Assembly: GCA_016930775.1 (NCBI GenBank)
Contig: JAFGGB010000122.1
Location: 1 to 40,190, forward strand
DNA length: 40,190 bases
Source: Deltaproteobacteria bacterium
GTDB taxonomy: Bacteria; Desulfobacterota; Syntrophia; Syntrophales; UBA2210
Direction of reading: 5' to 3'
Each line of letters starts with the position of its first letter. The stretch's first letter is position 1. The translations under genes and the position numbers were made by a program. The notes below the pieces were generated by a model, which saw nothing but the letters and a program-made list of their open reading frames with translations, made no database searches and was not told the origin of the DNA. Below are positions 1 through 40,190 of this stretch, piece after piece.

Positions 1-1326
1 CCGCTTCATGATCATGTTCAAGTTCATCGCCAAGATCATGATCCACCACCAGGCCGCATTCTCCCCAAAATCACCAGACGGCAGCTTCCCCCCGGCAAAA
101 TCCCCCTTCATCGCCGAGTGCGCCTCCTCCGACTTCCCGCATCGCTCACGATGCCAATGGATCAGCTTCTCCCCATCCCAATCCATGTTCGTCACCAAAC
201 CGAATAGTTTGTAGCGCTGAAGATCCATTTGCATGGTCTGAAAGGGAAACTCCTGCTGCGGCATCCCGGGAAGATCCATCGATCCCGTCGGCTCCCGGAT
301 CGCAAGGTAACGATAAACAGGCGCATTTTTGTTGTGAGCAATCGCGTTGGGAACACAACAAACCTCCGCCCACTCCTGACCCGTCTGAATCCGGCCGCCG
401 TCAAACTCCCTGCAAATCGGCTTCCAATCCTTCTCACTCACCTCCATCAGTACCGCCTTTTTGAACTCCGGCATCACATCAGCACCAACCGAAAACTCGA
501 TCCGGCCAAACCGACGATCCTCTCCTTGTTCACAATATCGCAAAAGAGAATGCTGATATCCCGCCGCATCCGATCGCAGGCGAACCTGCTCAACACCCAC
601 AGGCAACAAGGACAAAGACTCCTTCAAGACCCGCAACTGATCGTAGCCTGCCGGAACGTTCCCATCCCGAAACTCCGTATGCAACACCAACTCATGCTCC
701 GCCCACCAGGTGTTCAACGGCTGATACGACTTGAAACCTTTATAGCCGAATAATGCATCCCGTTTGGCCGTCTCCACCAATGTCGCATCCTGATCCAGTG
801 TCGCTATCTTATGCGGATCGCGCTTCTGCATAAAAGCCGCCATCCCCTGATTGATCCCCGCCATGTCCCGCAAATGCCCATTCGGAACGGGTATAAACGC
901 CGTGCCTTCCTTGCGCTTCTTCTGCTGCTCCCCATCGTGAAACGCTGATAAATAACGAAATGCCGCACTCGGCGAAGGAACACTCCGCCAACGATCCTTG
1001 CGCCAACGACGCTCCTGCTCCCGCCGCTCACAACGTTTCAGTCCCTGACGCTCCACCCGACGCAGAATCCGGCAAAACCCCTCGTCCTTCTGAACCTTCC
1101 CCAGATCCTCCACACAGTCGCCACCCGAAAGATTCAACAACATCAAGGACAATACCATCTGCGCATCCGTCCAGCCTCGCTGTTTCACCTGAAGATGATG
1201 ACCAATCAGCTCCGATAAACCCATCGCATGAACCAAATCCAAATACAGCGGCAGCCCCGCCAATCCCGTCATCCCCGTATCATGCTTCTCTTCTTCGTAC
1301 TTGAATCCCAAAATCCCTTGTGACAT
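1..1326 (-). CDS. IS1380-family transposase (3' end beyond window)
   Basis: The minus-strand frame is open from an ATG at 1326 to the first base of the window: 442 codons with no stop, so the C-terminus lies outside. The translation resembles DDE transposases of the IS1380 family. Candidate catalytic residues are an Asp near residue 180 (TLDQDATLVET), a second Asp near 253 (RLRSDAAGYQ) and a Glu near 400 (HRERCGKSEEAH). Family-like stretches GYKGFKSYQPLNTWWAE and SGDFGENAAWWWIM support the call. It would cut and join the element's DNA ends. The frame shows no internal stop or shift, so the visible part is intact. Family assignment is from remembered motifs. The inverted repeats that bound the element could not be defined. 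Confidence 0.88.
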   Translation of the reverse strand, partial: MSQGILGFKYEEEKHDTGMTGLAGLPLYLDLVHAMGLSELIGHHLQVKQRGWTDAQMVLSLMLLNLSGGDCVEDLGKVQKDEGFCRILRRVERQGLKRCERREQERRWRKDRWRSVPSPSAAFRYLSAFHDGEQQKKRKEGTAFIPVPNGHLRDMAGINQGMAAFMQKRDPHKIATLDQDATLVETAKRDALFGYKGFKSYQPLNTWWAEHELVLHTEFRDGNVPAGYDQLRVLKESLSLLPVGVEQVRLRSDAAGYQHSLLRYCEQGEDRRFGRIEFSVGADVMPEFKKAVLMEVSEKDWKPICREFDGGRIQTGQEWAEVCCVPNAIAHNKNAPVYRYLAIREPTGSMDLPGMPQQEFPFQTMQMDLQRYKLFGLVTNMDWDGEKLIHWHRERCGKSEEAHSAMKGDFAGGKLPSGDFGENAAWWWIMILAMNLNMIMKR

Positions 1327-1335
1327 AATCGCTTC

Positions 1336-1403
1336 ACCTCGTTGATGATAGCTTTTGTTCGCGCAAATACTCTATCACCCTGATTTATCAGGATCAACGA
1401 GGT
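1336..1403. repeat. Inverted repeat and palindrome upstream of the transposase
   Basis: ACCTCGTTGAT at 1336-1346 is matched by its exact reverse complement at 1393-1403. Between them lies the palindrome CCTGATTTATCAGG (1379-1392). These sit 10-77 bases upstream of the transposase start. They could be an operator or promoter element, or part of the insertion-sequence end. The true element boundary was not located because the other end is outside the window. Confidence 0.5.
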
Positions 1404-1549
1404 TCTTTGTTTTTTTGACGGTGGATCAAGGGAGCGTCTCTTTTCCTTTATGCAGTTGCACGACATTGTCAATTTCCCTTATGATAGATCCCAGTTCTGA
1501 AAACAGGGTAGTCCGGTTCGGCTGGACAGAAAGCAGGTTGCAAGAGATC

Positions 1550-2188
1550 ATGACAAGGTTATTCAATAAGTTGACGGTTGTCACGGCAATCATGTTCATT
1601 TGTCTTTCCTGTGCCCACAAACCGCCCGTCGAAACAGTGAAGGCACAGATATTTCGGCAAGTGACCAAGGATAAAGGCAAGACAATCAAAGTCAAAAATC
1701 TTTCTAGAATCAAATCCGTGGAAGATCTGGTTATTGGCGACTACGTGCAAGGCTGGAATTATAGGCCGATCACTGCCCGGATTGTCTATGAGTACACGGA
1801 GAAGCGCATGGGTCTTCCTGTTCTGGTGGAAGACCGGTCATTTTCCCTGCGGGGCAAGGTTTACCAGAATTACCGGAATGAATGGGTCGTGGACGTCACT
1901 ATGAATGAACCGCCGGAGAACGTTATAACAGAAGCTATACGCAATTCCATGGCCGGCAAAAAAATTAACCGCATTGACCTCGTCAGAGTTTTAAGCATTG
2001 GTGATTTTAGCGCCGTGACTCTGTCATGGCCAGTCAAGGCCTACGTTGAGTATTGGCATCTTGAGAAGCGAATGGGTCTTCCTCAGCAGAGTCACAGGGA
2101 GCGACGAATATATGATTTTCGGATTATTCAACAAAAGCCGGATGTATGGATCGCCATCCCGGCAACGCCTATTTTCCAAGGTTCATAG
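1550..2188 (+). CDS. Putative lipoprotein with two related repeats
   Basis: The chosen start (ATG 1550) gives 212 residues beginning with a lipoprotein-type signal. A hydrophobic stretch ends in LSC with a Cys near residue 20, so export and lipidation are likely. The frame stays open upstream to 1355, but that extension would bury the signal peptide and lies next to the insertion sequence. The mature protein contains two similar units. Each has an IGD turn, a basic and aromatic strand, and the segment EKRMGLP (once after YEYT, once after YWHL), suggesting an internal duplication. No enzyme motif is visible and I do not recognise the family. It may once have had a promoter in the region now occupied by the insertion sequence. 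Confidence 0.7.
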   Translation: MTRLFNKLTVVTAIMFICLSCAHKPPVETVKAQIFRQVTKDKGKTIKVKNLSRIKSVEDLVIGDYVQGWNYRPITARIVYEYTEKRMGLPVLVEDRSFSLRGKVYQNYRNEWVVDVTMNEPPENVITEAIRNSMAGKKINRIDLVRVLSIGDFSAVTLSWPVKAYVEYWHLEKRMGLPQQSHRERRIYDFRIIQQKPDVWIAIPATPIFQGS

Positions 2189-2459
2189 CCGTTTACCAGT
2201 GCGATCTTTTATTCGGGGATTACCAGGCAATAACCAGGTATTGTTATTTTTTGCCATTCTGGTATTCTATAATTGCATATTATGAAGGTTTGGACGACTT
2301 AACCGAAGCGTTCGAAGGACTGTTCAGCCTAGATCAAAATAGTATCGGGAGGTATCAGGAAAGAGTTTTGTTTTCAAGGGTCGAACATCCAAGATCTTCT
2401 CGACTTGCTGTGTTGGAAGGACGAGACAGCGGGGAGAGGAGAGGAAAGGAGCGAATACC
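2189..2459. promoter_or_regulatory. Intergenic region with possible sigma-70 promoter
   Basis: No convincing gene lies in these 271 bases. A perfect TATAAT at 2268-2273 has a weak -35 (TATTTT, 2245-2250) at 17-base spacing. Downstream, purine-rich GGAGAGGAGAGGAAAGGAG gives a strong ribosome-binding region just before the ATG at 2460. The arrangement would drive the ABM-fold gene from its own promoter. Confidence 0.4.
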
Positions 2460-2795
2460 ATGGCCGTCAGAGTGATGATTAAAAGACGGGTTCCCCGGGA
2501 GAAGGAAGAGGAACTGATGAAACTGGTGATGAACCTCAGACTTCTGGCATCGCAGCAACCCGGTTACATTTCCGGCGAGACCCTCAGAAATGTTGATGAT
2601 CTGAGTAATTACCTTGTTATAAGCACCTGGCAGACAATCGATGATTGGAATGCCTGGAATGCGAGCCCAGAGCGCTCTCAAGTGCAGAAGAAGATCGATG
2701 ATCTCCTTGGTGCGGCAACTCAATACGATATTTACCATTATCCAGAAAAGAAGCGAATCAGGCTGAGGGATTTCATAGGAACAAAAGGCGCCTGA
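2460..2795 (+). CDS. ABM-fold (antibiotic biosynthesis monooxygenase-like) protein, copy 1
   Basis: A 111-residue protein of the small ferredoxin-like dimeric alpha/beta barrel type. The pattern is a basic first strand (VRVMIKRRVP), a helix, the turn QQPGYISGETLRN, then VISTW followed by DDWNAW. The last two segments are characteristic of ABM or heme-degrading-monooxygenase-like proteins. The family covers quinol monooxygenases, heme oxygenases and many proteins of unknown role, so the substrate cannot be assigned. It is preceded by a very strong Shine-Dalgarno region. A clear paralogue lies at 15473-15829; about half of the aligned residues look identical by eye. It converges with the DUF4301 gene, with 52 bases between stops and no clear terminator. 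Confidence 0.75.
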   Translation: MAVRVMIKRRVPREKEEELMKLVMNLRLLASQQPGYISGETLRNVDDLSNYLVISTWQTIDDWNAWNASPERSQVQKKIDDLLGAATQYDIYHYPEKKRIRLRDFIGTKGA

Positions 2796-2847
2796 TTTCA
2801 AGGCACGAAGTCTATTTTGATCACCGTCGCTAAGGAGGTCTGGTTTT

Positions 2848-4377
2848 TCAACCCAGGTGTTCTCGTCGCAGTAGGTCCTCTACGGTTTTAACAGGGTTGA
2901 AAGTAATGAGCGGGACTTCGACAAAAAGGGTGTTCCATTGCGCCATGGACCCGTTCCAGAGGCCAGGCAGTTCAAGGGCTTTTAAAGCGCGTCCTTCGAA
3001 GGACTTCCGAGATATGAGATAGGAGTTTTGATCGGCATAGCGCATCAGATCGTAAGGGTTGCCCTTGGAATCTCTGGTTGCGCAGACGATGTCGACGGGA
3101 TTGAAGTGTGAGGAAGACTCCCAGATCTTCGTCTGTTGCGGCGATGAAGGATTGATTTGTGCGCTTTCGACGATCTGTAGAGACAGCGTTCCATCGGCTT
3201 CCTGCACCCAGAAGGGGCCTCCTCCCGGCTCACCCTCATTTTTAACCATTCCGCAAATGCGGAGAGGTCTGTCCATCCGATCGGTAAGAAAGATCCGTCG
3301 CCGTTCTGTGGGCCAGGAAAGGAAAGTATCCGGGAGGCATTCCGGAAACCTTTTCTTCAGGGCTTGAGAGACAGAATCCAGTTGTTCTTCCGTGGCAACA
3401 CTTTTGAGATTATCAAGATGCTGGAGGAATTCTTTCCTGATAGTTATCAGCAATCCCGCGAGGATTTTTTTCCACCGAACAGTCTCTTCCTTGAGACTAT
3501 CCGGTACTACATTGTCGATGTTTTTGATGAAAACAATATCGCCGTCGGTGTTGCAAAGGTTTCGGAGCAGTGTTCCGTGTCCTCCCGGACGAAAGAGAAG
3601 TTCGCCGGATTCTGCTCTGAAGGGACGATTGTCGAGATCCGCCGCCAGTATTTCCGTGGAGGGAGATTGCTCCGAAAGAGTAATATCAAATGTTACACCG
3701 AGCCTTTCCTCGTATCTGCCCGTCACTCTGTCGAGGTGATGTCGTATGGCCTGATGGTGTTCCGGAGAGACTGTAAAATGAAGGCGTGCCAGGCCGCGAG
3801 AGGCCGCATACAAAGCAGCTTCTACGAGATGTTCTTCTATGGAGGTCCGCTGTTCTTCTGGGTATCGGTGGAAGGGGATGAGGGCTTTGGGCAACAGGCC
3901 GTACTTGAGTCCTTCATCACCGAGGATGTGCCGTAAAATCGCCGCTGCGTCCTCCCTGCGGCGGATATCCTCGAAAGAGTTTCCGTGGGCTGCGAGTGTT
4001 TTCTGCAGTGATTCAAAGAAAGGATAGGAGGATAGGTTGCCCAAAAAAAACAGTGAATCAGCCGATCCGGGCGGGACATTTCCTTCGAGAAGCTGGAACC
4101 ACCGGCTGAACATACGACTGGCAGCGCCCGATGCGGGAACGAACTTCACTGGATTGAGCGCAGGCAGTTCTTTATCGTAGACCTTAGCGAGATGCTCCGC
4201 CTCTTCGTTGCTGAGTGCGGTAATACCGTCATTGACCCGGCAGGGTCTGTCAAGCGTCAAAGGCTTGACGCCGGCCCTGAATTTGGCGAGTTGATCCATC
4301 ACATCGGATTCCGTCAGACCGCGAACCCTAAGGTTCTGGAGATCTTCATCGGTCAACATAAAATCTTCCATGGCCAT
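2848..4377 (-). CDS. DUF4301 family protein
   Basis: A 509-residue protein matching my recollection of the DUF4301 family in length and in the signature KFVPASGAASRMF (around residues 77-89). That motif resembles the N-terminal loop of nucleotidyltransferase folds. Further family-like blocks are HFTVSPEH, LLFRPGGHGTLLRNL and VFIKNIDNVVPD; the last two recall UDP-sugar pyrophosphorylase-type active-site strands. Activity is unknown; a sugar- or nucleotide-activating function is inference only. Two ATG codons lie at the start (4377 and 4371) with no strong Shine-Dalgarno sequence. Divergent from the pilT gene, with 118 bases between starts. Confidence 0.75.
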   Translation of the reverse strand: MAMEDFMLTDEDLQNLRVRGLTESDVMDQLAKFRAGVKPLTLDRPCRVNDGITALSNEEAEHLAKVYDKELPALNPVKFVPASGAASRMFSRWFQLLEGNVPPGSADSLFFLGNLSSYPFFESLQKTLAAHGNSFEDIRRREDAAAILRHILGDEGLKYGLLPKALIPFHRYPEEQRTSIEEHLVEAALYAASRGLARLHFTVSPEHHQAIRHHLDRVTGRYEERLGVTFDITLSEQSPSTEILAADLDNRPFRAESGELLFRPGGHGTLLRNLCNTDGDIVFIKNIDNVVPDSLKEETVRWKKILAGLLITIRKEFLQHLDNLKSVATEEQLDSVSQALKKRFPECLPDTFLSWPTERRRIFLTDRMDRPLRICGMVKNEGEPGGGPFWVQEADGTLSLQIVESAQINPSSPQQTKIWESSSHFNPVDIVCATRDSKGNPYDLMRYADQNSYLISRKSFEGRALKALELPGLWNGSMAQWNTLFVEVPLITFNPVKTVEDLLRREHLG

Positions 4378-4429
4378 CTTTTATTTTTGCATGAATTTTG
4401 CTTAAATGTTTAATCGATAGGCGCTTGTA

Positions 4430-4458
4430 TTGACAGGCACAGGCCAATGGGATAACCT
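4430..4458 (+). promoter_or_regulatory. Candidate promoter for the pilT operon
   Basis: A perfect -35 hexamer TTGACA (4430-4435) is followed after 17 bases by a weak -10 TAACCT (4453-4458), 38 bases before the ATG at 4496. Position and spacing fit a sigma-70 promoter, but the -10 match is poor. Confidence 0.4.
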
Positions 4459-4495
4459 ATCAAAATTCATCCAGAAGATACAATCAGGAGATTAT

Positions 4496-5578
4496 ATGGC
4501 ACAAATTGACGCGTTTTTCAAGCTCATGCATGAGCAGGGAGCGTCGGACCTTCATCTTGTCGCCGGACAACAACCGGCTATCAGGGTTCATGGCGATATG
4601 GAACGGATAAAGTTCAACGTTCTCGAAAACGATGAACTGAAAGCAATGCTGTATGAAGTAGCTGCGGAACACAAAGTCAAGGAATTTGAAGAAACGGGTG
4701 ATGTGGATTTTGCTTATGAAATTCCAGGTCTTGCCAGATATCGCGCAAATTTCTTCCAGCAGCAGCATGGCGTGGCCGCCGTATTCCGGGAAATCCCGAG
4801 TTCCATACTGTCAACAGAACAACTTGGTCTTCCGGAGATAATAAAAAAAATGGCGAGTCTTCCAAGAGGACTGGTGCTCGTCACCGGTCCCACGGGCAGC
4901 GGCAAATCAACAACACTTGCGGCAATAATCGACGAGGCTAACAAGACGCGGAAGGATCATGTAATCACTATCGAAGATCCCATTGAGTTCATTCACGAGA
5001 GCAAGAGCTGCATAGTAAACCAGCGAGAAGTTAGACTCCATACGCGGTCATTTTCTTCGGCGCTCCGCGGCGCTTTGCGCGAAGACCCGGACATAATCCT
5101 CGTGGGCGAGCTCCGCGATCTTGAGACTATTTCCCTGGCAGTTGAGGCTGCAACGACGGGTCACTTGGTTTTCGGAACGCTCCATACATCGAGTGCGGCG
5201 CAGACGGTCGACCGTGTCATAGAAGTCTTTCCGGCACATCAGCAATCCCATATTCGATCGATCCTGGCCGATGGCATCAGAGCCGTCATCGCCCAGGTGC
5301 TTTTCAAGCGCATTGATCGCCCGGGACGCTGCGTTGCCTTGGAAATCCTGATCGCGACGCCGGCAGTGAGGAATCTTATTCGAGAAAACAAGACGTTCCA
5401 GATCCCATCGATGCTGCAAACCGGCAAGAAGTACGGAATGCAGACCCTGGACGACTCGATTTTGAGCCTTCTACAGAGAGGTTTGATAAGCGCCGATGAG
5501 GCCTACAACAAGGCACAGGATAAATCGAAATTCAGACAGATGCTCAGGCATTCACCCGCAGACTTTACGGAAATGTAA
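4496..5578 (+). CDS. pilT: Type IV pilus retraction ATPase PilT
   Basis: A 360-residue secretion-type hexameric ATPase that powers pilus depolymerisation at the inner membrane. The N-terminal domain begins with GASDLHL. The nucleotide site has Walker A GPTGSGKSTT, the Asp box ITIEDPIEF, Walker B ILVGELRD and the His box HLVFGTLHT. The segment AVRNLIRENK corresponds to the AIRNLIRE motif required for retraction in PilT. Length is normal for PilT. The ATG at 4496 is chosen because AGGAG (4486-4490) precedes it; the frame extends upstream with only a TTG. It is followed 18 bases later by a second PilT-like gene. No pilin or assembly genes are nearby. Confidence 0.93.
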   Translation: MAQIDAFFKLMHEQGASDLHLVAGQQPAIRVHGDMERIKFNVLENDELKAMLYEVAAEHKVKEFEETGDVDFAYEIPGLARYRANFFQQQHGVAAVFREIPSSILSTEQLGLPEIIKKMASLPRGLVLVTGPTGSGKSTTLAAIIDEANKTRKDHVITIEDPIEFIHESKSCIVNQREVRLHTRSFSSALRGALREDPDIILVGELRDLETISLAVEAATTGHLVFGTLHTSSAAQTVDRVIEVFPAHQQSHIRSILADGIRAVIAQVLFKRIDRPGRCVALEILIATPAVRNLIRENKTFQIPSMLQTGKKYGMQTLDDSILSLLQRGLISADEAYNKAQDKSKFRQMLRHSPADFTEM

Positions 5579-5596
5579 TGCAGGCAGGAAGGGACA

Positions 5597-6772
5597 ATGA
5601 AAAAACAGGAAATTGATTTCCTATTGAGACAGGCTATCGATGCTTACAATGACATATCCGATATCAATATTACTGTGGGCCGGCCTTTTCAGGTGGAGAG
5701 TTCCGGTCGTCTCAAGGCTCTGAATACGGACCCGGAGATTCTCTCGTTAACGCCGTACCAGGTTGAGACAATGGCGCTTGCCCTTATCAATGGAGACCGA
5801 CGGCTGACCGAGATGCTTATCCGCGACGGATCGTGCGATCTTTCTTATGAGGTTGCCGGCAAGGCCCGATTCAGAGTGAATATCTTCTCACAGCGGGGCC
5901 AATATTCAATCGTTATGCGGAAGCTTGAAACAAAGGTGCCCACCTGTCGTGACTTGAATCTTCCGCCGGCTTTCCTGAAAATAGCCCGTGAAAAAAACGG
6001 CATCGTTCTCGTTACGGGAGCTACCGGCACCGGGAAGTCTACGTCATTGGCGGCGATACTTAATGAGATCAACGAACAGGAGCCACTTCACATAGTAACC
6101 CTGGAAGACCCAATAGAATTTCAGCATGAGCATAAAAAAGCAACATTCAACCAGCGGGAACTTGGTACGGACTTTGAATCATTTGCAGGTGGTCTGAGAG
6201 CGGCTCTGCGTCAGGCGCCCAAGGTAATTCTAGTGGGGGAAATGCGTGACAGGGAAACGGTGGAAATTGGTCTTACTGCGGCCGAGACGGGACATCTCGT
6301 GCTGAGCACCCTCCATACCGTGGACGCAGGCCAGACGATTCACCGGATTCTCGGTCTTTTTTCTATGGAAGAGGAAAGGCAAATAAGGATTCGTCTAGCC
6401 GACGTTATCCGATGGATTGTATGCCAGCGTCTTTTGCCAAAAATCGGTGGAGGAAGGGTAGCCGCTTTCGAAATACTGGCTTCGAACCTTCGGTTGAAAG
6501 ACGTAATATTGAACGGCGAGTCCGAGGGCAAAACCTTTAGCGATATTATCGAAGCGGGGAGCGCCTTCGGCATGATTACCTTCGATGAGTCAATAATCAA
6601 GCTTTTCAGGGATGGCTCGATTACTGAAGAAACGGCCCTTGCCTTTGCCACGTCAAGGAGTGCGGTAGGTCGCGGCGTTGACGCAATTAAGAGTTCTCGG
6701 GGCGAATCGACAACGAAGATTACGAAACTTGAAATCGATCGCAGTTATGGAAGACCGAAAGGCGAATTGTAA
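5597..6772 (+). CDS. pilU: PilT/PilU-like pilus retraction ATPase
   Basis: A second PilT-family ATPase of 391 residues with Walker A GATGTGKSTS, Asp box VTLEDPIEFQ, Walker B ILVGEMRD and His box HLVLSTLHT. Where PilT has AIRNLIRE, this protein reads RLKDVILNGES, so it fits PilU-type paralogues that usually need PilT for retraction. A charged tail of about 40 residues after the ATPase core is extra. GGAAGGG is well placed before the ATG. It is co-oriented with pilT (18-base gap). Distinguishing pilU from a second pilT copy needs a phylogeny, so the symbol is tentative. Confidence 0.85.
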   Translation: MKKQEIDFLLRQAIDAYNDISDINITVGRPFQVESSGRLKALNTDPEILSLTPYQVETMALALINGDRRLTEMLIRDGSCDLSYEVAGKARFRVNIFSQRGQYSIVMRKLETKVPTCRDLNLPPAFLKIAREKNGIVLVTGATGTGKSTSLAAILNEINEQEPLHIVTLEDPIEFQHEHKKATFNQRELGTDFESFAGGLRAALRQAPKVILVGEMRDRETVEIGLTAAETGHLVLSTLHTVDAGQTIHRILGLFSMEEERQIRIRLADVIRWIVCQRLLPKIGGGRVAAFEILASNLRLKDVILNGESEGKTFSDIIEAGSAFGMITFDESIIKLFRDGSITEETALAFATSRSAVGRGVDAIKSSRGESTTKITKLEIDRSYGRPKGEL

Positions 6773-6785
6773 ATCCGCCGGGGAG

Positions 6786-7301
6786 ATGTGTATAAAAGCA
6801 ATGGACAATGCAGACAATAGGCCTGAGTTCTATGACGGTATGGAGAGATCCCTCGTTGTTTATGACCGGGAAAAACCCCCCGCACTGGTATGCGAGGAGG
6901 ATCAGAAGCTTGTAACAGTCATAAAAGCTGTTTTGAACGGCATGGGTTTTACAGCCGCCGGAGTTTCAAAAGTCGATGAGGCATTGAAGTACCTCCGGTT
7001 TCATCTTTATCGAATTGTAGTCGTAAATGAACTTTTCAACTGCAGCGATCCTGCCGACAACCAGGTGAAGGTTTGCCTGCTTGCTCTTCCCATGAGCGTA
7101 AGACGGCAGAGTCTCGTCATCCTCACGGGCAGTCGGTTCGAATCGATGAATCCCCTCGAGGCTTTTCAGCAGAGCGTTGACGCCGTGATTAACGTTGCCC
7201 ATATGGACGATATGGGATTCATAGTCAAGAGAACCCTCGACGACCAGACCGGCCGCTATAGAATATTCCAGGAGTACCTTCGTCAGGCCGGCCGGATCTG
7301 A
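6786..7301 (+). CDS. Receiver-like protein lacking the phosphoacceptor Asp
   Basis: About 171 residues. After a short leader, a CheY-like alpha/beta pattern begins with PALVCEEDQKL, where paired acidic residues sit at the end of strand 1. It continues with FTAAGVSKVDEALKYL. Strand 3 is IVVVNELF, with Asn where the phosphorylated Asp is expected. LVILTG gives a strand-4 Thr. It is therefore probably a pseudo-receiver that binds a partner rather than a phospho-switch. It immediately follows the two retraction ATPases, so a role in pilus control is plausible but unproven. The start is uncertain: ATG codons at 6747 (overlapping pilU), 6786 and 6801 are possible, and none has an ideally spaced Shine-Dalgarno sequence. 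Confidence 0.6.
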   Translation: MCIKAMDNADNRPEFYDGMERSLVVYDREKPPALVCEEDQKLVTVIKAVLNGMGFTAAGVSKVDEALKYLRFHLYRIVVVNELFNCSDPADNQVKVCLLALPMSVRRQSLVILTGSRFESMNPLEAFQQSVDAVINVAHMDDMGFIVKRTLDDQTGRYRIFQEYLRQAGRI

Positions 7302-7331
7302 ACAGAGGGCGACCCCGGTCTTGGCGCCGTT

Positions 7332-7946
7332 TCACCGGTTTGTTTCTGCGTATTTCAGGGCCAACTCAGTATTGACGTGCACCACGCCCCGGTTCAGAGA
7401 AGCCAATGGATAATCGTCGGTGATCAGGGGTAGATTGTCAGCTTCTTCCTGTTTGGTTAGTACCGATCCTGCGGGAATATAGCGTCTATCCGGGATGGCA
7501 ACACCCATGAGAATAACGCCCGGTTCGACGACGCATCGGGCGCCCACCGATGAGCGAAAGACGAGGCTCTTCATGCCGATGAAGGTATCATCGCGGACTG
7601 TTGCCGGTCCGTGGATTTGAGCTTGGTGGGCCAATGAGACGCGGGACCCCACGTAGACAGCGTAGTTTTTGCCGTCCACTTCCAGAAGATTTTTCATTAC
7701 AGGTTTTCCCATCAGTTCCGTTTCAAGAGCGTGGATGACAACGCCGTCCTGGATGTTGGAGTCGGCGCCGACAAAGATAGGTTGACCTTCGTCGCCTCTA
7801 ACCGAAGCCATGGGCGCCACGAAAACATGCCGTTCGATCGTAACATTTCCTATAATTGAAGCAAGAGCATGCACGAAGGCCGTTGGATCAACAGACGGTT
7901 CCGAGACGGTAGAAGAGAAATCGGTCAGTACATTACGTTCAATCAT
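7332..7946 (-). CDS. cam: Gamma-class carbonic anhydrase, Cam type
   Basis: A 204-residue left-handed beta-helix protein that should interconvert CO2 and bicarbonate as a trimer with a metal at each interface. It closely follows the Methanosarcina Cam pattern. Seen are RGDEGQPIFVG, SNIQDGVVIHALE with the first metal His, and VSLAHQAQIHGP with the other two metal His residues. Also present are TFIGMKSLVF and the C-terminal segment RYIPAGSVLTKQEEADNLP. The Glu after the first His is kept, as is part of the acidic loop that separates Cam from CamH types. There is no signal peptide, so it should be cytoplasmic. The start overlaps the end of coaE by 8 bases, which implies cotranscription. Confidence 0.88.
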   Translation of the reverse strand: MIERNVLTDFSSTVSEPSVDPTAFVHALASIIGNVTIERHVFVAPMASVRGDEGQPIFVGADSNIQDGVVIHALETELMGKPVMKNLLEVDGKNYAVYVGSRVSLAHQAQIHGPATVRDDTFIGMKSLVFRSSVGARCVVEPGVILMGVAIPDRRYIPAGSVLTKQEEADNLPLITDDYPLASLNRGVVHVNTELALKYAETNR

Positions 7947-8577
7947 TGATGAATCCTTTCTTGTCTTTTAAGGAAAAATTCTTTTTCACGAGCTCTTCCC
8001 AGAGATCTGCAACGGCACGTTCCGTCTCAGCCAAGGGGCCGGTATTGTCAATGATATAGTCGGCCAGTGGAATCTTTTCATCAATGTGGATCTGGGCGGC
8101 CAGCCTTTCCTGGATTTCTCTTCTCGTGAGGCTGTTCCGAGACATGACGCGTTCGATTTGCCGTTCCGGCGGAGAATAGACGAGGACGATTACATCAAAG
8201 AGATTCCGGCAGTTTGTTTCAAAGAGAAGAGGGACGTCTGCAACAACAATAGATTCGGGCCTGTGAAGGGCCTCCTCAGCAACGATACGCTTCCATTCGG
8301 CGAATACGGCGGGATGAACGATGCCATTCAGGCGGTTACGTTGTTCCTTATCGCTGAATACGATAATTCCGAGTTCTTTCCTGCTTATCGTTCCATCGTC
8401 GTTTAGAACCGCGGGTCCGAAGTGGTTTGCAACGGAGCGCCATGCTTCCGTTCCGGGTTCAAGGGCATTATGGGCCAATTCATCGAAATCGACGACCAGC
8501 GCCCCCTTATTCTTGAATAACCGGGCCACAAGAGATTTGCCTGTTCCTATGCCGCCGGTGAGTCCTATCTTCAGCAT
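7939..8577 (-). CDS. coaE: Dephospho-CoA kinase
   Basis: A 212-residue P-loop kinase catalysing the last step of coenzyme A synthesis, ATP-dependent phosphorylation of dephospho-CoA at the 3'-hydroxyl. The start MLKIGLTGGIGTGKS contains the Walker A loop. VVDFDELAHNALEPG matches the substrate-binding segment, VADVPLLFET is the typical central block and RNSLTRREIQER the lid region. The ATG at 8577 is preferred over an upstream in-frame start at 8637, because family members begin right at the P-loop. Divergent from the ABC ATPase gene. Confidence 0.92.
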   Translation of the reverse strand: MLKIGLTGGIGTGKSLVARLFKNKGALVVDFDELAHNALEPGTEAWRSVANHFGPAVLNDDGTISRKELGIIVFSDKEQRNRLNGIVHPAVFAEWKRIVAEEALHRPESIVVADVPLLFETNCRNLFDVIVLVYSPPERQIERVMSRNSLTRREIQERLAAQIHIDEKIPLADYIIDNTGPLAETERAVADLWEELVKKNFSLKDKKGFIND

Positions 8578-8630
8578 GGGCGATTTGTAGCACAGGGTCT
8601 TGAGACCGGCAATGGGAAAAATGGAGTGCC

Positions 8631-8659
8631 TTGACAATCAAATGAAAAAAAAGTATGAA
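8631..8659 (+). promoter_or_regulatory. Sigma-70 promoter of the ABC-2 cassette
   Basis: TTGACA (8631-8636), 17-base spacer, TATGAA (8654-8659). It lies 31 bases before a GTG start at 8690, which has GGGGAG at 8675-8680. Consensus -35 and correct spacing make this one of the better promoter candidates here. Confidence 0.6.
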
Positions 8660-8689
8660 TGACCACAATTTTCAGGGGAGTTCCCGATC

Positions 8690-9406
8690 GTGATTGTTTT
8701 AGATCGTGTACGAAAGGCCTTCGGGCCCATTGTAGCAGTCGATGATATCTCCTTCAGCGTTAAGAAGGGTGAGGTTCTCGGTTTCATCGGACCTAACGGC
8801 GCCGGGAAGACAACGACTATGCGCATTCTGGCTTCTTTGATACGACCGGATAGCGGCAAGGCGTCGATAAACGGACATGATGTAACGACAGCCTCTCTCG
8901 ATGCACGGCGGTTCCTGGGATACATGCCCGAAAACACGCCGCTTTATGGAGAAATGACCGTTATGTCCTTTCTGTTTTTTCTCTGCGAGGTCAGAGGGGT
9001 GCAGAGGGAGGAGCGCCAGAAAGAAATCGATAGAGTTGTGCAGATTTGTTCTCTTCAAGACGTGTATTATCAGACTATCGAGACGTTGTCGAAGGGCTTC
9101 CGAAAGCGAGTCGGCCTTGCCCAGACTCTCGTGGGCGATCCGCCGGTGCTCATTCTTGATGAGCCAACCGACGGTCTTGATCCAAACCAGAAGCAGGATG
9201 TGCGGACGGCAATCAGGGTTATGGCCCCGGACAAGGCTATTATCGTATCCACACATATCCTTGAGGAACTTGAGTCTCTCTGCACGAGATCTATTGTTAT
9301 CAACAGAGGGAAAATCGTTTTTGACGCCTCTCCGCTGGAGCTCAAGGAGCAGGGGGAAGGGCGTATAGAAGACTCATTTGCCAATCTGACAAGAGGTGAT
9401 CGATGA
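8690..9406 (+). CDS. ABC transporter ATP-binding protein (Gld/ABC-2 type)
   Basis: A 238-residue ATPase subunit with Walker A GPNGAGKTTT, a Q-loop region LGYMPENTPLYGEMTV, signature LSKGFRKRVGLAQ, Walker B VLILDEPTDGLD and switch His in VSTHILEE. The KGFRKR form of the signature is typical of the GldA/NosF-like ABC-2 group. It begins with GTG behind GGGGAG. Its stop overlaps the permease start (ATGA, 4 bases), so the subunits are translationally coupled. It should energise the permease encoded next. The substrate is unknown; such cassettes are annotated as gliding-motility-like but occur widely in non-gliding bacteria. Confidence 0.9.
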   Translation: MIVLDRVRKAFGPIVAVDDISFSVKKGEVLGFIGPNGAGKTTTMRILASLIRPDSGKASINGHDVTTASLDARRFLGYMPENTPLYGEMTVMSFLFFLCEVRGVQREERQKEIDRVVQICSLQDVYYQTIETLSKGFRKRVGLAQTLVGDPPVLILDEPTDGLDPNQKQDVRTAIRVMAPDKAIIVSTHILEELESLCTRSIVINRGKIVFDASPLELKEQGEGRIEDSFANLTRGDR

Positions 9407-10137
9407 TCGGAGGATTCAGCGCCATAGCGAAACGAGAGCTGAAATGTTATTTTTCCACGCCTCTGGCCTATGTCATACTATTCGTTTTTCTGGTATTTGC
9501 CAGCTTTCTCAGTTTTAAGGGACAGTTTTTCGAGATTCGTCAGGCGGATCTGCGCATATTTTTCGATTATCTTCCCATCCTCTTCATTTTTCTTGTACCG
9601 GCTATCGGCATGCGTCTCTGGGCCGAAGAGAGGAAGACAGGGACAATCGAACTGCTCTTCTCTCTCCCCGTGACGGTTAGGGGAGCTGTGCTTGGTAAAT
9701 TCGCAGCTGCCTGGCTATTCATCGGATTGGCTTTGGTCTTCACGTTTCCGTTGATCGTGACTGTCAATTACCTGGGCGATCCAGACAACTACGTCATCGC
9801 CGCTGGGTATGCCGGGGCATTTCTCCTGGCGGGTTGTTACCTCGCTGTGAGCATCTTCGCCTCTTCCCTGACTCGGAACCAGGTTATCGGCTTTATTGTG
9901 TCAGTCCTCCTATGCAGCATTTTTGCCTTTGCCGATTATCCTTCGATTCTGAATGTATTGAGCACATTCCTTCCGCTCCGTGCGGTGGAGATTGTACAGA
10001 ATATGAGCTTTATCGAACACTTCGAATCAATGCGCCGGGGAGTCATCGAATTCAGCGACCTGGCGTACGACTTTATCCTCATTGCCGGGTGGCTCGCAGC
10101 CACGACCGTTGTTCTTGACGGCAGGAGGGAAGCGTGA
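9403..10137 (+). CDS. ABC-2 type permease (GldF-like)
   Basis: A 244-residue membrane protein with six likely transmembrane helices. It begins AIAKRELKCYFSTPLAYV, a common N-terminal cytoplasmic helix of GldF-like permeases. It also carries RLWAEERKTGTIELLFSLPV, the conserved interfacial loop of ABC-2 permeases. It forms the membrane channel for the preceding ATPase. Overlapping junctions on both sides tie it into a four-gene operon. Confidence 0.88.
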   Translation: MIGGFSAIAKRELKCYFSTPLAYVILFVFLVFASFLSFKGQFFEIRQADLRIFFDYLPILFIFLVPAIGMRLWAEERKTGTIELLFSLPVTVRGAVLGKFAAAWLFIGLALVFTFPLIVTVNYLGDPDNYVIAAGYAGAFLLAGCYLAVSIFASSLTRNQVIGFIVSVLLCSIFAFADYPSILNVLSTFLPLRAVEIVQNMSFIEHFESMRRGVIEFSDLAYDFILIAGWLAATTVVLDGRREA

Positions 10138-12053
10138 TGCGCGATTCCTTCAAACGATTTCTTGCTATTTCATTTGTCCTCATAATTGCCGTTTGCGCAA
10201 TAACCATCGCCGACACTGTGGGGCGGACGCTGCGCGCAGACCTGACGCATGAGAAGCTTTATACCCTGTCCGAGGGAACGAAGGACATCATAAGGGCAGT
10301 AAATCAACCGGTAACCTTGAAGCTTTACTATGCGAGAACGGCAGCGCTGAAAGGGCCGGAGTTTCTGAGAAAATACAATAATTACTATCTATACGTTCGC
10401 GATTTGCTTCGAGAGTACGAGAGACTTTCCGGCGGCTTGATCCGTTTGGACGTCATAGATCCGCGTCCCGACACGGACGAAGAAATGGATGCCGTGCGCT
10501 ACGGTCTTCAGAGGTATGCTATCGGCGAGGAATCTTTTTTCTTCGGTCTTGCCGTTGTGACGGAATTCGGTCAGGAACGGGCGTTGCCTTTTTTGACGCC
10601 AAACCGCCAAGAACTGATTGAATACGAGGTATCATCGGCCATATACAGTTCAACGACCAGAACAAAGAAGAGGGTAGGAATACTTTCCGGTCCCGATATA
10701 CTGGGCGTGCAGATGTCGGATTATCTCCGAAAGATGCTGGAAATGCAGGGAAAAGTGCCGCCCGAACCCTGGCGCTTAGCGAATCAATTGCGGTCTCTGT
10801 ACGAGATCGTGGCGATTCCGAAGGATGCGGAGACAATCGAAGGGATTGACATTTTGCTGGTGATTCACCCCAAGGCTTTGCCTGACCCAGAGAAGACTTT
10901 CTTCGCCATAGATCAGTACGTCATGAACGGAGGCAAGCTCATTGCCTTTGTTGATCCCTACTGTGTGGTCGATACGGTGAATTCGATCGATCGCTCATCC
11001 GATATGAACAGGCTTCTTGCCGTTTGGGGCTGCGAGATGAAATCCAACGCTTTCGCCGCCGACAGGCGGTATGCCCTGACTATAGAAAAGAAACAAGGCG
11101 AGAGTGGAGAAGTCTTTCTTCCCCTCATGGGCATCGGGCCCGAGGGTATGAACACAGAAGATATCATCACGGCAAAGGCCCGGGAAGTCCGCTTCCTCTT
11201 TGCCGGCGGATTGAAAGTAGCTCCTCCCCAGGGAGTGAAGGCAGAGACGCTTATTGCAACGAGTGAAAAAGGAAACTACTTGGAATTAAATCCAACGGAC
11301 TTCGGCATGGGTCAGATTCCAGATGGAGAAGTCTTCTTGAAAAGATTTATCGAGGGTTCGGAACCTATTGTCTTGGCCTGCAAACTGACAGGACGGTTTG
11401 CCAGCGCTTTTCCGGAGGGCTTGAAATTCAAAGAGAATAAAGGCAACACTAAAAACTCAAGTGAGGAAATTAGAAAGGGCCTTACAGAAGCTCGAGAAGA
11501 GACGACAGTCATAGTTTTCAGTGATGTTGACATGGTGAACGATTTTGTGGCGTTTCAGGAGAGCTTATTCGGTTTGTACCCTTCGGCGGACAACATCTCT
11601 ATATTGATGAATGCCATCGAGAATCTTACCGGTTCCCGGGCTCTCATGAACGCCCGATCAAAGGGAAAATTCAGCAGGCCTTTTACCGTTCTTGACGCCA
11701 TAGAGAAGGAAGCTGAGGAAAAGACCGCCAGACAGGTGGCGGCCGTCGAGGGGGAAATAGCACGTTACGAGGTAGAATTGAACAAAATGCAGGGATCCGT
11801 CACTGAAGAGAACGCTGTAGTGCTCCAGCGGGAGGTTCTAAGCAAGAAGAGGGAACTCGAGGGCAATCTCTTGGCCGCAAAGCGTCAGTTGAGGGATCTC
11901 AATCGTGAAAAACGCTTGAAAATAGAATCTATTGTGATGAAATTGAAGCTGATCAATATGACGGTGGCGCCATCGATCATTCTTTTTCTGGCAGGGTTGA
12001 TATACATTTCAAGATTTAGGAAGCGGCGCCGCTTTCGGAGAATGGCGTCATGA
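10137..12053 (+). CDS. GldG-like ABC auxiliary protein
   Basis: About 638 residues. An N-terminal membrane segment (roughly 7-27) is followed by TLRADLTHEKLYTLSEGTK, a block typical of the GldG / ABC_transp_aux group. A large extracytoplasmic region contains KRVGILSG and FVDPYC. Near the C-terminus is a charged coiled-coil-like stretch (roughly 525-605), then a second membrane helix and a basic tail. These proteins partner ABC-2 permeases; their biochemical role is not known. GTG 10134 and ATG 10137 are both possible starts; the ATG sits 8 bases after AGGAGG. Overlaps the next gene by ATGA. Confidence 0.82.
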   Translation: MRDSFKRFLAISFVLIIAVCAITIADTVGRTLRADLTHEKLYTLSEGTKDIIRAVNQPVTLKLYYARTAALKGPEFLRKYNNYYLYVRDLLREYERLSGGLIRLDVIDPRPDTDEEMDAVRYGLQRYAIGEESFFFGLAVVTEFGQERALPFLTPNRQELIEYEVSSAIYSSTTRTKKRVGILSGPDILGVQMSDYLRKMLEMQGKVPPEPWRLANQLRSLYEIVAIPKDAETIEGIDILLVIHPKALPDPEKTFFAIDQYVMNGGKLIAFVDPYCVVDTVNSIDRSSDMNRLLAVWGCEMKSNAFAADRRYALTIEKKQGESGEVFLPLMGIGPEGMNTEDIITAKAREVRFLFAGGLKVAPPQGVKAETLIATSEKGNYLELNPTDFGMGQIPDGEVFLKRFIEGSEPIVLACKLTGRFASAFPEGLKFKENKGNTKNSSEEIRKGLTEAREETTVIVFSDVDMVNDFVAFQESLFGLYPSADNISILMNAIENLTGSRALMNARSKGKFSRPFTVLDAIEKEAEEKTARQVAAVEGEIARYEVELNKMQGSVTEENAVVLQREVLSKKRELEGNLLAAKRQLRDLNREKRLKIESIVMKLKLINMTVAPSIILFLAGLIYISRFRKRRRFRRMAS

Positions 12054-13090
12054 CCAACAGATATTTGATTCTTCTTGGAATAATTGCGGCCTTTATGGCG
12101 GCTGTTACTATTGCTGTATCTCCCGGTGAGCGGAAGGCAGGCGATACCTTCGTCCGCGACAGCTATTTGATCCAGGGGCTTGATCCGGACAAAGTTGCCC
12201 GGATTGAAATCATTTCCGGCGAAAAGAAAACTGAACTCATGCGCGAGTCAGATAGATTTCTTCTGGCTTCGAAGTATAAATATCCTGCACAGACCGAAGC
12301 CGTCAATCGTCTTCTTTACCGCATAACCGATATCAAGTGTCGTCTTCGCGTTACGGAAAGCCAGGAAAATTTTGAAACCCTGGGTGTCGCCGGGAAGGAT
12401 GCCACGACAGTCTCCTTTTACAATGACAGCGGGTCTCGGATTGTCGGTGTTGTTCTCGGCAATCAGGCAAACGATATGAAAGGCGGCTATGTTCGTCTAG
12501 AGGGTGACTCAACGGTTTTTCTTTCCAGCGATCCCCTGCCGAAAATTCAGAATGATTTTATGGATTACATAATGTCGAAGATCCTTCCTGGGCTTTTTAA
12601 GGATTATAATAAAATACGAGTTGAATTCGGCGGCAAGGCATGTGATGTCACAATAGGAGAAAAGAGCCTTAAAGTAAGATCACTGTCCGGCGCCGGCATA
12701 TCAGTTTCCGATCCCGATGGCCTAGAGCAATCTCTGGAAACAATCCTGAGGACTAAAGTTGTCGATGTCCTTCCCTTCCAGGAAATGGAAGGGGCGAAAA
12801 CGGACCTTCGTCTGACATGGACGGGGAAAAACAAGGTTGTCTACTCTCTGAATGTGTTGCAGAAATTAAATGCCCGGTACATCGTCGTAACGGCCGACGT
12901 CGATTATCAGGGAGGAGAGTTGACGATCGGCAAGGATGAAGCGGAGGAGTCGCTGAGGGAGAAAGAGAAACTTCTTCTTGCGCGAGATCGTGCCATGGAA
13001 TTCAATAACGAGCACCGCGGCTGGGCCTATTCCCTCTCGGACGATGCAATGAATGAGATCCGGGGCATTCCCCCGAAATGCTCGCTCTAG
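12050..13090 (+). CDS. DUF4340 domain protein
   Basis: 346 residues with an N-terminal membrane anchor (about 5-22). The remainder is an extracytoplasmic, strand-rich region. The order ATPase, ABC-2 permease, GldG-like protein, DUF4340 protein is a recurring cassette, and the sequence fits the fourth member: V.RIEI..GE..TEL, then a long repeat of beta strands. The function is unknown but it presumably works with the GldG-like subunit on the outer face of the membrane. Its ATG overlaps the preceding TGA. Confidence 0.75.
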   Translation: MTNRYLILLGIIAAFMAAVTIAVSPGERKAGDTFVRDSYLIQGLDPDKVARIEIISGEKKTELMRESDRFLLASKYKYPAQTEAVNRLLYRITDIKCRLRVTESQENFETLGVAGKDATTVSFYNDSGSRIVGVVLGNQANDMKGGYVRLEGDSTVFLSSDPLPKIQNDFMDYIMSKILPGLFKDYNKIRVEFGGKACDVTIGEKSLKVRSLSGAGISVSDPDGLEQSLETILRTKVVDVLPFQEMEGAKTDLRLTWTGKNKVVYSLNVLQKLNARYIVVTADVDYQGGELTIGKDEAEESLREKEKLLLARDRAMEFNNEHRGWAYSLSDDAMNEIRGIPPKCSL

Positions 13091-13123
13091 CGGATTCATA
13101 ATCTCCGGAAAGCGGAAACCGCA

Positions 13124-13459
13124 ATGCCCCTTGATTTGCTGCTTGAAAAGGCAAAACGGTTCGAAGTCGAGACGTATCGCCGTCCAGAAGATATCACGTT
13201 GAATCACGTGGCTTTCAGCGGCGCCTTGGAAAAACATCCACATGATCCCGAAAAAATCCTTCTTGTTTCCGATCCCTTCAGTGCGACCGTATCGTGCATA
13301 GAATTTTCCGTTAACGATATCAAGGCGGTGGAAGCATTGTCCAGTCTCGTGACCGTTGACGGTAAATCGGTGAAGACCTTCACAATATGGGTGCTAAAGG
13401 GCAGCGTAGCCATACGGTACATACCCTTCATAGTAGAGGATACCCGCCAACAGCGTTGA
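13124..13459 (+). CDS. Conserved-looking hypothetical protein
   Basis: A 111-residue soluble protein. It starts MPLDLLLEKAKRFE and contains EKHPHDPEKILLVSDPFS followed by an acidic strand and a helix. I have the impression that similar short proteins occur in other Desulfobacterota, but cannot name a domain. No signal peptide or membrane segment is visible. It lies 33 bases after the DUF4340 gene and may be the last gene of that operon. The Shine-Dalgarno sequence is weak. Confidence 0.6.
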   Translation: MPLDLLLEKAKRFEVETYRRPEDITLNHVAFSGALEKHPHDPEKILLVSDPFSATVSCIEFSVNDIKAVEALSSLVTVDGKSVKTFTIWVLKGSVAIRYIPFIVEDTRQQR

Positions 13460-13780
13460 ATTTTCGTTTTTCGCAAAGTAAATGGCAGTTGTGATAACAA
13501 TTGCCACCCAAAATGTAGGATCCTTTTTTTTCATGAGACTTTGCGGCACTGATCATTCGACACAACATGAATCTCTGGATATATTTTATGCTGTCGATGG
13601 ATATTTATTATCCGTCATTAGAATGCTGTCAGTTTCATCAAGCCGTATCTTACTAAAAATACATAAGTATTTAATATGGTATGGTCATTGCTTAAACATG
13701 CAGGAATATATAAGACGTATCGTTTTAATAGATCGTATGTGGCGATGTCAGGATGATTCCACCACTAGAGAGGTGTTGAA
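13460..13780. other. AT-rich intergenic region
   Basis: 321 bases with lower GC than the neighbours. A 100-codon open frame covers most of it but lacks a credible start, composition or domain, so I read it as non-coding. A poor promoter-like pair, TTGCTT (13688-13693) with TATAAG (13709-13714), has only a 15-base spacer. GAGAGGTG just before 13781 is a good ribosome-binding site for the next gene. Confidence 0.4.
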
Positions 13781-14167
13781 ATGAAAAGAATATTCATGAG
13801 TGTGGCGGCTTCAGTCGCGATGATTGTCGTTTTTGCGGCAGGTGATGCAGTTGCCTGTGATGTAAAGGTATCTGTTTATGAAGGTTTGAGGGAGACCTAC
13901 CGAGTTGGCGATGAAGTAATTCTGAAATTAGAGATTCTACAGACTCACAGAAATTGCAGCGAGAGCATCAATGCAACGAAGTACAGAACTGCCGGACTTG
14001 AGGTTTCAACTGCAACCCCCTGGAAGGAGGCCGGAAACAACAAATTTGAAAGATTTGTAAAGGTGAAGATCATTGAACTGCCGGCTGGACCGGCTACATT
14101 TGAAGTAAGCAGGGACTGCTCAAGGGAAGGGGGGTACGCCGTTATAAGTATGCCCCGGAACTCCTGA
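13781..14167 (+). CDS. Small secreted protein
   Basis: 128 residues with a clear signal peptide (about 1-25, ending GDAVA before a Cys). The mature part begins CDVKVSVYEG and is strand-rich, with an Ig-like feel (YRVGDEVILKLEI). It carries three Cys residues, at the new N-terminus, in HRNCSE and in SRDCSREGG. No known domain recognised. A good Shine-Dalgarno sequence (GAGAGGTG) precedes the ATG. It is followed 29 bases later by a membrane polyferredoxin gene, so it may be an extracytoplasmic partner of that redox protein. Confidence 0.7.
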   Translation: MKRIFMSVAASVAMIVVFAAGDAVACDVKVSVYEGLRETYRVGDEVILKLEILQTHRNCSESINATKYRTAGLEVSTATPWKEAGNNKFERFVKVKIIELPAGPATFEVSRDCSREGGYAVISMPRNS

Positions 14168-14196
14168 TCAGAAGAAATGCAAGGAACGATAGACGC

Positions 14197-15198
14197 GTGA
14201 ATAATAGATATTACTGCACATGGCCCATCATTCTGGGACTTCTCGCCGGACTGATGATCATTGGAACAACAACGGCGCCGGCGGCAGACCAGGCTTTTGC
14301 ACCCCTGGCGATAGACGGGATAAACGATTCTGCTGTGACGGGAGGAGAAAAGCCGGTTCTTGGCGCTATCGAAAGCGAGGATATCAACAGTAAAACCGGG
14401 GAAAGGATCGGAAGCGAATATTTCCCTGTAAAGAAATTCCGTTTTGCCCTCATTGCACTGATGATGACGATTCTTGCTGGAATTCTTGTTCGTCTTCGGC
14501 GCGCTCGTTTCTTGAGACGATTCATGCTTCTTTCATCGCTCGCATTTTTTGGTTTCGCCAACGGCAGTTGTCCCTGCATAATATCGGGATTTCAGAGTTT
14601 CATCCTCACGATTATGGGAATTTCAGTTATCAAAGATGGGTTAATCTTGTTTATCGCAATTGTTGTTGCCACGATTTTTTTCGGCAGGGTCTGGTGCGGA
14701 TGGGTTTGTCATCTCGGCGCTCTACAGGAATTTCTCTTTAGATCGGGGCAAATACCCTTTATGGTTGATCGGCAGGTTCTTCAAAGGATTCTGCGATGGA
14801 CCCGATATGCAGCCCTGGTTGTATTGCTTGTACAACTTTATGTTACGAAATCGAATCTTTTCAAGACGGTTGATCCCTTTCGAGCAGCCTTCAATTTTTC
14901 GTCATCTACATCGGCAGGATGGATTGCACTGGCGATCCTGCTTATCGCGTCGATCCTTATGTATCGTCCCTTCTGCAGAGGCATTTGCCCGGTCGGAGCT
15001 GTTTTGGGGTTGATGGCTTCCCTGCCTGTTGTGCTCCGTATTAAAATTTCGAAGGATTGTTCGGCCTGCCGACGATGTTCATCTGTCTGCGATCCCGGGG
15101 CCATTGATGAAACTGGATCTATAGCATCGGATAATTGTCTGCTTTGCGGTAACTGTCTGGACTCATGCGGTAGAAAATGCTATTCATTAACACGCTGA
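14197..15198 (+). CDS. NapH/NosR-like membrane polyferredoxin
   Basis: 333 residues with about five membrane helices, two CxxxC membrane motifs (CGWVC near 167-171 and CRGIC near 260-264) and a C-terminal 2[4Fe-4S] domain. The first cluster motif is CSACRRCSSVCDPGAI and the second CLLCGNCLDSC. This layout belongs to the NapH / NosR / CcoG-like group that moves electrons between the quinone pool and periplasmic or cytoplasmic partners. An extra CPC occurs near residue 125. An N-terminal helix (10-30) and a loop of about 45 residues precede the core. It starts with GTG after AAGGA. No nitrate or nitrous-oxide reductase genes are near, so its partner is unknown. Confidence 0.8.
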   Translation: MNNRYYCTWPIILGLLAGLMIIGTTTAPAADQAFAPLAIDGINDSAVTGGEKPVLGAIESEDINSKTGERIGSEYFPVKKFRFALIALMMTILAGILVRLRRARFLRRFMLLSSLAFFGFANGSCPCIISGFQSFILTIMGISVIKDGLILFIAIVVATIFFGRVWCGWVCHLGALQEFLFRSGQIPFMVDRQVLQRILRWTRYAALVVLLVQLYVTKSNLFKTVDPFRAAFNFSSSTSAGWIALAILLIASILMYRPFCRGICPVGAVLGLMASLPVVLRIKISKDCSACRRCSSVCDPGAIDETGSIASDNCLLCGNCLDSCGRKCYSLTR

Positions 15199-15404
15199 AT
15201 ATCTTATTAGTAAGTTGTATCAACTAACATGAGGCCGCCATTTAATCAAGACGAAGTGCGGTATGATCATGTTCTTTCAATATTGTGTTTCAACTAGTAT
15301 TGACTACGTAATTAATTAGTATTGTCAAATTATGATGTATCGTTTAGAAGGTAATCTAAGTTCTAGATTCACTGTTCCCCCTCATTCAAAGACCTCCTTT
15401 CTGA
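15199..15404. other. AT-rich intergenic stretch before the shared terminator
   Basis: About 200 AT-rich bases between the polyferredoxin stop and the terminator stem. TAGTATTG occurs twice near 15295-15325. No gene, promoter or riboswitch could be supported. Confidence 0.35.
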
Positions 15405-15438
15405 AAAGATGGCCCGAGAAATCGGGCCATCTTTTTTT
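15405..15438. terminator. Bidirectional rho-independent terminator
   Basis: Stem AAAGATGGCCCGA (15405-15417), loop GAAA, exact complement (15422-15434), then a run of seven T (15432-15438). On the other strand the stem is followed by CAG and mixed bases, but A-rich arm ends give it some U after the hairpin. It separates the convergent polyferredoxin and ABM genes. Confidence 0.9.
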
Positions 15439-15472
15439 CAAAACGCTTCCTAATGATTCAACTATAGGAACT

Positions 15473-15829
15473 TTAGTCGCCGTGGCCGATTGTTTTCTTA
15501 AGAGTTATTTCCCAGAACTCGGGCCAATCGATCATCTTTTTGTCGGGATACGAAAAGAGTCGGTACATCGTCTTTGACCTTAGGAGTTGATCGATATTCG
15601 CCTGGAGCTCTTCCCGTTCCTTGCTGGCTTTCCAGGCATGCCAATCGTCAACGGAATGCCAGGTGCTTATTACGAGGAGATCTTCGGGGTCATCGATATT
15701 TCGCAGAGTTTCGCCGGAGATATATCCGGGTTGAATAGACGCTGCAGTGCGTATCTGTGTCAAAAGTGTCAGAACCTCGATCTGTTTATCACGAGGGACG
15801 CGTCGCTCGATAAAAACCCGTACGGTCAT
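15473..15829 (-). CDS. ABM-fold protein, copy 2
   Basis: A 118-residue paralogue of the protein at 2460-2795, with the same blocks: VRVFIERRVPRDK, QPGYISGETLRNID, LLVISTWHSVDDWHAW. The ATG at 15829 is preferred over an upstream start at 15856, because a near-perfect AAAGGAGGT lies six bases before it and the N-terminus then aligns with the paralogue. The C-terminal 20 residues differ between the copies. Substrate unknown. Expressed alone, with the strong terminator on its 3' side. Confidence 0.78.
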   Translation of the reverse strand: MTVRVFIERRVPRDKQIEVLTLLTQIRTAASIQPGYISGETLRNIDDPEDLLVISTWHSVDDWHAWKASKEREELQANIDQLLRSKTMYRLFSYPDKKMIDWPEFWEITLKKTIGHGD

Positions 15830-15993
15830 AATGACACCTCCTTTGATTGTTCGCACTAGAATTTACCATAGAGATTTACGCTTTGTAAAGAATGCGAATA
15901 CTAAAAGAGGGTTATGACATCCAGCAGGTGAGGGCTGGCTGGTCTGATGCGATGGCGGCTGTCTGTGACAAAGCCGCAGATATCGAAGAGCGT

Positions 15994-17061
15994 TCAGGGC
16001 ATTCGACCGTATTGTTGCTCGATCCAGCGCTGATAGTCTTTTGTACGAACATCGGCGACCCAGTTGCGGTGTTCCAGGTACCAGGAGACGGTTTTTCTGA
16101 GACCGGACGAAAAAGTTTCGCGGGGAATCCAGTCAAGTTCTGTTGTTAGTTTGCTGAAATCGATAGCATATCGGCGGTCATGTCCCGGTCTGTCGGCTAC
16201 GTAGGTTATAAGATGCCTACGAGCAGCTTTCCCGGCGCGACGACCGGCATATTCGTCGACAAGGTCGCAGATATTTTCGACAATAGCGATATTTTCCAAT
16301 TCCGTGGCGCCTCCCACGTTGTACGTTTCTCCCCGTCTGCCTTGCTTCATGATCGTCAAGATAGCCTCGCAATGATCCTCAACATAGAGCCAGTCGCGGA
16401 CATTTTTGCCATCGCCGTAAACAGGCAATGATTGATATTCCAAGGCATTGAGGATCATGAGAGGGATCAATTTCTCCGGAAACTGGTAGGGGCCGTAATT
16501 GTTGGAACAGTTGGACAGGGTGGTAGGGAGACCGAAGGTCCTGTTATATGATCGTACGAGATGATCGGAAGAAGCCTTTGAAGCAGAATAAGGACTGTTG
16601 GGACGGTAGGGTGTTTCTTCCGTGAAAGCTCCATCTGGTCCGAGGCTTCCATAGACCTCGTCGGTGCTGATATGATGAAAGAGAAGAAATTCTTCTCCTT
16701 TGCTCCTGGCGCATTCGAGAAGGTTGAATGTTCCAATGATATTTGTATTGACGAATGCGTCCGGGCGCTTGATTGATCGATCCACGTGGGATTCGGCGGC
16801 AAAGTGACAAACCGCGTCTATCTCAAAATCGGCAAAGACGCTTTCAAGGCTTGGGAAATCACAGATGTCGATGCGCCTGAAATGGTAACGTTCGCCATAG
16901 GCATCCTTAACGGTCGCTACATTGAATGGATTGCCGGCGTAGGTGAGGGCATCGATATTGATGATCCGTCCTTCGAAATCGGGTTGTCGAAAGATATAGT
17001 GAATGAAATTGCTGCCGATAAACCCGCAGCCCCCGGTAACCAGAAGATTCTGTATCTTCAT
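15994..17061 (-). CDS. rfbB: dTDP-glucose 4,6-dehydratase
   Basis: 355-residue short-chain dehydrogenase-type enzyme converting dTDP-glucose to dTDP-4-keto-6-deoxyglucose, with NAD bound at GGCGFIGSNF. Diagnostic segments are HFAAESHVDRSI, ISTDEVYGSLG (the Asp-Glu pair used for dehydration), YSASKASSDH (catalytic Tyr and Lys), NNYGPYQFPEK and DWLYVEDHCEAI. Length is normal. The usual partners rfbA, rfbC and rfbD are not nearby, so it is an orphan here; the product would feed rhamnose or other deoxysugars of surface polysaccharide. GAGGAT precedes the ATG. Confidence 0.93.
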   Translation of the reverse strand: MKIQNLLVTGGCGFIGSNFIHYIFRQPDFEGRIINIDALTYAGNPFNVATVKDAYGERYHFRRIDICDFPSLESVFADFEIDAVCHFAAESHVDRSIKRPDAFVNTNIIGTFNLLECARSKGEEFLLFHHISTDEVYGSLGPDGAFTEETPYRPNSPYSASKASSDHLVRSYNRTFGLPTTLSNCSNNYGPYQFPEKLIPLMILNALEYQSLPVYGDGKNVRDWLYVEDHCEAILTIMKQGRRGETYNVGGATELENIAIVENICDLVDEYAGRRAGKAARRHLITYVADRPGHDRRYAIDFSKLTTELDWIPRETFSSGLRKTVSWYLEHRNWVADVRTKDYQRWIEQQYGRMP

Positions 17062-17106
17062 GTACGATCCTCAATGGATTTTCTTTGATTTGCCTCTGCA
17101 GGGCCT

Positions 17107-17180
17107 CTGTACACTAGGTATGAAATGGCTGTCAACTAAAAATACCCTTTCTTGACAGTGAAGGCGCACGGCGATACATT
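17107..17180. promoter_or_regulatory. Divergent promoter region between rfbB and the HAD gene
   Basis: Plus strand: TTGACA (17152-17157), 17 bases, TACATT (17175-17180), driving the gene at 17213. Minus strand: TTGACA (reading 17135 to 17130) with a poor -10 near 17107-17113, driving rfbB. The two -35 boxes form an inverted repeat, CTGTCAA (17129-17135) and TTGACAG (17152-17158). The plus promoter is convincing; the minus one is weaker. Confidence 0.55.
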
Positions 17181-17212
17181 CAATAAATATTCAGGAAGAG
17201 GAGCAATGTCTG

Positions 17213-18073
17213 ATGACCTATGAAGAGATAATCCGGAGCTATGCACAACCGCTTTCTGCTATTCCTACGAGCCTCGTTCGACAGGGCGCTCTCGACGGTC
17301 CTATTCATGCAGTGTTCTTTGACATATACGGCACGCTTATTATCAGTAGTGCCGGAGACATAGGCATAGCCGTGAGATCATCGGAGAACAGGGCGGATCA
17401 AATAGACGATCTTTTGAAAAGGCATAATTTTACATTTACTGCAGAGGAGCTCTCGAATAGCTTTTACAACGAGATCGAAGGAGTGAAAACTAAACTTCGT
17501 GCGCAAGGAACAGACTGCCCTGAAGTTATTGTAGAGGATATTTGGATCGCAGTTCTGGGAATAAAAGATCCTGAGGTGATTCTTCCTTTCGCCATCGAAT
17601 ACGAATGCATTGTGAATCCTGTACATCCAATGCCCAATCTCAAAGAAACAATAGCAAAACTCAGGGCTTTGGCTATGAGGCTCGGCGTCGTTTCTAATGG
17701 GCAATTTTACACACCTTATCTTTTCCCCGCTTTTTTGGGAGCAGATCTTCAAGGGCTTGGCTTCGAAAAAGATTTTCTATTCTTCTCCTATCGTCACGGT
17801 TACAGTAAACCTTCGCTGGAGCTTTATAAACGAGTTGCCGCTCAGACAGAGGCCCGTGGACTTTCTCCTTCGGAAGTGCTGTATGTCGGGAACGACATGC
17901 TTAACGACATATGGGCGTCCGCCCAGGTTGGTTTCAAGACAGCCCTCTTTGCCGGCGATAAACGATCGCTGCGACTCAGAGAAGACGATCGGAGGTGCCG
18001 GAATCTTCGGCCTGATCTGGTCGTCACCGATCTGCTCCAGATCGTCGAAAGCATTGAAGGGCAATTATGCTAG
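17213..18073 (+). CDS. HAD-superfamily hydrolase (haloacid dehalogenase-like)
   Basis: 286 residues. Motif I is FFDIYGTLI, with the nucleophile Asp but Tyr at the place of the second Asp, as in haloacid-dehalogenase-like members. Motif II is VVSNGQ, motif III the Lys in YSKPSLELY, and motif IV VGNDMLNDIWAS. A helical cap lies between motifs I and II, and about 40 residues precede motif I. It is likely a phosphatase or dehalogenase of unknown substrate. GAGGAG sits 9 bases before ATG 17213. A second ATG at 17206 opens an out-of-frame five-codon frame overlapping this start. Confidence 0.8.
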   Translation: MTYEEIIRSYAQPLSAIPTSLVRQGALDGPIHAVFFDIYGTLIISSAGDIGIAVRSSENRADQIDDLLKRHNFTFTAEELSNSFYNEIEGVKTKLRAQGTDCPEVIVEDIWIAVLGIKDPEVILPFAIEYECIVNPVHPMPNLKETIAKLRALAMRLGVVSNGQFYTPYLFPAFLGADLQGLGFEKDFLFFSYRHGYSKPSLELYKRVAAQTEARGLSPSEVLYVGNDMLNDIWASAQVGFKTALFAGDKRSLRLREDDRRCRNLRPDLVVTDLLQIVESIEGQLC

Positions 18074-18079
18074 TTCTTG

Positions 18080-18108
18080 TTGGTTGCTGAGCCGTCTATG
18101 TATATAAT
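18080..18108 (+). promoter_or_regulatory. Sigma-70 promoter
   Basis: TTGGTT (18080-18085), 17-base spacer, perfect TATAAT (18103-18108), 58 bases before the ATG at 18167, which has AGGTGG upstream. Confidence 0.5.
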
Positions 18109-18166
18109 GCAATAGCATTCGGTGAGTAATAGCTCCTGAAAGAATGAAGGATCGGCGAGGTGGTCC

Positions 18167-19054
18167 ATGAATAGAAAACTAATTATTTTTGCCCTTGTTG
18201 CAACGATTATCGCCGCCGGCGGCGCCGGATACCTCTTGTGGCGAAAAGACTCCTCTCGACTGGACACTCCCGGGGTCCGTTCAGGAATTGTCAGTGGCCC
18301 TTCGACTGAGGAAGGATCGATACCGGCACTATCATCCACCACATCGCCTCTTTATGAGAAGGTTCTGAGATCCGGGGCCGCCTCATCGGGCGCCGGGATA
18401 TTGGCGGTGTCCGACGCTGCTGAAGAGAATCGGAGAATGAAGCTCAGGAATGAAATAATGCTTCTTTGCGATTATCTGGACAGCCGGGAGTATGCGCATG
18501 AACGTGGATTTACAGGAGGAACCTACCGATTTCTGATTGACACAGTCAACAAGTTAGCGGTGCAACATCCTATAGTTGCTGATGAAACAAAGGATGCTTA
18601 TAGACTGTCCCTCAATATGGTCCATTTCTGCCGTGTTGGAAAGAAAGAGGCAATATTGGTGGTGAAGGATGTCATAGCGAAGGAAGGAGAGATAGTGGAG
18701 CCAAGTCTCGCTTTACTGTATGAATGGCTTTCCGAGGAAACCGATAGAAAGGATAGCGATATAAAGATAACTAATCGGGATCTCTATGAATACGCAGCTT
18801 TTATCCTAAACACGCTGTCAGGCAGGGCATATCTCATGAGACGCGATTCCAGGACGCGTCTTCTCGTGAGCTATTACTCGCTGCTTATTCTCGATAGAGC
18901 CAACAAGGAGCGGATCAATCATTACGGCATAGATTTGCTCTCTCACTGGAAGCTCCTGATCGACGACATGGAAAATTATGGAAATCTGGAAGGCAAGAAA
19001 GAATATTTATCGAGGTTGAGAACAATAGGACAAGGTTTCAAAAATCGATCCTAG
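18167..19054 (+). CDS. Membrane-anchored protein of unknown function
   Basis: 295 residues: an N-terminal membrane helix (about 5-24, basic on the cytoplasmic side), a Ser/Pro/Gly-rich linker to about 95, then a mostly helical domain rich in charged residues. The topology suggests a single-pass protein with the helical domain outside the cytoplasm. I recognise no family or catalytic motif. AGGTGG precedes the ATG. Its last 17 bases overlap the 3' end of the convergent GpsA-like gene. Confidence 0.65.
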   Translation: MNRKLIIFALVATIIAAGGAGYLLWRKDSSRLDTPGVRSGIVSGPSTEEGSIPALSSTTSPLYEKVLRSGAASSGAGILAVSDAAEENRRMKLRNEIMLLCDYLDSREYAHERGFTGGTYRFLIDTVNKLAVQHPIVADETKDAYRLSLNMVHFCRVGKKEAILVVKDVIAKEGEIVEPSLALLYEWLSEETDRKDSDIKITNRDLYEYAAFILNTLSGRAYLMRRDSRTRLLVSYYSLLILDRANKERINHYGIDLLSHWKLLIDDMENYGNLEGKKEYLSRLRTIGQGFKNRS

Positions 19055-20237
19055 AGAGAATTCCTTTATGGCGCCTGTACCAGAGGTTTGGAATGATGCG
19101 ATATAAGAGCCGGGAAAAAGGACCGATATATTCCCTGTACCGCTTATCGTCCTGGCAGGCTTGAACGATCCGATTTTCGATTTCCTCTCGGCTTTTGGCC
19201 TCATTGAAAATCTTGTAAGCGCAGTGAAAGAGGGGACTGTACATATTCTTTTTTTCCAGGTAGCGGTGGACGTTCTTGATCGTATTCGGTCCTTCCGGGG
19301 TTCCATCGATTTGTTGATGAACTCTTATGTCTGTTTCTATGGGATTGCCCGTGAAGGATTTGTAAAAATATTTTCCATAGCGGTAATTTTTACTTGCTTC
19401 CGAGGAGAGCGTTACGAACAGGTCTCCTACGCCGGCCTGACTGTAGAAGGCCTGGAATCCGCCGCCCAGAAGCTTCGATAGCGAACGGATTTCAACTCCG
19501 GAGCGGGCGAAAAGCGTTCCGGGGATGGAGTTGCCCAGATTTAGCTGGTCTTGGACACCCTTTATATTGGCCATGACGTTTTTCAAGGCGCCACAGGCCT
19601 CGACGCCGACCATATCGAAGTTGTAAAAAGATGACAATTCTTTCCAGTTGATATCGATGAATTCCTCTTTGACAAGTTTGGCAATTTTCTTTTTTCCTGC
19701 GACGGTCAGGCAGATCGGTTTTCCCAGGGCCATGTCGATGTCAAAGAAAGGACCGCCTATGACTACAAGCTCGTATTTATGCGCCAGGTCGAAGAGATGG
19801 CTGCCGATCATCTGGGAGGGAGTGATCAATTCTTTGGTTTTTTCGTCGGAGGCAAGACCTTTAATGGGCGAAATGAGACAGGTCATGCCCCTCTTTCTTG
19901 TTAGCAGGGGACGCAGGTAGTCCAGCATCTCGGGAAGCTTGTTCATCGTTACGGCGAGAACGATGAAGGCATTTTCCATGACGACCTGTTCGAGGTCGTT
20001 GGTGGCGAAAACTCTTTCCGATAGTCTTGGAACCTTGTCAATATCTCCGAGAATCCGTGCGAGATCATCTGTTAAATGTTTAGGATTGAGGCCGCTGCTG
20101 TTTATCTCCTGACACAAGGAGGAATCATGGTAGTAAATCATAACCTCCTTTCCGTCGCGGGCAAATTTCAAAGCGAAGGCGGTTCCCAGTCGTCCGGGTC
20201 CGAGAATGCCGATCTTTGAAGCATCGTATGTGGCCAT
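19038..20237 (-). CDS. GpsA-like NAD(P)-dependent glycerol-3-phosphate dehydrogenase
   Basis: 399 residues. The N-terminal Rossmann fold has GILGPGRLGTAFALKF; further blocks are SPIKGLASDEKTK, GVEACGALKNVMANIKG (with the catalytic Lys of the GpsA family) and SQAGVGDLFVT. The core should reduce dihydroxyacetone phosphate to sn-glycerol-3-phosphate for phospholipid synthesis. It is divergent: the usual KGIE becomes KGLA, the segment before SQAGVGD is longer, and about 60 residues extend the usual length. It could be a paralogue with another substrate, so gpsA is not assigned. AGGAG lies 10 bases before the ATG. Confidence 0.75.
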   Translation of the reverse strand: MATYDASKIGILGPGRLGTAFALKFARDGKEVMIYYHDSSLCQEINSSGLNPKHLTDDLARILGDIDKVPRLSERVFATNDLEQVVMENAFIVLAVTMNKLPEMLDYLRPLLTRKRGMTCLISPIKGLASDEKTKELITPSQMIGSHLFDLAHKYELVVIGGPFFDIDMALGKPICLTVAGKKKIAKLVKEEFIDINWKELSSFYNFDMVGVEACGALKNVMANIKGVQDQLNLGNSIPGTLFARSGVEIRSLSKLLGGGFQAFYSQAGVGDLFVTLSSEASKNYRYGKYFYKSFTGNPIETDIRVHQQIDGTPEGPNTIKNVHRYLEKKNMYSPLFHCAYKIFNEAKSREEIENRIVQACQDDKRYREYIGPFSRLLYRIIPNLWYRRHKGILSRIDF

Positions 20238-20714
20238 AGAGGTAAGGCTCCTGCCGTGTGCCGCCGAGGGATGTCATTCCCGTTTCTTCCAGCGGCGGCG
20301 TGGAAGTATCCCTTTGACGGTATCTCAATGAGGCCGCCTGAGCCGCCGGGAGAAATCATTAAGACGGCATGCTCACAGCCCGTCTTGTTCCAACTGCAGC
20401 GGCAAAGGGCTTCTCCAGATTATCCCGTGATGGGACGCGAAAGATCAGCCGTGAGATACGTGAACGGCAAAATGGATCTCAACATAAAAAAAAAAATGCG
20501 CACTGTCAATCGAAATAGGAGGCATAAAACTGACCGGACACATTTCCATCGAGGCATGCGGGGATCATAATTTGTGAGCCCTTTCGTCGCTTTCGTTGAA
20601 AATACATACGTCACTATTCAAGAGAGACTTTGTCCGGTTCCTCTCGACGGAGCGTCACATAATCCCGTCATGTTTCCACAGCCCGACCTCTAAGGCTTGT
20701 GAAAAGCTGGACGA
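20238..20714. promoter_or_regulatory. 477-base gap with minus-strand promoter and long leader
   Basis: No credible gene. On the minus strand TTGACA (20509 to 20504), a 17-base spacer and TATGTT (20486 to 20481) form a good promoter pointing to the GpsA-like gene. This gives a leader of roughly 235 bases. The leader can fold: AAGACGG / CCGTCTT (about 20360-20386) lies inside GGAGAA / TTCTCC arms near 20411-20416 and 20349-20354. No riboswitch class was recognised. The remaining 200 bases towards 20714 show nothing identifiable. Confidence 0.45.
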
Positions 20715-22079
20715 TTACATGACGCCGTATTTTTTCAATTTCTGGTGGAGGGTTCTTCTCGTAATACAAAGCCGTCTGGACGTTTCACTTTTATTGCCGC
20801 CCGTTGCTGCGAGAGTTCGCAGAATCGCCGCCTTCTCCACTTCTTCAAGAGACAGGTTTTCCGTGAGATCTGAAGAATTATCCCCGGAGGTTCCGCTGAA
20901 GAGAGACAAGTCCTTTTCATCGATGTAGTCGTCTCGGGCGAATACGACAGAACGCTCTATTACGTTCATGAGTTCACGGACATTGCCCGGCCATTGATGA
21001 CGGATTAAGCGATTCATGGCCTGAGGTGTGAGTCCTTTAATATTCTTTGAGTTTTTCTTTGAAAAATATTTTAGAAAATGGTGGGCGAGGAGGGAGATAT
21101 CGTCACGCCGCTCCCGTAGCGGCGGCACTGTAAGCTCGATAACGTTCAGTCGGTAGAAAAGATCCTCACGGAACCGGCCTTGGAGGACTTCTTCATGAAG
21201 ATCTTTATTTGTGGCGGCGATTACACGGACATTTACCGCAAGAGCCTCGTCGCCGCCGACCCGTGTAATCTCGCGTTCCTGGAGGACTCTGAGAAGCTTT
21301 ACTTGCATTGACGGCGACATCTCGCTCACTTCGTCAAGAAAAAGAGTGCCGCCGTCAGCCTGTTTGAATTTACCCTCTTTTCGCCGGTCCGCTCCGGTGA
21401 AGGAGCCCCGTTCATGACCGAACAGTTCCGACTCGAGGAGAGTTTCCGTAAGAGCGGCGCAATTGATCCTTACGAATGGTCCATCGAGACGGGAGCTGTT
21501 GAAGTGGACAGCGCCGGCGATCAGTTCCTTGCCCACGCCCGACTCTCCAGCAATGAGCACCGTGGTTTCGGAAGCCGCCACCTGGGCTACCTGGTCCATG
21601 AGTTTTATCATTGGTCCGCTTGTTCCGATGATATTCCGGCGGTCGAAATGACTGCCGATGCTCTCCCTGAGCAATTTGTTTTCCTCTTTGAGTTTCCGGT
21701 GCTCCATGGAACGTTCCAGGACAAGTCTTAATTCGTCGAAATCAAGAGGTTTTGTCAGATAGTCGTAGGCGCCTTTCTTCATAGCGTCCACGGCCGTTTC
21801 AATAGAGGAATAGGCTGTCATGATTATGACCGGAATGGCCGGGTTCAGTCGTTTTATTTCCTTCAGCGCTTCCAGTCCGGACAGTCGTATCATTCTGATA
21901 TCCATGAGAATGAGGTCGTAAGGCCGCTCCTTGACTCTTTCTACGGCTGCATCTCCGTCGTCGGCCTCGGAGATTTCGTATCCCCATCCGGACAGAAGAG
22001 TATTCAGCATTGTACGATGAGCTTCGTCGTCATCGACAACGAGAATTATGGATTTGCCGTTCACGTTACTCCGCATCAT
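20715..22079 (-). CDS. Sigma-54-dependent response regulator (NtrC/ZraR type)
   Basis: 454 residues in three domains. The receiver has acidic pocket VVDDDE and phosphoacceptor Asp60 in LILMDIRM. The AAA+ domain has Walker A GESGVGKEL, the sigma-54 contact loop as GSFTGA, Walker B GGTLFLDEV and R-finger region. A Fis-type helix-turn-helix ends the protein (GGNKSETSRRLCITRRTL). It activates sigma-54 promoters after phosphorylation by the upstream kinase. ATG 22079 is preferred because GGGAGGA lies 9 bases upstream; a TTG at 22097 is the alternative. It overlaps the kinase gene by 14 bases. Confidence 0.92.
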   Translation of the reverse strand: MMRSNVNGKSIILVVDDDEAHRTMLNTLLSGWGYEISEADDGDAAVERVKERPYDLILMDIRMIRLSGLEALKEIKRLNPAIPVIIMTAYSSIETAVDAMKKGAYDYLTKPLDFDELRLVLERSMEHRKLKEENKLLRESIGSHFDRRNIIGTSGPMIKLMDQVAQVAASETTVLIAGESGVGKELIAGAVHFNSSRLDGPFVRINCAALTETLLESELFGHERGSFTGADRRKEGKFKQADGGTLFLDEVSEMSPSMQVKLLRVLQEREITRVGGDEALAVNVRVIAATNKDLHEEVLQGRFREDLFYRLNVIELTVPPLRERRDDISLLAHHFLKYFSKKNSKNIKGLTPQAMNRLIRHQWPGNVRELMNVIERSVVFARDDYIDEKDLSLFSGTSGDNSSDLTENLSLEEVEKAAILRTLAATGGNKSETSRRLCITRRTLHQKLKKYGVM

Positions 22080-23871
22080 TGGCGCCGTTCCTCCCAATCA
22101 GTTCATAGGCGTTCTCCGCATCGTGACGGGGCAATCGTATTGTGAAGGTCGTTCCTTCGCCGCTGATGCTGTCTACGCGGATCGTTCCATTATGAGCTTC
22201 AATGATCCTGTGAGCAATGGCCAGACCGAGTCCCGTACCCGTCGATTTTGTCGTATAGTAGGGGTCGAAAATCTTATCTCTGTCTTCCGAGGGTATGCCG
22301 TTGCCTGTGTCGGAAATGGTTATCACAACCTCTCCCCGCTGGCTGTCCCGGCTTCCTGCGATCCTAAGTTCGCCGCCCTGTTCCATTGCCTCGACTGCGT
22401 TGAGGAAGAGATTTAGAAAAACCTGTCGAATCCTATCGGGATCGATAGCTGTCAAGCCGATCTCATCGAGTCCCTCGCTGACAATTGCAATGGAGCGGTT
22501 TTCCGCTTGAAGTGATATCATGGCGATACTTTCATCTACGATGGTCCGGAGAGACTCATTCTCGCGATGAAGGTCCATGGGACGGGCAAAGTCAAGGAGT
22601 TGGCTTACCACCCTGTTCAGGCGATCCACTTCGCGGACCATTATTTCGGCGGTCTTGCGATCGCCCGGTATTTCACGGTATCGCTCACTGAAATAAGTGG
22701 CAAAGCCCTTGATCGAACTCAGGGGATTCCGAATCTCATGAGCCACACCGGCGGCGAGACGGCCGATGGAGGCGAGACGTCTGCTCCGTTCGATTTCCGC
22801 CCGCAATCCTTTGAGTTCCGTAAGATCCCTGAAAAGGATGACTCGGCCTTCCGATGACCGGTCATCGCTCTCCAAAGGAGCGGCAATAACCTCGAGAGCC
22901 GCCGTTGTGCCGTCTTTCAGGGGGTAGATTATTTCCTCGGCCGAAAGATTGGCGGAAGACTCATGATTATCCATTGAGGCAAGCAATTGGCCGTTGATAA
23001 CGCCCGTTCCTTGTGTGCCGATCACATCGGCGGAAGGGATTTTCAGGATGGCGGAGGCCTCATCGTTCATGACCGTAATCCTGCCGGTATGATCAGTGGT
23101 TATCAGGCCGATGGGCATTGTTTCCACAAGGCGGTCAGAAAAAGCTTTGATTCTGCTGAAACTTGTCCGGGCTTCCCTGTAATTTTGAACGACGGCAAGA
23201 GAGATGATGCCGGTAAAACCGATGAGGAGAAGAACCATCACCGTCATGATGGTGTTCCTTATGCTTTCCTTGAGGGCTGCCTCAATAGCCTCCGTTTTGA
23301 GGCCGACGAATATTAGCAAGTGGGGGCTTGTTCGGTCGCCGGGGCAGATTCTCGATCGAAACCAGTCGCTCTTCGGCCCGTTGCCCATGGGACAATGTGC
23401 GCCCTTTCGAGTGGGGGAGAATTTCCGAAATACCTCGAAGATCTTGCCGCTGCCGGCGTTGTTTACATAGCGCCATTGAAGTCCTTCGTTATCGAATAGA
23501 GCCTGGAGATCAAGTTCGCCAGCGAGACGATCTCTCGTTTTTGTTCTGTCGCTATGGGCAACAATGGCGCCCTGGAGATCGGCGATCATTAGATAATCGA
23601 TGTCCGGCTGGAGGGCCGTCTCCTGAAGCAGCCACTCTATTTCAGGGCCGCCCCATCTCATCCCCATAACGCCGGTCCGCGTTCCGGCCTCAAAGGAGCG
23701 GATCAGCGCCGCTCCCTTTTCGATGAGGAGTTGCTGGGCATTTACTTTTGCCGTGCTGATGGAGTTATAGGCCATGTAGATAAAGATGGGAAGAAGGATG
23801 ACGACCGATCCGATGACGATGAAAGGTGAAAGGGAGAGGAAATTCTTATTGATTGATTTGAGCATACTCAT
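22066..23871 (-). CDS. Sensor histidine kinase (ZraS/HydH-like)
   Basis: 601 residues. Membrane helices near 15-35 and 207-228 flank a periplasmic sensor that contains two Cys residues (about 160 and 176, each next to Pro). This is followed by a PAS domain (about 245-350), HisKA with His378 in AAGVAHEIRNPLSS, and an HATPase with NLFLNAVEA, SDTGNGIP and GTGLGLAI. It should autophosphorylate and pass phosphate to the overlapping regulator. The pairing resembles ZraSR; the signal is unknown. No sigma-54 promoter was recognised nearby, so targets may lie elsewhere. Confidence 0.9.
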   Translation of the reverse strand: MSMLKSINKNFLSLSPFIVIGSVVILLPIFIYMAYNSISTAKVNAQQLLIEKGAALIRSFEAGTRTGVMGMRWGGPEIEWLLQETALQPDIDYLMIADLQGAIVAHSDRTKTRDRLAGELDLQALFDNEGLQWRYVNNAGSGKIFEVFRKFSPTRKGAHCPMGNGPKSDWFRSRICPGDRTSPHLLIFVGLKTEAIEAALKESIRNTIMTVMVLLLIGFTGIISLAVVQNYREARTSFSRIKAFSDRLVETMPIGLITTDHTGRITVMNDEASAILKIPSADVIGTQGTGVINGQLLASMDNHESSANLSAEEIIYPLKDGTTAALEVIAAPLESDDRSSEGRVILFRDLTELKGLRAEIERSRRLASIGRLAAGVAHEIRNPLSSIKGFATYFSERYREIPGDRKTAEIMVREVDRLNRVVSQLLDFARPMDLHRENESLRTIVDESIAMISLQAENRSIAIVSEGLDEIGLTAIDPDRIRQVFLNLFLNAVEAMEQGGELRIAGSRDSQRGEVVITISDTGNGIPSEDRDKIFDPYYTTKSTGTGLGLAIAHRIIEAHNGTIRVDSISGEGTTFTIRLPRHDAENAYELIGRNGANDAE

Positions 23872-24150
23872 AGTATTTGCAATATCGATACCATTTTCAT
23901 AAAGACTCCCGTTTCAGCGCCTGGTAAGGTTATGTCTTAAATGCTCGTGAATCTTCCTGGATAATATTTATACATTATAGAGCCATCGGAGGATATTTTC
24001 TAGCCATAAAAAAATTGTAATCATTGCGGCGGATACAGATTGCATAGCCATCCATGAAGAAAGATTATCATTGCTCTATGGAAAATTGTACCGGACCGTC
24101 TGATGGCGAGTGTTGTGGCTTATTTGATTAGAAAAGCGGATGTTTCGATA

Positions 24151-24182
24151 CCGTAGAAAAAATAGTCAGATTTTTTCTACGG
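24151..24182 (+). promoter_or_regulatory. Perfect hairpin overlapping a Shine-Dalgarno sequence
   Basis: CCGTAGAAAAAAT (24151-24163), loop AGTCAG, exact complement (24170-24182). The right arm ends in GG, which forms part of GGAGG (24181-24185), the ribosome-binding site of the small frame at 24195. The stem is A/U-rich and not followed by a T run on the plus strand, so it is not a standard terminator. It could act as an operator or a translation-control hairpin. Confidence 0.5.
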
Positions 24183-24194
24183 AGGCTGGAGAAA

Positions 24195-24239
24195 ATGCGC
24201 CAGTTCTATTGCTTCTTTGTTGACAAAGACAACTCCTGA
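24195..24239 (+). CDS. Possible 14-residue leader peptide
   Basis: ATG at 24195 with GGAGG nine bases upstream encodes MRQFYCFFVDKDNS, then TGA. Four of the first eight residues are Phe or Tyr. Position 48 bases before the amino-acid transporter ATPase gene, directly after a hairpin, fits a regulatory leader, but nothing proves it is translated. Confidence 0.3.
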   Translation: MRQFYCFFVDKDNS

Positions 24240-24286
24240 AAGTATATAGCTGACATATCTCACCGGAGAGTTTAGGGCGCTCGATA

Positions 24287-25015
24287 GTGATAACCTTTCG
24301 AAACGTACAAAAGTGGTTCGGTAAACTCCACGTACTCAATGAAATCAATCTCCATGTAGCAACCGGCGAGGTCGTTGTGGTATGCGGTCCCAGCGGTTCC
24401 GGCAAAAGCACTCTTATTCGTTGCATCAATAAGCTGGAACCCATACAGGAGGGAGAGATCATCGTCGATAAAATCCCCATCCACACCGACAGGGTAAATC
24501 TGACGCATCTGCGGGCGGAAATCGGTTTCGTTTTTCAGCAATTCAACCTGTATCCCCATATGACGGCTCTTCAGAATATAACGCTTGCGCCAATCAACGT
24601 GCGTAAGATGTCGAAGGGCGATGCCGAGATTTTAGGAATGCAACTTCTGGAAAAAGTCGATATTATCGAAAAAGCCCATGCATATCCCGCACAGCTCTCC
24701 GGCGGCCAACAACAGAGAGTCGCTATAGCGCGGGGACTGGCGATGCGACCGAAAATTATGCTCTTCGACGAACCGACTTCGGCGCTGGATCCGGAGATGA
24801 TCAACGAGGTGCTTGACGTCATGCGGAATCTCGCCCGCGAGGGCATGACAATGATTGTCGTCAGCCATGAGATGGGTTTTGCAAGAGAGGTGGCGGACCG
24901 GGTTATATTCATGGACGAGGGCAAGATTCTTGAAGTGGCAAAGCCGGATGTCTTTTTCCACGCTCCGCGGCACGAAAGAACAAAGCTGTTTCTCAGCAAG
25001 ATCCTAACGCATTGA
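24287..25015 (+). CDS. Polar amino-acid ABC transporter ATP-binding protein
   Basis: 242 residues of the GlnQ/GltL/HisP type. Walker A is [10 protein letters not shown], the Q-loop [16 protein letters not shown], signature [16 protein letters not shown], Walker [16 protein letters not shown] and switch His in VSHEMGFA. It energises uptake through the double permease encoded at 26061. The start is GTG with only a weak GGAGAG/GGG region upstream. The binding-protein gene follows after 85 bases. Confidence 0.93.
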
Positions 25016-25100
25016 GAAAGAGTCGTTTAACATCGGACCCTTGGGACCGGTGATCCGTTAACGTTCTAAATCAATGTATTCATCAACAAGGAGGTGTTCT

Positions 25101-25955
25101 ATGAGAACGAGGATGTGGTTGCACCTGGCAGTTGCAGCGGCCGTCCTGGCCCTGATCCTTCCGGGAACGGCTTTGGCAGGACCCACCTACGACCGGGTTA
25201 TGAAGGAGGGTGTTGTAAGGGCCGGTCTGATGTACAATTCGATTCCAGCAGCCTATTTCAACGAAAAGAACGAGTGGGTTGGCTTTGATGTGGACATCGC
25301 GACGGAGGTTGTGAAGAGGGTTGGTCAGCAGTTGAGCAAGAATCTGACCATAGAAAAGGTAAAGGTGAACAATAAAACGCGCATCTCTTTCCTGACGTCG
25401 GGCCGCATCGATATGAGTACGGCCAACATGACCCACAAGCGCGAGCGTGACAAGACAATCGATTTCTCCATAACTTATTTCTACGATGGACAGAAAATTC
25501 TTGCCAAGAAGGGGAAATACTCGAAACACCAGGATTTTGTCGGCAAGCGGATCGCCTCGATGCAAGGCACCACAAGCGAAAAGAACATCGTGAATCTTTT
25601 GAAACAAATGGGTGATCCCAACGCAGAGAAGAATGTTATCAGTTTCCAGGATGAACCTTCGGCATTTCTCGCCCTGCAACAGGGCAAGGTAGAGGGTTGG
25701 AGCACCGACAGCACGATTCTCATCGGTTATGCCGCAAAGGAACCGGGGAAGTACGAGTTGGTCGGCGATTTCTTCAGCGACGAGCCATATGGAATCGGCT
25801 TGCCCCAGGATGACAGCAATTGGCGCGATGCAATAAATTTTGCCATTCAGGACATGTGGCTCGACGGGACCTACATGAAGATTTACAACAAGTGGTATGG
25901 TCCCGATACTCCATATGCTTTTCCCATGACCAGCAAGATCGAGACTTGGCCATAA
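25101..25955 (+). CDS. Periplasmic amino-acid-binding protein
   Basis: 284 residues with a signal peptide (about 1-25, ending TALA before GPTYDRV). The mature domain is of the SBP_bac_3 type: a binding segment GFDVDIATEVVKRVG, STANMTHKRERDKTIDFS and VGKRIASMQGTTSEKN. It should deliver a polar amino acid, perhaps glutamate or aspartate, to the permease. AGGAGGT lies five bases before ATG 25101, so the in-frame start at 25074 is rejected. A strong hairpin follows the gene. Confidence 0.92.
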   Translation: MRTRMWLHLAVAAAVLALILPGTALAGPTYDRVMKEGVVRAGLMYNSIPAAYFNEKNEWVGFDVDIATEVVKRVGQQLSKNLTIEKVKVNNKTRISFLTSGRIDMSTANMTHKRERDKTIDFSITYFYDGQKILAKKGKYSKHQDFVGKRIASMQGTTSEKNIVNLLKQMGDPNAEKNVISFQDEPSAFLALQQGKVEGWSTDSTILIGYAAKEPGKYELVGDFFSDEPYGIGLPQDDSNWRDAINFAIQDMWLDGTYMKIYNKWYGPDTPYAFPMTSKIETWP

Positions 25956-25984
25956 CAGCCTTATTTCTCCTGTTAGGAATGTCG

Positions 25985-26020
25985 TGAACTGCGATCCGGA
26001 AACCGCCGGATCGCAGTTCA
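25985..26020 (+). promoter_or_regulatory. Strong intercistronic hairpin
   Basis: TGAACTGCGATCCGG (25985-25999), loop AAACCG, exact complement (26006-26020): 15 perfect pairs with no T run after it. It stands 30 bases after the binding-protein stop and before the permease gene. Such hairpins commonly protect the upstream mRNA and let the binding protein be made in excess; that role here is inference. Confidence 0.7.
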
Positions 26021-26060
26021 TCGGGCAGCATCACACCGGAGCAGGCCGAACATTATAGAA

Positions 26061-27857
26061 ATGGAATCATCGAAGCGCATTCTCCAACAGTTTGCAGTTG
26101 TGGCCGGTTTAGGTCTCCTCGTTATTTTCATATTCAGCCGGATCGATTTCGGTTACGATTTTCATTGGGGCGTTTTATGGGAAAAGAACCCTACCTATAA
26201 GGAAATATTCGGTTTCTGGCTTCTCCGCGGCCTCTTAGTGACCATAGAGATTACTCTGATCAGCGCCGCCATAGCCCTTGTTTTGGGCACTCTCTGCGGG
26301 ATCGCGAGGCTTTCCTCTTTCAAACCGCTGTACTGGCTTTCAACGGCCTACGTTGAATTTTTTAGAAACACGCCGCTCCTGGTGCAGCTATTTTTCTGGT
26401 ATTTTGCTTTCCCTTCGGGCATTCCGGAGGGACTTCGAATTATTCTATATAATCATAATTACGAATTCTGGGCGGCCACATGCGGTCTGGCCGTTTACAC
26501 GGCTTCGTTTATCGCTGAGGTTGTCAGGGCAGGAATTCAAGCGATTCCGAAAGGTCACCTCGAGGCGGCTTATTCCTCAGGTCTCAATCGAATTCAGACG
26601 CTTAAGTTGGTTATTCTACCTCAGGCCTTCAGGATCATTATCCCGCCCCTGGGAAGCGAGTTCCTGAACAACATGAAGAACTCTTCTCTCGCAATGACAA
26701 TCGGCGTTGCGGATCTCTGTTGGCAGGCTCAGCAGATAGAATCCTTCACATTTAGAGGTTTTGAGGCAACCACGGCGGCAACGGTAATATATCTAAGTCT
26801 TTCTCTCACGATAAGTGCTATCATGAACAGTGTGAATCATCATCTGCGCTTCGAATCCGAGCACAGGATCACGCTACTTGACAAGGCATTTAAGCTGTTC
26901 ATGAAGCCCCTGTTCTTTTCAATAAAAAGCATCGGCCGTGCTCTCGGCTTCATCGCCGGCGCACGTCCTGGGAAAGGACGAAAGAAGAGGGCCGTAGACA
27001 AGCGATATCTCTCGCGAAGCGAGCAGCTTCTCGGCAAGATCGGCAATGTAACTGTTGTCGCAGGGAAGGCGTTTTTTGTCCTGATGGCGGTTTTCATCGT
27101 AGGTTTCATCGGGCGCACTTTATGGGGATTCAACTGGAACGTCATCATCGACAATCTCAGGGCCCTTTTGATCTGGACCTTTCCCCGCGGTGAAGGGGGA
27201 GAGATATTTTATGGCCTCGGCGGTCTTACTTTAAGCATCGTTTTAGCGTTAATTTCTCTCACAATAAGTTTTGTCATCGGATTGATTGCCGGACTGGGAA
27301 GGCTGAGCAGAAATGTTTTGGTCAGTACGCCGAGCGTTCTCTATATCGAACTGATTCGAGGGAATCCCCTCATCATGGTCATATTCTGGGTGTACTTTTT
27401 TTCTCCGATCGTTACGGGCATGCAAATCAATGTTTTCTGGAGCGCCACGATCGCCTTTACAATTTTTTCCGGCGCCTACCTGGCCGAAATTGTGCGTGCC
27501 GGCGTATCGGCCATCCCCCATGGTCAAACCGAGGCTGCCATGGCATCGGGACTGAACTACGCGAAGACGATGCGGCATATTGTTCTTCCCCAGGCATTGA
27601 AAATAATGATTCCAGCGATTGTAGGCCAATTTATCGCCCTCTTCAAAGATACATCCCTTGCCTATATTATTGGTGTTTTTGAGCTGACCACTGTAGCCCA
27701 GACTATCAACAACCGGTTGATGATTTATCCCTTCGAGATCTATACGACCATTGCCGTTTTGTACTTCCTGTGCTGTTTTGCCATGAGCGATGTGGCCCGG
27801 AGGCTGGAAAGAAGATATAGTCCCGACAGTCACATAGAAGCACCCCACATGGCCTGA
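26061..27857 (+). CDS. Fused double permease of a polar amino-acid ABC transporter
   Basis: 598 residues holding two complete BPD_transp_1 domains that are normally separate proteins. The first (about 50-260) has the EAA loop EVVRAGIQAIPKGHLEAAYSSG. The second (about 385-580) has EIVRAGVSAIPHGQTEAAMASG. A basic linker (about 262-325, with RPGKGRKKRAVDKR) and an extra membrane helix (about 332-352) join them. Each half resembles HisM/HisQ or GltJ/GltK. One chain would therefore form the heterodimer-like channel for the ATPase and binding protein upstream. The frame is continuous, so this is not a sequencing artefact of two adjacent genes. Confidence 0.9.
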   Translation: MESSKRILQQFAVVAGLGLLVIFIFSRIDFGYDFHWGVLWEKNPTYKEIFGFWLLRGLLVTIEITLISAAIALVLGTLCGIARLSSFKPLYWLSTAYVEFFRNTPLLVQLFFWYFAFPSGIPEGLRIILYNHNYEFWAATCGLAVYTASFIAEVVRAGIQAIPKGHLEAAYSSGLNRIQTLKLVILPQAFRIIIPPLGSEFLNNMKNSSLAMTIGVADLCWQAQQIESFTFRGFEATTAATVIYLSLSLTISAIMNSVNHHLRFESEHRITLLDKAFKLFMKPLFFSIKSIGRALGFIAGARPGKGRKKRAVDKRYLSRSEQLLGKIGNVTVVAGKAFFVLMAVFIVGFIGRTLWGFNWNVIIDNLRALLIWTFPRGEGGEIFYGLGGLTLSIVLALISLTISFVIGLIAGLGRLSRNVLVSTPSVLYIELIRGNPLIMVIFWVYFFSPIVTGMQINVFWSATIAFTIFSGAYLAEIVRAGVSAIPHGQTEAAMASGLNYAKTMRHIVLPQALKIMIPAIVGQFIALFKDTSLAYIIGVFELTTVAQTINNRLMIYPFEIYTTIAVLYFLCCFAMSDVARRLERRYSPDSHIEAPHMA

Positions 27858-27895
27858 GATGTTGCCCCGATCATTCTATTCGTAGCAAACGGCGA

Positions 27896-27924
27896 TTGCC
27901 CACCGAGTGGGCTTACTGTATAAT
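27896..27924 (+). promoter_or_regulatory. Sigma-70 promoter
   Basis: TTGCCC (27896-27901), 17-base spacer, perfect TATAAT (27919-27924), 55 bases before the ATG at 27979. The small stem GCCCAC/GTGGGC (27898-27912) overlaps the -35. Confidence 0.6.
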
Positions 27925-27978
27925 AATAGGCACTTCAGACATAAATGGTTTTAATATACGTAAGGAAGCGAAAGAGTC

Positions 27979-28596
27979 ATGAAGATTGTTTGCCGCCAGT
28001 GCGGCGCCATTAATGACGAGGATAAGCTCGACCCTAGGCAAAGCTATATGGAAACGAAATGCGGGAAATGCGGCGCCGTCCACAGAATCGACGTAGGCGC
28101 CACATCTCATCCCTTCAGATACGGCCGCAGAGATGCCGACCTCCTTACGGCTATGCAGGATTACCCGAGAGCGCAGGAAATGCCTTTGCCCCACGAGACC
28201 CATCAGGCTGAAAAGCGGGTTCCTGCTCACTTTATCAAACGGTTGATTGTCTCGCTGCTCCTCTTTATATTCCTCGCGGCGGTACTGCTGACGGTAGGGT
28301 TCTTTTTTTTCATCAAGGGTTCAGATGCCTATAAAGTCACGGAGGCGTTCCTCAGGACGCGTCCCGAGATCAGGACTATTGTCGGGGAGAATATAACATT
28401 TCAAGGCGTTCCCAGAGGTTCAGTCGAAGTCTCGGGCAGACAGGGAAGGGCGGAGATTTCTCTTTCTGTCCGAGGGACCAAGAGCGAAACGGATGTCACC
28501 GTTTATCTCAAAAAAGAAGGGGGAACATGGATCGTCATCGGCGCCACTTATGAGGATGCCGGCGGCAAGGACCGGATTTTCTATCGTCGTCAATAA
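27979..28596 (+). CDS. Zinc-ribbon membrane protein with Coa1-like C-terminus
   Basis: 205 residues. An N-terminal zinc ribbon has CRQCGA (Cys5, Cys8) and CGKCGA (Cys28, Cys31). A linker to about residue 87 is followed by one membrane helix (88-112). The final domain (about 115-200) has the helix-then-sheet pattern of small assembly-factor-like proteins (Coa1/Tim21-like), with KVTEAFLRTRPEI and GTWIVIGATYED. The ribbon would be cytoplasmic and the C-terminal domain outside. Function unknown. It has its own promoter and converges with the MBL gene 18 bases on. Confidence 0.65.
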   Translation: MKIVCRQCGAINDEDKLDPRQSYMETKCGKCGAVHRIDVGATSHPFRYGRRDADLLTAMQDYPRAQEMPLPHETHQAEKRVPAHFIKRLIVSLLLFIFLAAVLLTVGFFFFIKGSDAYKVTEAFLRTRPEIRTIVGENITFQGVPRGSVEVSGRQGRAEISLSVRGTKSETDVTVYLKKEGGTWIVIGATYEDAGGKDRIFYRRQ

Positions 28597-28614
28597 GAGT
28601 CTCAATAATTCATT

Positions 28615-29283
28615 CTACAGATATGGGAAGATTGAATTCATAATCATCCGGAAGTTATTCCGAACGTTCTCGTTGCCTTCAATAACATCCATGTGACCCG
28701 GACACAGGCAGTCGATATCGAGTCCGGCTATTTTCTCAATGCTCGATTTGAGCAGAGAGTCGTTTCCACCGGGAAAATCTGTGCGTCCCACATTTCCCCT
28801 GAAAATTACGTCGCCGCAGAAGATGATCTTTCTCGCAGGCCAGGCCAGCCCGACGGACCCCGGCGAATGGCCCGGCAGATGATGGATTTCAAAGCTTTCT
28901 TCTCCCATAACCAGAGAGCCTTCCTTGAGCAGCAGATCGACCGCCACTTCAGGAAAGGGCAGGCCGAAGAGATCATAGAGGACCTTCCCCTCCGATCGGT
29001 GGTAAGAAAATTCATTTTCGTGAAGCGCAATTAAGAGATCCTCACGATGGCTGAAGAGGAGATTGCCCTCGAAATGATCGGGATGGGAGTGCGTATTGAT
29101 AATGAAGCGGATGTCTGCCGGGTCTATGGAGTCTCCTTCCATTCTTGTCAGAAGATCGGGGACATGCAATGAAAGGCCCGGGTCGATCAAGGCCTTGACG
29201 GATCCTCCTACGTAATAGGAATTGCAATTATTCTCAAAAATATTGGTCCACTCATACACATAGATGTCATCGGCGATCTTCAT
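28615..29283 (-). CDS. MBL-fold metallo-hydrolase
   Basis: 222 residues of the metallo-beta-lactamase fold. The metal site begins THSHPDH (residues 64-70). The third His is in LPGHSPGSVG, the bridging Asp in IIFCGDVIFRGNVGRTD and the last His in LCPGHMDVIEG. The GDVIF and GRTDF elements resemble the glyoxalase II / hydroxyacylglutathione-hydrolase group, so a thioester or related hydrolase is likely; the substrate is unknown. AAGGA precedes the ATG. It lies 128 bases downstream of the NlpD-like gene on the same strand. Confidence 0.85.
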   Translation of the reverse strand: MKIADDIYVYEWTNIFENNCNSYYVGGSVKALIDPGLSLHVPDLLTRMEGDSIDPADIRFIINTHSHPDHFEGNLLFSHREDLLIALHENEFSYHRSEGKVLYDLFGLPFPEVAVDLLLKEGSLVMGEESFEIHHLPGHSPGSVGLAWPARKIIFCGDVIFRGNVGRTDFPGGNDSLLKSSIEKIAGLDIDCLCPGHMDVIEGNENVRNNFRMIMNSIFPYL

Positions 29284-29411
29284 CGTTCTTTATTCCTTTT
29301 TGGCCTAAGTGAACACCAGGATTATCCTCATCGGAAATACTGCCTATTGTAGGCCGGCCTGATGAACTGAGGGCGATTTTACCCCTGATCGACAGCGAAT
29401 GGCCAGGAACT

Positions 29412-30365
29412 TCATCTCTTTGGCGCTGCCAGGTAGTCGATGGGATTGCGCGGCTTGTTCCTGTAGTAGATCCCAAAAAGCAGGCAGTCCTGTGCACCGC
29501 CGCGAGGCCGGCCGCTAAGGCCGATCGTTTGCCGTTTCTTAACCTTTTCCCCAACCTTAACGTTCCTCCGTTTAAGATATGCGTAAAGGCTGCTGTATTC
29601 TCCGCCATGCTGAAGGACGATCGTGTTTCCGAGAATTTTATTCCATGCGGAGAAAGTGACGATACCCTCTTCGGAAGCGGCAACGGGGGTGTTTCCCTTT
29701 GCCTCAATCTTGATGCCGTTATTTCTCGTACCATCCTTCTGAAGCCCGTACGTGGCTATCACCGGGCCCCTCAGGGGCCATTGAAAATCCGGCTTGGAGA
29801 CCGAAGATTTCCTCGGCATCGATTTTCCTTGTTTTACATCTTGCTTTGTCCTTTCTTCTTTCCTGCTTATCTCAGCGGTTTTCTTCGTTGACGGTTCCTT
29901 ATGCTCCATGGCGCTTACCGCCGACTGCGACGGCTTTTCCAGTTTTCTCAGTATGGGGACAGGGATTTTAGAAAAGTCTTCAGGAAGGGCCGGAGGTGCA
30001 TTGTCATCAAGATCTGAGACTATTTCCCGGGATTCTCTTTCCGGGACTGGTTGTGGCTGTACGGTTGAAGAATCTACAGGAGACGTCGGCGAGGGCGACG
30101 GAGGGGGCTTTGCAGCAGCTGCCGGCATTACCCGAAGGGCATCGGGTATGAAAATAGCTCTGCCGGTTGCCAGATCTTCAGGCCGATTCAGATCGTTTGC
30201 CTTCATGATTATTTCCTGATCGACGTTATAGGCACGTGAGATGGACCACAGTGTCTCATCCTTCTTGACCACATGATATACTCCTCCCGACGTTCCGCCG
30301 GAGCAGCCGGCGGCGTAGAGAAATAGCGTGATAATCGAGCCTGTAATGATGTGTCGAAGGATCAT
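29412..30365 (-). CDS. NlpD-like LysM/LytM lipoprotein with degenerate peptidase site
   Basis: 317 residues. A lipoprotein signal ends at Cys21 (AAGC). A LysM peptidoglycan-binding domain follows (about 29-73, YHVVKKDETLWSIS), then a Pro/Lys-rich linker, then a LytM/M23 domain (about 195-317). The M23 metal and catalytic residues are missing: the HxxxD motif reads NNGIKI, the YAHL His is Tyr, and the HLHFEI block is CLLFGI. It should thus be an amidase activator or scaffold like NlpD/EnvC rather than an endopeptidase. It starts two bases after the yqaA-like stop. Confidence 0.85.
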   Translation of the reverse strand: MILRHIITGSIITLFLYAAGCSGGTSGGVYHVVKKDETLWSISRAYNVDQEIIMKANDLNRPEDLATGRAIFIPDALRVMPAAAAKPPPSPSPTSPVDSSTVQPQPVPERESREIVSDLDDNAPPALPEDFSKIPVPILRKLEKPSQSAVSAMEHKEPSTKKTAEISRKEERTKQDVKQGKSMPRKSSVSKPDFQWPLRGPVIATYGLQKDGTRNNGIKIEAKGNTPVAASEEGIVTFSAWNKILGNTIVLQHGGEYSSLYAYLKRRNVKVGEKVKKRQTIGLSGRPRGGAQDCLLFGIYYRNKPRNPIDYLAAPKR

Positions 30366-30367
30366 TT

Positions 30368-30970
30368 TTAAAAAACATGTCGCATCAGGATGAATCCCCC
30401 CACTATGCCAACTACCAGGATGATTGCGAGCGGATTGAAATAACGGTCGATAAAAACCTTTATCTGTGGGCCGAACCTGTAAATAAGAAGAGAAACGAGA
30501 AAAAAACGGGCCGAGCGGCTGATAATCGAGGCTGTGACGAAAACGATAAAATTGATATGGAAGGCGCCGGCGGCGATTGTGAAGACCTTATAGGGTATGG
30601 GAGTGAATCCCGCTATGCCGACAGCCCAAGCGCTGTAGCGGTTGTAAAGATCTCCTATGAGGTTGTATTTCTCCATTAAGCCGTAAAAATCGATAATTTT
30701 ATATCCGATCAGCTCCATGGATGAGAGACCGATTCCATAGCCGATGGCGCCGCCTATCACCGATCCTAACGAACAGACGAGAGCGAAGAATAGAGAGCGT
30801 TTCGGCGATGATATGGCCAGCGCGATCAGCAGGACATCCGGCGGGATGGGGAAAAAACTTGATTCGGCCACCGCCAGAAAGAAGAGAGCCCAGGTTCCGT
30901 AAGGCGTTTCGCCCCAGCGAAGGACCCATTCGTACAGACGTCTCAGCATGGAGGGTTTCAAGATTTCCAT
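30368..30970 (-). CDS. YqaA-like DedA/VTT-domain membrane protein
   Basis: 200 residues with about five membrane segments. Family features are [17 protein letters not shown] in the first re-entrant region and [15 protein letters not shown] in the second, matching the YqaA branch of the DedA/SNARE-associated group. These proteins are linked to lipid scrambling and envelope homeostasis. GGTGAG lies five bases before the ATG. The start overlaps the pcm stop by 13 bases. Confidence 0.85.
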
Positions 30971-31617
30971 CCATTCTCACCGATCAGTTTGACGAAACGG
31001 CATCCTCCGAGATCCTCTTCGCGAAGATTCGCCGGATCATCCGACAATTTCGTGTACCGTATCAATGTTTGAGACTGGGCGCTTCCGACGGGAATTACAA
31101 GGCGTCCCCCGACGGCCAGTTGTTTTTTGTAGGCCGAAGGAACAGACGGCGCCCCGGCCGTAACGATAATAGCGTCGAAAGGCGCCTCGTCTCTCCAGCC
31201 GTAGGTTCCGTCACCAAGCCAGATCAGGATATTTATGTATCCGAGCGATTCAAGGAGACGTCTCGCCTTCTGTGCCAGGAGGGGGATTCGCTCTATTGAG
31301 AGGATCCGGTCGGCGCACTCGGCCAGTATGGCCGTCTGGTAACCGCTTCCCGTGCCGATTTCCAGGATCTTTTCTTTTCCGGTCAGCTGCAGCGTTTCCG
31401 TCATAAGGGCTACGATATAGGGCTGTGAAATTGTCTGTCGATCTCCGATAGGCAACGGGTTGTCGGCATAGGCCTGGTCACGGAGACCTTCATCGACGAA
31501 AAGGTGACGGGGAACCTTTTCCATGGCCTTTAGAACAGCTTCATCGTGGATTCCCCGCCTCCGAATCTGAGACTCCACCATTCTAAGCCGTTGTTTCAGA
31601 TAGCGGTCCAAAAACAT
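30958..31617 (-). CDS. pcm: Protein-L-isoaspartate O-methyltransferase
   Basis: About 219 residues from ATG 31617. It repairs isoaspartyl residues using S-adenosylmethionine. Seen are [41 protein letters not shown] and the SAM-binding loop [14 protein letters not shown]. An upstream ATG (31671) would add 18 residues and overlap the preceding gene further; family N-termini fit 31617 better. Neither start has a strong Shine-Dalgarno sequence. It is in an overlapping run with the genes on both sides. Confidence 0.9.
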
Positions 31618-31894
31618 GAGCGGTATTTTCTTTTCTCTGAGGAATTTTATATATATCTTCAACCCAGGCATGTTTTTTCAAATCCAGGGCTTCCCTGGTT
31701 GCTATGAGATAATACCGCCTGAGAAGGGCATAATTACGGGCCTTATTGAAGCAACCGATATTAATTGCTTCAAGCAACTTCCCTTTTTCACTAAGAGAAT
31801 AGCTTATACTGAGCGACATCATTCTGCTGCATCTGCTTTCAATGGATCGCTCAAGGACCTCAACCATTTCGGGAGCCAAGGCATTCGCCGACAT
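31583..31894 (-). CDS. Small helical hypothetical protein
   Basis: 103 residues from ATG 31894 (the frame stays open to 31945). It is rich in helix-forming residues, with [19 protein letters not shown] and [17 protein letters not shown] recognise no domain. Coding is supported by composition and by its overlap (35 bases) with the pcm start on the same strand. The ribosome-binding site is poor and the true start may be a GTG or TTG upstream. It occupies the place where surE often precedes pcm. Confidence 0.5.
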
Positions 31895-32039
31895 CGAAAA
31901 GAACGGCTGCACGTTCCTTCCGGAGCTCTTCCGCCGTTTACCCAAATCCTTTGAATCTCATGGTACCTCGTCGATAACGACAATATGCGACTATCATTAA
32001 ACAGTCAATTTTTCAACTGAAAAGCCCCAAGGTATCTCT

Positions 32040-32068
32040 TTGACATTCCGGTCCGACTGTACTAGGTA
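32040..32068 (+). promoter_or_regulatory. Candidate promoter for the phosphoglycerate mutase gene
   Basis: Perfect TTGACA (32040-32045) with a weak TAGGTA (32063-32068) at 17-base spacing, 37 bases before the ATG at 32106, which has GGGAG upstream. Confidence 0.4.
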
Positions 32069-32105
32069 AAGCCGAAGATCATCAGCCAATAGTCAGGGAG
32101 ATGCT

Positions 32106-33707
32106 ATGAATCGGAAGACGATATCCGCTATGGCCGAAGCAGTACGACGACATTACAGAAAAGGCATGGATGACGAACTCCTTGGTCCCATTGTTTCCGT
32201 CGATGATGGAAAACGACCCGTCGGAAGGATTGAGCGCGGAGATTCGGTCATCTTTTATAACATTCGGGGTGAACGGGAAATTGAGCTGACCCGGAGCCTC
32301 ACGGAGAACAATTTTACCGAGTTTCCAGTAAAGCAGCTTGATCTCTCTTTTGCCACAATGATTCAGTATCAGCCGGAACTCAATGCGGAAGTCGCCTTTC
32401 TTCCCGACGGTCCGGTCCGGAACACTCTTTCTCATGTCCTGGCGGGCGCAGGCAAGGCCCATCTGAAAATAACAGAATCGGAAAAGGCAGTCCATCTAGG
32501 ATATTTTCTGAACGGTAAAAACGGGCGCCTTCTTGACCGGGAGGAACGAATCGTCATTCCTTCGAGAAAAGATGTTTCGCTCTTTGATGAGGCGCCCGAC
32601 ATGTCAATCGAGGCCGTTGCCGGAGCGGTCTTTTCTGCCCTTGGCCGACCCGATGCGGATATTATAACCGTCAATTTTCCCAATGTTGATGTAGTGGGAC
32701 ATATAGAGAACGAAAGGGCGATTGTACAAGCCGTCGAGACAGTCGACAGTCATACCGGCCGGCTCGTAGAGGAAGCCCTCCGCCGAAACGTTGCCGTGGT
32801 GATTACGGCCGATCATGGAACAGTGGAAAAATGGCGCTATGCCGACGGCGCCATAGATACCGGACATACTGATTCGCCTGTTCCCTTTATCCTGATTGAC
32901 GGAAAGGGCGAATGGCGTCTGAGAACAACCGGGGAACTTGCCGATGCGGCGCCCACAATCCTGGATATGCTGGGACTGCCGCAGCCTGCCGAAATGACCG
33001 GCAGGTCTCTTGTAGAGAAACGTCCCGATGGTACGGTGAAGAGGCTGCTGATGATAATACTTGACGGATGGGGATACAGTGCCGTCAGTGAGGGGAATCT
33101 TATCGCCGCCGCGTCTACTCCTGTTGTAGACCGGCTTATGGCGTTAAACCCTCTGTCGATTCTCGATGCAGCCGGCGAGGCAGTCGGACTCCCCAAGGGA
33201 ACCGTGGGCAATTCCGAGGTGGGGCACCTTCATATAGGCGCCGGCAGGCGAATCGATTCCGACAGGGTGCGCATTGCAAAAGCGATAGAGGACGGGTCCT
33301 TTTTTGAAAACGAGGCATTTCTCCATGTTATCGGTAAGGCGAAAAGGAATAAAAGGGCTCTCCATCTTCTGGGGATTGTCTCTTTCTTTAGCTCTCACGG
33401 ATCTGTTGATCATCTCATGGCTCTGCTGCGGTTGGCCAAGAGGGCAGGAGCGCCCCGCGTTTTTATCCACGCGATGCTGGGAAGACGTGGAGAAAGACCC
33501 GAAAGCGGCGCTCTTTACATAGAAGAAATTGAAAAGGTATGCAGGGAGTTGGATGTCGGGGCCGTTGTTTCGGTAATCGGACGCTACTGGTCCCTGGACC
33601 GGGAAAAGAACTGGGACCGCATTGAGCGGACCTATCGGATGCTTCTTTACGGCGAAGGAGAAAAAATCGTTGTTCAGAAAGCGCAGGGAACGGGAAATTG
33701 TCAATAG
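32106..33707 (+). CDS. Circularly permuted cofactor-independent phosphoglycerate mutase
   Basis: 533 residues. The order of segments is reversed relative to GpmI, which interconverts 2- and 3-phosphoglycerate. Residues 1-305 match the usual C-terminal part: Arg54 and Arg57 (SVIFYNIRGER), Lys127 (ITESEKAVHLGYF), Asp195/His199, Asp236/His237 (ITADHGT), His254 and MTGRSLVE. Residues 313-520 match the usual N-terminal part: Asp320 (ILDGWG), Ser370 (VGNSEVGHL, phosphorylated Ser), His431 and Arg493/Arg499 (GRYWSLDR). A short linker, KRPDGTV, joins the old ends. The new ends lie inside the phosphotransferase domain. The usual DGRD block reads GRRG, losing one substrate-binding Asp. Activity as mutase is likely but not certain. 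Confidence 0.9.
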   Translation: MNRKTISAMAEAVRRHYRKGMDDELLGPIVSVDDGKRPVGRIERGDSVIFYNIRGEREIELTRSLTENNFTEFPVKQLDLSFATMIQYQPELNAEVAFLPDGPVRNTLSHVLAGAGKAHLKITESEKAVHLGYFLNGKNGRLLDREERIVIPSRKDVSLFDEAPDMSIEAVAGAVFSALGRPDADIITVNFPNVDVVGHIENERAIVQAVETVDSHTGRLVEEALRRNVAVVITADHGTVEKWRYADGAIDTGHTDSPVPFILIDGKGEWRLRTTGELADAAPTILDMLGLPQPAEMTGRSLVEKRPDGTVKRLLMIILDGWGYSAVSEGNLIAAASTPVVDRLMALNPLSILDAAGEAVGLPKGTVGNSEVGHLHIGAGRRIDSDRVRIAKAIEDGSFFENEAFLHVIGKAKRNKRALHLLGIVSFFSSHGSVDHLMALLRLAKRAGAPRVFIHAMLGRRGERPESGALYIEEIEKVCRELDVGAVVSVIGRYWSLDREKNWDRIERTYRMLLYGEGEKIVVQKAQGTGNCQ

Positions 33708-33796
33708 AAATATTACGGATAGAGTAGAAGCAACAGAAAAAAGGAATCATAATGCAGTGATCAGCGGCGGCTATTTTCCGGAGCAAGGAGGGCGTG

Positions 33797-34327
33797 ATGG
33801 AAGTTGCTGTCAACAAGGGCAGGATTGTCTTAGTGCAGGGCGACATTGCCGAGGCCGATACGGAGGCAATCGTCAATGCGGCGAATTCGGGCCTTAAAGG
33901 CGGCGGAGGGGTCGATGGCGCCATTCACCGCGCCGGAGGTCCGCAGATTATGGAAGAATGCAGGATCATCGGTTATTGCCCGACGGGCGGCGCCGTTGTT
34001 ACGCGTGCAGGCGCACTGAAGGCCCGTTTTATTATCCATGCAGTAGGGCCGGTATATCGCGACGGCACAAAGGGAGAGGCGGGGCTTTTGAAAAGCGTAT
34101 ACCGTGAAAGTATAAAAAGAGCCTCGGAACTGGGCGTTCGAAGTCTCTCTTTCCCCGCCATCAGCACAGGCGCCTACGGATATCCTCTCCGGCAGGCTGC
34201 TCAGATAGCTCTGTCTGCCATTATCGAGTATTTTCGAGAACATGATGATATCGATGTTGTTGCATTCATCCTTTTTGATAAGGAATCTTATGATGTTTTC
34301 GAGAAGGAATTGAAAACACTGGTCTGA
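33797..34327 (+). CDS. Macrodomain protein (ADP-ribose-binding / deacetylase type)
   Basis: 176 residues, a single macrodomain. GDIAEADTEAIVNAANSGLKGGGGVDGAIH is the ADP-ribose pocket (shown here in part: VNAANSGLKGGGGVDGAI). HAVGPVY and FPAISTGAYGYP are the other conserved loops. Members of this MacroD-like class hydrolyse O-acetyl-ADP-ribose or remove ADP-ribose from proteins. ATG 33797 has AGGAGG well placed; a GTG directly upstream is possible. It lies 89 bases after the mutase gene, probably in the same transcript. Confidence 0.92.
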   Translation: MEVAVNKGRIVLVQGDIAEADTEAIVNAANSGLKGGGGVDGAIHRAGGPQIMEECRIIGYCPTGGAVVTRAGALKARFIIHAVGPVYRDGTKGEAGLLKSVYRESIKRASELGVRSLSFPAISTGAYGYPLRQAAQIALSAIIEYFREHDDIDVVAFILFDKESYDVFEKELKTLV

Positions 34328-34407
34328 CCATTCCTTTTATAGAGGCTGATGAAGATTGTCTTCGATGCTCGAAAGGAAGAATGCACGCAAAGAAGAACAT
34401 CTCAAAG

Positions 34408-34436
34408 TTGACGAAAGACATGCTTATTTTTTTATA
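34408..34436 (+). promoter_or_regulatory. Candidate sigma-70 promoter
   Basis: TTGACG (34408-34413), 17-base spacer, TTTATA (34431-34436), about 150 bases before the oxidoreductase gene. Between them and the gene lie two palindromes. Confidence 0.45.
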
Positions 34437-34469
34437 GCAATCGAAGAGGGAATTTGATATTCACCTGAG

Positions 34470-34553
34470 AGACCGATTGGTCTGATGGGGTTTGCGGTTG
34501 GAGATTGCTGTAAATATATGAGACGGTGCATTGCAGACAGTTAATTTTAACTG
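34470..34553. repeat. Two operator-like palindromes
   Basis: AGACC-GATT-GGTCT at 34470-34483, and CAGTTAA-TT-TTAACTG at 34538-34553, both perfect. They lie between the candidate promoter and the start of the reductase gene, a position suited to repressor binding. No regulator gene is adjacent, so this is tentative. Confidence 0.4.
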
Positions 34554-34586
34554 ATGAAGTGGCGCTGAGAGGGAATGGAGGGTGTA

Positions 34587-35585
34587 ATGAGTGGACTGAC
34601 ATTTAAGGCAATGGTGGTGAGAGAGCCGAGTAAGGGTACATTTACCCGATCGATCGAAAATAAAACTTTTGATATGCTTCCTCCCGGTGAAGTTCTAATA
34701 AATGTAAAGTATTCCTCTATAAATTTCAAAGACGCTCTTTCCTCCATCGGCAACAGAGGTGTGACGAAAAAATATCCGCATACGCCGGGCGTCGACGCCG
34801 CCGGCGTCGTGACGGAGAGCACGGACAGTGGATTCAATCCGGGTGACGAGGTTCTTGTTACCGGTTTCGACTTAGGAATGAACACATCGGGAGGATTTGC
34901 CGAATACATTCGAGTTCCCGCCTCCTGGGTCGTCAAACTGCCCCCAAACCTCTCTCTTCGTGAAAGCATGAATTACGGCACCGCTGGTTTCACGGCGGCA
35001 TTATCGGTTTACAAATTGACGGGCAATGGCGTAACCCCTGATCAGGGGCAGGTTCTTGTGACGGGCGCCCCGGGCGGCGTCGGAAGCATTGCCGTCTCCA
35101 TTCTCGCGAAGATTGGATTTTCCGTGACGGCCGTCAATGGTGTGATCGATGAAAGAGAGTATCTTCTGAAACTTGGAGCGAAGGAGGTCATCGGCATCGA
35201 GGAAGCCACGGATCGGGAAGGAAAGATTCTGCTTAAAGCACGGTGGGCGGGCGTCGTTGATACTGTAGGAGGTCCTATTCTGGCAACGGCTGTAAAATCG
35301 ACGCAATATGGCGGAACAATAACATGTTGCGGCAATGCCGCCTCTCATGATCTTCCGCTCAATGTTTATCCCTTTATTCTACGCGGCGTCAGTCTGCTTG
35401 GCATAGACAGCGTTGAATGTCCGACCGGCACACGGCATGCCGTCTGGAGAAAAATCGCTTCCGATTGGAAGACGGATCATCTTGCCGAAATAGCCTCGGA
35501 AGTGGCATTGGAAGGTGTTAGTGAAAAAATTGATCTAATCCTCCAAGGCAAGCACAGGGGAAGAGCTATCGTTCGCATCGATTAG
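34587..35585 (+). CDS. YhdH/AcuI-type NADPH-dependent oxidoreductase
   Basis: About 332 residues of the zinc-free medium-chain dehydrogenase family. Seen are SSINFKDALSSIGN, TPGVDAAGVV, the NADPH-binding VLVTGAPGGVGSIAV, GLGAKEVIG-like LKLGAKEVIG and FILRGVSLLGIDSVECP, the last being typical of YhdH/AcuI acrylyl-CoA reductases. It would reduce an enoyl-CoA or quinone-like substrate. ATG 34587 has GGAGGG four bases upstream; ATG 34575 is an alternative. It is followed by a terminator. Confidence 0.88.
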   Translation: MSGLTFKAMVVREPSKGTFTRSIENKTFDMLPPGEVLINVKYSSINFKDALSSIGNRGVTKKYPHTPGVDAAGVVTESTDSGFNPGDEVLVTGFDLGMNTSGGFAEYIRVPASWVVKLPPNLSLRESMNYGTAGFTAALSVYKLTGNGVTPDQGQVLVTGAPGGVGSIAVSILAKIGFSVTAVNGVIDEREYLLKLGAKEVIGIEEATDREGKILLKARWAGVVDTVGGPILATAVKSTQYGGTITCCGNAASHDLPLNVYPFILRGVSLLGIDSVECPTGTRHAVWRKIASDWKTDHLAEIASEVALEGVSEKIDLILQGKHRGRAIVRID

Positions 35586-35611
35586 TAGGAAGGTCTTTCC
35601 TGATAGAATTT

Positions 35612-35643
35612 ACGGCCATGACTGAAAAGACATGGCCGTTTTT
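35612..35643 (+). terminator. Rho-independent terminator
   Basis: ACGGCCATG (35612-35620), ten-base loop, CATGGCCGT (35631-35639), then four T. It closes the reductase transcript before the methyltransferase gene. Confidence 0.85.
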
Positions 35644-35676
35644 ATATATATCAATTTAGGGGGAGGCGCCGTATAA

Positions 35677-36870
35677 ATGGCGAAAGCAAGAGTTATCCTG
35701 AAGGCCGGGAGGCAAAAATCGGTCAGCCGTCGGCATCCCTGGATCTTTTCGGGGGCTCTGGGGGCCGTCGAGGGTTCACCCGGTTGCGGCGAAACGGTGG
35801 ATGTTATCGATTCAGCAGGAACCTGGCTCGCCAGGGGCGCCTATTCGCCTGAGTCACAGATACGGGTCCGTCTCTGGTCCTGGATCCAGGACGATGAAAT
35901 TACCGACAGGTTCTTTCATCGGAAGTTACGGGAGGCGCTGAACTTGCGAAAATGCCTTATCGATAAATCTGCCACGTCGGCTTTTCGTCTCGTAAACGGA
36001 GAATCGGATGGCCTGCCCGGTATCATCATAGACCGGTACGGAGACTTCCTTGTCTGTCAGTTTCTTTCCACCGGAGCGGAGTTCTGGAAAGAGATCGTTG
36101 TCAAGGAGCTGGTTGAAATGATGCCGGTTCTGGGCGTATATGAGCGCTCCGATTCGGAAGTTCGGGCCAAGGAGGGTCTTTCGCTTAGTCAAGGGCGCCT
36201 GGCAGGCGACGAGCCGCCGGAACTTATTGCGATCAATGAAGAGGGGTGTCGCATTCTCGTGGATGTCAGGAAGGGTCACAAGACGGGATTCTATCTCGAC
36301 CAACGGGAGAACAGGTCTATTGTGACTGAATACTGCCGAGACAAGGAGGTGCTGAACTGTTTTTCTTATACAGGGGGGTTTTCCCTCAGAGCGCTTGCGG
36401 CAGGAGCGCGCTGCACCGTTAACATCGACTCCTCGGTCGGGGCTCTCGACATGGCTCGGCGCAACGCTGTCTTGAACGGTTTCGATCCGGCGGTCATGGA
36501 ATGCCTGCAGGGAGACGCCTTCAACGTTTTGAGAAACTTCCGCAACAAAGGGAAGCTCTTCGATTGCGTGATCCTTGATCCTCCAAAGTTCGCCGATTCA
36601 AAAAATGCTCTGGAAGGCGCCTGCAGGGGCTATAAGGACATTAACCTTCAAGGATTTTCTCTTGTGAAACCCGGCGGGATCATGGCCACCTTTTCCTGTT
36701 CCGGTCTCTTGAACAGGGATCTCTTTCAGAAGATCGTAGCCGATGCGGCCATAGACGCAGGACGGGATGTCCGAATTCTCCGGTGGCTCAGCCAGTCGCC
36801 CGATCATCCGACGGCATCGACATTTCCCGAAGGACTCTATCTCAAAGGTCTGATCTGCGCCGTATTGTAA
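35677..36870 (+). CDS. rlmI: RlmI-type 23S rRNA (cytosine-5) methyltransferase
   Basis: 397 residues. The N-terminal PUA-like domain has SVSRRHPWIFSGAL, followed by a linker with FRLVNGESDGLPGIIIDRYG. The SAM-dependent core has VDVRKGHKTGFYLDQRENR, EVLNCFSYTGGFSLRAL, the motif IV CVILDPPKF and TFSCSG. The order matches RlmI, which methylates C1962 of 23S rRNA; other members of this COG1092 group could act elsewhere on RNA. GGGGGAGG lies ten bases before the ATG. Confidence 0.9.
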   Translation: MAKARVILKAGRQKSVSRRHPWIFSGALGAVEGSPGCGETVDVIDSAGTWLARGAYSPESQIRVRLWSWIQDDEITDRFFHRKLREALNLRKCLIDKSATSAFRLVNGESDGLPGIIIDRYGDFLVCQFLSTGAEFWKEIVVKELVEMMPVLGVYERSDSEVRAKEGLSLSQGRLAGDEPPELIAINEEGCRILVDVRKGHKTGFYLDQRENRSIVTEYCRDKEVLNCFSYTGGFSLRALAAGARCTVNIDSSVGALDMARRNAVLNGFDPAVMECLQGDAFNVLRNFRNKGKLFDCVILDPPKFADSKNALEGACRGYKDINLQGFSLVKPGGIMATFSCSGLLNRDLFQKIVADAAIDAGRDVRILRWLSQSPDHPTASTFPEGLYLKGLICAVL

Positions 36871-36960
36871 GAAGTGTGCGGCCAAAGACAATAGACGTGA
36901 CGGTTGATCCCCGAGTGTTCAATAGTTATCTCAGAAAAACTATTTTGGCAGAGGCTGATA

Positions 36961-38103
36961 ATGAATATATTCGAGCAAGGACCTATCCGACCGCCCAGCG
37001 AGGCCAAGAGCCTGCTGATAAGAGTTACTCGAAACTGTCCGTGGAATAAATGCGCCTTTTGTCACACCTATCGCGGCGCCGCCTTCAGTCTCAGGACAGT
37101 TGAAGAAGTAAAAAAAGATGTTGCAGCCATAGTAAATGTTGCCGGTAAAATCAAAGAACGATCCCGGAATATGGGTTTCGGAGGCGCCATTAATGAAGCA
37201 GTCGTAGAGGCGCTGCATAAGGATCCTACTTCTCGGAACACCGATTGTTCAGTTGCAGCCTGGCTTTACTTCGGCGGCAAGTCGGTCTTTCTTCAGGATG
37301 CCGACTCTCTTATTGCAAAAACCGATGATCTCATAAAAATACTCCAAGTTATAAAGGGACAGTTCCCGCAGATCGACCGTATCACATCATATTGCAGGTC
37401 CAAGACAGCCTGCAGGAAATCGATCGAGGATTTCCGTAGACTTCGAGAGGCAGGTCTTTCCCGTATCCATGTTGGTTTTGAGAGCGGTTCCGACAGCGTT
37501 CTGCAAGAGGTCCGCAAGGGAGTGACGGCTCGGGAGCACATAGAAGGAGGGCGTCGCATACGAGAATCGGGAATATCTCTGTGCCTCTATGTAATGCCCG
37601 GTCTCGGCGGTGTCTCCCTATCACGGGATCACGCTGTGGAAACAGCTCGCGTGCTGAACGAAATCAATCCACAGTTCATAAGGCTCCGCTCTCTTGCAGT
37701 GAAAAAAGGAACGGTGCTTCACGATCTGATGGAGCAAGGGACCTTCACGCCACTGGACGATGACGATGTAATCAGAGAGATCAGATTGTTGATCGACCGG
37801 CTTGAAGGCATAAACAGCACTGTTGTGAGTGATCACATCCTCAATCTTCTCGAAGAACTGGAAGGGACTTTTCCGAAGGATAAAGGTAAACTTCTCAATT
37901 GTATCGATCGGTACCTGAGCCTCAGCGACGATGACCGGCGGATCTACCGTCTGGGCAGACGCAAGGGTTTGTACCGATCTCTTGACGATCTGTCCGACAG
38001 AGGCGCCTATAAAGTTCTCAAGGATCTCGTCGACAGTTACGGGCGCCGTGGCTGGGAGCATTTTGATAAAGACATTCAGAAACATTCGGGACAATTCATT
38101 TAA
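36961..38103 (+). CDS. Radical SAM protein
   Basis: 380 residues from ATG 36961; an upstream TTG frame to 36904 is less likely. The iron-sulfur motif is CPWNKCAFC (Cys26, Cys31, Cys34), spaced CX4CX2C rather than the common CX3CX2C. Later blocks fit the radical SAM barrel: LQDADSL, RITSYCRSKTA, AGLSRIHVGFESGSDSVL and GISLCLYVMPGLGG. The last two resemble the coproporphyrinogen-dehydrogenase / Elp3-like group. Substrate unknown. No C-terminal auxiliary cluster is apparent. Confidence 0.85.
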   Translation: MNIFEQGPIRPPSEAKSLLIRVTRNCPWNKCAFCHTYRGAAFSLRTVEEVKKDVAAIVNVAGKIKERSRNMGFGGAINEAVVEALHKDPTSRNTDCSVAAWLYFGGKSVFLQDADSLIAKTDDLIKILQVIKGQFPQIDRITSYCRSKTACRKSIEDFRRLREAGLSRIHVGFESGSDSVLQEVRKGVTAREHIEGGRRIRESGISLCLYVMPGLGGVSLSRDHAVETARVLNEINPQFIRLRSLAVKKGTVLHDLMEQGTFTPLDDDDVIREIRLLIDRLEGINSTVVSDHILNLLEELEGTFPKDKGKLLNCIDRYLSLSDDDRRIYRLGRRKGLYRSLDDLSDRGAYKVLKDLVDSYGRRGWEHFDKDIQKHSGQFI

Positions 38104-38114
38104 AATAACCATTC

Positions 38115-38144
38115 TTGCTATTTATGACTGTCTATGATTAATAA
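38115..38144 (+). promoter_or_regulatory. Possible promoter
   Basis: TTGCTA (38115-38120) and TAATAA (38139-38144) with 18-base spacing, about 43 bases before the ATG at 38187. Confidence 0.35.
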
Positions 38145-38186
38145 AATTGATATCGTAAATCTGATCTGCATGAGGGAGATGCAATC

Positions 38187-39062
38187 ATGAACAGGGTCAT
38201 TAGAATGATCGGCGCAACGCTCCTTTTTGTTTTCCTTGCCGGCTTCAGCTTGATGGCCGAGGCGCAGCAATCGACAATCGTCGAGGCGGAGGATCGTGCC
38301 TGCATGGGCTACGATAAATCGAGGAGCCAGACAGAGCGGGAGGCGCTGGCAAACGCCAAGCGGAAAGCAGCGGAACTTGCCGCTACATACCTAACCAGTG
38401 AGACGACAGTAAAGGATTTCCAACTCGAAAAGGATCTTGTCAACGCCTATGCAACTGCTACGGTCAGGGTGATCGAGGAGGGGTTCAGAACATGGTATGA
38501 TGATCCAGCCATGGGCTCATGCTGTAAAATAAAAATCAAGGCCGAAGTCATCCCGGACGGCACGGCAATGAAACGTATCAATGAAACCAAGGATTTCTCA
38601 CAGGACCCAACGGCGCCGCTAACGGTCAAGGTCTGGACAGACAAGCCCGCTTACAAGCAGGGCGAGAAAATCAGGGTATTCCTCAAAGGGAACAAGCCTT
38701 TTTACGCCCGTGTTCATTATCGTGATGCAGCGAACACGCTTCTTCAGCTGCTTCCAAATCCCTACCGGCGGGATAATTATTTTCTTGGAGGCGTCGTCTA
38801 CGACATCCCCTCTGGAAACGACCGTTTTGAACTCAGGGTAGGTCCGCCCTTTGGCGCGGAACAGATTGTCGTTTACGCCAGTTCCTCTCCACAGGGGAAT
38901 CTCAGCCTCCTGGAAAACGGAGGAGTCTATCAGGTGCGGACCAGTGCCGACGATGTGAGTGTGGCCACCAGGGGAGTATCCATTGTGCCGTCAACAAAAT
39001 CAGATTCTCCTCAGGGCGCCGAATTTTCCGAAGCGGCTGCCGACCTTAGGACCGGTCAATGA
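38187..39062 (+). CDS. Secreted DUF4384 domain protein
   Basis: 291 residues with a signal peptide (about 1-26, ending MAEA before QQS). An N-terminal alpha/beta part (about 30-130) is followed by a DUF4384-type domain (about 145-245): LTVKVWTDKPAYKQGE, FYARVHYRDA, LLQLLPNPYR and YDIPSGNDRFEL. A polar tail ends the protein. DUF4384 proteins are envelope-associated and often found beside secretion or kinase systems; the role is not known. GGGAGA lies upstream of the ATG. Confidence 0.8.
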   Translation: MNRVIRMIGATLLFVFLAGFSLMAEAQQSTIVEAEDRACMGYDKSRSQTEREALANAKRKAAELAATYLTSETTVKDFQLEKDLVNAYATATVRVIEEGFRTWYDDPAMGSCCKIKIKAEVIPDGTAMKRINETKDFSQDPTAPLTVKVWTDKPAYKQGEKIRVFLKGNKPFYARVHYRDAANTLLQLLPNPYRRDNYFLGGVVYDIPSGNDRFELRVGPPFGAEQIVVYASSSPQGNLSLLENGGVYQVRTSADDVSVATRGVSIVPSTKSDSPQGAEFSEAAADLRTGQ

Positions 39063-39127
39063 GGGAATGAATCTTTGATTTTAATAAAGGCGCCTATTGC
39101 GCCTTGAGCAACGAGAGGCGCTGTCCA

Positions 39128-40190
39128 ATGGGCGACAGAGACCTGATTCTGGCGATCGATAACGGGACGCAGAGCATAAAAACTCTGGTTTTCGACAGGG
39201 AAGGCAATCTCGTTGCGGGGAAATCCATTCCGTTCTCACCACCCTATCATTCCCGTCATCCCGGATGGGCGGAACAAGATCCCGAGGTTTTCTGGAAAGG
39301 TCTCTGCCGCGCCTGCAAATCTCTTTGGCAAGAAGAGCCTCAATTGAAGGAGAGACTTGTTGGAGTGGCCATTACGACGCAACGCGGAACGGTAATCAAT
39401 GTGGACGCTGGCGGTCGCCCCCTGCGACCGGCCATCCACTGGCTGGATCAACGGAAGACCTACCGCCAATTACCCATCGGCGGATTGTGGGGCATACTGT
39501 TCAGTCTCATCGGGATGAGGGACACAATCGCTTATTTCCAAGCAGAAGCTGAGGCAAACTGGATACGGACCTACGAACCGGAGGTATGGAAAAAGACCCA
39601 TAAATATCTCCTTCTTTCGGGGTATCTGACCTTCAGGCTTACGGGCGAATTTGTAGATTCCATCGGCTGTCAGGTAGGTTACATACCCTTCGACTACAAA
39701 CATCTTCGATGGGCCTCCTCCTGGGACTGGAAATGGCGGGTTCTCCCGATGGATCCGGCACTGTTGCCCGATCTCATCACTCCCAGTCTCCCTCTCGGAA
39801 ACATTACGAAAGAAGCATCGCGCGATACAGGCATTCCACGAGGCCTTCCCCTGATCGCAGCAGCGGCCGACAAGGCCTGCGAGGTAATCGGATCGGGGAG
39901 CTTGTCGCTGTCGGTGGGCTGTCTCAGTTACGGAACGACGGCGACAATCAATGTGACCAGCAAAAATTATGTCGAAGCCATACCTCTTCTTCCGCCCTAT
40001 CCATCGGCCGTGCCTGGATATCACACTATAGAAGTGCAGATATACAGAGGGTTCTGGATGGTGAGCTGGTTCAAGAAGGAGTTCGGTCAGGAGGAAGAGC
40101 GCCGTGCATCGGAATGCGGACTGCCCGCCGAGGAACTGTTGGAGGAATTAGCCGCAAAAATTCCTCCCGGTTCACTGGGCCTCGTGCTGC
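39128..40190 (+). CDS. FGGY-family carbohydrate kinase (3' end beyond window)
   Basis: 354 codons from ATG 39128 to the edge; the C-terminal domain is cut. The N-terminal phosphate-binding loop is [38 protein letters not shown], and in the second half [14 protein letters not shown] with [13 protein letters not shown], follow the FGGY pattern (xylulokinase, glycerol kinase and relatives). The sugar cannot be named from this part. A small stem AAGGCGC/GCGCCTT (39087-39105) lies upstream, and GAGAGG serves as a ribosome-binding site. Confidence 0.85.

Follow-up and report, generated by a model that had tools for sequence, protein, structure and literature searches.

A phosphoglycerate mutase-like gene in permuted order

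The window, by which we mean the whole 40,190-nucleotide stretch of Syntrophales DNA analysed here, carries an open reading frame of 533 aa with an ATG start (32106–33707, + strand), recognised as a permuted iPGM-like gene by ORF, Pfam, NCBIfam and phmmer evidence. A ribosome-binding-site-like AGGGAG, read from the sequence, lies upstream of the ATG (32095–32100, +). The protein contains both Pfam regions expected of GpmI/iPGM (EC 5.4.2.12), the cofactor-independent (2,3-bisphosphoglycerate-independent) phosphoglycerate mutase, namely iPGM_N and Metalloenzyme, in reversed order. Using phmmer against the iPGM of B. stearothermophilus (Bst; 1ejj), we obtained two matching segments whose order is reversed relative to the reference: residues 312–519 align with 1ejj chain 4–211 (181 bits) and residues 10–305 with chain 217–511 (179 bits). 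The NCBIfam profiles agree, TIGR01307 matching residues 4–303 at profile positions 208–504 and NF003897 matching residues 311–520 at positions 5–214. The protein meets the GpmI/iPGM criterion of region content and, being circularly permuted, fails the criterion of order (phosphatase N-part, transferase insertion, phosphatase C-part).

All segments are on the + strand, and their borders rest on Bst domain limits that we take to be near 76/77 and 310/311, approximately. The chain opens with the second part of the transferase domain (residues ~10–100, Bst 217–310; 32133–32405), now N-terminal and bearing R54 and R57, the equivalents of R261 and R264. The C-terminal phosphatase segment follows (residues ~101–305, Bst 311–511; 32406–33020), with K127, D195, H199, D236, H237 and H254. 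A linker of about seven residues, KRPDGTV (33018–33038, from the sequence and the 1ejj alignment), bridges the old C- and N-termini and is of similar length in most relatives. Next come the old N-terminal phosphatase segment (residues ~312–384, Bst 4–76; 33039–33257), with D320 in DGWG and the nucleophile S370 in GNSEVGH, and the first part of the transferase domain (residues ~385–519, Bst 77–211; 33258–33662), now C-terminal, with H431, R461, R493 and R499. The new termini interrupt the transferase domain at a point between ~211 and ~217 in normal numbering, which leaves the phosphatase domain in one piece and the transferase domain in two.

We conclude that the window protein is an iPGM/GpmI in circularly permuted order. 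A first-pass annotation, made without database searches, had proposed a circularly permuted GpmI in one frame at this position, with KRPDGTV joining the old termini, the new termini inside the phosphotransferase domain and the phosphatase domain rendered contiguous. Each of these claims held, the order by alignment, a template-free model and a whole clade of like order, and the placement of linker and termini by the 1ejj alignment.

The template-free AlphaFold2 model, built from 60 permuted sequences, predicts the fold with high confidence (pLDDT 92.9, pTM 0.89), falling to 78–84 at residues 421–440 and 73 at residues 461–470, over the signature regions described below. The first half of the model matches solved iPGMs with Z of 20–23 (22.6 quoted), well above the next families. 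Because the structural aligner depends on chain order, only this first half was confirmed, and the second half was not superposed in three dimensions. The Z scores (about 10 against alkaline phosphatase) and the metal ligands satisfy the criterion of the alkaline phosphatase superfamily, a core fold with a conserved two-metal site. Phosphopentomutase (DeoB) shares this core, with Z of 11–12 to the phosphatase part; unlike the permuted protein it has the normal order, and it is distant in sequence. The cap domain of phosphopentomutase also differs from that of iPGM.

Gene neighbourhood

A macro-domain gene of the O-acetyl-ADP-ribose deacetylase type (33794–34327, +; NF001664 over its cut-off) is the next gene after the permuted one in 30 loci, on its downstream side. 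It is a conserved neighbour without a demonstrated functional link. We found no informative neighbour common to all phyla that would serve as an operon clue to the substrate. The neighbours vary by group: Syntrophales have the macro domain and pcm, Aminicenantes have ABC-2 transporter-like genes, and three Chloroflexota have a histidine phosphatase.

Several other genes at these loci deserve record. A divergent ORF of ~120 aa (31586–31945, −) has no Pfam or NCBIfam match and has homologues at the same place in 35/75 loci; we regard it as a small protein conserved in Syntrophales, so far uncharacterised and encoded next to pcm. The window also holds a YhdH-type acrylyl-CoA reductase family gene (34575–35585, +), for which the TIGR02823 cut-off is exceeded. 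In the three Chloroflexota loci (L070, L077 and L097) the histidine-phosphatase gene abuts or overlaps the 3' end of the permuted gene, its nearest NCBIfam model being TIGR03848, below cut-off. In ~12–15 Aminicenantes loci, L099 among them, a conserved cluster on the downstream side has two ABC ATPase genes alternating with membrane-protein-like genes.

Active-site residues and clade signatures

The metal ligands, as named for the C. elegans iPGM (PMC5382265), and the serine nucleophile (Bst D12, S62, D403, H407, D444, H445 and H462) are kept in all 81 permuted sequences, meeting the iPGM criterion of a two-metal site with a Ser nucleophile. Nine residues contact 3-PG (S62, H123, R153, D154, R185, R191, R261, R264 and K336; PMC3886921), and eight of them are likewise invariant (81/81). 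The ninth, Asp154, is Gly in 81/81 permuted proteins and Asp in 41/41 normal-order enzymes, so that the criterion of all nine contacts is failed. This Gly (Gly462 in the window protein) falls within GRRGE, part of a clade signature LGRRGE (33477–33494, +) that replaces LDGRDV/T; a second signature, SFFSSHG (33381–33401, +), replaces SDGGVHS. Position 155, adjoining the lost Asp154, is invariably Glu (Glu463). Further changes fixed in the clade include D151G, G152R, V122S, S124G, A265E, N447T and V451W, several of the fixed changes lying in or beside substrate-contact motifs. Normal enzymes show little or no variation at Asp154 and in the DGRD and SDGGVHS blocks, whereas all 81 permuted sequences carry another conserved set.

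The first-pass annotation was thus right that the metal ligands and the Ser are kept and that DGRD has become GRRG. Judged by residue conservation, the phosphate-handling machinery is intact and the part orienting the acceptor has been rewritten.

Distribution and selection

Among 60 genomes, comprising the window's own and its relatives, 28 hold a permuted copy, the single-contig genome G052 included. The other 27 copies are ~58–65% identical to the window protein, and nearly all are full-length and in permuted order. When 84,980 species genomes were scanned, 123 relatives were confirmed, and in all of the best 80, which were retained, the locus is permuted with the same order and breakpoints as in the window protein. 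The hosts belong to Syntrophales, Aminicenantes, Chloroflexota/Anaerolineae, Stahlbacteria/WOR-3, Armatimonadota and Eisenbacteria, with one Neomarinimicrobiota MAG and others. In broader samples, counted by match extent and identity, the permuted form was present in 14/297 genomes of the window's phylum and in 12/247 of the phylum to which the Aminicenantes genome G371 belongs; in both, the usual iPGM is of normal order.

Thirteen close pairs of permuted genes gave dN/dS of 0.13–0.28, which shows purifying selection. These values, together with the open frames, rule out a pseudogene.

A single clade

We rotated 25 permuted sequences into normal order and analysed them with 41 normal sequences in IQ-TREE. 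The permuted sequences form one clade with 100/100 support that is recovered in each of the 200 bootstrap trees checked; its stem is 0.70 changes per site long. The clade falls with the short bacterial-type iPGMs, against the long type. Its members resemble bacterial GpmI (TIGR01307; 1ejj/1o98) in both Pfam halves, the seven metal and nucleophile residues, eight of nine substrate contacts and their place in the tree, and differ in order, in the replaced residue and motifs described above, and in overall sequence (~39% mean identity between normal members and the clade).

A single permutation event is the simplest account of this clade and the likely one. The probable route, which we infer, would be one ancient in-frame tandem duplication of a bacterial gpmI, after which the first copy would have lost its 5' part and the second its 3' part, since other natural permutants are thought to have arisen in this way. 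No intermediate, whether of normal order with GRRGE or permuted with DGRD, was present among the 81 permuted and 41 normal-order sequences. Eukaryotic glutathione synthetase and cpRAS (PMC2876114, PMC2430557) are likewise natural cases of an enzyme or domain altered by circular permutation; they are unrelated proteins, cited as precedents only.

Other phosphoglycerate mutases of the hosts

The first-pass annotation had suggested looking for a normal gpmI or gpmA in the same genome. The window's genome (3.12 Mb, 96.9% complete) indeed has a normal-order, long-type gpmI on another contig (C90; 573-aa open frame, DGRD and SDGNVHS intact), and also an archaeal-type aPGM, making three iPGM-superfamily proteins in all. 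Archaeal-type iPGM (TIGR00306 / NF003160, PF10143) belongs to the same superfamily as the permuted protein and usually occurs in the same genomes; it is nevertheless a separate family, with only weak local HMM similarity, confined to the phosphatase part. Ten PF10143 proteins checked against NCBIfam all scored above the aPGM subfamily model, and 9/10 above NF003160. These scores reject the alternative that such proteins are homoserine-kinase-like and not PGMs.

Among the 28 permuted genomes in the order Syntrophales, aPGM is present in 27, a normal gpmI in four and gpmA in about six. The aPGM is also common without the permuted gene (56/60 genomes of the Syntrophales set overall), and its co-occurrence is for this reason supportive of a different role for the permuted enzyme, not decisive. 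Normal gpmI occurs in 4/28 permuted genomes of the order versus 12/32 without the permuted gene, a weak difference. Among 30 permuted genomes chosen across phyla, a sample that shares a few genomes with the previous one, 27 have aPGM. Three lack it: the first encodes dPGM, the second a normal gpmI, and the third, the Aminicenantes MAG G358, neither; in this MAG, which is possibly incomplete, enolase is present and no other PGM was detected. We reject as a general rule that the permuted enzyme is the sole PGM of its hosts, since another is nearly always present; it rarely, if ever, stands alone.

The name phosphoglycerate mutase, given in the first-pass annotation, is therefore not established: no member retains Asp154, and the gene is almost always accompanied by another PGM.

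Annotation and literature

The window protein scores 468.1 bits against TIGR01307, above the cut-off of 330.65, the score being summed over two out-of-order pieces, so NCBI-style annotation is expected to call it an ordinary GpmI. The cut-off comparison was made for the window protein only; all 60 aligned members match the model at E below 0.001. The first-pass annotation did not recall the arrangement as described, and we found no description of a permuted iPGM in the searchable open-access (PMC) literature, PMC12667903 included, subscription papers being outside the scope of the search. Foster 2010 listed three archaeal-type iPGMs in Syntrophus aciditrophicus and reported no permutation.

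Discussion

We favour, at a probability of roughly 0.6, the reading that an ancient single permutation gave rise to a still-catalytic phospho-Ser metalloenzyme with altered acceptor chemistry, probably a mutase or phosphotransferase that acts on a 3-PG-like phospho-acid and does not serve as the main glycolytic PGM. Catalysis, substrate and the duplication route are inferred, without an enzyme assay or ligand structure. In this view, the protein would fold and cycle as an iPGM, with the phosphatase domain in one stretch and the transferase domain split between the chain ends. The two-metal site (D195/H199/H254 and D320/S370/D236/H237) would activate Ser370, which would take the phosphate from a small phosphorylated acid. 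The substrate would be held by R54, R57, R461, R493, R499, H431 and K127, a prediction resting on the conserved equivalence of R54/R57/K127 to R261/R264/K336 and of R461/R493/R499/H431 to R153/R185/R191/H123. The phosphate would then be returned to the re-oriented acceptor or passed to another one. The acceptor-orienting loops of the transferase domain were rewritten in the clade stem (Asp154 to Gly, GRRGE, SSHG), which makes the main glycolytic 2-PG/3-PG interconversion less likely than action on a 3-PG-like phospho-hydroxyacid or a changed reaction with 3-PG as substrate. The reaction itself is undecided and may be 2-PG/3-PG exchange, a different mutase reaction or a net release of phosphate. 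Several points weigh against this reading: the invariant Glu463 could stand in for Asp154 and leave ordinary PGM activity, the frequency of aPGM in Syntrophales lacking the permuted gene means that co-occurrence is no proof of a different role, and no operon conserved across phyla indicates a substrate.

The strongest alternative is a true 2-PG/3-PG mutase in which the permutation and the altered loops are either neutral or serve to tune kinetics, Glu463 replaces Asp154 and the enzyme backs up or works beside aPGM. It is favoured by the invariant metal ligands, nucleophile and 8/9 substrate contacts, by the TIGR01307 equivalog cut-off being exceeded, by G358 and, weakly, by the rarer retention of normal gpmI in permuted genomes of the order. 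Against it, Asp154 and the DGRD and SDGGVHS blocks are exchanged for a different conserved set in every permuted sequence, and nearly all hosts hold another PGM, G358 possibly being just incomplete. On balance we consider this alternative less likely than not, and clearly behind the altered-acceptor reading.

A phosphatase or one-way phosphotransferase, passing phosphate to water or a second acceptor and not acting as a mutase, fits the fully conserved phosphatase residues, the contiguous phosphatase domain and the confinement of change to the acceptor-orienting transferase loops; we consider it improbable, as the invariant equivalents of R153, R185, R191, R261, R264, K336 and H123 argue for continuing selection on substrate capture by both domains. 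An assembly or binning artefact, or a recent local rearrangement, could be suspected because the window comes from a draft genome in 231 contigs, but is practically ruled out by independent homologues with the same order at about 50–65% identity, which occur in dozens of genomes spanning many projects and phyla, by the gene's presence in G052 and in the 4.43-Mb chromosome record CP070825 (L099/G371), and by flanks conserved among Syntrophales. The first-pass annotation would have been refuted by normal colinearity, by a lack of homologues or by an assembly rearrangement, and none of these was borne out.

A bolder version of the altered-acceptor reading, which we could as readily see fail as hold, is that the permutation coincided with replacement of the acceptor loops and yielded an undescribed clade of phosphomutases or phosphotransferases that act on a new substrate, occur in several anaerobic phyla and are hidden in databases under the name GpmI.

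Our results reveal that a textbook enzyme carrying an inserted domain has been permuted in nature, and that the change has long been fixed. The enzyme's insertion architecture is invertible: a split phosphatase with a whole transferase has become a whole phosphatase with a split transferase, keeping the metal and serine machinery. The loss of Asp154 offers a natural test of that residue's role, and of whether permutation made a new reaction accessible. Permuted proteins can go unseen when a profile score adds up pieces that are out of order; in Syntrophales, Aminicenantes and Chloroflexota, metabolic models built from genomes may list the permuted enzyme as the glycolytic PGM.
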